Shown in pieces: positions 1-64,000 of a stretch of DNA of 64,000 bases. The DNA comes from Clostridia bacterium (GTDB lineage Bacteria; Bacillota; Clostridia; Oscillospirales; CAG-382). The stretch is from the NCBI GenBank assembly GCA_017560085.1, contig JAFYPA010000023.1:1-64000 (forward strand), given 5' to 3'. The number at the start of each line of letters is the position of its first letter. The stretch's first letter is position 1. The notes under the pieces are model-generated. The model saw nothing but the letters and a program-made list of their open reading frames with translations, did not search any database and was not told the DNA's origin. The translations under genes were made by a program, and so were the position numbers.

Positions 1-30
1 GATGAAAGCTTCGCTTTCTTCATTTTGTTA
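1..30. repeat. Right end of a modular intergenic repeat
   Basis: The perfect palindrome GAAAGC-TTC-GCTTTC at 4-18 is followed by TTCATTTTGTTAAATTGAAA, the same context that follows the palindromes at 36539-36553 and 33400-33414. It is probably the end of an element that begins left of the window. Confidence 0.6.
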
Positions 31-83
31 AATTGAAATTTGTTTGTCAAAAATATTTTCCAATATTACAGATATCAGAACAC

Positions 84-476
84 TTATCCCGCAAACGCCA
101 ATGCCGTGTCCGCCTGTGGATCAAAAGGAATAAACATTTCATCAAGTCCGTTGTAGTATTTGAAAATCTCTTGCGTTTCTTTGTCAATGTAGAAATCCCA
201 TATTACGGGTACTATGTAGTATTGTTCGGTTTCTTCCTTTACGGTCAAACGGGGAATGATATAGCTTAATCTTTTCTTATCACCGGTATAAATCGTAGGC
301 TCTTCATCCGAAGCAACAAATTCTCCATAGGTTTTTTCATACGCAATAATCAGTTGCTCTTCCAGAAGAGCCACAGCATCATCTGCCGAAAATTCCTTCG
401 GTTGCTCTTTTTTTTCGCAACCAACAAGTAAAGAAGTCAACCCAATCGCCAACATCAATGATATAAATCTTTTCAT
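84..476 (-). CDS. Small lipoprotein of unknown function
   Basis: A 130-residue protein with a lipoprotein signal peptide: positive start (MKRF), hydrophobic stretch and lipobox LLVGC with the lipidated cysteine at residue 20. The mature part is acidic, followed by a mixed alpha/beta region ending in a hydrophobic tail. It should sit on the outer face of the cytoplasmic membrane. An AGGAGG-type ribosome site lies just upstream (complement of cctcct near 487). I do not recognise the fold. It is flanked by repeats on both sides and is more A+T-rich than the next genes, so it may be accessory DNA. Confidence 0.75.
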   Translation of the reverse strand: MKRFISLMLAIGLTSLLVGCEKKEQPKEFSADDAVALLEEQLIIAYEKTYGEFVASDEEPTIYTGDKKRLSYIIPRLTVKEETEQYYIVPVIWDFYIDKETQEIFKYYNGLDEMFIPFDPQADTALAFAG

Positions 477-539
477 TTCATAACCTCCTTTTTATATTAA
501 CGAAAATAATACCATTCCACTCCGCCAATCCTTAATTAA

Positions 540-623
540 ATCAATGAAGATTCCGAAGGAATCAACCAAAGACCGCTTGCGGTCTTGATTGTGCATTGTG
601 CATTGTGAATTGTGCATTATAAA
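540..623. repeat. Modular intergenic repeat with two micro-palindromes
   Basis: The perfect palindromes GATTCC-GAA-GGAATC (549-563) and AAGACCGCTTGCGGTCTT (569-586) stand side by side, followed by a tandem tract of GCATTGTG-like words running up to the stop of the MFS gene. The same palindromes recur at 36964-36978 and 37021-37036. Confidence 0.75.
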
Positions 624-1886
624 TTAAGCATTATCCTTAAACCGCTTCCAAGCCCCAATAATCACCGCACACAGCACCGTTCCCACAAGCGCAATCACAA
701 ACCAGCTGAAAATCGTAACTCTCCAGTCCCAGACCTCGGCAATCTTTGCGATTCCGTATGTAAAAATTGCACTTCCTATGTAGGTGCAGAAGTTTATAAG
801 TCCCGCAATAAAGGAAACGTTACCGTACTTTTCGTACTTCTGCGGTATCATACCGATAAGTATAAGATTCACGCCGTGCATAGCCGAGGAAACCAGCGCC
901 ACAAGGGTTATCGCCACGGGGGCGCTTGTGCCGTGAAGGAAGAAAAGCACAAGGCTCGCAGCCGTTCCCACCGCAAAAATCACGGCGGAGCAGGTCAGCT
1001 CGTTGGTGAAAAATCTGTTGTATACCCACGATGTCACCTTCATACATACAATGGTGAGAATGGGAAGGATAATGCTCGAAAGAATCGCACCCGAGGTCTC
1101 AATGCCGTAGCTTTCGGAAAGGTAGGACGGCATCCAGCTTTCAACTCCGTCACGGAGCATTCCCTGAAGCACAATCGCTATCATAATTATTATAATGGGT
1201 GACATAGTAAAGGGATTGAAGCCTGACACCTTTTCCGTTTTGCCGTTCTTTTTTGTGTCAATTCCCACGGGGGAAGCAATTTCCTCACCGTATTTTTCCG
1301 CGTTTTCTTCTATTCTGCGCACACCGAATTCCCACAGGAACGCCATAACAAGTCCGCAGGCGGATGCGAAGTAAAACACCGTTCTCCACTGACCGAACAC
1401 CTTTATAAAAAGTGCCGCTATGCCGTAAATAAGCATTGTACCGACAGCACTTCCGATGGAAACTCTGACCACCGCTTTTTTGTATTCGTCCGCGTGGAAT
1501 CTGCTTGTCATAATCTTGACCATAGGAGGCCACATAAACGCCTGAGCTATGCCGTTAATTCCCCAGAAAACCGCCATAAGTGCCGTGTTGCTTCCGAGAA
1601 AGGGCATTATGAAATTCACCGCCGTTGTAAGCAGAAGCCCGAAGGTCATTATTTTTCTCGGGGAGAGCTTGTCTCCGAGCCAGCCGCTGAGCAGTTGTCC
1701 GACACCGTAGAATATGAAAAGCGACACCGTTATTATAGAAGCCGCCGACTTTTCAACGCCCTCGGCAACCACAAATTCAGCAAGCACCGCATTGAAGTTT
1801 TTTCTTGTCAGATAGCTTACGAGGTATGCGGCAATGCACATAGACGTAAGAAGCAATATCTGTTTTTTATCCGTTATTTTTTTCAT
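624..1886 (-). CDS. MFS transporter, organophosphate:phosphate antiporter (OPA/GlpT-UhpT) type
   Basis: A 420-residue membrane protein with about 12 hydrophobic segments in two halves split by a charged loop near residues 190-215. TM1 is followed by YLTRKNF (residues 25-31), the motif seen in GlpT/UhpT/UhpC transporters, and GWLGDKLSPRK (68-78) fits the MFS loop 2-3 motif. Family members exchange phosphorylated sugars or glycerol-3-phosphate for phosphate, or act as sensors such as UhpC. The substrate cannot be read. It is transcribed alone from a consensus promoter at 1925-1953. Confidence 0.88.
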   Translation of the reverse strand: MKKITDKKQILLLTSMCIAAYLVSYLTRKNFNAVLAEFVVAEGVEKSAASIITVSLFIFYGVGQLLSGWLGDKLSPRKIMTFGLLLTTAVNFIMPFLGSNTALMAVFWGINGIAQAFMWPPMVKIMTSRFHADEYKKAVVRVSIGSAVGTMLIYGIAALFIKVFGQWRTVFYFASACGLVMAFLWEFGVRRIEENAEKYGEEIASPVGIDTKKNGKTEKVSGFNPFTMSPIIIIMIAIVLQGMLRDGVESWMPSYLSESYGIETSGAILSSIILPILTIVCMKVTSWVYNRFFTNELTCSAVIFAVGTAASLVLFFLHGTSAPVAITLVALVSSAMHGVNLILIGMIPQKYEKYGNVSFIAGLINFCTYIGSAIFTYGIAKIAEVWDWRVTIFSWFVIALVGTVLCAVIIGAWKRFKDNA

Positions 1887-1924
1887 TCGCTGTATATCCT
1901 TCCGAATACCGTTGTTCTTTCAAC

Positions 1925-1953
1925 AGTATAGCACAACTTTTAGGCAATGTCAA
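1925..1953 (-). promoter_or_regulatory. Sigma-70 promoter of the MFS gene
   Basis: On the minus strand TTGACA (1948-1953) and TATACT (1925-1930) are separated by exactly 17 bp, about 40 bp upstream of the start codon. Confidence 0.8.
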
Positions 1954-2006
1954 CGGATGAGCCGATTTAAATTTGCCCCTTCGCCTCTGTAATCTTCCTC
2001 CCGTGG

Positions 2007-2043
2007 GAGAAAAGAGAGAGACCGCTGCTTTGCCGTCTCTCTC
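2007..2043 (-). terminator. Rho-independent terminator of the EF-G-like gene
   Basis: A nine-pair GAGAGAGAC / GTCTCTCTC stem (2014-2022 with 2035-2043) is followed on the minus strand by TTTTCTC, 20 bp after the stop codon. Confidence 0.8.
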
Positions 2044-2062
2044 GTGCTTATGTATCGCTTAA

Positions 2063-4129
2063 TTATTCGTCGTCGGACATATTCTTTGCAGCTTCTGCAA
2101 TTACCTTTTCCGCAATATTTCCGGGAACCTCCTCGTATCTTACGAATCTGAATGCGAAGGAGCCTCTGCCCTGAGTCATAGCTCTGAGTGCTATTGTGTA
2201 GTCATACATTTCGGATACAGGTGCTTCCGCCTCGATAATGCTCTTTCCGGGAGTTCTTTCGTCCGGGTTCATACCGAGAATGCGTCCTCTTCTCTTGTTA
2301 ACGTCACCGATAACATCGCCCATGTAAGCATCCGGAACAAGCACAGCAAGAGTACCAACCGGCTCGAGAAGAACGGGATTTGCATTCTTCAGCTCCTTGT
2401 ATGCAAGGCTTGCCGCCATCTTGAAGGACATTTCGGAGGAGTCAACATCGTGGAAGGAGCCGTCGTAAAGGTCAGCCTTAAGACCTACCATCGGATAGCC
2501 CGCAAGAACGCCCTTGAGCATTGCATCGGAAAGTCCCTTTTCAACCGCAGGATGGAAGTTCTTCGGAACGGAGCCACCTACCGTGCTTTCCGTAAATACA
2601 AGGCCGTCGTCGTTGGGAGAGAAGTGAATCTTAACGTGACCGTACTGACCGTGACCGCCGGACTGCTTCTTGTGCTTACCTTCCGCGTCAATGGACTTCT
2701 TTATTGCTTCTCTGTATGCGATAATGGGAGTTGTGAGGTTAACCTCTGTACCGAATCTGTTCTTGAGCTTTGCAAGAATAACGTCAAGGTGCTGTTCGCC
2801 AAGACCGTATATAACAAGCTGCTTTGTTTCGGCGTTGTTCTCGAATCTGATTGTTCTGTCCTCTTCGATAAGCTTTGAGATACCTGAGGAAATCTTATCC
2901 TCATCGCCCTTTGCCTTAGGAGCAAGACCCTTACAGTAGAAGGGATCGGGATAGCGGATAGCCGCGTATCTGTAGTTGCCGCCGAGAGTATCGTTTGTAT
3001 TTGTATTTACAAGCTTTGTGGTAACACCGATGTCACCGCAGGAAAGCTCGTCCGTTTCAATCTGCTTGTTACCGCGCATAACGATAAGCTTTGCAATCTT
3101 TTCCTGCTGACCTGTGGTAAGGTTGTTAAGTGTAAGATTCTTTGTAATCTTACCGTTCATAACCTTGAAGTAGGACATCTTACCTACGAACGGGTCTGCA
3201 ACCGTCTTGAATACGAGAATTGCGGGCTCGCCGTTGGGGTCGGGTCTGTTTTCGTTTCCGTCTGCGTTAAGCTCGGGCTTTCTTGCAAGAGGAGACGGGA
3301 AGGACTCGGAGATGATATCCATAAGGGAAGCAACGCCCGCGAGAGTCGCACTTGAGCCTACCATTACGGGAGCGATTGTACCCATAATAATACCCGCATT
3401 GAGAGCCTGATGCATTTCATCAAGAGTGAATTCCTCACCGTCAAAGTACTTAACCATAAGAGCGTCACTTGTCTCCGCAAGGGATTCAAGAAGCATCGCA
3501 CGGAATTCCTCGATCTTGGGCATACTTTCGGCGGGAATGTGCATTTCCTTAACCGCACCGTCGTTGCAGTATTCGTAGCCCTTCATTTCTATAAGGTCGG
3601 CATAGCCGAGAGGCTTTCTGTCTATGATAATCGGAATGGCAACGGGACAAACGGACACGCCGAATTTTTCTCTCATCGCCTCGATTGTGTTACCGAAATC
3701 CGCATTTTCGTCGTCCATCTTGTTTACGAAGAACGCCTTGGGAACGCCCGCATCGGTAGCATAGTCCCACGCGAGCTCACAGCCCACGTCAACGCCCGAC
3801 TTTGCGTCCATAACTATAAGAGCGGTACCGCAAACACGGAGTGCCTGCTTAACCTCACCCACAAAATCAAGATAACCGGGAGTATCTATAATATTAACCT
3901 TTGCACCCTTCCATTCATAGGGAGCGAGTGCTGCAGAAAGTGAAAATTTACGCTTTATTTCTTCGGCGTCGAAGTCACATACGGTATTACCTTCCGTAAC
4001 CTTTCCGAATCTTTCGGATGCCTTTGCAAGGTGAAGCATAGCCTCTGCGAGAGAAGTCTTACCGTTTCCTCCGTGTCCGAGAAGACACACGTTTCTGATT
4101 TTTTCCGACGCGCAAGTAAAATTAGCCAT
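2063..4129 (-). CDS. Elongation factor G-like translational GTPase
   Basis: 688 residues, the length of EF-G. The GTPase motifs are GHGGNGKT (18-25), DTPGYLDF (82-89) and NKMD (136-139), followed by the usual domains II-V. EF-G normally has DTPGH; here the histidine that activates the hydrolytic water is tyrosine, as I recall for the divergent EF-G2/EF-G-like group. That makes a canonical translocase less likely, and the housekeeping fusA would be expected elsewhere beside rpsL/rpsG. Some EF-G2 proteins bind ribosomes but hydrolyse GTP poorly. It has its own promoter (4300-4328) with a leader of about 165 nt and its own terminator. Confidence 0.9.
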   Translation of the reverse strand: MANFTCASEKIRNVCLLGHGGNGKTSLAEAMLHLAKASERFGKVTEGNTVCDFDAEEIKRKFSLSAALAPYEWKGAKVNIIDTPGYLDFVGEVKQALRVCGTALIVMDAKSGVDVGCELAWDYATDAGVPKAFFVNKMDDENADFGNTIEAMREKFGVSVCPVAIPIIIDRKPLGYADLIEMKGYEYCNDGAVKEMHIPAESMPKIEEFRAMLLESLAETSDALMVKYFDGEEFTLDEMHQALNAGIIMGTIAPVMVGSSATLAGVASLMDIISESFPSPLARKPELNADGNENRPDPNGEPAILVFKTVADPFVGKMSYFKVMNGKITKNLTLNNLTTGQQEKIAKLIVMRGNKQIETDELSCGDIGVTTKLVNTNTNDTLGGNYRYAAIRYPDPFYCKGLAPKAKGDEDKISSGISKLIEEDRTIRFENNAETKQLVIYGLGEQHLDVILAKLKNRFGTEVNLTTPIIAYREAIKKSIDAEGKHKKQSGGHGQYGHVKIHFSPNDDGLVFTESTVGGSVPKNFHPAVEKGLSDAMLKGVLAGYPMVGLKADLYDGSFHDVDSSEMSFKMAASLAYKELKNANPVLLEPVGTLAVLVPDAYMGDVIGDVNKRRGRILGMNPDERTPGKSIIEAEAPVSEMYDYTIALRAMTQGRGSFAFRFVRYEEVPGNIAEKVIAEAAKNMSDDE

Positions 4130-4464
4130 TGTTAAAATCTCCTTTCCGGGAAGTGCGAAGCGTCATACTGCACCTCCGTTATTGTAATTTTTCGAAATAT
4201 GGGAAGCCTTTCGGCGTTATATTTCAAATTTGCAGGTTTGTTTTTGGTCAAAATGCCCTATTTTTGTGTGAAAAACAGTGTTTCATTGTGACTGTTAACA
4301 TTATACACCAATACGTTCATTTATGCAATATGTAATTTTAGTTAGACTTTTATTATTATTTTTGTGCATATTATACATTTTTGTTCATTTTAACATTACA
4401 AAACCGATGTTAATTTGCGATTATATGACATCCATCAAAAATTCTGCATCAAAAGCAAAAAAAG
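4130..4464. other. Leader and spacer between EF-G-like and LRR genes
   Basis: This gene-free stretch holds the EF-G-like promoter and a leader of about 165 nt. The rest is A+T-rich and carries no ORF I would support. No riboswitch consensus is evident. Confidence 0.5.
4300..4328 (-). promoter_or_regulatory. Promoter of the EF-G-like gene
   Basis: On the minus strand TTGCAT (4323-4328) and TATAAT (4300-4305) are 17 bp apart. Confidence 0.7.
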
Positions 4465-4488
4465 TCGGGGCACAGATTCGTACCCCGA
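4465..4488 (-). terminator. Terminator after the LRR gene (end of nadK operon)
   Basis: The stem TCGGGGTAC / GTGCCCCGA with a six-base loop is followed on the minus strand by CTTTTTTTG. It lies 15 bp past the LRR stop and ends the four-gene operon. Confidence 0.8.
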
Positions 4489-4502
4489 GCTTTGAAATAT
4501 AT

Positions 4503-5693
4503 TCAGTTAACAAACAAACCGGAAACATCCGATGTCGTAACAAGCAGGCTTCTGCCGTTAACGGCAAGAGCCGAAACCTCCTCCGTTTCAAGGAAGGGGC
4601 ATCCGTCAAAGACGTTCTCCCCCACCGTCGGAGGATTGTCTTTGTCGAACTGTACATTTTCGAGCCTGAAGCATCCTCTGAATGCCGAGCCTCCGACATA
4701 GCTTACGCAGGACGGAAGCTTTACCGTTTTTATATTGTATTTGCCTGCGAAAACTCCGTCGGCAATCACTCTTACTCCCTCGGGAATCACCACATCTGAG
4801 GCGTTTCCGTTGTATTTTATAAGCACACCGCCCACAACGCAGAATTCGTCCGTGAGCCCTTCATAGAAGGGTGTGTGCTCAAAGGCACCGATGCCTACTC
4901 TTATGACCTTATCCGAAAGGTAAACCTCCGAAAGAGAGTCGCATTCTGCAAAGGCACCGTCTCCGATAGCCGTATTGCCGTGGACGGAAATTCTCTCAAG
5001 GCTGTTACAGTCGTAAAAGGCTCTGTCCCCTATATAGGTAAGGCTTTCGGGAAGAAAAATTTTCTCAAGAGCCTTGCATTCATAAAACGCCTTGTTTCCT
5101 ATGTAGCAAAGCCCCTCCGAGGGGAGAAATTTTGCAAGCCTCGGGTGTCCGTAAAAAGCACCGCGAGTATCCGCAACGTGTCCCTCGTCGGAAAGTATGG
5201 CAATTATCGATCCGGGAAGCTCCACCGAGGTTATATCCGTCGATGTCTTGAGCTTCGGGGAAATAAACAGCAATGGCGTATCATCGGAGCTTTCGGGCAA
5301 AAGCACTGCTCCGTCACCGCCGTAGGGTACGGACGTGATAATATTTCCGTCCGAATCGCAGGAGGTATTTGCCTCGGGAAGTCTTAAGGAATCAACCTCG
5401 AGCTTTTCCGTATCATACAGGCTCGGCTGATTTTCGGGTACTGTCGCATCGGCTTCGGGAGTCTCCGCTTCAGGAGCATCCGCTTCGGGCTGTACCATCT
5501 CGCTTTCCTGCACGGCGGAGGCTTCTGCCGTGATTTCGTCCGTGTTTTCATTTTTCACCGTACCGAAAATGTCCGGCTGTGTGATTTCCGCCCACACAGC
5601 CACAGCGGCTGTCAAAAGAGCGGCGGAAAGCACAAGAGCAACGAGCCTTTGCAGAGTGAAAAACGGTTTGTTTGTGTTGTTAGAATTATCCAT
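4503..5693 (-). CDS. Membrane-anchored leucine-rich-repeat (BspA/LRR_5-type) protein
   Basis: 396 residues from the ATG at 5693; an in-frame TTG at 5702 overlaps the upstream HAD stop codon and is an alternative start. A short basic N-terminus precedes one transmembrane segment (about residues 15-37), then an acidic Glu/Ala/Pro/Thr linker to about 100. The rest carries LRR_5 repeats with signatures such as YIGNKAFYECKALEKI, YIGDRAFYDCNSLERI and GDGAFAECDSL. The topology suggests an extracytoplasmic recognition domain tethered to the membrane. It is the last gene of the nadK-GH5-HAD operon. Ligand unknown. Confidence 0.82.
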   Translation of the reverse strand: MDNSNNTNKPFFTLQRLVALVLSAALLTAAVAVWAEITQPDIFGTVKNENTDEITAEASAVQESEMVQPEADAPEAETPEADATVPENQPSLYDTEKLEVDSLRLPEANTSCDSDGNIITSVPYGGDGAVLLPESSDDTPLLFISPKLKTSTDITSVELPGSIIAILSDEGHVADTRGAFYGHPRLAKFLPSEGLCYIGNKAFYECKALEKIFLPESLTYIGDRAFYDCNSLERISVHGNTAIGDGAFAECDSLSEVYLSDKVIRVGIGAFEHTPFYEGLTDEFCVVGGVLIKYNGNASDVVIPEGVRVIADGVFAGKYNIKTVKLPSCVSYVGGSAFRGCFRLENVQFDKDNPPTVGENVFDGCPFLETEEVSALAVNGRSLLVTTSDVSGLFVN

Positions 5694-5698
5694 ATTTC

Positions 5699-6304
5699 TC
5701 AAGCACCCTTACCTTCAAGCTTTTTCTGCTTTTCCGGCTTATATTGCTCCCAGGGAATAAGCTTATCCCCGAGGACAATAAACGCCTTCCTTGAGATTTT
5801 TGCAAGCGGAGTATCGGAAAGTGAATCCGAGAAAAATTCCTCTACATCCTCTCTTCTGAAGCCAGCCTCGTCAAAGCGTCTTACCTTCTCCTCGCCGTGA
5901 CAGTTGATACCGCTGTACTTTCCCGTTTCGGGGTTTACGTCGGAGGCGTAAAGGTGCTTTATGCCGAGCATATCAATGCAGGGCTTTACGATAAACAAAG
6001 GCGAGGCGGAGATGATTATATCGTCCTCTCTCTGCGTATCGAGGTAGAATTTCTTTATCTTCTTAACATTGGTGCTCCAGAATTCCTCAAGGTACTTTTC
6101 CCTGTCGATTTTTGGAAGGAAGCCCTCGTAAATCTTCTCCTTGAATTCCGTCTTTGTGCCCTTGCCGAAAAGATAGCGCACAAAGGGTACTGCCACGGGA
6201 ATAAGCCCGAAAATAATCAGAGGCTTTTTCTTAAGGCAGAATTTATAGAAATTGAATGTGGAGTCGCCGTCGTATATTGTTTTGTCAAAATCGTAAACGT
6301 TCAT
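5699..6304 (-). CDS. HAD superfamily phosphatase (subclass IB, SerB-like)
   Basis: 201 residues. Motif I is DFDKT (residues 5-9), with D5 the expected nucleophile and D7 the acid/base. Motif II lies in IIISASP and the last motif in DSLSDTPLA near the C-terminus. A hydrophobic cap segment (about 30-45) could make it membrane-associated. HAD-IB enzymes dephosphorylate phosphoserine or lipid and sugar phosphates; the substrate is not evident. It sits 25 bp after the GH5 gene and nearly overlaps the LRR gene, so translational coupling is likely. Confidence 0.85.
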   Translation of the reverse strand: MNVYDFDKTIYDGDSTFNFYKFCLKKKPLIIFGLIPVAVPFVRYLFGKGTKTEFKEKIYEGFLPKIDREKYLEEFWSTNVKKIKKFYLDTQREDDIIISASPLFIVKPCIDMLGIKHLYASDVNPETGKYSGINCHGEEKVRRFDEAGFRREDVEEFFSDSLSDTPLAKISRKAFIVLGDKLIPWEQYKPEKQKKLEGKGA

Positions 6305-6329
6305 TATTCGGATTTGTCCTTTCGGATGA

Positions 6330-7544
6330 TTATTTTTCCTCGGTGCTTATAACCTTGTCTGTCTTGCCTATGCCCTCCATAATTCCGTTGTATGCAGGAA
6401 TGGATACGGGGAAAAGCTCGCCGGTTCTCTTGTTTACAATACCGAAGGATTCACCGCCCGGTCTTGTGTTGCCGTTGTCCCATACGATGCAGGCAATTCC
6501 GCGCTTCTTTGCTTCGGACACATGGAACTTATGCCACTTGTATCTGTCCTCGGGATTGTTCTTGTTTGTGATACCCATTTCGCAGTACACAACGTGGATT
6601 CCTCTCTTTACAAAGGTGTTGTAAAGTGCATCAAACCTTTCCGTGAGGAGATTCTGAACATAGTCGTTGTATTCATTTATCTTCATATCGTCAAAGAGAC
6701 AAAGCTCGTTGGGGCAGTATTCCTGAACAGCAATAAGAAGTCTGTTTTCCGCAGAATCCTCGGGAAGTGTGCCGAACTGCTTTACCGTGTTTCCGGGGAT
6801 GGGGTCTACGCCCTTGAGGAAGAGGTATCTGCTTTCGTTTCTTCCGCCCGCATTTCTTACAGCGGTAACGAACGCCTGATTTGCTCTTGCGATTACCTCA
6901 ACCTTAGCCTCGCATTCCTTACATCCGGGAGCAATCCACCATTCGTGCTCGGAGCCCTTTACTATCGGCTCGTTCATGCTCTCGAAAATGAGGTTGTTGT
7001 CGTAGTCACGGAACTCGTACGCAATCTGAGCCCAGATTTTGCCTATATAGTTTACGCAGTTTTCCGCATTCTCGGGCGAGGGTGTGAACAGTGCGCTGTC
7101 GTGGTGGGAGTTTATAACCACAACAAGTCCCGCCTCAAGCGCCTGGTCTACAACCTGACGGACTCTTGCAAGTCTTTCGGGCTTTATGGTATATTCGGGA
7201 GCGGGAGACACAAAGAAATTCCAGGACATGGGGATTCTTACCGTATCAAAGCCGAGCTCCTTGATTTTTACGAAAAGCTCCTTCTGGAGTATAGGCTGCT
7301 GCCAGCCGTATTCGCCGTTGGGCATTTCCATACAGTTGCCCGTGTTCCAGCCCATACCCATAGCGGTTATAAGCTCCTGCTGTGTGGAATAGAATGTACC
7401 CCCGGAGTTGGGGTTATTGTGCTCGTGAACAACGGGAGTCTCGGGAAGCGGAGGAAGCTCTCCGACATCGCGGCTGATAAAGGAGCCCGAAAACGAGCCC
7501 GTAACACTCATAAGCATAGATAAAATTACTGTCAGAATACGCAT
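6330..7544 (-). CDS. Secreted glycoside hydrolase family 5 (endoglucanase-like)
   Basis: 404 residues with an N-terminal signal sequence (about 1-20). GH5 hallmarks are present in order: GWNTGN (65-70), the strand VRIPMSWNFF (102-111), NSHHD (145-149), MNEP with the acid/base Glu192, and YCEMG with the nucleophile Glu322. The C-terminal WDNGN fits the end of the barrel. The family cleaves beta-1,4 glucans, mannans or xyloglucan outside the cell; the exact glycan is not predictable. AGGAG precedes the ATG. Oddly, it lies between nadK and a HAD phosphatase in one operon. Confidence 0.9.
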   Translation of the reverse strand: MRILTVILSMLMSVTGSFSGSFISRDVGELPPLPETPVVHEHNNPNSGGTFYSTQQELITAMGMGWNTGNCMEMPNGEYGWQQPILQKELFVKIKELGFDTVRIPMSWNFFVSPAPEYTIKPERLARVRQVVDQALEAGLVVVINSHHDSALFTPSPENAENCVNYIGKIWAQIAYEFRDYDNNLIFESMNEPIVKGSEHEWWIAPGCKECEAKVEVIARANQAFVTAVRNAGGRNESRYLFLKGVDPIPGNTVKQFGTLPEDSAENRLLIAVQEYCPNELCLFDDMKINEYNDYVQNLLTERFDALYNTFVKRGIHVVYCEMGITNKNNPEDRYKWHKFHVSEAKKRGIACIVWDNGNTRPGGESFGIVNKRTGELFPVSIPAYNGIMEGIGKTDKVISTEEK

Positions 7545-7570
7545 AAATATTCTCCTTTGTTTCTGTCTGA

Positions 7571-8386
7571 TTACATCATTTTCTGCTGAAGCACACGGAG
7601 GAAGTCGCCGCTGTCACCGCCGTAAATTCTCAGCACCTTGTCCGAGCGACGGATTTTCACTCTGTCGTCAAAGCCCACGGAAAGCTTTCTGTAGCCGTCC
7701 GAAACAAGGGTGGGCGTGCCGTCCTCGTCACAGATTCTGTCACCACACATTGTAAGCTCGATGGTATCGCTTCCCGAGGTCACAATGGAGGAATGGAGAA
7801 GCGAGCTTGCACAGATGGGAGTGATAACGAGATTGTCCGCACCGGGCATAATAATAGGTCCCTGAGCGGAGAAATTATAAGCCGTGGATCCCGTGGGAGT
7901 TGACACGATAATACCGTCCGCGGGGAAGGATATTACCGAGCTTCCGTTTATGTAAAGAGTAAAGTCCACCGCCTTACAAAGACCGCCTCTTGAGAGCACC
8001 GCCTCGTTAAGACCCGTGATGTGCTCACGCACCTTGCCGTCGGCATCCGTAATTTCGCACTCAAAGAGAATTCTCTTCTCGAATTTCTCCTCGCCTCTTG
8101 CAATTTTCTCAATGCGCTCCACGGCACATTCGGGCTGGCAAGAGGTAAGATATCCTCTGTGACCGAAGTTGATACCCAGAACGGGAACGGAATATCGGAG
8201 CACGGTATCGAGATATCTCAGAACCGTTCCGTCGCCGCCGACAACAACCGCAAGCTCGGGGACGGGTGCAGACTCGGATACATCCGTATAAACCGCATAG
8301 CCCTTTTCACGAAGCTCCCTTCCGAGCACCTCGGAAAACTCACAGCTCTGCTTTTTTGTGGGATTGGAAAGAATCAGTATATTCAT
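7571..8386 (-). CDS. nadK: NAD kinase
   Basis: 271 residues, the usual bacterial length. It makes NADP+ from NAD+ and ATP (or polyphosphate) in the cytosol. GGDGT (50-54) is the phosphate-binding motif, LNE (126-128) and TPTGSTAY (163-170) the NAD-binding signatures, and INFGHRGYL (72-80) the conserved strand-loop. It is first in an operon driven by a consensus promoter (8420-8448). In many Firmicutes nadK lies near recN/argR, so the downstream GH5/HAD/LRR set is unusual. Confidence 0.95.
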   Translation of the reverse strand: MNILILSNPTKKQSCEFSEVLGRELREKGYAVYTDVSESAPVPELAVVVGGDGTVLRYLDTVLRYSVPVLGINFGHRGYLTSCQPECAVERIEKIARGEEKFEKRILFECEITDADGKVREHITGLNEAVLSRGGLCKAVDFTLYINGSSVISFPADGIIVSTPTGSTAYNFSAQGPIIMPGADNLVITPICASSLLHSSIVTSGSDTIELTMCGDRICDEDGTPTLVSDGYRKLSVGFDDRVKIRRSDKVLRIYGGDSGDFLRVLQQKMM

Positions 8387-8419
8387 TGGTTTTCCTTCTT
8401 TAAAAGTATAGTTATGTAT

Positions 8420-8448
8420 ATTATATAGTTTTTTTCGCGGTTTGTCAA
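8420..8448 (-). promoter_or_regulatory. Promoter of the nadK-GH5-HAD-LRR operon
   Basis: On the minus strand TTGACA (8443-8448) and TATAAT (8420-8425) are separated by 17 bp: a perfect consensus promoter. Confidence 0.85.
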
Positions 8449-8457
8449 GAGAGGAAT

Positions 8458-8990
8458 TGAGTGGACAGTGGGCAAGGGACAGTGGACAGGGAAGGTTGAT
8501 TCCTTCGGAATCTTCGATTTATTAAATTCAAATTGGTGTTTATCGGGCTGTTACGGATACGGACTGTAGGGAACGACCTATGTGTCGTTCCGTGGCTTGC
8601 CCTTATGAATCCGTTGCGGAAATGCGCCTTTTCTTGTAGGGGCGACCCCACGTGGTCGCCCGTTACCCTGCCATTTTGCGATGATTGAATTAGACAATCG
8701 ATTGTCTACAAATCAACATATACAAGGATTTGTGCACCCTCTAACCGTTGTACAAATTTCATCCGTTACGATTCCTACAGGCGGGCGACCACACGGGGTC
8801 ACCCCTACAAGGGGGTGTGGTGCATTGCCACAAACAAAGCGAAAACGACGAGCAACGGAACGACACATAGGTCGTTCCCTACAATCCACAACAGAGCGAC
8901 AAACCCAAATTTAAATAATCGCAGATTGCGAAGCAATCAACTTTCCCTGTCCACTGCCCCTTGTCCACTGTCCACTAAATTCCAATTTTG
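8458..8990. repeat. Composite MITE-like intergenic element bounded by inverted GTGGACA tracts
   Basis: The ends are inverted copies of an AGTGGACAGTGG-type tract (8459-8495 and 8941-8978), each leading inward to a palindrome (GATTCC-TTC-GGAATC at 8498-8512; GATTGC-GAA-GCAATC at 8924-8938). Inside are hairpin modules of the type GGGCGACC..GGTCGCCC (about 8640-8660 and 8782-8806) and GGAACGAC..GTCGTTCC (two copies). The interval 8498-8683 is repeated inverted at 40471-40655. No transposase is encoded, and short ORFs here are not credible genes. Confidence 0.8.
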
Positions 8991-9050
8991 CATTTCGATG
9001 CAACACACCGCCCCTGTCCCCTTTTTCTCCCCAAATCTTCACATTTCTTC

Positions 9051-9079
9051 TTGACAAATCCCATATTCTGAGTTATAAT
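9051..9079 (+). promoter_or_regulatory. Promoter of hisS
   Basis: TTGACA (9051-9056) and TATAAT (9074-9079) are 17 bp apart. The transcript start would lie near 9086, leaving a leader of about 57 nt and no room for a T-box. Confidence 0.85.
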
Positions 9080-9142
9080 ATATATTTGTAGAAGTATACA
9101 AACCCATATACTCGGAAATCATACCGAAAGGATTGAAATAGA

Positions 9143-10405
9143 ATGATACAGAAACCCAAAGGAACTCTGGATATACTTCCCGAGGAGGCTCTCCTCTGGC
9201 AGTATGCCGAGGGAATCATGAGAGAAACCGCAGAAAAGTACGGCTTCTTTGAAACAAGATTCCCCACATTTGAATCAAGCGCACTCTTCAGAAGAGGTGT
9301 CGGAAGCACAACCGATATCGTTCAGAAGGAAATGTTCACCATGGACGACAGGGACGGCAACGAGCTTTGTCTTCGTCCCGAGGGTACAGCCTGCGTTGTA
9401 AGAAGCCTTATCGAAAACGGTCTCCACAACGAGCCTATGCCCCTTCGCCTTTACTACATCACAAACTTCTTCAGATACGAAAAGCCTCAGGCGGGAAGAA
9501 GCCGTGAATTCTATCAGTTCGGCGTTGAAATGTTCGGCGCACCTACGGCAAACGCAGATGCGACCGTTATCTCCATTGCGGATACGGTGCTCCGTAAAAT
9601 CGGCATATCCAACACACTTAACATAAACTCCATCGGCTGTCCCGAATGCCGTCCGAAGTACAGACAGGCACTTGTTGAATACTTCTCGGCACACGAGGAG
9701 GAGCTTTGCCCCACCTGCCGTGAGAGACTCAAGACAAATCCCCTTCGTATCCTCGACTGCAAGAGTCCCATCTGCTCGGCAATTGCGGCAGAATGCCCCA
9801 AGACTGTAGATTACCTCTGCGAGGACTGCGAAACACACTTCACAACACTCAAGTCATCTCTCGATGCGATGGGAATCGAATATACGGTTAACCCCAAAAT
9901 CGTAAGAGGTCTTGACTACTATGTAAGAACAGTATTCGAGTTCATCTCGGACGATATCGGTGCACAGAGCACGGTCTGTGGCGGCGGAAGATACGACGGA
10001 CTCGTAGAGGAGCTCGACGGACCCGCACTCTGCGGTATCGGCTTCGGTCTGGGTCTTACAAGACTCGTTCTTGCGATGAAGGCAAACGCCGAAAAGGGCA
10101 AGATTGTACTTCCCGAAAAGAAGACTCCCAAGCTTTATGTAGCTCCCATGGGAGAAAAGGCGGCACAGTATGCCGTAGCACTTGTACACAAGCTTCGTCT
10201 TGCGGGCATTATCGCAGATTGCGACATTGTCGGCAGAAGCCTTAAGGCGCAGATGAAGTATGCGGACAAGATCGGTGCGCAGTATGCACTCGTTATCGGT
10301 GATTCCGAGCTTGAGGTGGGCACGGCTCAGCTTAAGAATCTTCGTGACGGCGAGAAGATGGATATTGGTCTTGCGGATGCGGAGAAGACGATAATAGAGT
10401 TGTGA
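9143..10405 (+). CDS. hisS: Histidine--tRNA ligase
   Basis: 420 residues, the normal bacterial class II HisRS size. It charges tRNA-His with histidine. Motif 1 follows the N-terminal KPKGTLDILPEE, motif 2 is in TNFFRYEKPQAGRSREF (about 111-127), and the HisA loop RGLDYYVRTVFE and motif 3 GFGLGLTRL (about 298-306) are intact, followed by the anticodon-binding domain. Its region around 190-235 carries Cys pairs (GCPEC, CPTC, LCEDC) that could bind zinc, which I have not verified for the family. It precedes aspS, the order common in Firmicutes. Confidence 0.96.
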   Translation: MIQKPKGTLDILPEEALLWQYAEGIMRETAEKYGFFETRFPTFESSALFRRGVGSTTDIVQKEMFTMDDRDGNELCLRPEGTACVVRSLIENGLHNEPMPLRLYYITNFFRYEKPQAGRSREFYQFGVEMFGAPTANADATVISIADTVLRKIGISNTLNINSIGCPECRPKYRQALVEYFSAHEEELCPTCRERLKTNPLRILDCKSPICSAIAAECPKTVDYLCEDCETHFTTLKSSLDAMGIEYTVNPKIVRGLDYYVRTVFEFISDDIGAQSTVCGGGRYDGLVEELDGPALCGIGFGLGLTRLVLAMKANAEKGKIVLPEKKTPKLYVAPMGEKAAQYAVALVHKLRLAGIIADCDIVGRSLKAQMKYADKIGAQYALVIGDSELEVGTAQLKNLRDGEKMDIGLADAEKTIIEL

Positions 10406-10410
10406 TTTGA

Positions 10411-10530
10411 AATTCGGAATTCGGAATTTGAGCGATGTTTCCGAAGGAAACTCGACAAGAACGCTTGCGTTCTTTGAATTCGGAATTTTGGTGAAAATTT
10501 TTCGGAGAAAAATTTTTATCTATTTTAAAT
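10411..10530. repeat. 120-bp intergenic repeat, copy 1 (upstream of aspS)
   Basis: 117 of 120 bases match 25271-25390 by direct reading. It consists of an AATTCGG tandem tract, then three perfect hairpins: GTTTCC-GAA-GGAAAC (10437-10451), AAGAACGCTTGCGTTCTT (10457-10474) and AAAATTTTTC-GGA-GAAAAATTTT (10494-10516). It begins a few bases after the hisS stop codon and could end hisS transcription, though no clean T-tract terminator is seen. Confidence 0.85.
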
Positions 10531-10796
10531 TGCATCGGCAAAAAATCTTTGCCTTCTGATGTTGCCGTGGGTGGGCAACATTACAACGAAATAAGGTCGC
10601 CCTTCAAAAAGACCGAAGGTCTTGGCAGGAAGGCAAGTAACACACCAAGCACAGCACCCCAAAAATAAAACCCCGGCCAAGGGAGCGGAAAGCGAGCTTG
10701 GCGCCATATATAAATTTTTTGCGGAGCTTTTTTATAAAAAAGCGACCCGCCGGAGGCCTCCCGTAAAAAAGCCTCCCACAAAAAGAAAGGATGTAT
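10531..10796. repeat. Second part of the aspS-upstream repeat, diverged copy of 25391-25637
   Basis: From 10624 to the ribosome site the sequence follows that at 25477-25637, with shared blocks such as TTGCGGAGCTT and GAAGCGAC-type segments. Upstream, each copy has a different stem around a common CCGTGGGT core (ATGTTGCC..GGCAACAT here). A minus-strand reading frame (start 10707) parallels one in the other copy but appears frame-shifted. Both copies end at the GAAAGG ribosome site of the next gene. Confidence 0.65.
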
Positions 10797-10800
10797 TAAA

Positions 10801-12582
10801 ATGGCAGAATTTTTAGGTAACACAAAGCGTACCGACTACTGCGGTACGGTAACCGAAGCAAAGATTGGCGAAACAGTCACAGTAATGGGCTGGGTAGCAA
10901 AGCAGAGAGACCTCGGAAGCATCATATTCATCGACCTTCGTGACAGAAGCGGTATCGTTCAGATTGCTCTTGACGAGACAAGCGATAAGGAAGTATTCGC
11001 AAAGGCAGCTGCTGCAAGAAGTGAGTATGTTCTTGCGGTTACGGGTACTGTTCGTGAGCGTTCAAGCAAGAACCCCAACATTCCTACGGGTAATATCGAA
11101 ATTTTCGCAACAGCCATAAAGACACTCGGTGAGAGTAAGACTCCTCCCTTCGAAATCACGGACAACTGTAACGCAGGCGACGAAATCAAGCTCAAGTACA
11201 GATACCTTGACCTTCGCCGTCCCGAGCTTATGAACAACATTCTCTTCCGTCATAAGGTTGCAAAGGTTACCCGTGACTACTTCGATGAGAACGGCTTTAT
11301 CGAAATCGAAACTCCCATGATGATCAAGTCTACTCCCGAGGGAGCAAGAGACTACCTCGTTCCCAGCCGTGTACATCCCGGCTCCTTCTATGCTCTTCCT
11401 CAGTCCCCTCAGCTTTACAAGCAGCTTTCCATGGTTGCGGGCTTTGACAGATATATGCAGATTGCACGCTGCTTCAGAGACGAGGACCTCAGAGCTGACA
11501 GACAGCCCGAATTTACTCAGATTGACCTTGAAATGTCCTTCGTTGATATGGAAGACGTTCTCTCCATCGGTGAAGGCTTCATGAAGAGAGTATACAAGGA
11601 CTGCCTCGGCGTTGACATTCAGCTTCCTCTTCCCAGACTCACATACACAGAGGCTATGGAAAGATTCGGCTCTGACAAGCCCGATGTAAGATACGGTATG
11701 GAAATCATCGACATCTCCGAAGAGGTTAAGAACTCCGAATTCGTAGTATTCAAGTCTGCACTTCAGGGCGGCGGCACAGTTCGTGCAATCAAGGCAGAGG
11801 ACTGTGTAAAGACTCTTACAAGAAAAGAAATCGACAAGCTCACAGAATACGTTAAGAGCTGTGGCGCAAAGGGTCTTGCGTGGATAAGAATGACAGAGGA
11901 AGGCGTTGCATCCTCCTTCGCAAAGTTTATGACAGAGGAAGAAATGGCGGCTATCCTTGCTAAGACAGAGGCAAAGACAGGCGACGTTGTTATGATTCTT
12001 GCGGATACAAACAAGGGTCACGTTCTCTCTCAGCTCGGCTCTCTCAGAATCGAGACAGCAAACAAGCTCGGCATCGAAAAGAAGGGTCTCGGTCTCTTGT
12101 GGATTACGGAATTCCCCTTCTTCGAATACAACGAAGAAACAGGCAACTGGGACGCAATGCACCATCCCTTCACCTCTCCCCTCGATGAATGCCTCGACTA
12201 CCTCGAAACAGACAAGGCAAATGTTCGTGCAAAGGCATATGACCTTGTTCTCGGCGGTATAGAGCTTTCTTCAGGCTCCATCAGAATCACCAATCCCGAC
12301 CTTCAGAAGAGAATGTTCAACCTTCTCGGCTTCTCCGACGAAGAGGCTTACGAAAAGTTCGGCTTCCTCACTGATGCATTCCAGTACGGTGCACCTCCTC
12401 ACGGCGGTATGGGTATCGGTCTTGACAGACTCTGTATGCAGCTTCTCGGCGCGGACAGCCTTCGTGATGTTATCGCATTCCCGAAGAACCAGGCGGCTGT
12501 TGAGCTTATGACTATGGCTCCCGCAACCGTTGAGCAGAAGGCTCTTGATGATCTTCATATCAAGATTGACGTTAAGGAATAA
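10801..12582 (+). CDS. aspS: Aspartate--tRNA ligase (bacterial type)
   Basis: 593 residues, the bacterial AspRS length. It has the N-terminal OB-fold anticodon domain (about 1-110), the class II core starting with the motif 1 region (TPEGARDYLVPSR), the flipping loop and motif 2 (FRDEDLRADRQPEFTQID, about 223-240), the bacterial GAD insertion (about 295-420) and motif 3 GIGLDRL near 537. Whether it charges only tRNA-Asp or also tRNA-Asn cannot be told here. GAAAGG sits 9 bp before the ATG. The 395-bp gap from hisS is filled by repeats. Confidence 0.96.
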   Translation: MAEFLGNTKRTDYCGTVTEAKIGETVTVMGWVAKQRDLGSIIFIDLRDRSGIVQIALDETSDKEVFAKAAAARSEYVLAVTGTVRERSSKNPNIPTGNIEIFATAIKTLGESKTPPFEITDNCNAGDEIKLKYRYLDLRRPELMNNILFRHKVAKVTRDYFDENGFIEIETPMMIKSTPEGARDYLVPSRVHPGSFYALPQSPQLYKQLSMVAGFDRYMQIARCFRDEDLRADRQPEFTQIDLEMSFVDMEDVLSIGEGFMKRVYKDCLGVDIQLPLPRLTYTEAMERFGSDKPDVRYGMEIIDISEEVKNSEFVVFKSALQGGGTVRAIKAEDCVKTLTRKEIDKLTEYVKSCGAKGLAWIRMTEEGVASSFAKFMTEEEMAAILAKTEAKTGDVVMILADTNKGHVLSQLGSLRIETANKLGIEKKGLGLLWITEFPFFEYNEETGNWDAMHHPFTSPLDECLDYLETDKANVRAKAYDLVLGGIELSSGSIRITNPDLQKRMFNLLGFSDEEAYEKFGFLTDAFQYGAPPHGGMGIGLDRLCMQLLGADSLRDVIAFPKNQAAVELMTMAPATVEQKALDDLHIKIDVKE

Positions 12583-12607
12583 TTATAAAATTTCAAACCA
12601 CATAAAA

Positions 12608-12652
12608 ATCGGGCGGTATACCACATCGGGTACACCGCCTTACTTTTATCTT
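12608..12652. terminator. Terminator between aspS and the convergent PASTA lipoprotein gene
   Basis: The stem GGGCGGTAtacc / gggTACACCGCC is followed by a short TTACTTTT on the plus strand. It may serve both converging genes. Confidence 0.6.
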
Positions 12653-12673
12653 CTTTTGAACCAATCCCGAAAA

Positions 12674-13870
12674 TCAGAACGCCACAGTCCCCCATTTTCC
12701 GCCGTACTTAACCCACGCCGCGCCCTTGTATGCGGTGTTTGCCTTCTGGAAAACACAAGGATAGTAATGCTGTCCCGATGTGCCTCTGTAGCCGAATTTA
12801 CCGTTTTGCTCCACTATGTAGCAGTCGTTTCCGTATACAACACTGTCGTATACAAAGCTTACAATGTGCTCGAGGCGGCTTGAGATAACGCCGTACTTCA
12901 TTTCTCTGTTTTCGCCCTCGAATATCTCCGCAAGACTACTCATTCCCGCATCCTCGTACATCATAAGGTCGGCGTCACAGTTGTAAAGCACCGCGATATA
13001 ATGCTCGTTGGATTTGAAAAATTCCGTGTCGGTAATGTCAACGATTCTGAATTTACCGTCCGACATTCCCGTAAGATATACCCTTGCACGAAGATTATCG
13101 TAAACGTATATATTTCCGTCAGAGCCCGCTCTGTATCCGCAATCGGGTGATACGGAAAGCCCGTCGGAAATCTCGGTGACCTGCGTAACGTCGGAGCTTG
13201 AAAGTCCGTGCTCCGGGCAGTAGAACAGATTTGTGTAAGTGCCCTCTCCCACATTTCTTCCGTCAAGGTCGATAACCCCGTAGGAATCTCCCTTGCGGTA
13301 AACCGAATAGCCCGTCATTCCGAAGGTGTAAACCTCATCGTATGAGAGCCTCGGGGAGCTGAGCCATCTTATGCTTGTGCTTGTCGGAGCCGTTCCGCCG
13401 ATGTCCTTTGTGGGGTCTTGGGGATAGACGTGAATATCGCTGTCGGTGTTTTCGGTGTCACTATCGGGCACGTTGCCGTCCGTTTTTCCCGTGTCACCAT
13501 CGGACACATTACCGTCCTTCGCACCGAGGCTCACGCAAAGCTCAAGATATGTACCGCCCGACTTACAGACAGTGCCCGCCTCGGGGCTCTGCGATATGAT
13601 ATTCCCCGCGAGAACAGTGTCACTGTATTCGTTTGTAATCTTCAGAAGAAATCCCTTTGACATAAGCTCGCTTTGGAGGCTGTCGTCAAGGCTTTTGCCC
13701 GCAAGGTCGGGGACAGTCTCGCCGTTTTCGGGCTTGTCCGAAGGGTTTTCCGAGGTGCTTTCCTCGGTGACCTTGTTGTTTCCGATGTCCGTGGTCTTAT
13801 CGGCTTTGTCACCGCAGGAGGCAAGATTCAGTAAGAAGATAAGAAAAACCGCAAATATCAGTCTTTTCAA
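12674..13870 (-). CDS. Lipoprotein with PASTA domain and WG-like repeats
   Basis: 398 residues. Lipoprotein signal peptide with NLASC lipobox (Cys19), then a Ser/Glu-rich spacer. One PASTA domain (about 53-117: VPDLAGKSLDDS.., SQSPEAGTV) follows, then an Asp/Gly/Asn-rich repeat linker (about 118-155). The C-terminal half has WG/KWG-type repeats (KGDSYGVIDLDG, NGKFGYRGTSG, GGKWGTVAF). PASTA domains bind muropeptides or beta-lactams in PrkC/PBP2x. A free lipoprotein carrying one with a WG domain could be a wall sensor or scaffold; this is inference. It has its own promoter at 13929-13957. Confidence 0.82.
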   Translation of the reverse strand: MKRLIFAVFLIFLLNLASCGDKADKTTDIGNNKVTEESTSENPSDKPENGETVPDLAGKSLDDSLQSELMSKGFLLKITNEYSDTVLAGNIISQSPEAGTVCKSGGTYLELCVSLGAKDGNVSDGDTGKTDGNVPDSDTENTDSDIHVYPQDPTKDIGGTAPTSTSIRWLSSPRLSYDEVYTFGMTGYSVYRKGDSYGVIDLDGRNVGEGTYTNLFYCPEHGLSSSDVTQVTEISDGLSVSPDCGYRAGSDGNIYVYDNLRARVYLTGMSDGKFRIVDITDTEFFKSNEHYIAVLYNCDADLMMYEDAGMSSLAEIFEGENREMKYGVISSRLEHIVSFVYDSVVYGNDCYIVEQNGKFGYRGTSGQHYYPCVFQKANTAYKGAAWVKYGGKWGTVAF

Positions 13871-13928
13871 TTCCGTAGTCCTTTCATATATAATAAAACG
13901 CGTGAAGAATTTAAGGCTTTACATTATT

Positions 13929-13957
13929 ATCATAACAGATTCGCTCCGATTTGTCAA
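13929..13957 (-). promoter_or_regulatory. Promoter of the PASTA lipoprotein gene
   Basis: On the minus strand TTGACA (13952-13957) and TATGAT (13929-13934) are 17 bp apart, divergent from the rhamnosidase promoter. Confidence 0.75.
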
Positions 13958-13996
13958 TTGTATTTTCGGGAAGGCTTGGAAAACAGGCGGATATTT

Positions 13997-14060
13997 CGAA
14001 AAATACTCCCCTTTTTCCGAAAAAGTCCCCCTTGATTTTATGGTTACGATGTGATACTAT
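13997..14060 (+). promoter_or_regulatory. Rhamnosidase promoter with tandem activator-type sites
   Basis: Two direct repeats, CGAAAAATACTCCCC (13997-14011) and CGAAAAAGTCCCC (14018-14030), start 21 bp apart and end next to the -35 box TTGATT (14032-14037). TACTAT (14055-14060) follows 17 bp downstream. Two same-face sites abutting the -35 is the geometry used by AraC-family activators; an AraC gene lies at 20547-21290. Confidence 0.65.
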
Positions 14061-14095
14061 ATAATAAAAATCCCAACGACGAAAGGAACAAAGCT

Positions 14096-16246
14096 ATGTT
14101 CGAAAGCTCAAAATGGATTACAAGCGAAAAGGATTACGGCTCCGCTCCCAGAGTGTACTTCCGTGACCTTAACATAATAAAGCCTCTTCGGAAGGCGGTT
14201 CTTCACATTACAGCGGGCGGTATATATAACGTATACGTCGGCAACGACAAGGCGGGAGATGTGGTTTTCACCCCCGGATGGACTGTTTACGACAAGCACC
14301 ATATGTATCAGAGCTACGACATCACAGACCTTGTTGCGGAAAGCGATTTTCTCTATGTTTCCGTAGGCTCGGGCTGGTATGCGGGCAGAATCAAGAGAAG
14401 CCTTCCGCAGAAGCAGTTCCCCTGTGATTTCGGCATAATAGCACAGATTGACCTTGAATATGCGGGCGGACTTCGTGAGACCATAGTCTCGGACGAGAGC
14501 TGGACTGTCGGCACGGGCAACATACTTGAATCGGACATTTACGACGGTGAGGTATACGATGCAAACATAAAGCCGACCTTTGAGGATGCGGTAAAGATTC
14601 TTGACGAAAGCAAAACACAGCTTACTCCTCAGATTGGCGAGTATGTTGTTGAGCACGACATATTCGAGCCGAAAAAGATATTTACAACTCCCAAGGGTGA
14701 AACCGTTGTTGACTTCGGAGTGAATCTTACGGGTTATCCCTTCTTTGAGGGACTTCAGGCAAGGATGGGCGAAAGGGTTGACTTGTCCTTCGGTGAAATA
14801 CTTGACAAGGACGGCAACTTCTACAACGACAATTACAGAACGGCAAAGTGTCAGTTCACATATATCTGCCGTGACGGCGAGCAGAGCTACAAGCCTCACC
14901 ACACCTTCTACGGCTTCAGATATGTCCGCATAAACGAATTTCCCGAAGGAGCTGACCCAAGTATTCTTCGTGCGGTGGATGTTTATTCCGACATTGAGAG
15001 AACGGGCTATTTTGAATGCGGAAACGAAGAGGTAAATCAGCTTTTCAAGAATACAATAAGAGGTCAGAAGGATAACTTCCTTGATATCCCCACGGACTGT
15101 CCGCAGAGAGATGAAAGACTCGGCTGGACGGGTGATGCGCAGGTATTCTGCAAGACCGCAATGTACAACTTCAATGTAAACGGGTTCTTCAACAAGTGGA
15201 TTTATGATATGACGCTTGAGCAGTACGAAAACGGCGGAATTCCCGATATGATTCCCAATGCGTTCGGAGGTGTAAGCTCTGCCTGGGCGGATTCCGTATG
15301 TATTATTCCGTGGACCATGTATCAGATGTACGGAAACGTTGATATACTGAAGCTTGCCGTTCCCGCAATGAAGAAATGGGTAGGCTATATGAGAAGCTTC
15401 ACTGACAACGAATTCGCCTATGTTCAGGACAGAAGCTACGGCGACTGGCTCGGACTTGACGCCACAGAGGGAAGTTATGACGGAAAGACGGATAAGTCCT
15501 TCCTTTCCGATGCTTTTTATGCGTATTCCTGCTCTATTCTCGCAAAGGCGATGGCAATCATCGGTGAGGACAACAGCGAATATCTTGAGCTTTACGACAA
15601 CATCGTGAAGGAATTCAAGGTGCGCTTTGCGGATTACACCGAAACACAGACCGCCTGCGTAATTCAGCTTCACTTCGGTCTTTGCGATGACAGAAGGGCT
15701 GTTACGGAAAAGCTTGTAAAGCTCATAAGAGACAACGACACCGCACTTACCACAGGCTTTGTGGGTACGCCTTATCTTCTCCACGCTCTTTCGGAAAATG
15801 GAGAAGTAGAGCTTGCATATGACCTTCTTCTTCGCCGTGAGTATCCCTCGTGGCTGTACCCCGTAACCGTTGGTGCAACCACAATCTGGGAGCACTGGGA
15901 CGGTATGAAGCCGGACGGAAGTATGTGGAGCGATGATATGAACTCCTTCAACCACTACGCCTACGGTGCTGTCTGCGACTGGATGTACGGCGTAATCTGC
16001 GGTATAAATCCGAGAAACGGCAAGGACGAGGCGGGCTTCCGTGTGTTCGACATTGCCCCCGTGCCCGACAAGAGGCTCGGCTATGCAAAGGCAGAGCTTG
16101 ACACGGCTTACGGCAGAATCGTTTCCGAATGGAAATACGAAAAGGATAAATTTGTATATTCCTTTGAAATTCCCGAGGGAACAACGGCATATGTCACGGT
16201 TGACGGCAAGACCGAAATTCTTTCTGCAGGCAAATATACAAGATAA
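14096..16246 (+). CDS. Alpha-L-rhamnosidase, GH78 family
   Basis: 716 residues from ATG 14096, chosen because GAAAGGA lies 8 bp upstream; an upstream ATG at 14051 falls inside the -10 region. N-terminal beta-sandwich domains (1 to about 290) precede the (alpha/alpha)6 barrel with the GH78 signature CPQRDERLGWTGD (about 336-348), which holds the proposed general acid. The later TTIWEHWDG segment fits the catalytic base region, and a C-terminal beta domain closes the protein. It removes terminal alpha-L-rhamnose by inversion. There is no signal peptide, so a cytosolic enzyme acting on imported oligosaccharides or glycosides is likely. Confidence 0.92.
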   Translation: MFESSKWITSEKDYGSAPRVYFRDLNIIKPLRKAVLHITAGGIYNVYVGNDKAGDVVFTPGWTVYDKHHMYQSYDITDLVAESDFLYVSVGSGWYAGRIKRSLPQKQFPCDFGIIAQIDLEYAGGLRETIVSDESWTVGTGNILESDIYDGEVYDANIKPTFEDAVKILDESKTQLTPQIGEYVVEHDIFEPKKIFTTPKGETVVDFGVNLTGYPFFEGLQARMGERVDLSFGEILDKDGNFYNDNYRTAKCQFTYICRDGEQSYKPHHTFYGFRYVRINEFPEGADPSILRAVDVYSDIERTGYFECGNEEVNQLFKNTIRGQKDNFLDIPTDCPQRDERLGWTGDAQVFCKTAMYNFNVNGFFNKWIYDMTLEQYENGGIPDMIPNAFGGVSSAWADSVCIIPWTMYQMYGNVDILKLAVPAMKKWVGYMRSFTDNEFAYVQDRSYGDWLGLDATEGSYDGKTDKSFLSDAFYAYSCSILAKAMAIIGEDNSEYLELYDNIVKEFKVRFADYTETQTACVIQLHFGLCDDRRAVTEKLVKLIRDNDTALTTGFVGTPYLLHALSENGEVELAYDLLLRREYPSWLYPVTVGATTIWEHWDGMKPDGSMWSDDMNSFNHYAYGAVCDWMYGVICGINPRNGKDEAGFRVFDIAPVPDKRLGYAKAELDTAYGRIVSEWKYEKDKFVYSFEIPEGTTAYVTVDGKTEILSAGKYTR

Positions 16247-16254
16247 TTACAGAC

Positions 16255-16285
16255 AAAGCATCGTCCTCGGGCGGTGCTTTTTGTT
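16255..16285 (+). terminator. Terminator after the rhamnosidase gene
   Basis: AAAGCATCG (16255-16263) pairs with CGGTGCTTT (16272-16280) including a G-T pair, followed by TTTTGTTTT. Confidence 0.75.
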
Positions 16286-16324
16286 TTATGATAAAATATT
16301 ATAATTCCGCATCAATAAACTGTA

Positions 16325-16353
16325 TTTACATTTTGTTTTTTCTGCACTATACT
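16325..16353 (+). promoter_or_regulatory. Promoter of the tandem hydrolase-like pair
   Basis: TTTACA (16325-16330) and TATACT (16348-16353) are 17 bp apart, directly before the first paralog. Confidence 0.75.
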
Positions 16354-16381
16354 GAAGAAAATCCTACAAGGGAGACAAGAT

Positions 16382-18424
16382 ATGAAATCGGAAATCGTAA
16401 CAAAAGGCGGTCAGAAATACATCGCCGTTGACGGTAAAATAATAGACGCCCTCTCCATGAAATCCTTCAGACCGACAAAGAACAATATCGGTGACTTTTA
16501 CAAGGCGGGCATACGGATAATGCAGGTCTACTGCTCGGGACTTACCTCGGCTCTTGGGCTTCCCTATTCGCTTTACGGCGAGACCTGGTTCGGTGACAAG
16601 GACTACAGATTCGAAAATCTTGACAGACAGATTGACTTTCTCCTTGAGACCTCGCCGGATGCATATATTATTATAAATCTCCATGTGGACTCAAGACAAT
16701 GGTGGCACGAGGAAAACCCGGGAAGACCAAGCTCCTTTACCCATCTTTCACAGATAGCCGCAGACAAAAAATGGCGTGAGGATACTGCGGACTACATCAA
16801 GGCAACCATAGCTCACACGGAGGAAAAATACGGCGACAAGGTAATCGCCTACTTCCTTCTGGGCGGTTACACGACCGAATGGTTTTCCCGTCAGGACTTC
16901 GAGGAGAGCCACCCCATAAAGCTTTCGGCATACAGAGAATATATGAACGACCCGAATGCGGAAATTCCGCCGACGGACGAGCGTGAGAAGGACACCTCGC
17001 AGATATTCCTCGATCCCGAAAAGGATAAAAATCTTATAAGCTACAGAAAATTCCACAATCACCTTATTTCCGAAACGGTATTGTACTTCTGCCACGAGGC
17101 ACAGAACGAGCTGAAGCATCAAAAACTTCTCGGCGTATATTACGGCTATATTATGGAGCTTCGCGGAAGAGGTATATGGAACAACGGTCATCTCGATACG
17201 GATATCGTCTACAGAAGCCCCGATATCGACCTTATCGCAACGCCGTCCTCCTATCAGTTCAGAGGCTACGACGATGCCACGGCAAACATGCTTATGTGCG
17301 ATACTATTGACCTTGACGGTATGATTTACTTCTGCTCCTTCGACCATAAAACCTTCAAGGTAAAGAACCTTCTTGATGAACCGAGAAGAATCTGTGAGGA
17401 TGCGCATTCCGAGGTAGGCATCGGTATGCTCAACAATTCGAGAAAGGATATGCTTCCCACAAGAAAGCACACAACAGACGCAATGCGCCGTGAGTTTATG
17501 CAGAGAGTATACAAGCGCACGGGTATGTGGTGGTTTGATATGCTTGAGGGCTGGTTCTATGACGAAGGCCTCATGGAGGAAGCAAAGCACATTTCAGAAA
17601 TCAGCGCAGAGCTTCTTAAAAAGCCGATGAAATCCGCAAGTGAGGTTGCAATGTTCGTAAGCTGTGAATCGCTCTACTATGTAAACAAGGTGTGCAACAT
17701 CAATACCGAAACCCTGTGCAAACAGCGTGACGCCCTTGCAAGAATGGGTGCACCCTACGATGTATATTCCCTCAACGACATAGACAGAGCAGACCTTTCA
17801 AAATACAAGCTTCTCATTTTCCCCGAGGCGTTTTATCTCACAGCGGAACAGCGTGAATACATAAATGCCAAGGTCAAGGCAGACGGCAGAAGCATTCTCT
17901 TTATAGGTGCGGTGGACTACGCCAACGACGAAAGCCTTTCCCTTGAGAGAACAAAAGCAATCACGGAGCTGAACATCGGAATTCTTCCCGCAAACGAAAA
18001 GCAGATACACTCGATGAACTCCACCTTCGGCTATGCACAGGCAAAGAATCCCACTATGTTCGTTGACGATGACAGTGCAAAAATCCTCGGAAGATACTCG
18101 GAAAGCCGTAAGTGTGCGGTTGCAAAAAAGGAATTCAACGACTACACAGTATACTTCAGCGGTCTCGGAAATCTTTCACACACGGTGCTCCGTGAAATCG
18201 CAAGAGAGGCGGGCGTGCATATCTATACGGAAAACGGAGTTGCCTGCTATGTCAACAACCTCGTTGCGGGTGTGTACAATACAAAGAATGAGGAAACGGT
18301 TATTACTCTGCCGTCTGACGGAGAATTTACCGAAATTTTCAGCGGTATAAAGTATAAAACCGAAAACAGAAAAGTCACACTTCCCACGGGAGAAAATCCC
18401 GCACAGATGCTTATAATAGGATAA
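16382..18424 (+). CDS. Putative TIM-barrel glycoside hydrolase with GATase-like domain, paralog 1
   Basis: 680 residues, no signal peptide. The first about 400 residues read as a TIM barrel of the GH-A/GH42-like kind: NLHVDSRQWW (99-108), LLGGYTTEWF (159-168, Glu166 a candidate acid/base) and WWFDMLEGW (383-391, Glu389 a candidate nucleophile). Residues about 455-530 look like the glutamine-amidotransferase-like trimerisation domain of GH42 (YDVYSLNDID, KLLIFPEAFYL), and a small beta domain ends the chain. I cannot assign a CAZy family or substrate. It shares most of its sequence with the next gene. GGGAG precedes the ATG. Confidence 0.75.
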   Translation: MKSEIVTKGGQKYIAVDGKIIDALSMKSFRPTKNNIGDFYKAGIRIMQVYCSGLTSALGLPYSLYGETWFGDKDYRFENLDRQIDFLLETSPDAYIIINLHVDSRQWWHEENPGRPSSFTHLSQIAADKKWREDTADYIKATIAHTEEKYGDKVIAYFLLGGYTTEWFSRQDFEESHPIKLSAYREYMNDPNAEIPPTDEREKDTSQIFLDPEKDKNLISYRKFHNHLISETVLYFCHEAQNELKHQKLLGVYYGYIMELRGRGIWNNGHLDTDIVYRSPDIDLIATPSSYQFRGYDDATANMLMCDTIDLDGMIYFCSFDHKTFKVKNLLDEPRRICEDAHSEVGIGMLNNSRKDMLPTRKHTTDAMRREFMQRVYKRTGMWWFDMLEGWFYDEGLMEEAKHISEISAELLKKPMKSASEVAMFVSCESLYYVNKVCNINTETLCKQRDALARMGAPYDVYSLNDIDRADLSKYKLLIFPEAFYLTAEQREYINAKVKADGRSILFIGAVDYANDESLSLERTKAITELNIGILPANEKQIHSMNSTFGYAQAKNPTMFVDDDSAKILGRYSESRKCAVAKKEFNDYTVYFSGLGNLSHTVLREIAREAGVHIYTENGVACYVNNLVAGVYNTKNEETVITLPSDGEFTEIFSGIKYKTENRKVTLPTGENPAQMLIIG

Positions 18425-18463
18425 TTCATAACTACACAACTTTACCGCAAAGGAGAAACAATC

Positions 18464-20503
18464 TTGAAATCAAAAATAGTTACATACAACGGCAAAAAAT
18501 ACATTGAAGCCGACGGAAAAATCATTGATTCCATTGCGATGAAAAGCTTCCGTCCCACGGAAAACAATGTCGGTGATTTCCACAAGGCGGGCGTTCCCGT
18601 AATGCACGTTTACTGCTCGGGACTTACCTCTGCGCTGGGGCTTCCCTATTCGCTTTACGGCGAAACCTGGTTTGGCGATAAGCAATACGATTTTACAAAT
18701 CTCGACAGACAGATAGACTTTTTCAAAGCGAATGCACCGGGAACGCTTCTTTTTATAAATCTCCACGTAGACTCAAGACCGTGGTGGAACGAGGAAAATC
18801 CCGGGAAGCCAAGCTCGTTTACCCATCTTTCGCAGATTGCCTCCGACGAAAAATGGCGGAGTGACACGGCGGACTACATAAGAGCAGCTCTCCGTCACGT
18901 TGAAGAAAAATACAACGATGTTGTTCTCGGCTACTTTTTGCTCGGCGGTCACACCACCGAATGGTTTTCCAAGGAGGACCGCGAGGAGGGGCATTCGATT
19001 AAGCTTGCCGCATACAGAAAATATCTCGGTGACGAAAACGCACGGATTCCCGATGTAACCGAGCTTGAAAAGCCCGAATCGCAGATATTTCTTGACCCCG
19101 TAAAGGACAAAAATCTTATAAGCTACAGAAAATTCCACAATTTCCTCATTGCCGACACCCTGCTTTATTTCTGCCACGCGGCGCAGGATGTTTTAAAGCA
19201 CGAAAAGGTACTGGGAGCATTCTTCGGCTACGTTATGGAGCTTCGGGGAAGAGGTATATGGAATCTCGGTCACATAGATATAGACAGAGTTTACAGAAGC
19301 CCCGACATTGACCTTGTCGCAACTCCGTCCTCCTACCACTACAGACATTACGACAGCCACAGCGCACACTCGATTATGTTCAATACGCTCGAGCTTAACA
19401 ATATGACCTTTTACAGCTCCTTTGACCATATGACCTTTGTCGTCCCCACACTCAAGGACAACAAAAGACGCCTCTGCCACGAAAAGAACACAATGGAGGC
19501 TATGGGAAGAGTAGGCAATTACAGCTACATTTTCAACGACAGAAAGCAGACAATAGATGCCATGCGCCGTGAATTTATGCTGAAGGTATCCAAAAGAACG
19601 GGAATGTGGTGGTTTGATATGCTTGAGGGCTGGTATTACGACGAGGGACTTATGCGTGAGGTGGAAAGGACAGTCCGCCTTTCCGAATCGCTCATAGAAA
19701 AGAAAGCCGTCTCAAACAGCGAAATCGCCTTTGTCATAAGCTGTGAATCCCACTATTACGTCAACAAGGCGGCAGAGCTTAACACCGAGGTGCTTGCCGC
19801 ACAAAGAGGGCCTCTTGCGTGTATGGGAGCACCCTTTGATGTTTACTCTCTGAACGATATCGACAGAATGGACATAGACAAATACAAGCTGATAATATTC
19901 CCCGAGGCATATTACCTTACACAAGAACAGAGAGAATACATAAACCGCAAGGTCAAGGGTGGCGGAAGGTCGCTTCTTTTTGTGGGCGCAACGGATTACG
20001 CCTGCGATGAAAATCTTTCCCTTGAAAGAGTACGGGCGATGACGGAAATGAATTTGGAAGCACTTGAGAAGGACGAAGCAACAATCCACGGCTTCGATTC
20101 CACCTTCGGCTACAAGACGGCAAAGAATCCAACGCTTTACGTTGACGATGACAGCGTAAAAATTCTCGGTAGATACTCGGAAAGCCGTAAGTGTGCACTT
20201 GCGAAAAAGAGCTTTGCCGACTACACAATATACTTCAGCGGTCTCGGTAACATCTCACACACGGTGCTTCGTGAAATCGCAAGAGAGGCGGGCGTGCATA
20301 TCTACACCGAAAACGGAGTTGCCTGCTATGTGAACAGCCTCGTTGCGGGTGTGTACAACACAAAGAGCGAGGAAACGACGATTACGCTCCCCTTTGACGG
20401 AGAATTCACGGAAATGTTCAGCGGTATAAGGTACAAAACCGAGAACAGGAAAATCACACTTCCCACGGGGGAAAATCCTGCGCAGATGCTTATACTTGAA
20501 TAA
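18464..20503 (+). CDS. Putative TIM-barrel glycoside hydrolase with GATase-like domain, paralog 2 (TTG start)
   Basis: 679 residues, starting at a TTG codon 8 bp after AGGAG; the alignment with paralog 1 begins exactly here. The same domains and candidate residues are kept: LLGGHTTEWF, WWFDMLEGW, YDVYSLNDID-like GATase segment. The C-terminal about 130 residues are nearly identical to paralog 1, while the segment after SFDH (about 320-365) differs most and carries a small insertion. The 39-bp gap suggests one transcript and a local duplication followed by divergence in substrate loops. Function unassigned. Confidence 0.75.
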   Translation: MKSKIVTYNGKKYIEADGKIIDSIAMKSFRPTENNVGDFHKAGVPVMHVYCSGLTSALGLPYSLYGETWFGDKQYDFTNLDRQIDFFKANAPGTLLFINLHVDSRPWWNEENPGKPSSFTHLSQIASDEKWRSDTADYIRAALRHVEEKYNDVVLGYFLLGGHTTEWFSKEDREEGHSIKLAAYRKYLGDENARIPDVTELEKPESQIFLDPVKDKNLISYRKFHNFLIADTLLYFCHAAQDVLKHEKVLGAFFGYVMELRGRGIWNLGHIDIDRVYRSPDIDLVATPSSYHYRHYDSHSAHSIMFNTLELNNMTFYSSFDHMTFVVPTLKDNKRRLCHEKNTMEAMGRVGNYSYIFNDRKQTIDAMRREFMLKVSKRTGMWWFDMLEGWYYDEGLMREVERTVRLSESLIEKKAVSNSEIAFVISCESHYYVNKAAELNTEVLAAQRGPLACMGAPFDVYSLNDIDRMDIDKYKLIIFPEAYYLTQEQREYINRKVKGGGRSLLFVGATDYACDENLSLERVRAMTEMNLEALEKDEATIHGFDSTFGYKTAKNPTLYVDDDSVKILGRYSESRKCALAKKSFADYTIYFSGLGNISHTVLREIAREAGVHIYTENGVACYVNSLVAGVYNTKSEETTITLPFDGEFTEMFSGIRYKTENRKITLPTGENPAQMLILE

Positions 20504-20509
20504 ATTAAA

Positions 20510-20548
20510 GCACCGTCATCGGAGAAAATCCTTTGGCGGTGCGGTTTT
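20510..20548. terminator. Bidirectional terminator between paralog 2 and the AraC gene
   Basis: GCACCG (20510-20515) pairs with CGGTGC (20537-20542) followed by GGTTTT; the two genes converge here. Confidence 0.65.
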
Positions 20549-21290
20549 ATTCTGTTGTGCTTCGGAATTCGCTGGGTGACATACCTACGGATTTTTTGAA
20601 GTAGTTGCTGAAATAGTACTCGTTTTCAAACCCGCAATAGCCTGCGATGTCACGAATCAGCATATCCGTTTCGGAGAGCATATCCTTTGCACGGCGGATT
20701 CGGAGTCCCTTCTGATAGTCCTGCGGTGTAAGTCCGAAGCAGTCCTTGAAGCGGCGGATAAACTGAACGTAGGAAAGTCCCGTTTTTGCACCGATTTCCG
20801 ACAGAGGTGTTCTTTTATTTATGCTCTCACGGATATCGGATGCCGCCTTTTCCATAAGCGGGTCGGAGATTCCTTCGGTCGGGGATGAACGGTTTTCGAA
20901 AAGATATTGGTTCACTATGTCGTCAAAAAGATGTCTGCGAAGCGAAAAATCGTCGACCGTGTTAACCTTGTCAAGTGAGTCGAGCATTGCCATTGTGGAA
21001 AGGATTCTCGCAGTGTCGCTGAAGGTTATATGGTTTGTACGGAAGACGGGAGTCTTGCTTTCGAATCTGAAAAGGAAAAGATGTGCCGGACTTTTGATTA
21101 CTCTGTGATAAAGGGTGTTTTTCCTGAAGAGGAAGCCCTCGTTTGCCTTTACCGTGTAATCCTTGCCGTTATCCGTCACGACAAAGCTTCCGTCCCCGCA
21201 CAGCATAAAAATGTCGTTACTGCCTATAAAGCTTTCAAGCTGGAATTTTTCACGGTATACACCGACACTTACAAGAAGCTGTGCTTTCAT
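20547..21290 (-). CDS. AraC-family transcriptional regulator
   Basis: 247 residues from ATG 21290, chosen for the GGAGGAAGGG ribosome site just upstream and because the family fold starts there; the frame stays open further upstream but reads as non-family sequence. The N-terminal about 135 residues form a cupin-like sensor domain (GDGSFVVTDNGKDYTV, GFLFRKNTLYH). The C-terminal double helix-turn-helix has LSEIGAKTGLSYVQFIRRFK and CGFENEYYFSNYFKKSVGMS, the AraC hallmark. It probably controls the neighbouring rhamnosidase/hydrolase genes through the tandem sites at 13997-14030, and perhaps the divergent transporter. Confidence 0.92.
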   Translation of the reverse strand: MKAQLLVSVGVYREKFQLESFIGSNDIFMLCGDGSFVVTDNGKDYTVKANEGFLFRKNTLYHRVIKSPAHLFLFRFESKTPVFRTNHITFSDTARILSTMAMLDSLDKVNTVDDFSLRRHLFDDIVNQYLFENRSSPTEGISDPLMEKAASDIRESINKRTPLSEIGAKTGLSYVQFIRRFKDCFGLTPQDYQKGLRIRRAKDMLSETDMLIRDIAGYCGFENEYYFSNYFKKSVGMSPSEFRSTTE

Positions 21291-21339
21291 TTCCCTTCCT
21301 CCATGATAAAATATTATATCCGTATTATAGATTAACTTA

Positions 21340-21368
21340 TTGCAAAAGTCAATACCGTGTGATAAAAT
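21340..21368 (+). promoter_or_regulatory. Promoter of the EamA transporter gene
   Basis: TTGCAA (21340-21345) and TAAAAT (21363-21368) are 17 bp apart in the 120-bp divergent gap. Confidence 0.6.
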
Positions 21369-21410
21369 AATAAAAATTAAATCCTCGGGAAAGAATTTGC
21401 GGAGAATTTT

Positions 21411-22289
21411 ATGGGATATATTTTTCTTTTTACAGCACTTCTTGCGGGCTCGGCAAAGGGCTTTGCGGGCAAGAAAATCAGCGGTATCATCACAACACCG
21501 AAGCAGTCCGTTCTGTCGAATTTTATGCGAATGATTATCTGCATTGTTATAAGCGTTGCCGTACTTTTGCTTGAGACAAAGGGACAGAGCCTTATGCCCG
21601 ACCGAGGCGCGATTCTTGTGGGTATCCTTTCGGGAATTACGCTTTCCGCCTTTACCGTCACCTGGATGCTTGCAATCCGTCACGGGGCTTTTATGCTGAT
21701 AAGCGTTGCGCAGACCTTCGGTATGATTGTTACTCTTGCGTGCAGCTTTGTTGTTTTCAGAGAGCCTGTCACGGCAAGGCAGTATGCGGGAATTGTAATT
21801 CTTGTAATTGCGGTGCTGATTATGGCTTCCTACAGCAATAAGATTGTGGGAGCGCTTACGCCCTACGGAATTACTATGCTTGTTCTTTACGGTGTGTCCT
21901 GCGGGCTTTATGACTTTTCGGGGAAGCTGTTTACCTCATTTTCGGACTCGCCCATTTCTACCTTTAATCTGATTACTTATTTCGTTTCGGCACTTTTCCT
22001 CGGTGCGGTGTTTCTTCTGCCGTCAAAGGGTGAGAAGATAAATGCCGCGGAATTTGTGAGGAAGACTATCATTGCGGTATTCTTTATGTCGGTATGCCTC
22101 TTTGTGAATTCATATTTTATGACACTTACGACAAAGCATTTACCGCCCGCACAGCTTTATCCCTTATCACGGGCGGGAGGTATGATTCTCGCTTCCGTTA
22201 TGTCCTCGGTGTTTTTCAAGGAGAGAATTACGGCAAGATGCGTTGTGGGACTTTGCCTTTCCTTCGTTGCGCTTTTGCTTCTGAAATAA
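21411..22289 (+). CDS. EamA/DMT-superfamily transporter
   Basis: 292 residues with about ten hydrophobic helices in two five-helix halves, the drug/metabolite transporter layout. The second half contains the conserved pattern LPPAQLYPLSRAGGMILAS followed by FFKERIT, typical of EamA permeases. The family exports or imports small metabolites; the substrate is unknown. It is divergent from the AraC gene, so co-regulation with the glycan island is plausible. GGAGA lies before the ATG, and a hairpin terminator follows. Confidence 0.85.
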   Translation: MGYIFLFTALLAGSAKGFAGKKISGIITTPKQSVLSNFMRMIICIVISVAVLLLETKGQSLMPDRGAILVGILSGITLSAFTVTWMLAIRHGAFMLISVAQTFGMIVTLACSFVVFREPVTARQYAGIVILVIAVLIMASYSNKIVGALTPYGITMLVLYGVSCGLYDFSGKLFTSFSDSPISTFNLITYFVSALFLGAVFLLPSKGEKINAAEFVRKTIIAVFFMSVCLFVNSYFMTLTTKHLPPAQLYPLSRAGGMILASVMSSVFFKERITARCVVGLCLSFVALLLLK

Positions 22290-22314
22290 GGCTGATTTTA
22301 CGGTGACGATTATT

Positions 22315-22359
22315 GCACCGCTCATTTGCTTTTACGGCGTGGGCGGTGCTTGATTTTTT
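22315..22359 (+). terminator. Terminator after the EamA gene
   Basis: GCACCGC (22315-22321) pairs with GCGGTGC (22343-22349), then a six-T run at 22354-22359. Confidence 0.75.
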
Positions 22360-22377
22360 GGCTGTTGTGATATCGTT

Positions 22378-22464
22378 TTTTCACTCGGGTGAAAATTTGC
22401 ATAAAAATTATTTTCACTTTTGTTCAAATTGGCTATTGAAAATATTTTCACTCTGTGATATAAT
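22378..22464 (+). promoter_or_regulatory. Promoter and phased TTTTCAC operator array of the isomerase gene
   Basis: TTGAAA (22436-22441) and TATAAT (22459-22464) are 17 bp apart. The motif TTTTCAC occurs at 22378-22384, 22411-22417 and 22445-22451, 33 and 34 bp apart (about three helical turns). The first is part of a perfect inverted repeat with GTGAAAA (22389-22395), and the third lies inside the -35/-10 spacer. This looks like a regulator array with looping or cooperative binding. Confidence 0.7.
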
Positions 22465-22537
22465 AACATTATAATGTAGTATTATGCCAAAACACTACTG
22501 ATTTCACATAAATTTCAACAAAGAAAGGAAAAAAACT

Positions 22538-23929
22538 ATGCTTAACTACAATGTAAAAGTAGGTCTTTTCGGTCTCCGCCGTGACGTAACACCGAGACCG
22601 GGCATTTTCAACTGGGAAAAGGCCGAGGACAGAGCATTCGAAATCACAAGCTACATCAAGGACAATTTCGCATCCGAGAACGTAAGCTTCTGCGACACTC
22701 TCGACATTAACGAGAGAAAGATTGTCTACACAGAGGAGGACGCCGTAAAGGCTGCCGAAATGTTCAAGGCTGAGGGTGCTACCTGCGCTCTTATTATTGC
22801 GTGTAACTTCGGTAACGAGGAAGCGGCGGCTGTCTTTGCAAGAGAATTCGGAAAGCCCGTATGCATCTGGGCACCTCTTGACGAGTCCTTCCTTGAGGAC
22901 GGTACGAGATACACGGACAGCCAATGCGGTATTTTCGGTATTTCAAGAATTCTTCAGAGAATGAACATTCCCTTTATGCACATTGAAACAAGCAGAGTCG
23001 ACAGCCGTGAATTCGCTGAGGGCTTTGAAAGATTCGTTTCCGTTGCCTGCATGGTTGACAACTTCAGAGGTATGAAGATTGCTCAGGTCGGAATGAGACC
23101 CAAGCCCTTCACCTCCGTTATTTTCAACGAGGGCGAAATTCTCACAAAGTTCGGTATCCGTTGTATTCCGATCAACATCGGCGTTGCCGTTGACAAGTAC
23201 AACAAGATTCTCGCGGAATGCGATGCGGAGCTTGAGGAGGGTGCAAAGCTTCTTCTCTCCCGTTACGAAATGGATGACATCACTCCTCCCCTTCTCAAGA
23301 AGGTTTACGCATTTGTTCTTCTTTACAAGTGGGTATTCGAGGAATACAAGGTTGATGCGGTAAGTGCGGAGTGCTGGACGGCAATGCAGCTCGCAGTAGG
23401 CGCTATGCCCTGTACGGCGTACAGTGTGCTTGCGGATATGGGCTACATCATCAGCTGTGAGTCCGACTTCCACGGTGCTATCACAATGGCTATGCTTTCC
23501 TGCGCGAGCCTCGGCAAGAAGATTCCCTTCTTCGGAGAATTCACAAACAGACATCCCGAGGACAAGAACACCGAGCTTCTCTGGCACTGCGGTCCCTTTG
23601 CATACTCCCTTAAGGCAGAGGACAGCGTAGCAAAGAACGTAAATATGCGTCAGTGGTTCAGAGTAAAGGACGGTCACTACACAATCGCAAGATTCGACCA
23701 GGAAAACGGCAACTACAAGATGCTCTGCGGTGAATTTGACACAGGCAAGGGTCCCTACACCTTCGGTACATACCTCTGGGCGAAGTTCGACAACCTCAAG
23801 AAGTGGGAGGACAAGCTCATCGACGGTCCGTACATCCACCATATGGCAGAGGTTGAGGGCGAATATCTTGAAACAATGAAGGAATTCGCAAAGTTCGTTC
23901 CCGGACTTGAGATTGATACGGTAGAATGA
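22538..23929 (+). CDS. L-fucose/L-arabinose isomerase-family protein
   Basis: 463 residues, cytosolic. The two-domain layout is that of the L-fucose isomerase superfamily: an N-terminal Rossmann-like part with FKAEGATCALIIACNFGNEE, then a C-terminal barrel with SAECWTAMQ, CESDFHGAITMAML and FFGEF. Their Glu, Asp and His residues fit the divalent-metal site that interconverts aldose and ketose. It is shorter than E. coli FucI (about 590), so it belongs to a divergent subgroup with uncertain substrate. It is the first gene of the catabolic cluster and carries the TTTTCAC operator array. Confidence 0.85.
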   Translation: MLNYNVKVGLFGLRRDVTPRPGIFNWEKAEDRAFEITSYIKDNFASENVSFCDTLDINERKIVYTEEDAVKAAEMFKAEGATCALIIACNFGNEEAAAVFAREFGKPVCIWAPLDESFLEDGTRYTDSQCGIFGISRILQRMNIPFMHIETSRVDSREFAEGFERFVSVACMVDNFRGMKIAQVGMRPKPFTSVIFNEGEILTKFGIRCIPINIGVAVDKYNKILAECDAELEEGAKLLLSRYEMDDITPPLLKKVYAFVLLYKWVFEEYKVDAVSAECWTAMQLAVGAMPCTAYSVLADMGYIISCESDFHGAITMAMLSCASLGKKIPFFGEFTNRHPEDKNTELLWHCGPFAYSLKAEDSVAKNVNMRQWFRVKDGHYTIARFDQENGNYKMLCGEFDTGKGPYTFGTYLWAKFDNLKKWEDKLIDGPYIHHMAEVEGEYLETMKEFAKFVPGLEIDTVE

Positions 23930-23940
23930 TGATAGGAGTG

Positions 23941-24160
23941 CATAATGCTTAATGCATAATGCATAATGCATAATGCATAATCGAGGTTGATGCGGAGTTT
24001 GCTTGCAAACTCCATGGAAAATCTTTGATTTTCCGCAGCTTCGCAATCTTCAATTGGATTAAATTGAATTTGGAGTTGGCGTTGCGTTGAAAATTTAGCG
24101 ATAAACCTCCATTTAATCCTATTTTGCATTTTGCACTTTGCATTTTGCATTCGTTTTGAG
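23941..24160. repeat. Modular intergenic repeat between isomerase and phosphoesterase genes
   Basis: A tandem GCATAAT tract (23941-23981) is followed by the perfect palindromes GGAGTTTGCTTGCAAACTCC (23994-24013) and GGAAAATC-TTT-GATTTTCC (24016-24034), then a GATT/AATTTGG linker and a TTTTGCATTTTGCA-like tract ending just before the next ribosome site. Confidence 0.8.
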
Positions 24161-24167
24161 GTGCTTT

Positions 24168-25241
24168 ATGAACGATATAACCTATCTCACAAAAAACTAC
24201 GATAAGAAAATAGAAAAGATTAAGGCTCTCGGGGCTGATGTGAATTTCCTTTTTATTACGGATGTTCACAGCGGACTTAACCGTCAGTCGTCGCAGAATT
24301 CAAAGTACAGAAAGCCCGAGGATTTCGAGCTTTCGGAGAATGCGATTGAGGCTATGCGGTATGTTGCCGAGAGGTGCGATATTGACTTTGTGCTTTCGGG
24401 CGGTGATGTCGGTAACGATTATGCACCCACGCCCGAGCTTGTCCGCAAGGAGATTTCGGATTTTTACGATAACCTTTATTCGCTTCCCGTACCCGTTCAT
24501 TGCTGTGTGGGTAACCACGACGATGCGGTGGGCTGGTCTGCGGAAATCGGTCGTACCGTTAAGAATTATGCGATTTCTCCCTCGGAAATGCACGCTCTTT
24601 GTATGCGGAATAATCCGACGGACGAGAATTATTATTACTTCGACCACGAAAAATCGGGGCTTCGCTTCGTGATTCTCAATATAGCGGATCATCCGTACAT
24701 CCCCGACGAAAACGGCAACTATACCCACGGCTGGGGTGTGGATTTCAGCGAAAAGCAGCTTCTGTGGCTTGACAACGAGGCTCTCGTTACGGATAAGCCC
24801 TGCGTTATACTTTGCCATATGCCGATTTCCTGCAAGGGCATCTTCGGATGCGGCGGTTATCCCTACGGCTTCAAGGAAAAGAACGATTTCCCCCGTGGTG
24901 ACGAGATAATGAAGTGCATAAGGAAGCACGGCAATGTATGTATGTGGCTCGCAGGTCACGTCCACGCGGACAACCTTCGCTACGGTGACGGAGACCTTGA
25001 GGGTGTTCTCACCGTCACAACGGACGGCTCATTCCTCGACCCGCAGATGCAACCGCTTCCCGAGCGTGAATTCGGTGAAGAAACGGAAACCGTGTTCGAT
25101 GTGTTCTCCATAAAGGACAACTATCTGTACATAACCCGCTTCGGTGCGGGACTTGACAGGCAGGCGAATCTTTGTCACACGGCAAGGGTGATGCCGATGC
25201 AGATGGTGTGGAGAGCGGGGAAATTAATGCATAATGCATAA
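24168..25241 (+). CDS. Calcineurin-type metallophosphoesterase
   Basis: 357 residues from ATG 24168 (GAGGTG 5 bp upstream; the frame upstream is repeat sequence). The metal-binding motifs appear in order: DVH (32-34), GGDVGN (78-83), GNHDD (about 116-120), CHMP (about 217) and GHVH (about 262-265). It binds two metals and hydrolyses phosphomono- or diesters. No signal peptide is present. Its place in a sugar cluster suggests a sugar phosphate or a cyclic/glycerophospho substrate, but this is inference. Its last codons and stop are made by the GCATAAT repeat tract that follows. Confidence 0.88.
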   Translation: MNDITYLTKNYDKKIEKIKALGADVNFLFITDVHSGLNRQSSQNSKYRKPEDFELSENAIEAMRYVAERCDIDFVLSGGDVGNDYAPTPELVRKEISDFYDNLYSLPVPVHCCVGNHDDAVGWSAEIGRTVKNYAISPSEMHALCMRNNPTDENYYYFDHEKSGLRFVILNIADHPYIPDENGNYTHGWGVDFSEKQLLWLDNEALVTDKPCVILCHMPISCKGIFGCGGYPYGFKEKNDFPRGDEIMKCIRKHGNVCMWLAGHVHADNLRYGDGDLEGVLTVTTDGSFLDPQMQPLPEREFGEETETVFDVFSIKDNYLYITRFGAGLDRQANLCHTARVMPMQMVWRAGKLMHNA

Positions 25242-25390
25242 TGCATAATTGGATTGCTTCGCAATCTTAAAATTCGGAATTCGGAATTTGAGCGATGTTT
25301 CCGAAGGAAACTCGACAAGAACGCTTGCGTTCTTTGAATTCGGAATTTCGGTGAAAATTTTTCGTAGAAAAATTTTTATTTATTTTAAAT
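25232..25390. repeat. 120-bp repeat copy 2 with adjoining palindrome
   Basis: A GCATAAT tract and the palindrome GATTGC-TTC-GCAATC (25252-25266) lead into 25271-25390, which matches 10411-10530 at 117 of 120 positions, including the same two hairpins. The third hairpin keeps pairing except for a loop change. Confidence 0.85.
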
Positions 25391-25637
25391 CGGTGTTGGT
25401 TGTATGCCTGCACAGCCTGCGAGCCAACCGTGGGTTGGGCGGCTCGCACGGAATACGGTTGTCCTTAAGACCGGCAGAACGGCAAGCAACACGACACCCA
25501 CAGCAATTCCTAAAACAAAACCCGGCGCAAGGAGCAAAGCGAGTGGAGCCATTATATTAAAGTTCTTGCGGAGCTTCTTTCAAGAAGCGACTCGCCGAAG
25601 GCCCCTCGTAAAAAAGAGTAAATTATTTAAAGAAAGG
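25391..25637. repeat. Second repeat part before the FAD-oxidase gene; possible antisense hydrophobic mini-ORF
   Basis: Diverged copy of 10531-10796. On the minus strand a 55-codon frame (25552 down to 25385) encodes a hydrophobic peptide with GFVLGIAVGVVLLAVLP. The copy upstream of aspS keeps a similar peptide only across a frameshift. It could be a decaying membrane peptide gene or a by-product of a structured repeat. A stem GCGAGCC..GGCTCGC surrounds the CCGTGGGT core. Confidence 0.55.
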
Positions 25638-25646
25638 ATATAAAAA

Positions 25647-27071
25647 ATGCAATTCAATGAATTTATGACGGATATGATTCTCACAGAGCTTGAGGATGCT
25701 GTCGGAAGAGAGAACTGTTCTATTAAGGCTATTGACAAGATGACACACGGAGTTGACTACTTCTGGCTTTCCAGAATGTGGAGTGACAGAGGACTTCGTA
25801 TGCCTGAGGCGGACTATGTTGTATCTCCTAAGGATGCAAAGGAGACATCCGCTGTGCTTAAGATAGCAAACTACTACAAGATTCCCGTTACCACCTGGGG
25901 TGGCGGCGGCGGTACTCAGGGCGGTGCTATTCCCGTTGCGGGCGGTATCGTGCTTGATACAAAGAGAATGAATAAGATTTACGATGTTAACACGGACAGT
26001 ATGTACATCGAGTGCGGCACGGGTGCTATTTATAAGCACATCGAGTGGGCGGCTAATGAAAAGGGCTATGCTACCATGCACTATCCTTCTTCACTTACCT
26101 GCTCTACTGTCGGCGGATTCCTTGCCCACAGAGGTATAGGCGTTGTTTCCACAAAGTACGGCAAGATTGACGATATGGTGCTCCAGATGGAGGTAGTTCT
26201 TCCTAACGGTGATATCATCGAAACAGCTTCCGCTCCCAAGCACGCGGCAGGTCCCGACCTTAACCAGATTTTCATCGGCTCCGAGGGTACTCTCGGCGTT
26301 ATGACAAAGGCTCAGATGAGAATTTACGACCAGCCCGAGGAAAGAAGATTCAGAGGCTTCCTCTTTAAGGATATGACAGCGGCATTCAAGGCTTCCCGTG
26401 AGCTTCTCCAGAAGTTCAAGCCCTCCGTTATGCGTCTTTATGACCCTGCGGAAACCGCTTCCCTTATCAAGAAGATTGTCGGCGTTGAAAGACAGGGCGC
26501 GTTTATGAATATCGCTATCGAGGGCTGCTCCGCTCTTGTTGAGGTAGAAGAGAGAATCCTTCTCGAAACCTTTGCAAAGTACGGTGCTGAAGACCTCGGA
26601 AGCGAATACGGTAAGAAGTGGTGGGAAGAAAAGATTACATTCTTCTACCCCGGTCATATGATGGACCTTCCTCAGATGTTCGGTACTATGGACACAATCG
26701 CTCCCTACGACAAGATTGAAAAGATTTACTGGGCTATGAAGAACGCCATCGAAACAAACTTCCCCATGGCTCGCTTTATCGCTCACTTCTCTCACTGGTA
26801 CGAATGGGGCGCAATGGTTTACGACAGATTCATTGTTGACAATCCTCCCGCTGATCCCCACGAGGCTCTCAGACTTCACAATGCTATCTGGACCTGCGGC
26901 GTAAGAACAGCTATCGCAAACGGCGGTGTTGTTAACGACCACCACGGCGTAGGCATCAAGCTCGGCAGACTTATGAAGGAGCAGTACGGCCCCGCTATGC
27001 AGGTATTCACCGGCATCAAGAAGCAGCTTGACCCCAACGGTATTATGAATCCCTTCAAACTCGGACTTTGA
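25647..27071 (+). CDS. FAD-linked oxidase (GlcD / D-lactate dehydrogenase / AGPS family)
   Basis: 474 residues. PCMH-type FAD-binding domain (about 50-230) with TWGGGGGTQGG (about 82-92) and GSEGTLGVMT (about 211-220), then the C-terminal FAD-oxidase domain ending in NDHHGVG and KQLDPNGIMNPFKLGL, typical of D-2-hydroxyacid dehydrogenases and alkyl-DHAP synthases. It oxidises a hydroxyacid or polyol, with FAD as cofactor. A separate Fe-S partner (28809-29891) and the fused EtfBA (37050-38432) in the same cluster suggest Etf-coupled electron transfer. GAAAGG precedes the ATG. Confidence 0.88.
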   Translation: MQFNEFMTDMILTELEDAVGRENCSIKAIDKMTHGVDYFWLSRMWSDRGLRMPEADYVVSPKDAKETSAVLKIANYYKIPVTTWGGGGGTQGGAIPVAGGIVLDTKRMNKIYDVNTDSMYIECGTGAIYKHIEWAANEKGYATMHYPSSLTCSTVGGFLAHRGIGVVSTKYGKIDDMVLQMEVVLPNGDIIETASAPKHAAGPDLNQIFIGSEGTLGVMTKAQMRIYDQPEERRFRGFLFKDMTAAFKASRELLQKFKPSVMRLYDPAETASLIKKIVGVERQGAFMNIAIEGCSALVEVEERILLETFAKYGAEDLGSEYGKKWWEEKITFFYPGHMMDLPQMFGTMDTIAPYDKIEKIYWAMKNAIETNFPMARFIAHFSHWYEWGAMVYDRFIVDNPPADPHEALRLHNAIWTCGVRTAIANGGVVNDHHGVGIKLGRLMKEQYGPAMQVFTGIKKQLDPNGIMNPFKLGL

Positions 27072-27147
27072 GCGGGGAAGCCCCCGCGGGCAGATTCGCG
27101 TAATTTTGGCTGCGAATGTCGTGTTACAGATGCTCGCGTTCAACCCC

Positions 27148-27178
27148 GTTTGACAGCCATAAATTCAAGCTGTCAAAC
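27148..27178. promoter_or_regulatory. 10-bp perfect inverted repeat between oxidase and GH31 genes
   Basis: GTTTGACAGC (27148-27157) and GCTGTCAAAC (27169-27178) are separated by 11 bases. No T-tract follows, so an operator or an mRNA processing/stability hairpin is more likely than a terminator. Confidence 0.5.
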
Positions 27179-27240
27179 TCATTCAAGGCTCCTTGCTATA
27201 TAAAACATAATTTTGAAATGACGAAAGGATAATCATAAAT

Positions 27241-28761
27241 ATGACAGTAAAAATTCTTGATAACGAATTCTGGTGGTTCGGTAACGTAATGATGGGACAT
27301 ATGATGCCCTATTCAAATAAAACAGAAATTAAAGGCTCTCTTACCAAGGGCGACGGCACAGACCAGTTCGCTCCGCTTGCTCTTTCTTCGCTCGGAAGAT
27401 ATATCCACGCGGATGCGGAATTTGACTATGAAATAAAGAACGGCGAGATTACTCTTGTCGGCAGAGGTGCGGAAAGCGCAAAGCTCTATGAGGGCTACGA
27501 AAATCTCAAGGGTGCTTACCTTGCGGCAAAGGACGCTCACTTCCCCTTCTGCGGTAAGACTCCCGACCTTCTTTTCCTTGAAAAGCCTCAGTACAATACA
27601 TGGATTGAGTTCAATGTAAATCAGACTCAGGACGAAATTCTTGCTTATGCAAAGTCCATCCTCGACAGCGGTCTTCCCGCAGGCGTTCTTATGATTGACA
27701 ACGGCTGGCAGGAAAACTTCGGCACCTTCGAGTTCCACGCAAGAAAGATTCCCGACCCCAAGTATATGATTGACGAGCTTCATAAGATGGGCTTCAAGGT
27801 TATGCTCTGGGTTACTCCCATTATCGCAAGTGCAGATAAGCTCTTTATGAATCTCTGGAAGAAGGGCTATCTTATCACAAACAAGGACGGCAAGCCCTGT
27901 ATCAGACAGTGGTGGGACGGTTTCTCCGCCGTGCTTGACTTCTCCAATCCCGATGCCGAAAAGTGGTACTGCGAGCAGCTTGACAGCCTTATCGAAAGAT
28001 ACGGCGTTGACGGCTTTAAGTTCGATGCGGGCGACTACTCATTCTACAGTGACGACGATGTAACCTTCGGCAATGTTACCGCAAGAGAGCAGACAAAGCT
28101 CTTCAACCTTATCGGCGAGAAGTACCCCTTCAACGAATTCCGTGCAGGCTGGAACTGCGGCGGCAGAGCAATTGTTGCAAGACTTCAGGACAAGACTCAC
28201 TCCTGGGATAAGACAGGTCTTAATATGCTTATCCCCCACACAATCGCTCAGGGTCTCGCAGGCTATGCTTACTGCTGTCCCGATATGCTCGGCGGTGGCG
28301 GTGAAAGCAGCATCGGCAGAGGCAAAAAGCTTGACGACGAGCTCTTTATCCGTTGGGCCCAGGCTAATGCTCTTATGGGTATGATGCAGATTTCCTTCGG
28401 CTTCTGGAGATATTTCGAAAAGGATACGGTTGACCTTATACTCAAGTCGGTTAAGCTTCACGAATCGGTATGCGACTACTGCACAAGCCTTGCTCTTGAA
28501 AGCGCAAAAACCGGTGAGCCGATTGTAAGACACCTCGCTTACGAATTCCCCGGTCAGGGCTACGAGGAATGCACCGATATGTTTATGCTCGGTGACAAGT
28601 ATCTTTCCGCTCCGATTGTCACAAAGGGACAGTTTGAGCGTGAGGTAAGACTTCCCGCAGGCTTTAAGTGGAAGAATGACTTGGGCAAGATTTTCGAGGG
28701 CGGCACGGTTGTTAAGGAAAAGGTACCGCTTGAGAGAATTGCTTATTACGAGAAAATATAA
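27241..28761 (+). CDS. Glycoside hydrolase family 31 (MYORG-like alpha-galactosidase/glucosidase subgroup)
   Basis: 506 residues, no signal peptide; shorter than large GH31 enzymes. A short N-terminal sandwich precedes the barrel. YGVDGFKFDAGD places the nucleophile at Asp262, and RLQDKTHSWD gives Asp317 as acid/base candidate. The KFDAG form matches what I recall of MYORG and related alpha-galactosidases rather than starch-type GH31 enzymes. I do not see the arginine/tryptophan sulfonate-binding signature of sulfoquinovosidases, but cannot exclude it. It would cleave an imported alpha-glycoside to feed the cluster's isomerase and kinases. Confidence 0.86.
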   Translation: MTVKILDNEFWWFGNVMMGHMMPYSNKTEIKGSLTKGDGTDQFAPLALSSLGRYIHADAEFDYEIKNGEITLVGRGAESAKLYEGYENLKGAYLAAKDAHFPFCGKTPDLLFLEKPQYNTWIEFNVNQTQDEILAYAKSILDSGLPAGVLMIDNGWQENFGTFEFHARKIPDPKYMIDELHKMGFKVMLWVTPIIASADKLFMNLWKKGYLITNKDGKPCIRQWWDGFSAVLDFSNPDAEKWYCEQLDSLIERYGVDGFKFDAGDYSFYSDDDVTFGNVTAREQTKLFNLIGEKYPFNEFRAGWNCGGRAIVARLQDKTHSWDKTGLNMLIPHTIAQGLAGYAYCCPDMLGGGGESSIGRGKKLDDELFIRWAQANALMGMMQISFGFWRYFEKDTVDLILKSVKLHESVCDYCTSLALESAKTGEPIVRHLAYEFPGQGYEECTDMFMLGDKYLSAPIVTKGQFEREVRLPAGFKWKNDLGKIFEGGTVVKEKVPLERIAYYEKI

Positions 28762-28808
28762 TCTGCCTTTAAAAGGCTTATAATAACAATAACGAGAGGA
28801 TTGAAATT

Positions 28809-29891
28809 ATGCTTATTTCTGAAAACAGCAAAAAGATTATAGATTCCTGCCGTTTCTGCTGGATGTGCAGACATATTTGCCCTATCGGTAATGCTACGGG
28901 TCAGGAAAGAAACAATGCGAGAGCGAGAGCACTTTCACTTCAGTATGTTGAGAGAGGTGCAGCTGAGCTTTCCGAGTGTATTGATAACGTTTATGAGTGT
29001 GCGCTTTGCGGTGCTTGTACAAAAGAATGCGCAACGGGATGGGATCCTATCGTATTCACCAAGGAAGTAAGACGCGAGGCGGCTCTTGACGGAATTACCC
29101 CCGATTACATCTCCGCTCTTATCGAGAAGTACGGTGAAACGGGCAACATCTACGGCAAGACAGATTACTGCGATTGCATAAAGAACGAGATGGCTGACCT
29201 TGATGCAAATGCGGATACTCTTCTTTATATCGGCTCTGACGCAAGATACATGGCTCCCTGCTTTGCAAAGAATGCTATTATTGCTCTCAAGAAGGCGGGC
29301 GTTAAGTTTACTGTCCTTGCAGATGAAATCGACAGCGGTATCGAGCTTGATACTCTTATCGGTGCTATGGAGGAAACAAAGGAAGCAATGACAGCTTGTG
29401 CTGATGTTCTCAATAAGTACAAGACGGTTATCGTGCTTAACCCCTCAGATATGAAGGTGTTCGTTCGTGAATACAAGGAATGGGACATCGAGCTCAAGTG
29501 CGAGCTTAAGACATATACAAGCGTGCTTGCAGATGCGTACAGAAATGGCAAGATTCAGATTGCAAAGCTTGACGGCAAGGTTACATATCAGGACAACCCC
29601 TTCCTCGTTCGTGAGGTTGGCGAAACAGAAGAGGGCAGAGTTATCTGCAACGCCGCAGGTGAATATGTTGAGATGATTCTCTCGAAGAAGGACACTATGC
29701 TTGCGGGCAGCTTCATTATGGCTCAGTGGATGGACGATGTTATGAAGCTTGTTGCAAAGGAAAGAATGGCTAACATCATCCAGAGCGGTGCAAAAACTGT
29801 TGTCTGCGCTTCTCCCGAGGACTATGCATTCCTTAAGGATGCCGCTCCCGAGGGAATTTCCGTTATTGATATTTCCGAGCTCGTTATCTGA
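28809..29891 (+). CDS. Two-[4Fe-4S] ferredoxin-type protein with degenerate CCG domain (GlcF/GlpC-like)
   Basis: 360 residues. Two [4Fe-4S] motifs are intact: C14xxC17xxC20xxxC24P and C64xxC67xxC70xxxC74. The rest follows the GlpC/GlcF/HdrD pattern, but the cysteine-rich CCG motif is lost: where the family has a HDPC-type segment this protein has YQDNPFLVRE (about 259-268), and the CCG segment reads MLAGSFIM (about 297-304). It should therefore carry electrons between the FAD oxidase and an Etf or quinone without the usual third cluster site. It lies 47 bp after GH31. Confidence 0.85.
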   Translation: MLISENSKKIIDSCRFCWMCRHICPIGNATGQERNNARARALSLQYVERGAAELSECIDNVYECALCGACTKECATGWDPIVFTKEVRREAALDGITPDYISALIEKYGETGNIYGKTDYCDCIKNEMADLDANADTLLYIGSDARYMAPCFAKNAIIALKKAGVKFTVLADEIDSGIELDTLIGAMEETKEAMTACADVLNKYKTVIVLNPSDMKVFVREYKEWDIELKCELKTYTSVLADAYRNGKIQIAKLDGKVTYQDNPFLVREVGETEEGRVICNAAGEYVEMILSKKDTMLAGSFIMAQWMDDVMKLVAKERMANIIQSGAKTVVCASPEDYAFLKDAAPEGISVIDISELVI

Positions 29892-29935
29892 TTGTAAGTA
29901 AATACCACCGCTTTGCGGTGCGATGGGAGATTGTT

Positions 29936-31558
29936 ATGAAAAAATACAGAAATACTCTGTTTTGCGTAAGTCCCCTTATTATTGCACTTTATGTTATCTG
30001 TGTCGGCTTTTTCAGCTGTGCACCGCAACCGCAGGAGGAAAATGAGGTTATGTCAGAGGTCGTTTTTGATAAAACCGTCGAGGTGTCGGGTATAGTTACA
30101 TCCTCGACGGACACAAAGACCGCGGAAAAAAACAGTAAAGCTATCGAGGACGCAATAAAGTCCGCCGATAAAAACACGGCTATTTTGCTTCCCGACGGAG
30201 TTATTGCCTTTTGCGGTCCGCTGGACATAAAGAACAAAACGAATATCGCCATTCGCGGCGGCAAGGACACCGAGCTTCTGAACGTCTCCTATGATTCAAT
30301 GAAGTATTCGGGCGAAAAGGCGAATGTTTTCAAGATAAGAGACAGCAGTAATATCTTTATTGAAAATATCGCCGTTGACTTCCTCGCCCACACAACAGCG
30401 GACGGCGTTATAACGGAAATCAAAAACGGCAGAACTTATTTTGAAATTTATCCCGAATTTGTCAGCGGTGACAAAAAGCCGATTGTCGGCGGAGAAACCG
30501 TTTATTCGGTGCTGACGGCTGACGACACGGTCTTTCTTGATGAGCGCTGGCCCGAGGGCGGAAGCACTGTACTTAAAAAGGAAAGCGAAAGCATCTTCTC
30601 CGTGCCTATGGAAATCGGAAAGGTCGGACACAGAATCTGCTGCCGTATTTCCTGCGGAAGCGTGGCATCACCCGCAATATTCGTCAACCGCACGCAGGGA
30701 CTTTATCTTGACGGTATCACCTGCTATTCCTGCCCGAGTGCATTTATTTATGCGCCCTACGGAAATGCGGATTTTGAGTTTTCCAACCTGAACATCAGAG
30801 TCAGAGAAGGAAGCAAGGCTCTTCTTGCCTCGGACGAGGACTGTATCCACGCAAAGCACCTCAAGGGAAAGCTTACCGTCACGGACAGTACCTTCTACGG
30901 CATAGGCGACGATGCACTCAATTCCCACACAAAGCTTTGTGTCGTTGAGTCCGTGGACGAAAATACCCTCACCTGCGTTGTCGGAGGAGATAACTCTACT
31001 CCCGATAACGGAATTTTCAACGAGGGCGACACGGTTGAAATCATCGGCAGAAACTACAAAAGCCTCGGCACAGCCGTTGTCGTAAAGCAGAACGGAAAAA
31101 CACTCAAGCTCGATTCCGTTCCCGAAAACACAAAGAACGGTTGCTTCGTTCAGAATATAACCTACTCTCCCACGGTAACCTTCAAGAACTGTAAGGTCGG
31201 CTTCGGCAGAGCAAGAGGCGTGCTTCTTCAGGCGAAAAATGCAACAGTTGAGGGATGCACCTTTGAAAATCTTCGTCTCGCGGCTGTTCTTGCGGCTCCC
31301 GATTTCGAATATTGGTACGAGGGCGGCTTTACGGACAATCTTACAGTCAAGGGCAATGTGTTCAGAAACTGCACGAACTATGTAAAAGATTACGGTTTCG
31401 CGGTAGTTCATGTTAACAGCTCTCACGATGAGGTGCAGAACAAGGCAAATGTTGAGGGACACAAGAATGTTACGGTTGTGGAAAACACATTTGAAGGCTG
31501 TGAGGGAAGGCTTGTCAGAGCAACAAGTACGGTGAATTTTGTTACGGATGTCAGATAA
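29936..31558 (+). CDS. Right-handed beta-helix lipoprotein, GH110-like (alpha-1,3-galactosidase fold)
   Basis: 540 residues from ATG 29936 (GGGAGA just upstream). The N-terminal signal ends in GFFSC, an acceptable though atypical lipobox. After a short linker comes a parallel beta-helix: STDTKTAEKNSKAIEDAI, LLPDGVIAFCGPLDI, then YGIGDDALNSHTKL (about 321-334) and GRARGVLLQAKNATVEGC (about 424-441), which resemble the conserved GDDA-N-H and RARG segments of GH110. GH110 enzymes remove alpha-1,3-linked galactose, for example from blood-group B glycans. With the GH31 it suggests an alpha-galactoside substrate; family assignment is tentative. Confidence 0.72.
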   Translation: MKKYRNTLFCVSPLIIALYVICVGFFSCAPQPQEENEVMSEVVFDKTVEVSGIVTSSTDTKTAEKNSKAIEDAIKSADKNTAILLPDGVIAFCGPLDIKNKTNIAIRGGKDTELLNVSYDSMKYSGEKANVFKIRDSSNIFIENIAVDFLAHTTADGVITEIKNGRTYFEIYPEFVSGDKKPIVGGETVYSVLTADDTVFLDERWPEGGSTVLKKESESIFSVPMEIGKVGHRICCRISCGSVASPAIFVNRTQGLYLDGITCYSCPSAFIYAPYGNADFEFSNLNIRVREGSKALLASDEDCIHAKHLKGKLTVTDSTFYGIGDDALNSHTKLCVVESVDENTLTCVVGGDNSTPDNGIFNEGDTVEIIGRNYKSLGTAVVVKQNGKTLKLDSVPENTKNGCFVQNITYSPTVTFKNCKVGFGRARGVLLQAKNATVEGCTFENLRLAAVLAAPDFEYWYEGGFTDNLTVKGNVFRNCTNYVKDYGFAVVHVNSSHDEVQNKANVEGHKNVTVVENTFEGCEGRLVRATSTVNFVTDVR

Positions 31559-31592
31559 GATATAATAAGATATATTTGAAAGGACTATAAAA

Positions 31593-32423
31593 ATGCTTGT
31601 AACACTTAAAGAAATTTTGGCAATTGCGGAGGAAGGCAAGTTTGCTGTTCCCGCATTCAATGTATATAACATGGAAACAGTAATGGGTTGTATTGAGGCG
31701 GCTGAGGAAGCCAAGGCTCCCGTTATACTTCAGTCTTATTCAAGACTCTTTACTCAGGGCTCTGCTTACTATCTTGCTCCCATCGTTCTTGCGGCGGCAG
31801 AGAAGGCTTCCGTGCCTGTTTGCTTCCATCTTGACCACGGCGCAAGTGAGCAGGAAACCACAAGAGCTATCCGCTACGGCGCTACGGGCGTTATGATTGA
31901 TGCCTCTGCTTTTGATTTCGATAAGAATGTTGAGATTACCAAGAGAGTCGTTGATACCGCAAATTATATCGGCATTGACGTTGAAGGCGAGCTTGGCCAC
32001 GTTGGTACTGTTAACGATGAGTCTATGGACGAGTTTACCAACCCCGATGAAGCCAAGGAATTCGTCGAAAAGACGGGCGTTGCGGCTCTTGCTGTTCTTG
32101 TTGGTACTGCTCACGGCAGATACAAGAAGCCTCCGAAGCTTGATATCGAGAGAATCGCCGTAATCAAGGAAAAGGCTAATGTTCCGCTTGTTCTTCACGG
32201 CGGCTCGGGTATTCCCGATGACCAGATTATCGCTTCCATCAAGGCAGGTATCAGAAAGATTAACTTCGGTACAGATATCTGCTACTCCTTCCTCGACGGC
32301 GTTTTCGCTGTTGACAGAAGCACGGTTGCGGTTGACCTCTTTATGAAGGAGCCCATCAATTGCGTTAAGCAGTTCGCCCTTTCAAAGATTAAGCTCCTCG
32401 GTGCGGAAGGTATGGCAAAATGA
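31593..32423 (+). CDS. Class II ketose-bisphosphate aldolase (FbaA/GatY/IolJ family)
   Basis: 276 residues. Zinc-dependent aldolase motifs: HLDHG (79-83), DVEGELGHVG (129-138), GTAHG (171-175) and LHGGSG (201-206). The family cleaves ketose phosphates to DHAP and an aldehyde. Members include fructose-1,6-bisphosphate, tagatose-1,6-bisphosphate, 6-phospho-5-dehydro-2-deoxygluconate (IolJ) and, as I recall, sulfofructose-phosphate aldolases. The stop codon overlaps the start of the PfkB kinase gene (ATGA), so kinase and aldolase very likely act in sequence. Confidence 0.92.
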   Translation: MLVTLKEILAIAEEGKFAVPAFNVYNMETVMGCIEAAEEAKAPVILQSYSRLFTQGSAYYLAPIVLAAAEKASVPVCFHLDHGASEQETTRAIRYGATGVMIDASAFDFDKNVEITKRVVDTANYIGIDVEGELGHVGTVNDESMDEFTNPDEAKEFVEKTGVAALAVLVGTAHGRYKKPPKLDIERIAVIKEKANVPLVLHGGSGIPDDQIIASIKAGIRKINFGTDICYSFLDGVFAVDRSTVAVDLFMKEPINCVKQFALSKIKLLGAEGMAK

Positions 32424-33331
32424 TAAGAGTCGTTGGTATCGGTGCGTGCGTTATGGACACGCTCATTACAGTTCCTTCGTTCCCTACGGAGGACACAAAG
32501 ATGCGAGCTGAAAGCACAAAGCTTGCGGGCGGCGGCCCTACGGCTACGGGTATTGTTGCCGTGTCAAAGCTCGGTATTTCCTCGGGCTTTATAGGTGTGC
32601 TTTCAAAGGACTCCGCAGGAGACTTCCTCCGCTCGGATTTTGAAAAGTACGGCGTTGATACCGGTAATATCGATATTATCGACGGCTACCGTGCGTTCAC
32701 CTCCTGCATATGGCTTTCAAAGGAAAGCACCTCAAGAACCTGCGTATTCGATAAGGGTAACCTCCCCGCACTTACACTTGACGAAGCAAAGAAAAAGGCA
32801 ATTGCCGAGGCTGATATTCTTATGGTAGACGGCAACGAGCTTTCTGCGGCAATCGAGGCGGCAAAATACGCAAAGGAACACGGCACAAAGGTGCTTTACG
32901 ATGCAGGCGGACTTTACCCCGGAATCGAAGGACTTTTGCCTTATGTTGATATTCTTATCCCCTCAAAGGAATACGCACTCGGTCACACAAAATGCGAAAA
33001 TGTCGAGGAAGCGGCAAAGAAGCTTTTTGAAATGTACAACCCCGAGGTTGTTGTTATAACAATGGGTAAGGACGGCGGTATTCTTTACGACGGTGAAAGG
33101 ATAACCTCCTACCCCATTTACCCCGCAGAGGTTGTTGACTCAAACGGTGCGGGCGACGTATTCCACGGTGCATTTGCGGCAGGTCTCTGCTATGGATTTG
33201 ATTTCCTCAAGTGCTGTCATTTCTCAAGTGCGGTTTCCGCTATGAAGTGTATGAGTGTCGGTGCGAGAGAAAGCGTTCCGAGCTATGAGGCGGTTAAGGA
33301 ATATCTGAAAAATAATGGGTTTGAGATTTGA
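32420..33331 (+). CDS. PfkB-family carbohydrate kinase (ketohexokinase / YihV-like subgroup)
   Basis: 303 residues. The N-terminal AGGGPTATG (36-44) is the substrate-side glycine motif, and SNGAGDVFHGAFAAGL (241-256) is PfkB signature 2 with catalytic Asp246. The GGGP-AT and GDVFHGA forms and the C-terminal AMKC-G-R segment recall ketohexokinases and the sulfofructose kinase YihV; IolC-like 5-dehydro-2-deoxygluconokinase is another option. It would phosphorylate the ketose made upstream for the overlapping class II aldolase. Confidence 0.9.
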   Translation: MIRVVGIGACVMDTLITVPSFPTEDTKMRAESTKLAGGGPTATGIVAVSKLGISSGFIGVLSKDSAGDFLRSDFEKYGVDTGNIDIIDGYRAFTSCIWLSKESTSRTCVFDKGNLPALTLDEAKKKAIAEADILMVDGNELSAAIEAAKYAKEHGTKVLYDAGGLYPGIEGLLPYVDILIPSKEYALGHTKCENVEEAAKKLFEMYNPEVVVITMGKDGGILYDGERITSYPIYPAEVVDSNGAGDVFHGAFAAGLCYGFDFLKCCHFSSAVSAMKCMSVGARESVPSYEAVKEYLKNNGFEI

Positions 33332-33360
33332 TTGAGAGTGGAATTTAAAATTGGGATTTG

Positions 33361-33440
33361 TAGGGGACAGGAACTAGGAACTAGGAGCTAGGGAATGTTG
33401 GAAGCTTCGCTTCCTGCGATTGTTTAAATTGGAATTTAAT
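33361..33440. repeat. Left arm of an inverted modular repeat flanking the Nudix gene
   Basis: A CTAGGAA tandem tract (about 33369-33393) leads through GTTG to the palindrome GGAAGC-TTC-GCTTCC (33400-33414) and a TTTAAATTGGAATTT tail. Its inverted counterpart is at 33935-34015. Confidence 0.75.
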
Positions 33441-33454
33441 GTAGGTGTGAGAAA

Positions 33455-33931
33455 ATGGATATATCTTTCAAATCAGGCAATGAGAAATTCAATTATAGAG
33501 TTTGTGCCATAATGATTTCTGATGGAAAAATCTTGGCAATGCACGATGAACGGTCACCATATTTCTATCTTCCGGGCGGACGAGTAGCACTCGGAGAAAC
33601 TGCGGAAAGTGCCGTTGCCAGAGAGATTCAAGAAGAATTGGGTATCACACCTAAAATTGTCCGTCCTCTTTGGTTAAATCAAGCATTTTTTACAGAAGAT
33701 GTCGATAATCTCAATTATCACGAACTTTGCATTTACTTCTTAATGGATATCGCAGACACAGATTTATTGGTAAGAGGTAAACAATTCACTTCAAATGAAG
33801 GTCACCATACACATACCTTTGAATGGTTGGAGTTTGAAAGATTGAAAGATGAGTATTTTTACCCCCTGTTTTTGAAAAAGGATATTTTTAATCTTCCCAA
33901 TGTGTTTACTATCCGTACGGAAATTGAGTGA
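33455..33931 (+). CDS. Nudix hydrolase
   Basis: 158 residues with a complete Nudix box GGRVALGETAESAVAREI followed by QEELGI (GX5EX7REUXEEXGU), preceded by ERSPYFYLP. It hydrolyses a nucleoside diphosphate linked to another moiety; the substrate is not predictable. Codon use is clearly more A+T-rich than the neighbouring kinase and IolB genes, and the gene is enclosed by inverted copies of a modular repeat. It therefore looks like a passenger cassette inserted between the PfkB and IolB genes rather than a pathway member. Confidence 0.88.
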   Translation: MDISFKSGNEKFNYRVCAIMISDGKILAMHDERSPYFYLPGGRVALGETAESAVAREIQEELGITPKIVRPLWLNQAFFTEDVDNLNYHELCIYFLMDIADTDLLVRGKQFTSNEGHHTHTFEWLEFERLKDEYFYPLFLKKDIFNLPNVFTIRTEIE

Positions 33932-33934
33932 GTA

Positions 33935-34015
33935 AATTTCAATTTGAATAATTGAAGGAAACAAAGTTTCCAACCTCCCTAGATCCTAGTTCCTATTCCC
34001 TGTTCCCTATAAACA
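33935..34015. repeat. Right arm of the inverted modular repeat flanking the Nudix gene
   Basis: Inverse orientation of 33361-33440: AATTTGAATAATT tail, palindrome GGAAAC-AAA-GTTTCC (33957-33971), CAACC linker, then CCTAGTTCC/TTCCCT tract. Stem bases differ from the left arm but pairing is perfect. Confidence 0.75.
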
Positions 34016-34084
34016 ACAATTTAAAGTACACAATCAATACCTCAAGAATTACCCGAAATTTAAAATACAAAAAGGAGCAAAACT

Positions 34085-34873
34085 ATGAACTACAAAAAGA
34101 CATACGTCCCCAAAGAGGGCTACACACCTATATGCAAAATCGGCGAATGCAGTCTCAAGAAGCTTGAGTTCGGCATCATCGAGCTTTCTCCCGCAAAGAC
34201 TCTCGAATTCTATACTGAGGACAAGGAAACCGCATTCATTATGCTTGAAGGTCACTGCAATGTCGAGGTAAACGGAGAAAAGTGGGAAAATATCGGCAAC
34301 AGAATGTCCGTATTTGAAAACAGAAAGGCTGAATCCTTCTATACGCCCCGCGAGCAGAAGCTCACAATCGAGGCTATTGACAACATCAAGATTGCAGTTT
34401 GCGCTACTCCCGTCGCGGAAAAGACAGAGCCTCAGGTGCTTCGTGAGGATCACGTTACACTCAAGCTTCTCGGCAGAGTTCCCTTCCAGAGAGAGACAAG
34501 CTTCATTATCGACGGCAACTCCAACGCAAAGGTGCTCACCATCGGTGAAGCATATCCCACAGAGGGCAACTGGGCAGGCTTCCCTCCCCACAAGCACGAC
34601 GAGGACAATATGCCCACGGAATGCATCGCTGAGGAAATTTACTACTTCCTCTTCGACCCCAAGCAGGGCTTTGCGGTACAGTGTCTGTACACAGCCGACG
34701 GCGAGATTGACGAGGCTTACAGAGTTAAGAACGACGAGCTCGTTGAGTTCCCGATAGGTTATCATTCCACTGTTTCCACACCCGGATATCAGACATATTT
34801 CCTCTGGCTTATGGCAGGTGATTATCAGGGCTTTAACAGAAGCAACGACCCCGAGCACGATTGGATCAAATAA
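34085..34873 (+). CDS. IolB/KduI-family isomerase (5-deoxy-glucuronate isomerase-like)
   Basis: 262 residues, double-cupin IolB fold. The metal site and signature are clear: FPPHKHDEDNMPTECIAEEI (about 175-194) and GYHSTVSTPGYQTYFLWLMAG near the C-terminus. IolB converts 5-deoxy-D-glucuronate to 2-deoxy-5-keto-D-gluconate in myo-inositol catabolism. No inositol dehydrogenase, IolE or IolD is visible here, so either those lie elsewhere or the enzyme serves another uronate-like intermediate. GGAGC lies before the ATG, and a palindrome overlaps its stop codon. Confidence 0.88.
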   Translation: MNYKKTYVPKEGYTPICKIGECSLKKLEFGIIELSPAKTLEFYTEDKETAFIMLEGHCNVEVNGEKWENIGNRMSVFENRKAESFYTPREQKLTIEAIDNIKIAVCATPVAEKTEPQVLREDHVTLKLLGRVPFQRETSFIIDGNSNAKVLTIGEAYPTEGNWAGFPPHKHDEDNMPTECIAEEIYYFLFDPKQGFAVQCLYTADGEIDEAYRVKNDELVEFPIGYHSTVSTPGYQTYFLWLMAGDYQGFNRSNDPEHDWIK

Positions 34874-34925
34874 CGCAAAGCGTTATTTGAAATGCAAAAT
34901 GCAAAGGGCAAAATGCAAAATTATT
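34867..34925. repeat. Palindrome overlapping the IolB stop codon plus ATGCAAA tract
   Basis: CAAATAACGC-AAA-GCGTTATTTG (34867-34889) contains the TAA stop at 34871-34873 and is followed by AATGCAAAATGCAAAGGGCA tandem words. Confidence 0.75.
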
Positions 34926-34970
34926 ACGGGAGAGAGGCTTGATTCTTCTCTCCCGTGTGGGTGCTTTTTG
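34926..34970 (+). terminator. Terminator-like hairpin after the IolB gene
   Basis: ACGGGAGAGA (34926-34935) pairs with TCTCTCCCGT (34947-34956), with CTTTTTG ten bases further on. The gap between stem and T-run makes full termination uncertain. Confidence 0.55.
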
Positions 34971-35036
34971 ATTTGGTAACGAGAGGCGTTATCGGATCAA
35001 AGGGCATCACTTTGTATAAGTATAAGGAGAATTTTT

Positions 35037-36509
35037 ATGAAATACTTACTTGGAATAGATTTCGGCGGAGGTGCTTCAAAGGCTACCCTTCTCGGTGTTG
35101 ACGGCAGAATTTATGCGAGCAACACGGTGGAATATCCCACACTTCATCCCGAAATGGGCTTCTGTGAGCAGTCGCCCGAGGACTGGATGAACGCACTTTA
35201 TGAGAATGTGTCGGCTCTTATGCAGAAGAGCGGAATTGCTCCGTCGGATATTCTTACGGTTGCAATAGATTCAGCGACTCATACGGTTTTGCCCGCAGAC
35301 GAAAACGGCACTCCGCTTTGCAACGCCATTCACTGGACGGACTCCAGAAGCACAAAGGAGGCGGCATTCCTTCGTGAAAATCATCTCGATGAGATTCTTG
35401 AAAGGACTTACCACAAGCCCGACACCATCTGGACTTTGCCCATGCTTCTCTGGATGAAAAATAATCAGCCCGAGATTTTTGCGAAAATCAAGCGCATCTA
35501 TTTTGAAAAGGACTACATAAGATATATGCTCACGGGTGTCTGGTGTACAGACTACATCGAAGCCGAGGGCAGTATGCTTTACGACCTCAACGAAGGCAAA
35601 TGGTCGAAGGAGCTCTGCGATATGTGCGGACTTGATATTTCCGCTCTTCCTCCGCTTGTTGACCCCTGCGATGTTATCGGTAACATCACAAAGGATGCCG
35701 CCGAAAAGACAGGACTCTGCGAGGGCACTCCCGTTATCTGCGGTACTACGGACACGGTTATGGAGGTATTCGCTTCGGGTGCTGTTTCCAAGGGGGATAT
35801 GACGGTAAAGCTTGCAACAGCGGGCAGAATCTGCGTTATAACCGACAAGGCTTATCCTCACACGCATCTTATAAATTACTCACACATTGCGAAAGGCTTA
35901 TGGTATCCCGGCACTGCAACAAAGGCGTGCGCACAGAGCTACCGCTGGTACAGAGACACCTTCGGCGGTGACTACAAGGAGCTTGACGAGGGTGCGGCGG
36001 CACTTCCCATAGGCTCGGAGGGTGTTATGTTTCATCCTCATCTCAACGGTGAGCTTACGCCTTATGCAGACCCGATGCTTTGCGGAAGCTTTATAGGTAT
36101 AAGAACCAATCACACGAGAGCCCACTTCACAAGAGCCGTTCTTGAGGGAGTATGCTTCTCGCTTCTTGACTGTATGAACACTCTTTCCGAGATTGGCATT
36201 CCCCACAAGGAAAGCGCGGTAATCATCGGTGGCGGAGCGAAGTCTCCCCTCTGGCGTCAGATGACGGCGGATATGCTGGGAATTACGCTTTACACAACGG
36301 AAAGCAGTGACTCATCCCTCGGCTCTGCGATGCTTGCGGGCATTGCGGCGGGAGTATTTGCTTCTCCCGAGGATGCTGTGGAAAAATGTGTTGTCAAGGC
36401 TAACAAGACAGAGCCGATTGCGGAGAATACGGTAAAATACCGTGAGGTATTCAAGAAGTACAAGGCGGTGCATGATGCATTGGCGCCGATTTATCATGGA
36501 GAGTTTTGA
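35037..36509 (+). CDS. FGGY-family carbohydrate kinase (xylulokinase-like)
   Basis: 490 residues, typical FGGY length. The actin-like ATPase core shows GIDFGGGASKATLLG (5-19, phosphate loop), ICGTTDT (about 239-245, Asp244 the probable catalytic base) and IIGGGAKSPLWRQMTADMLG (adenosine motif near 400). It phosphorylates a ketose or polyol such as xylulose, fuculose, rhamnulose or erythrulose. A second sugar kinase beside PfkB suggests the cluster handles two sugars or two branches of one glycan. AAGGAG precedes the ATG. Confidence 0.9.
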   Translation: MKYLLGIDFGGGASKATLLGVDGRIYASNTVEYPTLHPEMGFCEQSPEDWMNALYENVSALMQKSGIAPSDILTVAIDSATHTVLPADENGTPLCNAIHWTDSRSTKEAAFLRENHLDEILERTYHKPDTIWTLPMLLWMKNNQPEIFAKIKRIYFEKDYIRYMLTGVWCTDYIEAEGSMLYDLNEGKWSKELCDMCGLDISALPPLVDPCDVIGNITKDAAEKTGLCEGTPVICGTTDTVMEVFASGAVSKGDMTVKLATAGRICVITDKAYPHTHLINYSHIAKGLWYPGTATKACAQSYRWYRDTFGGDYKELDEGAAALPIGSEGVMFHPHLNGELTPYADPMLCGSFIGIRTNHTRAHFTRAVLEGVCFSLLDCMNTLSEIGIPHKESAVIIGGGAKSPLWRQMTADMLGITLYTTESSDSSLGSAMLAGIAAGVFASPEDAVEKCVVKANKTEPIAENTVKYREVFKKYKAVHDALAPIYHGEF

Positions 36510-37040
36510 AAAATAATTCACAATGCACAATTGAAGATGGAAGCTTTGCTTCCTTCATTGAAATTCAAATTGTTGTTTATCGGGGAGTTTGTGCACCCTC
36601 TAATCATCGTATAAATTGCGATTATTGCGATTCCTGCTAACTCCCTCAGTCAGCTTCGCTGACAGCTCCCTCAAGAGGGAGCCATACTGTACCCCTGCTT
36701 TGGTACGGATATTCGAGTTTTCGCAATGCCTTATGCCATTTGGTTTTGCATATTGTTTTGGCTGTTGCAGAAGGGTGGACTTTTGTGTGGCTCCCTCTTG
36801 AGGGAGCTGGCGCCGTAGGCGACTGAGGGAGTTCTGCAGGAAGCACTCTCCTTGGCTTTTAAATGTTGTTAGAGGGTGCACCAACATCCCGACAAACCCA
36901 AATTTACCATTTTACCCTTTGCATTTTGCATTTCGGTGCAACGCACCGACCAAATCAAACGAAGATTCCGAAGGAATCAACCTCGATTAAGCATTATGCA
37001 TTATGCATTGTGCATTTTAAAGACCGCAAGCGGTCTAAAA
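36510..37040. repeat. Nested composite repeat between FGGY kinase and etfBA
   Basis: Outer palindromes: GGAAGC-TTT-GCTTCC (36539-36553), TCGGTGC-AAC-GCACCGA (36933-36949), GATTCC-GAA-GGAATC (36964-36978) and AGACCGC-AA-GCGGTCT (37021-37036, ending 4 bp before the etfBA ribosome site). GTGCACCCTCTAA words face each other at about 36590 and 36870. The core is the 191-bp element at 36641-36831. No gene is supported here. Confidence 0.8.
36641..36831. mobile_element. MITE-like element with CTCCCTCAGTC terminal inverted repeats
   Basis: Both ends read CTCCCTCAGTC ... AGCTCCCTCAAGAGGGAGCC, inverted. The middle of the left end is the palindrome GTCAGC-TTC-GCTGAC (36649-36663); the right end has a GTCGCC-TAC-GGCG-type stem instead. 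It is 191 bp with no coding capacity, a non-autonomous element of a kind frequent in uncultured Clostridia genomes. Confidence 0.75.
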
Positions 37041-37049
37041 AGGAGTCCT

Positions 37050-38432
37050 ATGCTTAAAATTCTAACCCTTATAAAACAGCTTCCCGACGGCGACATCAAC
37101 CCCTTTGATGCCTGCGCTCTTGAGGAGGCTCTCCGAATACCCGATGCCGAGGTTACGGTTCTTTCTATGGGACGCCCCTCCTGCGAGGATTTGCTTCTCC
37201 GACTTTCACGGCTTGGGACTAAAAGAAATATTTTGCTCACGGATTCCGCTCTTGCAGGGTCTGATACGCTTTGTACGGCTTATGCGCTTTCGCAGTGCGT
37301 GAAGAAGCTCTCGCCCGATGTCGTGTTCTGCGGTCGTCAGAGCATTGACGGCGATACGGCTCAGGTCGGAAGCGAGGTTGCCGTTATGTGCGGACTTTCG
37401 CTTATTACAAATGCACTTTCGGTCGGTGTATCTGAAAGAGGTATCGAGTGCGAGACGAGATTCGGCAAGGAAAATGTGAGCTTCCCCGCACTTGTGACAG
37501 TGGAGAGAATAAACACACTTCGTTTTCCGAGGCTTACTTCCAAAAAGGGCGTTGTGGAAAAGTGGAGCTGTGACGATGCGGGCATTGACAAAGCTAAGGT
37601 CGGACTCCGCAATTCTCCCACAAAGGTGCTTAAGACATTTGAGAGCACCGTGGGCAGAAGAAGCTGTAAATTTGTGGACAAGTCCGAGCTTATGAATATT
37701 ATCCTTGAGAATAAGGACAAGCAGAGGCTCAAGGTGGAAATCACACCGAGCGAGGTAAAGCTTCCCGAGGTATGGTGCATCGGTGAAAAGCCTATGGAAA
37801 AGGCTATGCAGATTGCGGAAAAGGTTCGTGTTATCGAGTCTACGGATGTTACCGAAATAGCAGAGCTTGCAAGAGCGGAAAAGCCGTCTGTCATTCTTTG
37901 GGACAGCGGAATATGGGGACGGCGTTATGCACCGCAAGTAGCGGCAATGCTCGAAACGGGACTCTGTGCCGACTGTACCGCACTTGAGACGGACGGCAAG
38001 AAGCTTTATATGTACCGCCCTGCCTTTGCGGGAAGCATTATGGCAAAGATTGAATGCCGTACAATGCCTCAGATGGCCACCGTGCGCACAGCGGAGGAGT
38101 CAAGCGACAATGTTATAATCGGTGCGGGACTTGGTTGTCTTGATATTCTTGACAAGGTAAAGAGCTTTGCAACCGATAACGGCTTCGGCTTTTCGGCTAC
38201 CCGTGCGGTTGTTGACAAGGGGCTTGCACCTTATTCCGAGCAGGTCGGACTTACAGGCAAGGTGGTTTCGCCCAACGTTTACGTTGCTCTCGGTGTTTCG
38301 GGTGCTGTTCAGCATACCTGCGCAATTGAGCAGGCGGGTGTCATAATTGCAGTTAATTGCGACAAAAATGCAAGAATTTTTGATTTTGCCGATTTCGGTA
38401 TTGTCTGCGATGTAAAAGACTTATTTGTATAA
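37050..38432 (+). CDS. Fused electron-transfer flavoprotein, EtfB-EtfA in one chain
   Basis: 460 residues from ATG 37050, with AGGAG 4 bp upstream. The N-terminal about 225 residues are EtfB-like (MLKILTLIKQLPDGD, CGRQSIDGDTAQVG) and the C-terminal about 230 are EtfA-like (SATRAVVDKGLAPYSEQVG, LTGKVVSPNVYVALGVSGAV, NCDKNARIFDFADFGIVCD, the FAD signature). Separate subunits would total nearly 600 residues, so this is a compact fusion. It would take electrons from a dehydrogenase, here probably the FAD oxidase/Fe-S pair. Whether it bifurcates cannot be judged by eye. Confidence 0.9.
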   Translation: MLKILTLIKQLPDGDINPFDACALEEALRIPDAEVTVLSMGRPSCEDLLLRLSRLGTKRNILLTDSALAGSDTLCTAYALSQCVKKLSPDVVFCGRQSIDGDTAQVGSEVAVMCGLSLITNALSVGVSERGIECETRFGKENVSFPALVTVERINTLRFPRLTSKKGVVEKWSCDDAGIDKAKVGLRNSPTKVLKTFESTVGRRSCKFVDKSELMNIILENKDKQRLKVEITPSEVKLPEVWCIGEKPMEKAMQIAEKVRVIESTDVTEIAELARAEKPSVILWDSGIWGRRYAPQVAAMLETGLCADCTALETDGKKLYMYRPAFAGSIMAKIECRTMPQMATVRTAEESSDNVIIGAGLGCLDILDKVKSFATDNGFGFSATRAVVDKGLAPYSEQVGLTGKVVSPNVYVALGVSGAVQHTCAIEQAGVIIAVNCDKNARIFDFADFGIVCDVKDLFV

Positions 38433-38438
38433 AAATTC

Positions 38439-38466
38439 GGGGAGGGCTTGGTGCTCTCCCCTTTTG
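38439..38466 (+). terminator. Terminator after etfBA
   Basis: GGGGAG (38439-38444) pairs with CTCCCC (38456-38461), followed by TTTTGC, 7 bp after the stop and facing a convergent gene. Confidence 0.7.
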
Positions 38467-38469
38467 CTG

Positions 38470-40122
38470 TTATTTGAGGCTTACTGTTGTGATGTTGCCC
38501 GACATACTGTATGTGAGATATCCGTTTCTTGCAAAGAATCCCGAGCAGACATCGGATGTCAGAAGGCATACATCATTTCCGTTGTGCATACCGACTACGG
38601 CTGTTCTTATGCTGTCGTCTGCCGATTCGCCGTGGGTATATATTGCCATAAGTCCATCGGTAAATGTGATGTATGTGCCGGTTGCGGTATCGAGAATTGT
38701 CTGATTTATGCTTCCCGTACCCGAGGCGTAGCAGTCGAATCGGCTTACGATTGTTCTGTCGCCATAGAAGGACTTCTGTGCGGTGTAAATTTTGGACTTT
38801 CCGCTTACGCCTTCAAGAACAAGGCTTGAGTCTCTTGTATTCTTTACCGTTACGATTTCATCTGTTTTCTCGCTATAGCGGAGAATATTACCGCTGTGTC
38901 CAAAGATTATCATAGTGCTGTCAGCCTCTGCCTTATTATCCCATCCCGTGTAGACATGGAATGCTCCCTCGGCGTTTTCTATCAGCCTTTCGGATTTGCC
39001 TGTTTTGGTGTCGATTACATAGATATCCGAGGTTTCGTTTTCCTTGCCGTATTCGTATGCGAGGAAGTAGATTTTGTCGCCGTGGATTTTTATGAGATCC
39101 TCACGGGCGATTCTGTTGTAGTCGAACGCCTTGCCGTTTATTTTCACGCCGATTGCGAGATTTTCGGGGATTTCAGCCTGAATTTCCTTGCCGTCTATGA
39201 TGTATTTTATTGTGAACGGTACTTGGAAGGACGCCGAGTAAGCTTCGACGGTGATTTTTTCGTTTCTTATCTTAATTATAGTCGAGCCGTGCTTGCTGTA
39301 GAGGTATTTATCGGGAATTTCCTCTGTGAGTGTCCCGTCGGAATTGATTTTTCTGTAATGCTCCGTATAGCTTGTGGCACTCCAGCCCGTTGCGTATTCG
39401 ATATAAATGCCGTCACAGCTGTTTATGAAATTCGCACCATGTGTCATAGGACTTTCGGGAAGCTCGAATATTATTTCCCCTGCATTAAAATCCGAAGCGG
39501 ATGCACGGCAGACAACATTTTTGCCGTCCTTCGTGGCGTTATAGTAGTAATATTCACCGTCGAAGGCGGCAAAGCCTGCAGAATCGGGGATTTCTACCGT
39601 TTTCGGATGGTAATTGTAGGAGGTTATGACAAGACCGTTTTTCTGTGTGAAGCTGTATTCCCACCCGAATTCATCGTGTGCAAAACGCCATGTAAGCGGA
39701 AAATATGTGACATCACGGAAGATAAGAAGCGGATATTCCTCGGCTTTATTATTTATTTCCTTGCCGTTTACGACAATATTGAAATCGGAAATTCCCGCAG
39801 TGCTATTCGGATTATTCTGCCGTGCACCGACATAGTCACGGTATGTGCAGGTGATATTCTGCATTTCTATCGAAAGGGTTTTGGTTCTGTTTTCCCAATC
39901 GGTGATAAGACCGAGGTAACGGCAATCGTAGTAGGTCATGGGGATGTAGGTTATATCGTTGTAGACTATGAAGGGGTATTCACGGTATTCGTTTTCTACG
40001 GTTATGCCGTTGATGGTTACATCGAAGGTGGGAAGAGTAACATTTTCGGCAGCGTGTACGGTGAATGCCGATGCGAGGCACAATGCGGATGCGATGATGG
40101 TGGTTAAGATGAGGTTTTTCAT
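38470..40122 (-). CDS. Secreted protein with paired stalk (copper-amine-oxidase N-like) domains and a beta-rich C-terminal region
   Basis: 550 residues with a signal peptide ending AFTVHAAEN (about residue 25). Two stalk-type segments follow (about 30-95 and 110-175): each has INGITVENEYREYPFIVYND or VNGKEINNKAEEYPLLIFRD followed by TYIPMT/TYFPLT. The remaining about 370 residues are beta-rich with a repeated GEYYYYNA / DKIYFLAYEYG / DIYVIDTKTG pattern, like a propeller that reports values (DUF5050-like). It is extracellular and probably wall-associated. It converges on etfBA but shows no functional link. Confidence 0.8.
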   Translation of the reverse strand: MKNLILTTIIASALCLASAFTVHAAENVTLPTFDVTINGITVENEYREYPFIVYNDITYIPMTYYDCRYLGLITDWENRTKTLSIEMQNITCTYRDYVGARQNNPNSTAGISDFNIVVNGKEINNKAEEYPLLIFRDVTYFPLTWRFAHDEFGWEYSFTQKNGLVITSYNYHPKTVEIPDSAGFAAFDGEYYYYNATKDGKNVVCRASASDFNAGEIIFELPESPMTHGANFINSCDGIYIEYATGWSATSYTEHYRKINSDGTLTEEIPDKYLYSKHGSTIIKIRNEKITVEAYSASFQVPFTIKYIIDGKEIQAEIPENLAIGVKINGKAFDYNRIAREDLIKIHGDKIYFLAYEYGKENETSDIYVIDTKTGKSERLIENAEGAFHVYTGWDNKAEADSTMIIFGHSGNILRYSEKTDEIVTVKNTRDSSLVLEGVSGKSKIYTAQKSFYGDRTIVSRFDCYASGTGSINQTILDTATGTYITFTDGLMAIYTHGESADDSIRTAVVGMHNGNDVCLLTSDVCSGFFARNGYLTYSMSGNITTVSLK

Positions 40123-40154
40123 TTTTGTGGTTCCTTTCTTTTATGATTTGTGTG

Positions 40155-40735
40155 GGGGGATATCGGTGCGGTGCACCGAAATGCAAAATGCAAAGGGCAA
40201 AATGCAAAATTGGGGTTTGTCGGGGAGCAATTCCCCTCATCCGTCGCCTACGGCGACACCTTCCCCCCCGGGGGGGGAAGGCTTGTTTGTGCCACCTTCG
40301 CTATTGTTTAGTGGCGCGCTATAATGGCTTCCCACGAGGGGGAAGCTGTCAGCGAAGCTGACTGATGAGGGGTAGCAGGAATCGCAATGGCTGTAATTTA
40401 TACAATGGATAGAGGGTGCACAAATCCTTGTATATGTTGATTTATGGGTGAATTTGTTGTATAACCCAACCATCGCAAAATGGGCGAGGTAACGGGCGAC
40501 CACGCGGGGTCGCCCCTACAAGAAAAGGCGCATTTCCGCAACGGATTCATAAGGGCAAGCCACGGAACGACACATAGGTCGTTCCCTACAGTCCGTATCC
40601 GTAGCAGCCCGATAAACACCAATTTGAAATCAAATGAAGATTGTGAAACAATCAACCAACCCTAGTTCCTAGTTCCTCTTCCCTAGCCCCTATAAATCCC
40701 AATTTTGCATTTTGCATTTTGCATTCTTCATTCCG
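40155..40735. repeat. Nested composite repeat upstream of the first SLH gene
   Basis: Contains TCGGTGC-GGT-GCACCGA (40163-40179), an ATGCAAA tract, a MITE-like unit at about 40229-40373 (palindromes GTCGCCTACGGCGAC 40243-40257 and GTCAGCGAAGCTGAC 40348-40362), an inverted copy of 8498-8683 (40471-40655), the palindrome GATTGT-GAA-ACAATC (40639-40653), a CTAGTTC tract and a TTTTGCAT tract. No gene is supported in 40123-40953. Confidence 0.8.
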
Positions 40736-40868
40736 CTCATTCCCCCTCTCACCTTACAGAACGCACACCTCACCAAAATCTCACTCGGTATTTTTTACAA
40801 ATTCAAATCCCCGTTTTTGTCGCAATCTCCTAATTAATGCACTTTTGAAACAATGCGTCTTTTTTCAA

Positions 40869-40897
40869 TTGACAATTACCTCTTCTCATTGTATAAT
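40869..40897 (+). promoter_or_regulatory. Promoter of the plus-strand SLH/beta-helix gene
   Basis: Perfect consensus: TTGACA (40869-40874), 17-bp spacer, TATAAT (40892-40897); about 50 nt leader. Confidence 0.85.
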
Positions 40898-40953
40898 TAA
40901 AGCATATTTTAAGGGTGTTTCCCAAAAAAATAAATATCGAAAGGAATAAGAAA

Positions 40954-43900
40954 ATGAAAAAGATTCTTTCCGCAATCCTTATGGCGGTTCTTGTGACTTC
41001 CGCATTTTTGCTCGTTGCAAATGCACAGGATACCAAATATACCGCCGAGGTCGGAGACGGGTTTATCTCCTTCGACTATTCGCAAATCAACTGTGGCACG
41101 GTTAACGGCACTCCTTCCGCAACTCTCACAAAGAGCGTTGAATTCAAGGGTAAGACAGCTCTCAAGATTGTTCCCAATCCTTCCGAGGGTGGCAACAGCA
41201 AGATTAACCTTGACTGCTTCACCATAGCAAGCTACGGCAAGGTTACATTCCCCGATTATAAGTATGTGGGAATAACCTACTACTACGATGCCGAGGCTCC
41301 CACCTATGACGGCAGAATGTACTTCAGAATGCTTCCCGGCTCCTCCGGTGCTGTGGCTGATACATCCTTTAACTCAATGTCTCCCGTTGTGACAAATCAG
41401 TGGACAGAGGCTGTGTTCTCTCTCGGTGAGATTACTCCCAAGAATGCGGAAAAGCCTTACCTCTCTCAGATGCACATCCGTCCCTTCTCGGAAACTCAGG
41501 CTCAGGTGCTCACCGAAAAGGACGTAATGTACATCGAAAAGATTACATTCTACAAGAACAATCCCGACCCCAACGCAAAGGGCGTTGTAAGCTTTGACAA
41601 GTCAAGCCCCGGTGCAGAGGGTGAAATGGCGACCATTACGGAAAAGGTCGGCACGAAGATTATTCTTCCCGAATGTGCATTCACAAACACAAACGGTAAT
41701 TTTGTAGGCTGGAGACTTCGCTCCACAAGCATTGTTTACCCCGCAGGAACGGAATTTGTTATTCCCGAGGGAGATACAATGTTCTACGCCGAATGGGACG
41801 AAAGCGAAACCGCTCCCGACTTTGTTTCCATTGACTTCAGAAATTACGCTCAGGGCGTTGTAAACAGCACGGGTGCGGCGATAGTTGAAAACGACAGCTC
41901 TCTCGGTGGCAAGGGTGCGGTTAAGGTTATTCCCGTTCCCGAATGCGACAAGTCAAAGAGAATCGCTCTTGACGGCTGGAGCTACGGCAACGCAAAGGTT
42001 GACCTTAAGATTTACAAGTACTTTGCGGTTGAGTATTACTTCCAGACCGACAAGAAGATAGACACCTCAATGACCATCGCCATTATGAATCAGGGCAGTA
42101 TCTTCACCGGCTCTGCCGAGGCAAAGGCAAACGAGCCTGTCCGCGCAAATCAGTGGCATACGGTTTACTTTGACTTCTCGAATATCAACCTCAAGACCGA
42201 GCTTTCCGCTCATCTCTTAAAGCAGATGCACATAAGACCTCTCGGTGAGTATCCCCTTGCACAGCTTTCGGAAAACGATGTTATATACATCAGCCGTATT
42301 CTGTTCTTCAAGGAGCTTCCCAAGATGGAAAGCCACACGGCTTATATGAACGGCTACGAGGACGGCACCTTCAGACCTGCGGGCACAATGACAAGAGCCG
42401 AGGCTTGTACCGTTATCGCAAGACTTCTTGAAAAGGAAGAAAATATCGCAGGTGCGACAAGCTTTGCGGATGTCCCCGCAGACCAGTGGTTTGCAAAGTA
42501 CATCGGCTTCTGCGAGGCTAAGGGACTTCTTAAGTCCTACAGCGGCAATTTTGAGCCCAACAAGGCTATAACAAGAGCGGAATTTGCAGAGCTCGTATAT
42601 CTCACGGGACTTGCAAAGGACAAGGGCACTGCAGTGGCATTTACCGATGTTGCCGAATCCCATCCGAAGTTCGCTTCAATCAAGGCTGCTGCCTCCGCGG
42701 GACTTATCAACGGCTACGACAACGGTGACGGCACATTCTCCTTCAAGCCGGACAACACCATTACAAGAGCCGAGGTCGTTACTGTTATCAACCGTGCAAG
42801 AGGCACATCCAAGACACTCGATATGATAAACAAGGAAATGATTCTCGTATTCCTTGACACGGACAGAACTCACTGGGCGTTTGCCGACATTGCGGAGGCT
42901 ACAATTCCTCATGTTGAAGCGGAAAACGGCAGCTGGCTCTACCCCGAAAAGGACCCGCTTGTTCTTCTCGGTGAAAAGTTTGATGTAAATGCATACTACA
43001 ACATCGAAGCGGGTAACGCAAAGGTTGCAGAGCTGGACGAGATTGAAAAGCAGAGAATTGCGGAAATAAGAAGCACTCCCTCTATGGATTTGTCCGCTGT
43101 CAAGGGTAAGAAGGTTTATGTTTCAAATTCCGTAGGTAACGACAACAACGACGGTCTTACGGAAAACACTCCCGTAAAGACATTCGGAAAGGCTAACTCC
43201 ATTGCTGTAAGCGGTGACGCTGTGCTTCTCAAGCGTGGAGACCTCTGGAGAACAATGCTTTCCGCAAAGGGCGGTGTAACCTACTCCGCATACGGCGAAG
43301 GTGCAAAGCCCACAATCTACGGCTCGCCCGAAAACGGTGCAGACCCCGAAAAGTGGCTTCTCGTTTACGAGGACGAAACCGGCAAGAAGGTATGGCAGTA
43401 CAAGAACACCGATTTCAAGGATGTCGGAACAATGGTTATCCGCGACGGTGACAGAGAGTACTACACAAGCAAGGTTATGGCGTACTCCGCAGGCTCAAGA
43501 CTTGTTTACAAGGAAGACAAGAGCAAGGATTTTGACTACATCGCAGAGCTTAAGATGGACCTTGAGTTCTTCCACTATGCAAACAATTCTCTTTCGGGTG
43601 CGGTAATAAATGTAGCAAATGCAACGGGTCCCGTATTCCTTCGTTGCGACAACGGTAACCCCGGTAAGATTTTTGACTCCATTGAATTCAATGTGAGAAC
43701 AAACGGTATCGGTATCACGGGAAGTAATATCACCATTGACAACATCTGTGTAATGCACGTTGGTGTTCACGGTGTTTCCGCAGGTACTACAAAGAATCTC
43801 AAGGTTACAAACTGTGAATTCGGCTGGATTGGCGGCTCAATTCAGAGCTACAACGCAAACGGCAACACGGACGGCTCTCCCACAAGACTGGGTAACGGTG

Positions 43901-45156
43901 TCGAAATTTACGGCGGATGCGAGGGCTACCTTGTAGACAACTGCTATCTCTGGCAGAACTACGATGCGGGCGTTACACATCAGTACTCCTCAAGAAGCGG
44001 CGGCGACTGCATAATGAAGGATGTAACCTACTCCAACAACCTTATCACCGACTGTATCTACTCCATCGAATACTTCCTCGGCATTGCCGACGGTCTTGAG
44101 CGCTACGGTGACAACATTCTTTACGAAAACAACATCTGCAGACGCGCAGGCTACGGCTTCGGCGGCTGGCTCAACCGTGCACACAGAGGTGCGGCAGAGC
44201 ATATCCGCTCGGGCGGAAGCTCCACCACAAATCCCTTTACAAACTACAGAATCATAAACAATATCTTTGACAGATCCACCTACGACCTTTGTCAGACAAC
44301 AACCATCTGGGACAACTGCAAGCCCGTTTACAGCGGTAACACCTTTATAGGCGGTCTCGGAAACAACTTCTATATTTACGGTCAGGATGCGGCAATGGTT
44401 GACATCGCCTCGAGGGTTGCTATGACAACGGTGCTCGGCGACAAGACGGGTACATTCTACTATGTAGATAAGGTACCGAAGAATCAGTTTGAATTTGTTC
44501 CCTCAAAGAAGGTCGATATTGAGGAAGCCGACAAGACAAGATTCAAGGGCTACTTTGATTCCGCAAAAGCCCAGGAGGATGCAAAGGACGAGGAGGTAAA
44601 GGCTCCCCTTGTTCTTCGTGCAATGAAGAGCGGAAAGCTCTGGGCTGACACAAGAAAGTCCTACACGGTAACAGAGAGCAAGGACGAGGCTACGGGTATT
44701 ACCTATGCTCACATCAACCTCGTAAACGAGTCCGCACTTCTCAATATGGACTGCTACAACCTTCCCAAGTTCCCCATTGAGAACGACAGAATTGTAGTAA
44801 AGATTCTTATGAGAACAACGGAAAAGGTCAAGCCCGAAATTTATACCTACAACCACTACGATGCCGCAGGCACAAAGATTATCAACGGAAGCACAGGCGT
44901 TGCCGTGAACCCGACAAGCGGAAGCAATCAGTGGGAAGAGGTTTATATTGAAGTAAGAAACTTCCCCGCAGGTATCGTTCAGGGCACACATATTCACCTT
45001 GTATTCGGCGGTTCAAAGAGGGCAACCGAATACTTCAAGGACGGACAGCTTATCGGTGACATAAACTTTGATGTAGCGGCGTGGGGTATTTTCTCCAACT
45101 ATGCATCCGCAAAGGCATTCGACCTTAAAGCAATCGCAATCAACGGTGTTGAATAA
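40954..45156 (+). CDS. SLH-domain surface protein with parallel beta-helix (paralog A)
   Basis: 1400 residues from ATG 40954 (GAAAGGA 8 bp upstream). Signal peptide to about residue 25. Domains in order: carbohydrate-binding-like beta-sandwich (about 35-205), InlB-type B-repeat (210-285), second beta-sandwich (290-455), three SLH repeats (about 464-620: MNGYEDGTFRPAGTMTRAEA, TSFADVPADQW, NGYDNGDGTFSFKPDNTITR), then a right-handed beta-helix (about 715-1175: YVSNSVGNDNNDG, LLKRGDLWR, GNGVEIYGGCEGY) and a distinct C-terminal beta domain (about 1215-1400) missing in the other four. SLH repeats bind pyruvylated wall polymers, so it is displayed on the surface to bind or cleave polysaccharide. Confidence 0.88.
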   Translation: MKKILSAILMAVLVTSAFLLVANAQDTKYTAEVGDGFISFDYSQINCGTVNGTPSATLTKSVEFKGKTALKIVPNPSEGGNSKINLDCFTIASYGKVTFPDYKYVGITYYYDAEAPTYDGRMYFRMLPGSSGAVADTSFNSMSPVVTNQWTEAVFSLGEITPKNAEKPYLSQMHIRPFSETQAQVLTEKDVMYIEKITFYKNNPDPNAKGVVSFDKSSPGAEGEMATITEKVGTKIILPECAFTNTNGNFVGWRLRSTSIVYPAGTEFVIPEGDTMFYAEWDESETAPDFVSIDFRNYAQGVVNSTGAAIVENDSSLGGKGAVKVIPVPECDKSKRIALDGWSYGNAKVDLKIYKYFAVEYYFQTDKKIDTSMTIAIMNQGSIFTGSAEAKANEPVRANQWHTVYFDFSNINLKTELSAHLLKQMHIRPLGEYPLAQLSENDVIYISRILFFKELPKMESHTAYMNGYEDGTFRPAGTMTRAEACTVIARLLEKEENIAGATSFADVPADQWFAKYIGFCEAKGLLKSYSGNFEPNKAITRAEFAELVYLTGLAKDKGTAVAFTDVAESHPKFASIKAAASAGLINGYDNGDGTFSFKPDNTITRAEVVTVINRARGTSKTLDMINKEMILVFLDTDRTHWAFADIAEATIPHVEAENGSWLYPEKDPLVLLGEKFDVNAYYNIEAGNAKVAELDEIEKQRIAEIRSTPSMDLSAVKGKKVYVSNSVGNDNNDGLTENTPVKTFGKANSIAVSGDAVLLKRGDLWRTMLSAKGGVTYSAYGEGAKPTIYGSPENGADPEKWLLVYEDETGKKVWQYKNTDFKDVGTMVIRDGDREYYTSKVMAYSAGSRLVYKEDKSKDFDYIAELKMDLEFFHYANNSLSGAVINVANATGPVFLRCDNGNPGKIFDSIEFNVRTNGIGITGSNITIDNICVMHVGVHGVSAGTTKNLKVTNCEFGWIGGSIQSYNANGNTDGSPTRLGNGVEIYGGCEGYLVDNCYLWQNYDAGVTHQYSSRSGGDCIMKDVTYSNNLITDCIYSIEYFLGIADGLERYGDNILYENNICRRAGYGFGGWLNRAHRGAAEHIRSGGSSTTNPFTNYRIINNIFDRSTYDLCQTTTIWDNCKPVYSGNTFIGGLGNNFYIYGQDAAMVDIASRVAMTTVLGDKTGTFYYVDKVPKNQFEFVPSKKVDIEEADKTRFKGYFDSAKAQEDAKDEEVKAPLVLRAMKSGKLWADTRKSYTVTESKDEATGITYAHINLVNESALLNMDCYNLPKFPIENDRIVVKILMRTTEKVKPEIYTYNHYDAAGTKIINGSTGVAVNPTSGSNQWEEVYIEVRNFPAGIVQGTHIHLVFGGSKRATEYFKDGQLIGDINFDVAAWGIFSNYASAKAFDLKAIAINGVE

Positions 45157-45174
45157 AAGCAACACAAAATGAAG

Positions 45175-45210
45175 TACGCTCCGTGGGTAATTCCCGCGGG
45201 GCGTATTTTT
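45175..45210 (+). terminator. Terminator of paralog A
   Basis: TACGCtCCGtGGG pairs with CCCgCGGgGCGTA, followed by TTTTTG. Confidence 0.8.
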
Positions 45211-45212
45211 GC

Positions 45213-45250
45213 ATAAAAGGGGCGTGTACCGATTTTGCCGATACACGCCC
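45213..45250 (-). terminator. Terminator of paralog B
   Basis: GGGCGTGTA (45220-45228) pairs with TACACGCCC (45242-45250); on the minus strand CCTTTT follows. Located 24 bp after the paralog B stop. Confidence 0.7.
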
Positions 45251-45274
45251 GTTTCTTATTCCTTTGCTGATTTA

Positions 45275-48200
45275 CTATCTCGTCAGAAAGCCGTCATGCT
45301 TATAGCTTTCGGGAAGGAAGTAAACCGTTGCGTTTTTATCGCCGAGGTCATACTGTATGGACTGCTTTGCCATAAAATCATAGTCCAGAACGAAGGATTT
45401 ATGCTTTGCAAGTCCGCCGCCCACATACTGTACGTAAGTATTTCCGTTATATACGGGACACCAACCGGCATAGTCTGCCGTTGTATGAAGAAGATACCAT
45501 GAGCCTCTGTCAAAGATGTTGTTCTCTATTATAAACGTACCCTTATCATACTCGTTTCTGTGTGCCCAGCCCTTGATGTGTGCACTTACGTGAGCATCGG
45601 GGCGCTGATTTCCCCAGCCGTAGCCGCTTCTTCTGAGAATGTTGTTCTTCACCACGAAATTTCTGCCGTCACGAAGGGTGTATTCATCGTCTGCGGCTCC
45701 CGTGAAATACTCTATGTTGTATATACAGTCCTCTATGAGATTGTCCGAATAGGTTGCGTTATACATGGAAATATCGTTTGTGCCACCCTTTGAGTACTGA
45801 TGTGTCGCGCCCGCATCGTAGCATTGCCAGATGTAGTTGTTGTGCACCAGATACCCGTCACAGCCACCGTATATTTCAACGCCGTTACCCAGTCTTGTGC
45901 ACTTGCCGTTTGTGTTGTAGCTCTGAATTGTACCGCCTATCCAGCCGATGTCACAGTTTGTTACCGTAAGATTGGATGTGGTGCTTGAGCTTATTCCGTG
46001 CGTACCCGTATACATAAGACACAGATTGTCAAAATGAGTATCCCTGACACCGCTGATTCTTATTGTGCTTCCCTTGATGTTGAATTCAATCTGACTGAAA
46101 AGCTTTCCGGGGTTTCCCTCGTCGCATCTGAAATAGAGTGTGCCCTTTGCGGTCGAAAGATTTGCCGAATCGGTAATATCACTGAAAAATTCGTAGTTTT
46201 CGTTAAGCTCTGTTTTTATATCAAAAAGCTTTGTAAGACCCGTGCCTCTTACATAGAACACACCGTCCGAAAGGTCGGGTACCTCTTTAAGTCCTATTAC
46301 CTTTCCCTCATCACATATAACCGCACCGACCTCAAGAAGCGGTGTCTTGTACATCCAGATATTGGTTGTGCCCTCCATAAGAGTCCACTTTGATGCATCT
46401 GCACCGTTTTCGGGGGAGCTGTAAAGCTTCGGCTTATCGCCCTCTCCGTAAGCGGAGTATGTTACGCCCGTAACTGCGGTAAGTCTTTCACGCCACAGAC
46501 CGCCTCTTTCAAAGAATACACCGTCACCGGGCTTCATTCGTGTTTTTTCGAGATTTACCTTTGCAATTGTTTTCCACGCCTTTTCGGGAGAAGTACCGTC
46601 ATTGCTGTCGTTACCGCTGTTGGAAACGTAATATTTCGTGCCTGAAACCTCAACGGTTGTAGGAGTGGAACGGATTTCCTTTATCCTCTGTGCGGATATC
46701 TCATCCAGCGTTTCCACATAGGCCTCGCCCGCCTCAAAGTCGTATATGCTTTCATCAACCTTTATGACAGAGGTGTAATCCTCCGTTATGTGAATCCAGT
46801 TACCGCCGTTTTCCACATGAGGGAATGCCGCATCGGCTATATCCGCATATTCAAGGGATTTTTCGTCCACGTCAAGGAAAAAATAATGCACATCCTCGGA
46901 AAGCTCCTGCACGGATGTCGCTCTGCCCATAACGGAATTCAGCATGGTTACCGCCACAGAACGGGTAACAGGTCTTTGCGACGATGCATCGGGAGAAGCA
47001 TTTTCCCACGTCACCGCCTTGTTTTCCGTAGTTACAGCATTCGCGCCGTACTTTGCGACATAGTACAAAAGCTCGGAATATTCCGCTATTGTGATATTCT
47101 TATCTGCCTCAAACTTATCACCATATGATGCAAGATATCCGAGCGATTCAAGGTGCGAAGCGTATTTATAATACCAGTCCGCAGGCTTTACATCGGAAAA
47201 AGCGGTGGTGTTATTCTGCGGTACAAGCTCGTCACCGCCGGATATAGCTCTTGATATAATTGCAGAGCCTTGAGCTCTTGTTATGCTTTCGTGCGGTCTG
47301 AAGGTGCCGTCTCCGAAGCCCTCTATGTAGCTGTCGTAATATTCGAGCTCGGGCTTTTCAGCAAAGAACATCAGCTTGTCAATGTAGATAGCCGTATTTC
47401 CGTCAAAGGTGTTTGCCTTGAGGTTTCCGAAGGGATAAACCTGCATGTGCGCAAGGATGTGCGCCGAAACATCGGGGAGAAAAAGGTCGTTCAGCACCGA
47501 AAGGTCAACAAGTGCAAAATCCCACTTTCCCGATACAAGGGTGGTTTCCGAGGTTATTGTCAGACTTTTGGAAAGTATACCGCCACCGAACACAAGCAGC
47601 CTCATATTTGTTTCCTTGGGAATAGTGCCGTCAACGTAATAGGAAACAACCGCGTACTTGTATTTTCCGAGGTCCACCTGTGCGGGGCTGTACTTATAGC
47701 CGTCTATACTTATGGTGCTTGACACCGTGCTTCCCGTGGGATTCGGAACAGCCTTTACTGTCTGTCTTCCCTGAAAATCCGTTACAGAGACTGTAAGGTT
47801 GTCTCTTTTATCCGCGCTTCCCGAATGGTAAGCGGTAAAATCAAGAGCCTTGAAGCCCTTGTCGGGAGTTACGTCTTTGAATTCCGCTCTGTACCACACA
47901 TCCTGCTCGATGCCCGTCATTACGGTGCCTGCGGGGTAAAGCTTCTTGTCTACGGAATATCTCCAGCCGAGGAATTCTGCGTTTTCCACCGTGTAGCCGT
48001 GCTCGGGAAGGGTATAGCTTTCTCCGATGCTGACCGACAGATCTTGCGGATTCTCACCGACAAGCTCCGAATAGCCCTTTCTGAAATCAACGTTAAACTT
48101 CAGACCGTCAAAGGAATTGAAGGCGTGGAAGGAAACGTCTCCTATATACATTATCTGCTCTGTGCTCATATTAGCGGGATTCTCATTCTTTCCGTAGGGG

Positions 48201-48715
48201 AAGAGATGGAATTGCCTGAAAATCTTTCCGTCCGAAGTATCGACGGATTCCCGAAGTGTGCTTATATCAAACACAGCCACATTCCATTCGTTTGCCGTTA
48301 TATCACGAATTGAATATGCCGTAAGAGTTTTTGTATATGCACCACCGATTTTGTTAACCCAAATTGACATAGTCCCGAGGTTTGCGTATTGCTCGGGGCA
48401 GACATATTTGTACTCAATCGCCATATAACGGGACTGTGCAACAACCGAAGCGGGAATAGAAAGCGAATAGCAGTCAAGACGAAGCTCCGTACTCTCGGGA
48501 TCTTTATTGTTGGGTGTGATTTTCAGCACCTTTTTGCCGTCAAGCGTTATTTTTTCCAGCGTTGCCGTGTTTTTCTTATCCAGCGTACCGTTTACCTTTT
48601 CGGAATAATTGAAGGAATAAAGAAGGCTGTCCTGCGCAGTCGCATAAGTGTTTATATAAAAGCTGCAGCTTATTATCATAAGAACGGAAACAAGCAGTGT
48701 TATAATTCGTTTCAT
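45275..48715 (-). CDS. SLH-domain surface protein with parallel beta-helix (paralog B)
   Basis: 1146 residues from ATG 48715 (GAGG just upstream; the open frame beyond it is not family-like). Signal peptide about 1-29, beta-sandwich domain, InlB-type repeat, second beta-sandwich, SLH region, beta-helix. The first SLH repeat is clear (IEGFGDGTFRPHESITRAQG) and the second fair (FSDVKPADWYYKYASHLESL), but the third (about 595-640, VTWENASPDASSQRPVTRSV) is degenerate. The beta-helix keeps GNGVEIYGGCDGYLVHNNY and ends in the shared tail SYKHDGFLTR. It uses TAG as its natural stop codon. Confidence 0.87.
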   Translation of the reverse strand: MKRIITLLVSVLMIISCSFYINTYATAQDSLLYSFNYSEKVNGTLDKKNTATLEKITLDGKKVLKITPNNKDPESTELRLDCYSLSIPASVVAQSRYMAIEYKYVCPEQYANLGTMSIWVNKIGGAYTKTLTAYSIRDITANEWNVAVFDISTLRESVDTSDGKIFRQFHLFPYGKNENPANMSTEQIMYIGDVSFHAFNSFDGLKFNVDFRKGYSELVGENPQDLSVSIGESYTLPEHGYTVENAEFLGWRYSVDKKLYPAGTVMTGIEQDVWYRAEFKDVTPDKGFKALDFTAYHSGSADKRDNLTVSVTDFQGRQTVKAVPNPTGSTVSSTISIDGYKYSPAQVDLGKYKYAVVSYYVDGTIPKETNMRLLVFGGGILSKSLTITSETTLVSGKWDFALVDLSVLNDLFLPDVSAHILAHMQVYPFGNLKANTFDGNTAIYIDKLMFFAEKPELEYYDSYIEGFGDGTFRPHESITRAQGSAIISRAISGGDELVPQNNTTAFSDVKPADWYYKYASHLESLGYLASYGDKFEADKNITIAEYSELLYYVAKYGANAVTTENKAVTWENASPDASSQRPVTRSVAVTMLNSVMGRATSVQELSEDVHYFFLDVDEKSLEYADIADAAFPHVENGGNWIHITEDYTSVIKVDESIYDFEAGEAYVETLDEISAQRIKEIRSTPTTVEVSGTKYYVSNSGNDSNDGTSPEKAWKTIAKVNLEKTRMKPGDGVFFERGGLWRERLTAVTGVTYSAYGEGDKPKLYSSPENGADASKWTLMEGTTNIWMYKTPLLEVGAVICDEGKVIGLKEVPDLSDGVFYVRGTGLTKLFDIKTELNENYEFFSDITDSANLSTAKGTLYFRCDEGNPGKLFSQIEFNIKGSTIRISGVRDTHFDNLCLMYTGTHGISSSTTSNLTVTNCDIGWIGGTIQSYNTNGKCTRLGNGVEIYGGCDGYLVHNNYIWQCYDAGATHQYSKGGTNDISMYNATYSDNLIEDCIYNIEYFTGAADDEYTLRDGRNFVVKNNILRRSGYGWGNQRPDAHVSAHIKGWAHRNEYDKGTFIIENNIFDRGSWYLLHTTADYAGWCPVYNGNTYVQYVGGGLAKHKSFVLDYDFMAKQSIQYDLGDKNATVYFLPESYKHDGFLTR

Positions 48716-48797
48716 TTGTCTACCTCTTTTTAAAAATACACGGATAATTATAACATCTACGGTCATTAAAGATAAGTATTTTTTTGTAAATAAAAAT

Positions 48798-48823
48798 ATG
48801 AGGCTGTGAAAATACAGCCCCAT
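48798..48823 (-). terminator. Terminator of paralog C
   Basis: GGCTGT (48802-48807) pairs with ACAGCC (48814-48819); on the minus strand an ATATTTTTATTT tail follows. Confidence 0.7.
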
Positions 48824-48842
48824 ATAAATTTTTACTGCTTGA

Positions 48843-51800
48843 TTATCCTCTTGTGGAGAAGCCCTGATGCTTGTAGGATTCGGGGAGGAAGTATACCTTC
48901 GCCTGCGTATCTCCGAGGTCACCCTTAATTGTTGCTTCTGCGTAGCAATCGTATACGAGGTTATACTGCTTGTATTCCGCAAGACCGCCGTCCACCACCT
49001 GCACGTAGGTGTTGCCCTTGTATATGGGCGCCCACGCATCGTGACCGGCTACTGTCTGGAGAAGCTTCCAGTTTGCTCTGTCGAAGATGTTGTTTTCTAT
49101 GATGTAAGTACCCTTTTCGTATTCGTTTCTCATTACCCAGCTCTTGATGTGGGCGGAAACGTTACTGTCAGGTCTCTGGTTACCCCAGCCGTAGCCCGCA
49201 CGGCGGAGGATGTTGTCCTTGATAAGGAAGTTCTTGCCGTCGCGGGTAAGCTTTGTATCGGGGGCTTCCTTAAGGAAGTATTCTATGCTGTAGATACAGT
49301 CCTCGATGAGGTTGTTGGTGTAGGTGATATCGTACATCGAGATGTTTTCCTTGTCGGCTCTGTACTGATGGGTGATGCCTGCGTCGTAGCACTGGTAAAC
49401 ATAGCAGTTGTCTATTGTGTAATTCTGTGCCTCGCCGTAGATTTCAACACCGTTACCGAGTCTTGTGGATTTTCCGTCTGTGTAGTTATGGATTGTACCG
49501 CCTATCCATCCGAATTCGCAGTTTGTAACCGTCATATGCTTTGCGTGTGAAGAGCCTATACCGTGCTTGCCCGTGTACATAATGCAGAGGTTGTCGTAGG
49601 TACAGCCGTCACCGTTGTTGCGGATGAGGTTTCCGTTGATGTTGAACTCAATCTGATCGAATATCTCACCGGGGTTGCCCTCGTCACACTTGAAGTAAAG
49701 CTTGCCCGTTTTTGTTGCAAACTCGGTTGTGGAGGGAATGTCGCTGAAGAATTCGTAGTTTTCGTTAAGCTCTGTGATAAGGTCGAATTCCTGTGCCTTT
49801 CTTGAGCCTCTTACATAGAATTTACCGTCAAAGAGGTCTGCAAGCACCTTAAGACCTACCGTTTCACCGCCGTCACAGATGATACCGCCGACATCGACAA
49901 GCTCGGTTTCATATACCCAGATGTTTGCCGTACCCGCAAGGAGTGACCACTTCTTGGGATCTGCACCGTTTTCGGGTGAGCCGTAGAGCTTAGGCTTTTC
50001 GCCCTCGCCGTATGCAGAGTAGGTTACGCCCGCAACACTGCCGAACTGTCCTCTCCACAGACCGCCTCTTTCAAAGAATACGCCGTCTCCGCTCTTTAGA
50101 AGTCCCTTGGATTTTTCAAGCTTTTCTATTGTTTTCCACGCCTTTTCGGGGCTCTTACCGTCGTTTTTGTCGTCGCCGTTGTTGGAGATGTAGTACTTTG
50201 TACCCTTTACCTCGACGCTTGTTGCGGTGGCGCGGATTTCAGCCCTTCTCTTTTCGGAAATCTCGTCTATTTCCTTAACTATCGCTTCGCCTGCAGCAAA
50301 ATCAAGGCTGTCGTTGGTTTTACCGAAGATGGAGAGAGGTGTTACCATTGTGAACACCCATCCCTCGCTGTTTTCAACATGGGGGACAACCGCTTCCATA
50401 ATGTCGGCATATGCCCAGAAGTCGAGCTCTACATCCTCGAAGCTGTATTTCATATCCTCTGTGAGGTCGTCCCTTGTGATGCCTCTCTTGTATGCGTTGT
50501 TGATTACCTTTACGACCTCGGCTCTTGTGATTGTCGCATCGGGCTTAAAGGAGAATGTGCCGTCGCCGTTGTCGTAGCCGTTGACAAGTCCTGCCTTACC
50601 TGCGGCGGAAACAACCTCTGCCTTGGGATGGTCTGCAGAGACATCGGTGAACGTTCCGTTTTTGCCCGCATCACGGAGCAAGCCCATGTTGTAAACAAGC
50701 TCAACGAATTCGGCTCTGGTTATAGCCTTATTTGGCTCGAAGCTACCGCTGTAGGATTTGAGATAACCGAGCGATTCAACATAGGAAACGTACTTATAGT
50801 ACCACTGGTCTGCGGGGACATCGGCAAATACGGTTGTCTTGTCCGTGGGGACCTTATCGTCAGCACCTGCGGAAAGTCTTGCGACAATTGTGCACGCCTC
50901 CGCTCTTGTCATATTGCCCTGAGGCTTGAAGAAGCCACCCTCGTAGCCCTTCATATAGGACTCGTGGATTTCAAGGTCGGGCTTGTCCTTGAAGAACATT
51001 ACGCTGTTGATGTAGAAGGCTTCGTCTCCTCTGAAGTCGGGGGATTTGAGGTCGAAGAAGGGATAGAAGTGAATCTGCTTGAGGGTGTGCACCTCCATAT
51101 CGGGAGTGAGGAATTCCTCGATGCCGTCAAGGCAGAATACTGCAATATCCCATCTGCCCGAGGATGCATTTGCTTCGGAATAGGATGAGAATATTTTGGT
51201 GAGGATTCCGCCACCGGGAAGGACATTGGCACGGAGCTTGTATTCCTTCTTGAGGTCGCCGTCATAGTAGTAGGTGAATACGATGTACTTGTATTCTGCG
51301 ATGTCGATGCCTGCCTTGTTGTAGGTATAGCCGTCCACAACGAGGTTTTTGTCGGAGAAGCTTGATTCGGGATTGGGTACTACCTTTACTACCTCCTTGC
51401 CCTGAAATTCCTCCACGGAAACAAGAAGATTATCACGCTTGTCAACGCTTCCGCCGTGATAGTCGGCAAAGTTGAGTACACGGTATTCGGAAACGGCAAC
51501 GGCTCCGCTGAATTCTGCGGAAAATGTTGCGTTGGCATCTGCGGCGGAAATTGTGTCGCCGGGCTTATAAAGCTGTTTATCTACGGAGTATCTCCAGCCG
51601 AGGAATTCTCCGCCCTCGTATGCGTAGGTCTGTGCGGGAAGAGTATACTGCTGACCTCTCTTTACGGTGATTTCGGCAGGGTCCTTGCCTGAAGCGTTGG
51701 GGTTGCCCTTGCGGAAGGTTACGGTGTACTGTGCGCTTGTATCGGGGTTGATGCTATAGAAGGAAACATCGGCTATATACATAACCTGATCCTTGCTCAT

Positions 51801-52346
51801 AGTCTGCGGATTTGCGCTCTTACCGAAGGGATAGAGATGGAACTGCTTGAAGATATTGCCCTCGGTAAGGTCGAGATTGTCCGCAATTTCGGAAACGTCG
51901 AACACTGCGACACTCCACTCCCCTGCCTTTGTATTCTGCTGTGCGTTTACGGGAATGGACTTCTTGAGAGCCTTACCGCCGGGCGAAAGTATAACGTGCA
52001 TTGCGCCGACGTTTGCATACTGCTCGGGGCAGACATATTTGTACTCGATTGTCATATAGCGTGCGTGCTCGATATCCTTTGCGGGATAGCGGAGCGAATA
52101 GCAGTCAAGCGCAAGCTTTGTTTCGGTGTCCTCGGTATTGGGAACGACCTTAAGTGCCTTCTTGCCGTCCTCGGTTACCTTGTCGATGATTGCGCTGGTC
52201 TTGTGGTCAACGACACCGTTGTTCTTGTCCTGATAGCTGAAGGAGAAAAGGAGACCCTCCTTGGAGTCTGCGGTCTGTGCAAGTGCTATGTTTATACAGC
52301 TTATTGCCATAAGGATTGACAGCACTGCGGTGAGTAGTTTTTTCAT
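48843..52346 (-). CDS. SLH-domain surface protein with parallel beta-helix (paralog C)
   Basis: 1167 residues. Signal peptide about 1-24 (SCINIALAQT). Beta-sandwich (about 30-200: ALKVVPNTEDTETKLALDCY, FKQFHLYPFGKS), InlB-type repeat (205-275), second sandwich (280-455), three intact SLH repeats (about 463-630: MKGYEGGFFKPQGNMTRAEA, TVFADVPADQWYYKY, NGYDNGDGTFSFKPDATITR), a helical linker with FAAGEAIVKEIDEISEKR, then the beta-helix (about 720-1140: YYISNNGDDKNDG, FFERGGLWR, GNGVEIYGEAQNYT) and the tail SYKHQGFSTRG. Promoter at 52383-52411. Confidence 0.88.
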   Translation of the reverse strand: MKKLLTAVLSILMAISCINIALAQTADSKEGLLFSFSYQDKNNGVVDHKTSAIIDKVTEDGKKALKVVPNTEDTETKLALDCYSLRYPAKDIEHARYMTIEYKYVCPEQYANVGAMHVILSPGGKALKKSIPVNAQQNTKAGEWSVAVFDVSEIADNLDLTEGNIFKQFHLYPFGKSANPQTMSKDQVMYIADVSFYSINPDTSAQYTVTFRKGNPNASGKDPAEITVKRGQQYTLPAQTYAYEGGEFLGWRYSVDKQLYKPGDTISAADANATFSAEFSGAVAVSEYRVLNFADYHGGSVDKRDNLLVSVEEFQGKEVVKVVPNPESSFSDKNLVVDGYTYNKAGIDIAEYKYIVFTYYYDGDLKKEYKLRANVLPGGGILTKIFSSYSEANASSGRWDIAVFCLDGIEEFLTPDMEVHTLKQIHFYPFFDLKSPDFRGDEAFYINSVMFFKDKPDLEIHESYMKGYEGGFFKPQGNMTRAEACTIVARLSAGADDKVPTDKTTVFADVPADQWYYKYVSYVESLGYLKSYSGSFEPNKAITRAEFVELVYNMGLLRDAGKNGTFTDVSADHPKAEVVSAAGKAGLVNGYDNGDGTFSFKPDATITRAEVVKVINNAYKRGITRDDLTEDMKYSFEDVELDFWAYADIMEAVVPHVENSEGWVFTMVTPLSIFGKTNDSLDFAAGEAIVKEIDEISEKRRAEIRATATSVEVKGTKYYISNNGDDKNDGKSPEKAWKTIEKLEKSKGLLKSGDGVFFERGGLWRGQFGSVAGVTYSAYGEGEKPKLYGSPENGADPKKWSLLAGTANIWVYETELVDVGGIICDGGETVGLKVLADLFDGKFYVRGSRKAQEFDLITELNENYEFFSDIPSTTEFATKTGKLYFKCDEGNPGEIFDQIEFNINGNLIRNNGDGCTYDNLCIMYTGKHGIGSSHAKHMTVTNCEFGWIGGTIHNYTDGKSTRLGNGVEIYGEAQNYTIDNCYVYQCYDAGITHQYRADKENISMYDITYTNNLIEDCIYSIEYFLKEAPDTKLTRDGKNFLIKDNILRRAGYGWGNQRPDSNVSAHIKSWVMRNEYEKGTYIIENNIFDRANWKLLQTVAGHDAWAPIYKGNTYVQVVDGGLAEYKQYNLVYDCYAEATIKGDLGDTQAKVYFLPESYKHQGFSTRG

Positions 52347-52382
52347 AAATAATCCTCCGAGTAATTTATTGGATTTTATTAA

Positions 52383-52411
52383 ATTATATCATATATGAAG
52401 CCACATTTCAA
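52383..52411 (-). promoter_or_regulatory. Promoter of paralog C
   Basis: On the minus strand TTGAAA (52406-52411) and TATAAT (52383-52388) are 17 bp apart. Confidence 0.75.
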
Positions 52412-52488
52412 CGCTTTAACTACCATCTATTTGCACAATTCTCGCATTTTACACTATACAAAATAACCAAAACCACACCCCGAGGCAC

Positions 52489-52519
52489 AAAAAATCCCCG
52501 CACACCGAAATGTACGGGG
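52489..52519 (-). terminator. Terminator of paralog D
   Basis: CCCCG (52496-52500) and CGGGG (52515-52519) form the stem; on the minus strand an ATTTTTTG tail follows. Confidence 0.75.
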
Positions 52520-52554
52520 AAGATTTTAAGGCTTATTCAGATTTGGCTTATAGC

Positions 52555-55500
52555 TTATCTCTTGAGGAAGCCTGTGTGCTTGTAGGATTCGGGAAGGAAG
52601 TAAACCTTCGCATTCTCGTCTCCGAGGTCAAACTTGATAGCCTGCTCTGCGTAGCAGTCATAGTTGAGGTTGAGGTTCTTGTGAGCTACAAGACCGCCGT
52701 CTACATACTGAATGTATGTGTTGTTCTTGTAGATAGGACACCATGAAGCATAGTCTGCACGGGTTTCCGTGAGCTTCCACATAGCTCTGTCGAAGATGTT
52801 GCCTTCGATTACGTATGTGCCTCTTTCATATTCGTTTCTGTGTGTCCAGCTCTTGATGTGTGCACATGTATTTGTATCGGGTCTCTGGTTACCCCAGCCG
52901 TAGCCTGCACGACGGAGAATGTTGTTTGTGATGTAGAAGTTCTTACCGTCACGGGTTACTGTGTTGTTGTCGGGTGAGCCTGTGAAGTACTCGATGTTGT
53001 AGATACAATCCTCAATGATGTTATCCTTGTAGGTTGCATTGTACATGGAGATATTTGTTGTACCACCGCTGGAGAACTGATGTGTTGCACCTGCGTCGTA
53101 GCACTGCCAGATGTAGTTGTTTTCTACAAGGTAGCCGTCGCAGCCGCCGTAGATTTCGATACCGTTACCGAGTCTTACTGCCTTACCGCTGTTGTAGTGC
53201 TGAAGTGTACCGCCGATCCAAGCGATTTCACAGTTTGTAACCGTAAGATTCTTTGTTGTGCCGGAGCCGATACCGTGTGTACCTGTGTACATGATGCAGA
53301 GGTTATCGAATGTGGAGTTTGCGCCGCCGTTGGCAATTACGTTACCCTTGATGTTGAACTCAATCTGAGAGAAGAGTGCACCGGGGTTGCCCTCGTCACA
53401 TCTGAAGTAGAGAGTACCCTTTGTGTTTGCGAGGTCTGTAGCGTTTGTTACATAGCTGAAGAACTCGTAGTTTTCGTTAAGATGTGTCTTGATGTCGAAG
53501 GGTGTCTGCTGCTTTGTGCCTCTTACGTAGAATGTGCCGTTTACGAGGTCGGGAACCTCCTTAAGACCTATTACCTTACCGTTGTCGCAGATGATACCGC
53601 CGACGTCGATAAGCTGGTTCTTATAAACCCAGATGTTTGTTGTGCCTTCCATAAGAGTCCAGTTTTCTGCGCCTGTACCGTTTTCGGGTGAGCCGTAGAT
53701 TGTGGGCTTTGCACCTTCGCCGTATGCTGTGTATGTTGCACCGCCTACTGCCTTGAAGCGTTCACGCCAGAGGTCGCCACGCTTGAGAAGGATTACGTCG
53801 CCCATCTTTGCAAGCTTATTAGCTGCAGAGATAGACTTAACGGGTGTTGCTTCTGTAAGACCGTCGTTTGTATCGAAGCCTGCGGAAGCGGAAACATAAA
53901 TCTTCTTGCCTGTGAAGTTGGAGAGATCCATATTGGGAGTATTTCTTACTTCCTCAATCTTCTTTGCGCTCATTGCGTCAAGCTCCTTAAGGTAAGCCTC
54001 ACCTGCCGCATAGTCGAGAGTGCTGTTGTCCTTGTTGAAGATGGAGTAGGGAGATACCATGCAGAATACCCAGCCGTTCTTATTCTGAACATGAGCGAGT
54101 GTTGCTTCGAGGATATCTGCGTATGCCCAGAAGTCTGTGGGAACGTCGTTGAAGGAATATCTGACATCGGAGGAGAGCTGCTTCTTTGTGATGCTTCTGC
54201 CGTATGCGTTGTTGATTACCTTTACAACTTCCGCTCTTGTGATTGTGTTGTCGGGCTTGAAGGAGAATGTGCCGTCACCGTTGTCGTAGCCGTTAACGAG
54301 TCCTGCCTTACCTGCAGCGGAAATTACCGCAGCCTTGGGATGATCGGCAGCAACGTCTGTGAATGTGCCGTTCTTGCCTGCATCCTTAAGCAGACCCATA
54401 TTGTAAACGAGCTCTACGAATTCAGCTCTTGTGATAGGCTGGTTGGGGTTGAATGCTCCGCTGTAGCCCTTGAGGTAGCCAAGGGATTCAACGTAGGAAA
54501 CATACTTGTGGTACCACTGATCTGCGGGAACGTCTGTGAAGGATGTTGTCTTGTCTGCGGGAACAAGCTCATCACTTCCTGCGGAAAGTCTTGCTACGAT
54601 TGTGCAAGCCTCTGCTCTTGTCATATTGCCCTGGGGCTTGAAGATACCGCCGTCATAGCCCTTCATGTAGCTTTCCTCGATGTGGAGGTCAGGCTTTTCC
54701 TTGAAGAAGAGAAGGTTTGCGATATACATCTTTTCGGTGCCCTTAAGGTCTGTAAGGTTAAGGCTGTGGAAGGGATAAATATGCATCTGCTTGAGAATGT
54801 GCGTTGAAAGATCGGGAACGAGAACAGAGTCAATTCCGGAGAAGTCGAAGGAAGCGAAGTTCCATCTGCCTGTGGAGATGGGCTGTTCACTCTTTACGCC
54901 GTAAGACTTTGTGAGAATGTTACCGTTCTTGAGCATATTTGCATAGATATAACCGTCGTAGGGAAGCTCACCGTCGAAGTAATATGTAATTACGAGGTAC
55001 TTGTAAACGTTAAGGTCGATACCTGCGGGACCGTAGGAGTAACCGTCAACGATTGCGCCCTTGGAAATATCATTACCTGTGGGAACGGGGCATACCTTTA
55101 CAACATCCTTGTTCTGGAAGATGTCGTTTGTAACTGTAAGGCAGTCACGTCTGTCGCAGGGACCGTTCTGGAAGTCTGTGAACTTGAGAGCCTTATAGTC
55201 TGCAAGGAAGTCTGCTGTGTCGAATTCTGCGTTGAATACAACGTCTCCGTCCGGGAATGTGTATTCCTGACCGGGCTGGTAAAGCTTGCCGTCCTCTGTG
55301 GACTTCCAGCCGAGGAATGCAGCCTCGCCGATTTCGTAGTTGTGCTGGGGAAGAACGAACTTTTCGCCTCTCTTACCCTTGATTACAGCGGGGTCTTCAC
55401 CCATTGCATCGGGGTGACCCTTCTTGAAGGATGCAAGATATACTGCGTCCTTATCGGGGTTAAGTGTATAGAATTCGAAGTCTGCGATGTAGATTACATC

Positions 55501-57276
55501 GTTTTCGTCCATTGTCTGAACGCTTGCGCCGGAGCCGTAGGGATAGAAGTGGAACTGCTTGAAGATACCCTCTCCGCTCTTGAGCATGCTCTTAATCTTT
55601 GATACGTCGAAGATAGCTACCTGCCAGTCACCTGCGGTAATCTTCTTGGAAGAGGATGAGTCGTAAGCGCTATTAAGGAATGTACCGCCGAGGATACGGA
55701 TGCCCATCTGACCGAGAGCATTGTCACCCTCGTACTTGTAGTGAACTGCAAGGAATCTTGCGTCTGCTACATCGTACTTATTGTAATTAAGGCTGTAACA
55801 GTCGAGTCTGATCTGGCTTTCGAGGGCTGTGGAGGGAGAAGGAATAACCTTGAGTGCCTTTCTGCCGTCGATTTCAACCTTTTCGAGCTTTGCTGTCTTC
55901 TTGCCGTCAACAACGCCGTTGTTCTTTTCCTGATAGTTGAAGGAGAAGAGGAGGCCGTTTTCGTCAGCCTTCATTGTTCCTGCGGGAACTGTTGTTGCGG
56001 GCTTTGTTGTTGTAGTTGTTGTGCTTGCCTGACCGGGAAGCTTGATACCTGCGATATCGGGAGCCTTGTTATAGAAGGTGAAATCAGCGAGGTAAAGCGT
56101 CTGGTTGGGGGAAAGTGTCTCTGCATTGAGACCGCCGAAGGGCCAGAAGTGGAACTGTGCTACAGTACCCTCAACGAGTGCATTGTTGAATGCTGTCATA
56201 TCGAAGAGAGCATAGTTCCAGCCGCCTACCTTTACTACATCTGTAGCTTCTGCAGAAACAGACTTTGAAAGACCGCCGCCACCTGTGAAGAACTGAATCT
56301 TCATCTTAGCGTTAAGGTCGGATGTGTTTTCGTACTTATACTTAACAGTAAGGTACTTTGTGCCCTTGAGCTCTGCGGAGGAGTATGTAAGACCGAAGCA
56401 GTCAAGACGCACCTCCTTTACCTGAGCTGTAGAGGGAGTAGGAACTACCTTGAGTGCCTTTACGCCGTCAATCTCAACCTTTTCAACGCTTGCTGTCTGC
56501 TTCTTGTCTGCGATACCCTTGTTCTTTTCGGGGTAGTCGAGCACTGCGATAACGCCCTTGTCGTCAGCCTTTGCGTCGGGAATTGCGGAAGCTGCGGGAG
56601 TTGTTGTTTCTGCAGGTGCGGGAGTATCCTGAACAGCAACTGTGGGCTTATCCTTTGCTACGGGAAGGTTGATTTTGGATGTGTCGGGCATCTGGCTGTA
56701 GAATGCGATATCAGAGATATACATTGTCTGTGTGGATGCAAGCTCCTTGGAGTAAGCATCCTGTCCGTAAGGCCAGAGGTGGAACTGCTTGAAGGTTGCA
56801 TCGTCAGCAATCTTACCGTTTGTTGCGGAAAGATCGAACACAGCAACATTCCAGTTACCTGTCTTTACGGGAGCGGAAGCCCTAACAGTAACGAAGTCCG
56901 TGAACGCTCCGCCGCCCTTGAGGAACATAACCGTCATGGGCTTTGTGAGATCCTTGGGGCCGTCGTATCTGTACTTGATTGTCATGTACTTAGCCTGCTT
57001 GATTTCAGCAGAGGTATAATTGAGAGTCCAGCAGTCAAGTCTGAGCTCGTTTACCAGTGCTGTGGAAGGTGTGGGAACTATCTGGAGAGCCTTTTCTCCG
57101 TCGACAGTTACCTTTTCCGTAACGGCTGTCTTCTTGTTGTCAACTACGCCGTTGCACTTTTCCTGGTAGTTGAAGGAGAACAGCACGCCGTTGTCCTGTG
57201 CGCTTGCGGGAATTACGAATGTGAATGCTGACACAATCATAAGAACAGCAAGTGCGAGTGTGATGATTTTCTTCAT
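52555..57276 (-). CDS. SLH-domain surface protein with triplicated N-terminal domain (paralog D)
   Basis: 1573 residues, the largest of the set. Signal peptide about 1-27. Three consecutive copies of the beta-sandwich domain (about 30-190, 240-405, 450-610), joined by Ala/Pro/Thr linkers (PAPAETTTPAASAIPDA, STTTTTTKPATTVPAGT), then InlB-type repeat, a fourth related sandwich (about 700-860), three SLH repeats (about 868-1040: MKGYDGGIFKPQGNMTRAEA) and the beta-helix (about 1115-1545) ending SYKHTGFLKR. Extra sandwich copies probably raise avidity for a polysaccharide. AGGAGGAAAC precedes the ATG. Confidence 0.88.
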   Translation of the reverse strand: MKKIITLALAVLMIVSAFTFVIPASAQDNGVLFSFNYQEKCNGVVDNKKTAVTEKVTVDGEKALQIVPTPSTALVNELRLDCWTLNYTSAEIKQAKYMTIKYRYDGPKDLTKPMTVMFLKGGGAFTDFVTVRASAPVKTGNWNVAVFDLSATNGKIADDATFKQFHLWPYGQDAYSKELASTQTMYISDIAFYSQMPDTSKINLPVAKDKPTVAVQDTPAPAETTTPAASAIPDAKADDKGVIAVLDYPEKNKGIADKKQTASVEKVEIDGVKALKVVPTPSTAQVKEVRLDCFGLTYSSAELKGTKYLTVKYKYENTSDLNAKMKIQFFTGGGGLSKSVSAEATDVVKVGGWNYALFDMTAFNNALVEGTVAQFHFWPFGGLNAETLSPNQTLYLADFTFYNKAPDIAGIKLPGQASTTTTTTKPATTVPAGTMKADENGLLFSFNYQEKNNGVVDGKKTAKLEKVEIDGRKALKVIPSPSTALESQIRLDCYSLNYNKYDVADARFLAVHYKYEGDNALGQMGIRILGGTFLNSAYDSSSSKKITAGDWQVAIFDVSKIKSMLKSGEGIFKQFHFYPYGSGASVQTMDENDVIYIADFEFYTLNPDKDAVYLASFKKGHPDAMGEDPAVIKGKRGEKFVLPQHNYEIGEAAFLGWKSTEDGKLYQPGQEYTFPDGDVVFNAEFDTADFLADYKALKFTDFQNGPCDRRDCLTVTNDIFQNKDVVKVCPVPTGNDISKGAIVDGYSYGPAGIDLNVYKYLVITYYFDGELPYDGYIYANMLKNGNILTKSYGVKSEQPISTGRWNFASFDFSGIDSVLVPDLSTHILKQMHIYPFHSLNLTDLKGTEKMYIANLLFFKEKPDLHIEESYMKGYDGGIFKPQGNMTRAEACTIVARLSAGSDELVPADKTTSFTDVPADQWYHKYVSYVESLGYLKGYSGAFNPNQPITRAEFVELVYNMGLLKDAGKNGTFTDVAADHPKAAVISAAGKAGLVNGYDNGDGTFSFKPDNTITRAEVVKVINNAYGRSITKKQLSSDVRYSFNDVPTDFWAYADILEATLAHVQNKNGWVFCMVSPYSIFNKDNSTLDYAAGEAYLKELDAMSAKKIEEVRNTPNMDLSNFTGKKIYVSASAGFDTNDGLTEATPVKSISAANKLAKMGDVILLKRGDLWRERFKAVGGATYTAYGEGAKPTIYGSPENGTGAENWTLMEGTTNIWVYKNQLIDVGGIICDNGKVIGLKEVPDLVNGTFYVRGTKQQTPFDIKTHLNENYEFFSYVTNATDLANTKGTLYFRCDEGNPGALFSQIEFNIKGNVIANGGANSTFDNLCIMYTGTHGIGSGTTKNLTVTNCEIAWIGGTLQHYNSGKAVRLGNGIEIYGGCDGYLVENNYIWQCYDAGATHQFSSGGTTNISMYNATYKDNIIEDCIYNIEYFTGSPDNNTVTRDGKNFYITNNILRRAGYGWGNQRPDTNTCAHIKSWTHRNEYERGTYVIEGNIFDRAMWKLTETRADYASWCPIYKNNTYIQYVDGGLVAHKNLNLNYDCYAEQAIKFDLGDENAKVYFLPESYKHTGFLKR

Positions 57277-57487
57277 TTTGTTTCCTCCTTGGAATTTTTA
57301 CATTATTTATAGTAAATTTATAATGTACGGTATATAGGGTATTTCACACCAAAGCAAGCACAGATTTTTGTGCATAATTTCGAGTGTTCACCTATTTTAC
57401 CATATTTTTTCAGACAAATCAACATATAAATCATTAAAATTTTTGATTATTTTTTGTCAAAGATATATTATTTTTCGCAAAACAAAA
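57277..57487. other. A+T-rich leader region of paralog D
   Basis: No gene. It contains the paralog D ribosome site and probably its promoter; I could not find boxes as clear as those of paralogs A and C. Confidence 0.4.
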
Positions 57488-57515
57488 CCCGACGGATATT
57501 TCACCGCCGGGGAAA
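57482..57515 (-). terminator. Terminator of the interrupted paralog E
   Basis: CCCGaCGG (57488-57495) pairs with CCGCCGGG (57504-57511); on the minus strand TTTTGTTTTG follows. Confidence 0.75.
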
Positions 57516-57549
57516 AGTTTATACCTTTATTATATAAGCACGAAAGGAC

Positions 57550-59610
57550 TTATCTGGAGAGGAAGCCCTGATGCTTGTATGTTTCGTTTGCGGGTACCCA
57601 GTAAACCTGTGCATTTGTATCACCAAGCTCGAGCTTGATTGTGATATCAGCGAGGTTGTTGAATACGTGCTTAACGCCGCCCTTGTTGTAGCCGATAGGA
57701 CCATCAATCCACTGAACGTAAACATTGTCCTTGTAGATGGGGCACCATGCATCGTGTGCTGCAGTAGACTGAACGAGTGACCACATACCTCTGTCGAAGA
57801 TGTTACCTTCGATGATGTATGTACCCTTTTCGTATTCGTTTCTGCTTGTCCAGCCCTTGATATGAGAGGAAACATTGGAGTCGGGTCTCTGGTTACCGAA
57901 GCCGTAGCCTGCACGTCTCATAAGGTTGCCGATAATCTTGAAGTTCTTACCGTCACGGAGTGCCTTACCGTCAACAGATTCACCGTTGAAGTACTCGATG
58001 GAGTAGATACAATCCTCGATGAGGTTGTTGGAGTAGGTTACATTGTACATGGAGTTGTTGTTTGTACCGTCGCCGTACTGATGTGTAAGACCTGCGTCGT
58101 AGCACTGGTATACATAGCAGTTGTCGATTGTGTAGCCGTCGCAGCCACCGTAGATTTCAACACCGTTACCGTATCTTGTTACAGTACCGTTTGTGTTGTA
58201 CTTCTGAATAGCGCCGCCGATCCAGCCGAATACACAGTTCTGAACTGTGAGGTTCTTTGTTGTACCGTATCCGATACCGTGAGAGCCGCCGAACATTACG
58301 CAGATGTTATCGAATGTAACGTCTGTGCTGCCGCTACCGCTGATTACGTTTACTCTTGTGTTGAATTCGATGTCCTTATATACGGAGCCGGGGTTACCCT
58401 CGTCACATCTGAGATAAATCTTACCCTTCTTGGAAAGGCTCTTGTCCGTCATATCGCAGTAGAATTCGAGGTTTTCGTTGAGCTCTGTCTTAATGTCGAA
58501 GGGTGTGTCTGTCTTTCTTACGTAGTGCTTACCATCCCTAAGGTCGGGAACCTCCTTGAGTGCAGATTCCTTCTGGTCAAGAATGATTGCACCAACGTCG
58601 AGCATTTCTGTTGCGTAAATCCAGATGTTGCTTGTGCCTTCCATAAGTGTCCACTTGGAAGCATCTGCACCGTTTTCGGGTGAGCCGTAGAATCTGGGCT
58701 TTTCACCTTCGCCGTATGCGGAGTATGTAACACCTGTCTGAGCTGTCATTCTTGTTCTGTAGATGTCGCCTCTCTTGAAGAATATGCCGTCACCCATCTT
58801 GAACTTTGTAGAGTTAACCTTTGCAATTGTCTTCCAAGCCTTTTCGGGGCTCTTACCGTCGTTGGAGTCGTTACCGTTTACGGAGTCAACATAGTACTTT
58901 GTACCTGTTACGTTAACGGAGGATTCTGTTGTGAGAATTGCCTGCTTCATTGCTTCAGCCTTCTTGTCAAGCTCTGCAACGTATGCTTCACCTGCCGCGA
59001 AGTCGATTTCTCTGTTACCTGCGATAAGCTTTGCGGGGCTGTCGATTGCATATGCCCACTTTTCGCCGGACTGAACATGAGCAAGTGTTGCCTCGCAGAT
59101 GTCTGCGTATGCCCAGAAGTCGGTTGCAACGTCAAAGAAGCTGTAACGAACGTCATCGGAAATGTTTTCCGCAGTCATTCTTCTGCCGTATGCGTTGTTG
59201 ATAACAGTTACTACTTCTGCTCTTGTGATTGTAGCGTCGGGCTTGAAGGAGAATGTGCCATTGCCGTTATCGTATCCGTTAACGAGACCTGCCTTACCTG
59301 CTGCAGCGATAACTGCGGCTCTTGCATGGTCTGCGGGAACGTCCGTGAATGTGCCGTTCTTGCCTGCATCCTGAAGAAGACCCATATTGTATACGAGCTC
59401 TACGAATTCAGCTCTTGTGATAGGCTGGTTGGGAAGGAAGTTACCGCTGTAGCTCTTGAGATAGCCGAGGCTTTCTACATAAGAGATGTACTTGTGGTAC
59501 CACTGATCCGCGGGAACGTCTGTGAAGGATGTTGTCTTATCTGCGGGAACGGAAGCATCGTCGCCTGCTGCAAGTCTTGCAACGATTGTACAAGCCTCTG
59601 CTCTTGTCAT
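57550..59610 (-). CDS. C-terminal half of interrupted SLH/beta-helix paralog E
   Basis: In-frame continuation of the gene at 59647-61683 after the TAG at 59647-59649; coordinates start at the first Met after the stop (686 residues). It carries the rest of SLH repeat 1 (MTRAEACTIVARLAAG), SLH 2 and 3 (TSFTDVPADQWYHKY, NGYDNGNGTFSFKPDATITR), the linker, and a complete beta-helix (YYVDSVNGNDSNDG, FFKRGDIYR, GNGVEIYGGCDGYT) ending in SYKHQ-type tail TYKHQGFLSR. It has no signal peptide or ribosome site of its own that I can see, so it would be made only by readthrough or not at all. Its sequence is otherwise undamaged, so decay is recent or readthrough keeps it in use. Confidence 0.8.
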   Translation of the reverse strand: MTRAEACTIVARLAAGDDASVPADKTTSFTDVPADQWYHKYISYVESLGYLKSYSGNFLPNQPITRAEFVELVYNMGLLQDAGKNGTFTDVPADHARAAVIAAAGKAGLVNGYDNGNGTFSFKPDATITRAEVVTVINNAYGRRMTAENISDDVRYSFFDVATDFWAYADICEATLAHVQSGEKWAYAIDSPAKLIAGNREIDFAAGEAYVAELDKKAEAMKQAILTTESSVNVTGTKYYVDSVNGNDSNDGKSPEKAWKTIAKVNSTKFKMGDGIFFKRGDIYRTRMTAQTGVTYSAYGEGEKPRFYGSPENGADASKWTLMEGTSNIWIYATEMLDVGAIILDQKESALKEVPDLRDGKHYVRKTDTPFDIKTELNENLEFYCDMTDKSLSKKGKIYLRCDEGNPGSVYKDIEFNTRVNVISGSGSTDVTFDNICVMFGGSHGIGYGTTKNLTVQNCVFGWIGGAIQKYNTNGTVTRYGNGVEIYGGCDGYTIDNCYVYQCYDAGLTHQYGDGTNNNSMYNVTYSNNLIEDCIYSIEYFNGESVDGKALRDGKNFKIIGNLMRRAGYGFGNQRPDSNVSSHIKGWTSRNEYEKGTYIIEGNIFDRGMWSLVQSTAAHDAWCPIYKDNVYVQWIDGPIGYNKGGVKHVFNNLADITIKLELGDTNAQVYWVPANETYKHQGFLSR

Positions 59611-59646
59611 ATTGCCCTGGGGCTGGAAGTAACCGCCCTCGTAGCC

Positions 59647-61683
59647 CTACATATAAGCGTTGTGAATTGTAAGGTTGGGGTTTTCCTTGAAGAATGTAAG
59701 CTGAGAGATATACATTACTTCGTTGCCTGTGAAGTCAGAGAGCTTAAGACCGTCGTAGGGAGTAAGGTGCATCTGCTTGAGGTTGTATTCGTCCTTACCT
59801 TCAACGATAAGCTCCTTAACGCCTGTGAGGTCGAGAGTTGCGAATGCCCACTTACCGCCTACAAGAGGCTCTGTGCTTCTTGCGGTAAAGGTCTTGCTTA
59901 TCATACCTCTGGGCATATAGCTTATACGGAAGCGTGCTTTTTCCTGAACGGAGCCATCAACATAGTATGTGATAACGAGATAGTTGTAGGATCTGATATC
60001 AATACCTGCGGAACCATAGCTCCAGCCGTCAAGAAGAATACCTGTATTCTGGTCTTCATAGCTCTTGTTGATTGTAAGCTTTACAGCGTCCTTGCCGTCG
60101 AAGACATCGTTTTCTGTCTTTGCGTATTCCTTGTGGTCAACGATACCGTTACAGAAGGATGTGAACTGAAGAGACTTTGTATCTGCGGAAAGGTCTTCTG
60201 TTATATCATACTGAGCTGTATAAACTACAGATGTATCAATCGCTGTAATCTTTGCGCCTGCAGCGTAAACCTTTTCGTCAGCAGAGGACATCCAGCCCTT
60301 GAACTTGCCGCCCTTGAGTGTATAGGGGCATTCGGGAAGTGTGTATTCTGCAAGGTACTTTACGTTGAATGATTCGGGGCTTGTACCGTCCGCATCGGGG
60401 TTACCTCTCTTGAAGGAAATCTCGAATGTAGCGTTGGGGTCGGGGTTTCTGGAAAGGAACTTGATTTCGCTGATGTAGATAATTTCGCCTTCCTTGAGAG
60501 AAGGAATTGTTGTGCCGCTGAAGGGGCTAAGGTGGAACTGCTTGAATGTACCGTCGGCATTAACTACCTTCGGAACGGAGGTAACGTCAAATACCGCCTC
60601 AGTCCAGTCGCCCGCCTTGATAACTGCCTCTGCGGAAACAGAAGCCTTAAGAGCACCGCCGTTGCCGAGAAGGCTAATCTTCATCTTATCAGCGGACTGT
60701 TCTCCGTCGGGAACGATGTACTTATATCTTACGGATACGAACTTAACCTTTGCAAGGTCAGAGCCCGGATATGCGAGAGAATAGCAGTCAAGAGCTACTG
60801 TTGATTCTGTGGAGTCAACCTTGTTGGGAACAACCTTAAGAGCCTTTTCGCCCTGGGATTCGTCATCCTTTGTAACCTCTGCGCTGTTCTTGTGGTTAAC
60901 AATACCATTGTTCTTATCGCTGTAGTTGAAGGAGAATATTACATCGGGAACATTTGCGTCAATCACGGGAGCTGCAGATTCTGTTTCAACCTTTGTCTGT
61001 GTGGGAGCGGGTGTTGCAGGCTTCGCTGTAGCCGCGGGAACTGTAGCTGCGGGAGCTGTTCCGTTTTCGGGATTCTTGATTTCGGGCTTGTCTGCATAGA
61101 AAACAATGTCGGAAATGTAGAATACATCGTCAGCTGTAAGCATTGTAACGGAAGCATCGCCGTAGGGAGCGATGTGAATCTGCTTCATAACCTTGCCTTC
61201 CTCGTTCACAATCTTGTCGTGAATGGAGGAAACGTCAAAGAGCGCCCATGCCCAGTTGTTTGCAACTGTGGGAAGATTGTTTGTGTAGTTTGTGTACTTG
61301 GACACAGCACCACCTGATGCGGTGAGGGCAAATGTCATCTTGTTAGCATTTGCACCGCTTGTGGGGGACATGAACTTGTACTTGATTGCAACATAGTTGA
61401 TCTTGAGCATCTCTTCGGGAGTAAGCTTCAATGACCAGCAGTCAAGTGCTACGTTCTTAGCGTCTGTGCATTCGTTGTTGGGGACAATCTTGAGAGCCTT
61501 TTCGCCCTGGGATTCGTCGTCCTTGATGAGTGTTGCGCTTGTCTTTCTGTCAACTACGCCGTTGTTGATTTCGCTGTAGTTGTACTTTGCTACAACAGTA
61601 GCCTCTGCGGATACGCAGGCGGTGAAGGAGAATACCGATACCGTCAGGATTACCGCAAGAGCATAAGAAAATAATTTCTTCAT
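59647..61683 (-). CDS. N-terminal half of interrupted SLH/beta-helix paralog E
   Basis: 678 residues as translated. Signal peptide about 1-27 (TACVSAEA). Beta-sandwich copy 1 (about 30-205), Ala/Pro/Thr linker (ATVPAATAKPATPAPTQT), copy 2 (about 245-415), InlB-type repeat (about 420-495) and copy 3 (about 500-675). It ends at TIHNAYM followed by TAG, exactly where SLH repeat 1 begins. If it terminates here the product is secreted but lacks the wall anchor and catalytic-type domain, giving a soluble carbohydrate-binding-like protein. AGGAGG lies just before the ATG. Confidence 0.85.
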   Translation of the reverse strand: MKKLFSYALAVILTVSVFSFTACVSAEATVVAKYNYSEINNGVVDRKTSATLIKDDESQGEKALKIVPNNECTDAKNVALDCWSLKLTPEEMLKINYVAIKYKFMSPTSGANANKMTFALTASGGAVSKYTNYTNNLPTVANNWAWALFDVSSIHDKIVNEEGKVMKQIHIAPYGDASVTMLTADDVFYISDIVFYADKPEIKNPENGTAPAATVPAATAKPATPAPTQTKVETESAAPVIDANVPDVIFSFNYSDKNNGIVNHKNSAEVTKDDESQGEKALKVVPNKVDSTESTVALDCYSLAYPGSDLAKVKFVSVRYKYIVPDGEQSADKMKISLLGNGGALKASVSAEAVIKAGDWTEAVFDVTSVPKVVNADGTFKQFHLSPFSGTTIPSLKEGEIIYISEIKFLSRNPDPNATFEISFKRGNPDADGTSPESFNVKYLAEYTLPECPYTLKGGKFKGWMSSADEKVYAAGAKITAIDTSVVYTAQYDITEDLSADTKSLQFTSFCNGIVDHKEYAKTENDVFDGKDAVKLTINKSYEDQNTGILLDGWSYGSAGIDIRSYNYLVITYYVDGSVQEKARFRISYMPRGMISKTFTARSTEPLVGGKWAFATLDLTGVKELIVEGKDEYNLKQMHLTPYDGLKLSDFTGNEVMYISQLTFFKENPNLTIHNAYM

Positions 61684-61771
61684 TTTTGCCTCCTATGGCT
61701 TAAATTTTTTTCAAAGAGAGAACCGGACACATCAGCGAAACAAGCACGGCTTCCCTCCTTGTTGCCCTAAA

Positions 61772-61800
61772 ATTTTACCATAAAATATATATATTATCAA
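61772..61800 (-). promoter_or_regulatory. Promoter of paralog E
   Basis: On the minus strand TTGATA (61795-61800) and TAAAAT (61772-61777) are 17 bp apart; the leader is about 80 nt. Confidence 0.65.
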
Positions 61801-61965
61801 GTAAATTTTATGTACACGGACAATTTCGGCAGTAAAAACAATTTCCGATAATATTTTTTGTTACTTTTACCCAACCTTTTGCAATTAGTACCTACACGAC
61901 CTCGGAATTAACCGATTTTTTCGACACATTGCATAAAAATGTAACAAATTTTTGCCAAACTCGCA

Positions 61966-61994
61966 TTGACAAATACCTTTTTTTGGGGTATACT
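61966..61994 (+). promoter_or_regulatory. Promoter of the M23 peptidase gene
   Basis: TTGACA (61966-61971) and TATACT (61989-61994) are 17 bp apart. Confidence 0.8.
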
Positions 61995-62088
61995 TTAAGA
62001 GAGTATCATTGGTGTACTGCAATCTAAAAAGGGCAAACGCCAAAAATACACGGTACAGCCGAAAAATTTACGGAAGGAGAGGATTGAA

Positions 62089-64000
62089 ATGCGACGACCC
62101 CTTGCTTTTATTTTAGCTGTAACAATAGTGCTTTCGCTTCTCCCCTCCCTTTTTGTCGGTGCGAAGGACACGGTATACGAAAGCAATGTAAAAATATACG
62201 TCAACGGCAAGTCCGTCACCACAGACAAGGCTCCCGTCATTGTAAACTCCAGAACTCTTGCTCCCATAAGGGCGGTCGCGGAGGAATGCGGCATCTCCGT
62301 TTCCTGGGACGGCGAGGAAAGAAGGGTACGCCTTTCAAGAGATTTCACCACGGTGACGGTCACCATCGGAAGCACCTCAATGCAGGTTTACAATTCCATT
62401 ATAGACAAGATGTCAACGCAGGAGCTGGATGCTGCTCCGATGATTATAGACTCCTCCACTTATATCACCCTTCGAGCCGTTCTTGAGGCTCTTGGCGAAA
62501 CGGTCGAGTGGGACGGCACGACGGAGAGCATTTATGTCTATTCACCGGGATATGCGGCGGAAAAGCCGGATTCGGACGGTGATAAGGACGAGCCGAAGGT
62601 TGAAGTCAAAGAAGAAATAAAGGAAGAGCCTAAAGAAGAGCCTAAAGCAGAATCTAAGGAAGAACCTAAAGAAGAACCCAAAGAAGAACCCATCCCGACG
62701 GACAAGTCCGAAGCCGAATCGGAAATCACCTACGAAATCGACTTCTCGGGCTTCCGTGAAATGGAAAACCACACCATCGAAAGGTCGGCTCCCCACGGGC
62801 TTTACGGCAGAATCAAGTCGGACGCTCCCATCACTATGGTGCGTTGCCGAATCGTCGGCACGGAAATGGATTATACTCTGCGCTTCAAGACGGACGACAA
62901 CATCCGAAGCTACAATGTTTTCACATATTTCGACAAGCTTATGTGCTTCTCGGATGCGGGTCTCGGCGAGCAGGTCTTTGAGGTTTACGCCTCGGTGAAC
63001 GAAAATGATGCTGTGCTTTTGTTTGAGTACGCATACACGGTAACGGAAAAGCCGAGCACGGATGTTGTAATCGAATCGGATTCCGAGGAAAAGACAGAGG
63101 AAAACACCGAAATCGAATCCGGACTTACAAAGGAAGAAGAAAAGCCCACGGAATCGGACAAAACGGACGACACCGAAAAGGAAGAGCCCGAAAAGCCCGT
63201 CAAGGACGAGGAGAAGCCCTCAAAGAAGGAGGAAAAGCCTCAGAGCGCGACAATAAGCTACTACGGCTTCCGCAAGATGACAAACGACAAAATCGCAGTG
63301 GGTGCTCCTCACGGACTTTACGGAACCGTGGTTTCCGACCGTCCCATAACAATGGTGCGATGCAGAATTGCGGGCACGGATATAGATTTCGCTGTAGAGC
63401 TGAATCCCGAGGATAATATCACATCCTACAATGTTTTTACATATTTTGACAAGCTTATCCGCTTCTCGGATGCGGGCTACGGCAAGCAGAAATTCGAAAT
63501 TTTCGCAGGCACCGAGGGCGAAATGCCAAAGCTCGTTTTCAGCTACAGCTACAAGGTCATAAGGGCAAGTCAGCAGACAACCGAAAAGCCGACAGAGGAC
63601 AGCACGGGCAACAATTCCGATACAACAAAGCCAAGCACCGATTCGGGAAAGACCGAAAGCAAGGATACCACCGACAAGGAGGACAAGGAGGACGAGGAAG
63701 AGGAGGAAGAGCTCTACATCCCCGAGGAATCCGAGGTAGTGCTTCCGCTTGAGGGTGCGATAAGAGTTACTTCTCCCTACGGCTTCAGAGCCTATAATAA
63801 GTGGGAATTCCATAAGGGCGTGGATATCATTTCAACCTCGCTGAACATCATCGCCGTTGCGGATGGCAAGGTCGTTGACTGTGCCACGGGCAGAAACAGC
63901 GGTGCGGGCAATTATGTTGCTCTTGAGCACGACGGCGGATGGGTTTCCCTTTACTATCATCTTGCCTCCTACGATGTTGAAATAGGCGACAAGGTAAAGA
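62089..64000 (+). CDS. Secreted stalk-domain protein with C-terminal M23 (LytM) peptidase, cut by the window edge
   Basis: At least 637 codons, open to the window end. ATG 62089 follows GGAGAGG. Signal peptide about 1-27, stalk/copper-amine-oxidase-N domain (about 33-150: KIYVNGKSV, SRTLAPIRAVAEECG, TYITLRAVLEALGE), acidic KEEPKEEP-type linker (about 165-205), repeat domain 1 (about 210-320), a second acidic linker, repeat domain 2 (about 385-495), a third acidic linker, then M23 from about 555 (RVTSPYGFRAYN, FHKGVDI, LYYHLASYDVEIGDKV). His and Asp of HKGVD and the later YHL fit the zinc site of peptidoglycan endopeptidases. The end of the domain is missing. Likely a wall-remodelling hydrolase. 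Confidence 0.88.
   Translation, partial: MRRPLAFILAVTIVLSLLPSLFVGAKDTVYESNVKIYVNGKSVTTDKAPVIVNSRTLAPIRAVAEECGISVSWDGEERRVRLSRDFTTVTVTIGSTSMQVYNSIIDKMSTQELDAAPMIIDSSTYITLRAVLEALGETVEWDGTTESIYVYSPGYAAEKPDSDGDKDEPKVEVKEEIKEEPKEEPKAESKEEPKEEPKEEPIPTDKSEAESEITYEIDFSGFREMENHTIERSAPHGLYGRIKSDAPITMVRCRIVGTEMDYTLRFKTDDNIRSYNVFTYFDKLMCFSDAGLGEQVFEVYASVNENDAVLLFEYAYTVTEKPSTDVVIESDSEEKTEENTEIESGLTKEEEKPTESDKTDDTEKEEPEKPVKDEEKPSKKEEKPQSATISYYGFRKMTNDKIAVGAPHGLYGTVVSDRPITMVRCRIAGTDIDFAVELNPEDNITSYNVFTYFDKLIRFSDAGYGKQKFEIFAGTEGEMPKLVFSYSYKVIRASQQTTEKPTEDSTGNNSDTTKPSTDSGKTESKDTTDKEDKEDEEEEEELYIPEESEVVLPLEGAIRVTSPYGFRAYNKWEFHKGVDIISTSLNIIAVADGKVVDCATGRNSGAGNYVALEHDGGWVSLYYHLASYDVEIGDKVK

Follow-up and report, generated by a model that had tools for sequence, protein, structure and literature searches.

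The locus lies at positions 36510-37040 of the window, by which we mean the whole stretch of 64,000 nucleotides analysed here (contig JAFYPA010000023.1 of a Clostridia bacterium). It begins with a module on the minus strand at 36514-36570, comprising a hairpin (36539-36553) and a short GTGCATT tract and scoring 59.2 bits with a covariance model, CM R1, that we built from 27 module copies. It ends with a module on the plus strand at 36947-37036 (65.8 bits), in which a hairpin (36964-36978) is accompanied by an ATGCATT array detected by TRF (36986-37016) and an outer hairpin (37021-37036). The MITE-like core between them (36571-36946, no strand assigned) was delimited from genome-wide core repeats and palindromes, and has exchangeable hairpins of its own at 36649-36663, 36665-36682 and 36790-36807. 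The genome-wide covariance search, which an earlier note on this DNA had proposed, recovered at least 146 modules in the 3.1-Mb draft genome. Neighbouring modules are mostly arranged as inverted pairs with the arrays outermost (37 minus/plus vs 6 plus/minus, one pair being counted twice), and we therefore treat 36510-37040 as one element with two mirror-image ends.

Modules in the window

Read in one orientation, a module runs from an AT-rich linker (AATTTnAATnnAAT) through a foot of GAA or GCA, a perfect hairpin, AAC(C) and a short linker into a heptamer array, whose repeated word can be ATGCATT, GTGCATT, TATTCAC, TAGTTCC, TGTCCAC or others. The hairpin loop is mostly GAA, on the strand that reads ATGCATT; beside arrays the loops on that same strand are GAA, AAA or GNA, closed by a C-G pair, and the reverse orientation is rare. 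The DNA mini-hairpin d(GCGAAGC) is unusually stable; in our folding calculations, the parameter sets distinguished neither the two strands nor, with few exceptions, one triloop from another by energy.

The paired arrangement recurs along the window. At its left edge, a minus-strand module cut by the window boundary (1-35, 39.3 bits with CM R1, palindrome at 4-18) is the left half of an inverted pair, and a right module on the plus strand at 532-634, also matched by CM R1, has hairpins at 549-563 and 569-586 and a GTGCATT array called by TRF at 588-634. A second pair consists of a left module at 8455-8529 (minus strand, 63.9 bits) with a GTGGACA-type array and a hairpin at 8498-8512, and a right module at 8907-8978 (plus strand, 60.7 bits) with a hairpin at 8924-8938 and a TGTCCAC-type array. 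The core repeats at 8540-8900 and at 36620-36840 also swap stems while keeping the pairing, in the layouts TGTAGGG-stem...stem' and CTCCCTCAGTC-hairpin-GACAGCTCCCTC. The pair at 33369-34010 encloses a gene: the left module (33369-33431, minus strand, 57.7 bits) has an AGGAACT array and a hairpin at 33400-33414, the right module (33940-34010, plus strand, 50.2 bits) a hairpin at 33957-33971 and a CTAGTTC array, and between them a plus-strand gene (33455-33931) encodes a Nudix hydrolase of 158 aa (Pfam NUDIX, 2.3e-15). Inner distances of pairs fall into two clusters, one from -15 to -10 bp and one from 46 to 51 bp, unless the pair encloses cargo: a MITE-like core, the Nudix gene, or a gene for an acetyltransferase, a regulator or an EamA-type protein.

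Other copies are less regular. On the minus strand, the module at 23939-24065 (47.2 bits) has an ATGCATT array detected by TRF (23939-23981), and its usual hairpin is interrupted by two others, at 23994-24013 and at 24016-24034; a hairpin is likewise nested within a hairpin at a locus outside the window (L042, 8182-8256). A further minus-strand ATGCATT array with a hairpin at 25252-25266 was found by TRF and CM R1 at 25225-25274. It adjoins the second copy (25275-25376) of a cassette with an AATTCGG tract, whose first copy, at 10406-10516 with no strand assigned, has hairpins at 10437-10451 and 10457-10474. At 34866-34921, on the plus strand, an 11-bp palindrome precedes an ATGCAAA heptamer tract found by TRF, and at 40163-40210, on the minus strand, a variant end with a hairpin at 40163-40179 and an ATGCAAA tract, recognised by TRF and core repeats, lies outside the core that is common to many copies. 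The last module listed, at 40622-40732 on the plus strand (50.9 bits), is a right module with a hairpin at 40639-40653, a CTAGTTC tract and an ATTTTGC array at 40702-40732 (TRF).

Nearly all of the micro-palindromes listed in the earlier note were recovered where it had placed them. Counting perfect palindromes with a stem of at least 6 and a loop of 2-4, we found 58 in intergenic DNA of the window, against a mean of 9.4 and a maximum of 20 among 200 dinucleotide shuffles, so that their excess over shuffled intergenic DNA stands; within coding sequence the count was close to chance (54 vs 41.7 expected from shuffles). The recurring layout that had been described is present, in a form stricter and more directional than claimed, although some of the listed palindromes (10437-10474, 34866-34890, 36933-36949 and 40163-40179) belong to other layouts. 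The word tracts, given there as 6-8 bases long, are all heptamers, and a survey of 450 kb of this genome gave 54 tandem runs of period 7, three of period 6, none of period 8 and one of period 9. What the description had missed is the paired, element-like architecture and the link to S23p genes set out below.

Covariation of the hairpins

Stem sequences change freely while pairing is kept. Across 142 CM R1 matches and 816 pair cells, 99.1% were standard pairs and 218 were changed on both sides; none of 500 shuffles reached this level of covariation, and a slid control also fell far below it. Perfect hairpins made up 131 of 138 (three of the 138 being duplicates from overlapping stretches), and copies differed per site about as much in stems (0.37) as in linkers (0.40-0.41), whereas loops differed by only 0.06. 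This bears out the exchange of stems proposed earlier and rules out independent point mutation as its source. The same holds for the exchange of heptamer words: inner-core copies that are 94-98% identical over the matched core are found with differing hairpins and heptamers.

Nearly all stem types (17 of 18) are one base pair away from another type, and together they form a chain of single base-pair steps. G-U pairs, which are the usual intermediates when an RNA is under selection, occupied only two of the 816 cells. Because the stems covary and G-U cells are nearly absent, we read this as pairing kept by copying or selection at the DNA level, and the stem pattern points to DNA-level copying over RNA selection.

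A related grammar is present in metagenome-assembled genomes (MAGs) of Clostridia from the gut, for the most part that of ruminants. A Clostridia MAG from buffalo gut (L127, around 343-600) has different hairpins in a row, with the word ATATCG between them.

Comparison with a sister species

All genomes used here are drafts of uncultured bacteria, and the comparison of orthologous gaps relied on one sister genome (G001), which is 84% complete. The Nudix pair (about 33375-33996), including its left module and cargo gene, is missing at the orthologous site in this sister, where the two flanking genes overlap. From this insertion-type polymorphism we conclude that the Nudix composite was probably inserted in the genome studied here. 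It was the one clean empty site found. The gap comparison had been suggested earlier as a way to catch stem replacement; apart from the Nudix site, orthologous gaps hold a different module or an unrelated insert in the sister, and one shared gap has a minimal doublet there, in which the hairpins differ and the arrays are of TAGGAAC. These differing inserts fit turnover of elements, but they fit rewriting in place as well.

S23p genes and heptamer arrays

Elsewhere in this genome, one inverted module pair (on C6) encloses a gene for S23p (PF05635), a protein that folds as a four-helix bundle and goes by the name '23S rRNA intervening sequence protein'. Two further S23p genes, on C109 and C78, adjoin modules, the latter on one side. 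S23p genes with identical modules were also found in Oscillospiraceae SIG622, next to the same neighbouring gene, and in genus g83. The window has no S23p gene (a single tblastn match, E=0.004, falls inside a coding gene), and the link to S23p therefore rests on other copies. In our sample of the order, S23p was present in all seven genomes with CM R1 matches, compared with 133 of 295 genomes overall; this 45% of sampled genomes mostly had no CM R1 matches, the model being fitted to this lineage, so that few matches elsewhere do not amount to absence.

We then asked how often S23p genes stand beside heptamer arrays, counting a period-7 run when at least 12 of 14 positions agreed within 220 bp of the gene, and taking the best-ranked search matches as S23p loci. 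Such a run was found at 37 of 68 S23p loci of the order, on both sides at 25 of these, whereas other periods gave 0-1 and the same 68 loci gave two when scanned 500 bp further out. The left and right heptamers of a locus were reverse complements within two letters in 23 of 25 cases, against 40% between loci. These contrasts were devised after the first loci had been seen, and a set of 20 plasmid loci, mostly from cyanobacteria with a few from Bacteroidota, Proteobacteria and Gemmatimonadota, serves as an independent repeat: a period-7 run was present at 15 of the 20, with 0-3 for other periods and three further out. No period-7 array was found at the RAYT transposase loci tested (0/26 to 0/29), and CM R1 had no match at either the RAYT loci or the plasmid S23p loci. 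By eye, heptamers from different genera and phyla (L245, L252, L254, L260 and others) loosely fit the pattern YTRNN(Y/A) when read on the outward strand.

Nine of 60 S23p loci scanned are array-bearing elements at a tRNA-Leu gene, 53-88 bp from the tRNA 5' end, whereas none of 29 RAYT loci contained a tRNA. Direct repeats of 14, 19 and 23 bp lie outside the arrays of three of these elements (flanks scanned after the fact). Carriage by phages was considered and rejected, since a search of phage records for S23p gave no match, and viral contigs gave one. On cyanobacterial plasmids (L311, L312 and L317), S23p genes have cas6 and cas4, or cas10 and cmr3, as their neighbours on either side. Heptamer arrays frame the genes at L311 and L312, and this pattern suggests that they were inserted, not that they serve CRISPR.

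In a tree of 84 S23p proteins, arrays accompany 50 of the 55 rows outside one supported clade and none of the 29 inside it. The genes of this array-less clade (L264, L265, L270, L275, L278-L284, L290, L293, L295 and L299) lie about 160-320 bp, in one case 474 bp, past the 3' end of a tRNA or tmRNA. At most loci inspected, the intervening gap is occupied by perfect micro-hairpins that are free in sequence, with a single spacer word, constant within a locus, between them (GTGAAG/CTTCAC, ATGATG/CATCAT, TGATAT/ATATCAC or TTTCAC), with a recurrent hairpin of GCGAG...CGAGCA type. Matches to the Gut-1 RNA of Rfam (RF01706) fall inside such hairpin arrays on the minus strand of two loci (L040, 663-739; L264, 1318-1387), and Gut-1 may thus be a piece of S23p elements.

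Discussion

The explanation that we favour, with a probability of roughly 0.6, is that the modules are the terminal inverted repeats of small mobile elements, the full-length members of which carry S23p. The copies in the window would be S23p-less, having lost the gene or never had it, with the Nudix gene, MITE-like cores or nothing as cargo.

The nearest analogue of the micro-palindromes would appear to be the SDR hairpins in cyanobacterial heptamer arrays, reportedly described by Elhai and colleagues in 2008 as very small hairpin repeats with compensatory changes, located in heptamer arrays or minitransposons and sometimes nested in themselves. We know of no protein linked to SDRs. Like them, the modules have nested copies and a hairpin of 20-30 nt that shows compensatory change and lies in or next to a heptamer array. 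SDRs as described differ in sequence and phylum, and in the modules the hairpin has a constant place within an inverted terminal unit that is linked to S23p. The cyanobacterial STRR repeats are, as here, intergenic tandem heptamers. The view that no named family has this grammar thus holds for the exact grammar, although SDR and STRR repeats come close.

Intergenic tandem heptamers have also been reported from Xanthomonas (GGGAATC) and Nostoc (GGGGA(C/T)T) (PMC4692102) and from Beggiatoaceae (TAACTGA; PMC4679880), and the 70 and 75 mirror-image GGGAATC pairs counted per Xanthomonas genome were left unexplained (PMC4692102). Those studies deal with a single heptamer in each genome and interpret it as a regulatory repeat or a G-quadruplex, whereas here one genome has different heptamers at different loci, and they frame S23p or other cargo. 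The S23p protein of structure 2GSC is XCC0516 from Xanthomonas. In Coxiella, tandem GACAGAT heptamers immediately precede the S23p gene of the 23S rRNA intervening sequence (IVS) (PMC4990558). That is likewise a small element with inverted ends around an S23p gene, and inverted ends are present both in the window pairs and at S23p loci; however, most window copies have no S23p gene, which same-end copies elsewhere in the genome do encode, and they lie between protein genes, with other elements at tRNA-Leu, rather than inside a 23S rRNA gene. With MITEs the modules share terminal inverted repeats that enclose no transposase gene; the direct repeats of the three S23p elements at tRNA-Leu, none of them a window copy, may be target-site duplications of the MITE type. 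Homology has been reported between PF05635 and Avd of diversity-generating retroelements (PMC10053308), but no template or variable repeat was seen here.

How such elements might work can be outlined. S23p, supplied in trans, would be the mobiliser, and its substrate would be a single strand. In this intermediate the micro-hairpins would fold, and the two inverted heptamer arrays would form a panhandle, with any 7-nt register allowing them to pair. Synthesis along the folded strand could then re-copy one arm from the other, a templated correction that would let sequences drift freely under perfect pairing, keep the left and right arrays of one element alike and change array length in steps of seven; a reverse transcriptase would be our first guess for the polymerase. 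Since the direct repeats vary in length and S23p is related to Avd, an RNA intermediate is plausible but unproven.

Two other readings do without a mobile element. In the first, the hairpins would serve in RNA, as terminators, processing sites or small RNAs, and selection on that RNA would maintain pairing. This could account for the strong covariation, the single oriented loop type and the position near gene starts and ends. We consider this unlikely, since selection on RNA should have left many G-U cells and it leaves the mirror-image pairs with outermost arrays and the association with S23p unaccounted for; a known RNA family was rejected as a candidate, the window having no match to a curated family in Rfam. 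Likewise unlikely is replication misalignment on its own, in which intergenic hot spots would undergo slippage by 7 nt and correction of quasipalindromes. A 7-nt slippage preference was proposed earlier (cited in PMC4679880 and PMC4692102), and perfect palindromes one base-pair step apart do resemble templated correction, but misalignment alone fails on S23p genes framed by arrays in several phyla, on left-right heptamer identity, on the Nudix empty site and on at least 146 near-identical modules. Within the element model, it may still be the mode by which sequences drift.

The remaining readings accept mobility but assign it differently. Heptamer arrays could be pre-existing target sites, outside the element, for S23p genes and other cassettes. 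This would suit arrays that occur with other cargo or none and the inner core that sits in different arrays; it is rather improbable, given that direct repeats lie outside the arrays at tRNA-Leu and that left and right arrays mirror each other, as the halves of one split array would not. The modules could also be REP/REPIN-type elements, with the hairpin and its GAA foot as the recognition site of the transposase that moves them, a RAYT (Y1) enzyme as suggested in the earlier note. Like REPINs (PMC3116915), they are short, intergenic, non-autonomous hairpin doublets in mirror image, and the genome has an apparently intact RAYT-like gene with its HUH motif (L154, 2491-3027; 76.9 bits, just below the NCBIfam cut-off of 80) in a tight ruvC-ruvA-RAYT-ruvB operon. 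However, REPs have a conserved palindrome with a GTAG-type foot, whereas here long arrays accompany a GAA or GCA foot and stems whose free sequence speaks against recognition of the hairpin. A Y1 transposase is missing from four of five module-bearing g83 genomes (G128, G154, G207 and G270, some of the genomes being incomplete), the sister genome has one IS200-type match and a fragment, and the 29 RAYT loci have neither arrays nor modules. With Y1 absent from most relatives that have modules and RAYT loci free of arrays, RAYT is a very improbable driver.

Returning to S23p-carrying elements with the modules as their ends, we propose more tentatively, at somewhat below even odds, that they belong to a class of mobile elements spread across the bacteria, with S23p as its defining feature. 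The ends of these elements would be set by a constant architecture and not by a constant sequence: mirror arrays of any heptamer, often with free-sequence hairpins. They would spread through a folded single strand, probably RNA that another enzyme reverse-transcribes, and would explain heptamer arrays. Our literature search, which covered few subscription papers, found no published link between S23p and heptamer arrays in general. If true, the proposal would account for the arrays of cyanobacteria, xanthomonads and Clostridia and for rRNA intervening sequences, and it would advise caution over S23p near CRISPR genes (flagged in PMC10910872), which may reflect insertion and not function. Reports of heptamer arrays in bacteria go back decades without an agreed explanation, and the structure of S23p has been solved (2GSC, 2RLD) although its role is not known; if the arrays are the ends of S23p elements, both puzzles merge into one testable question. 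Such elements would have ends recognised by shape and period, not by sequence, and their hairpins would be natural records of hairpin-templated copying.
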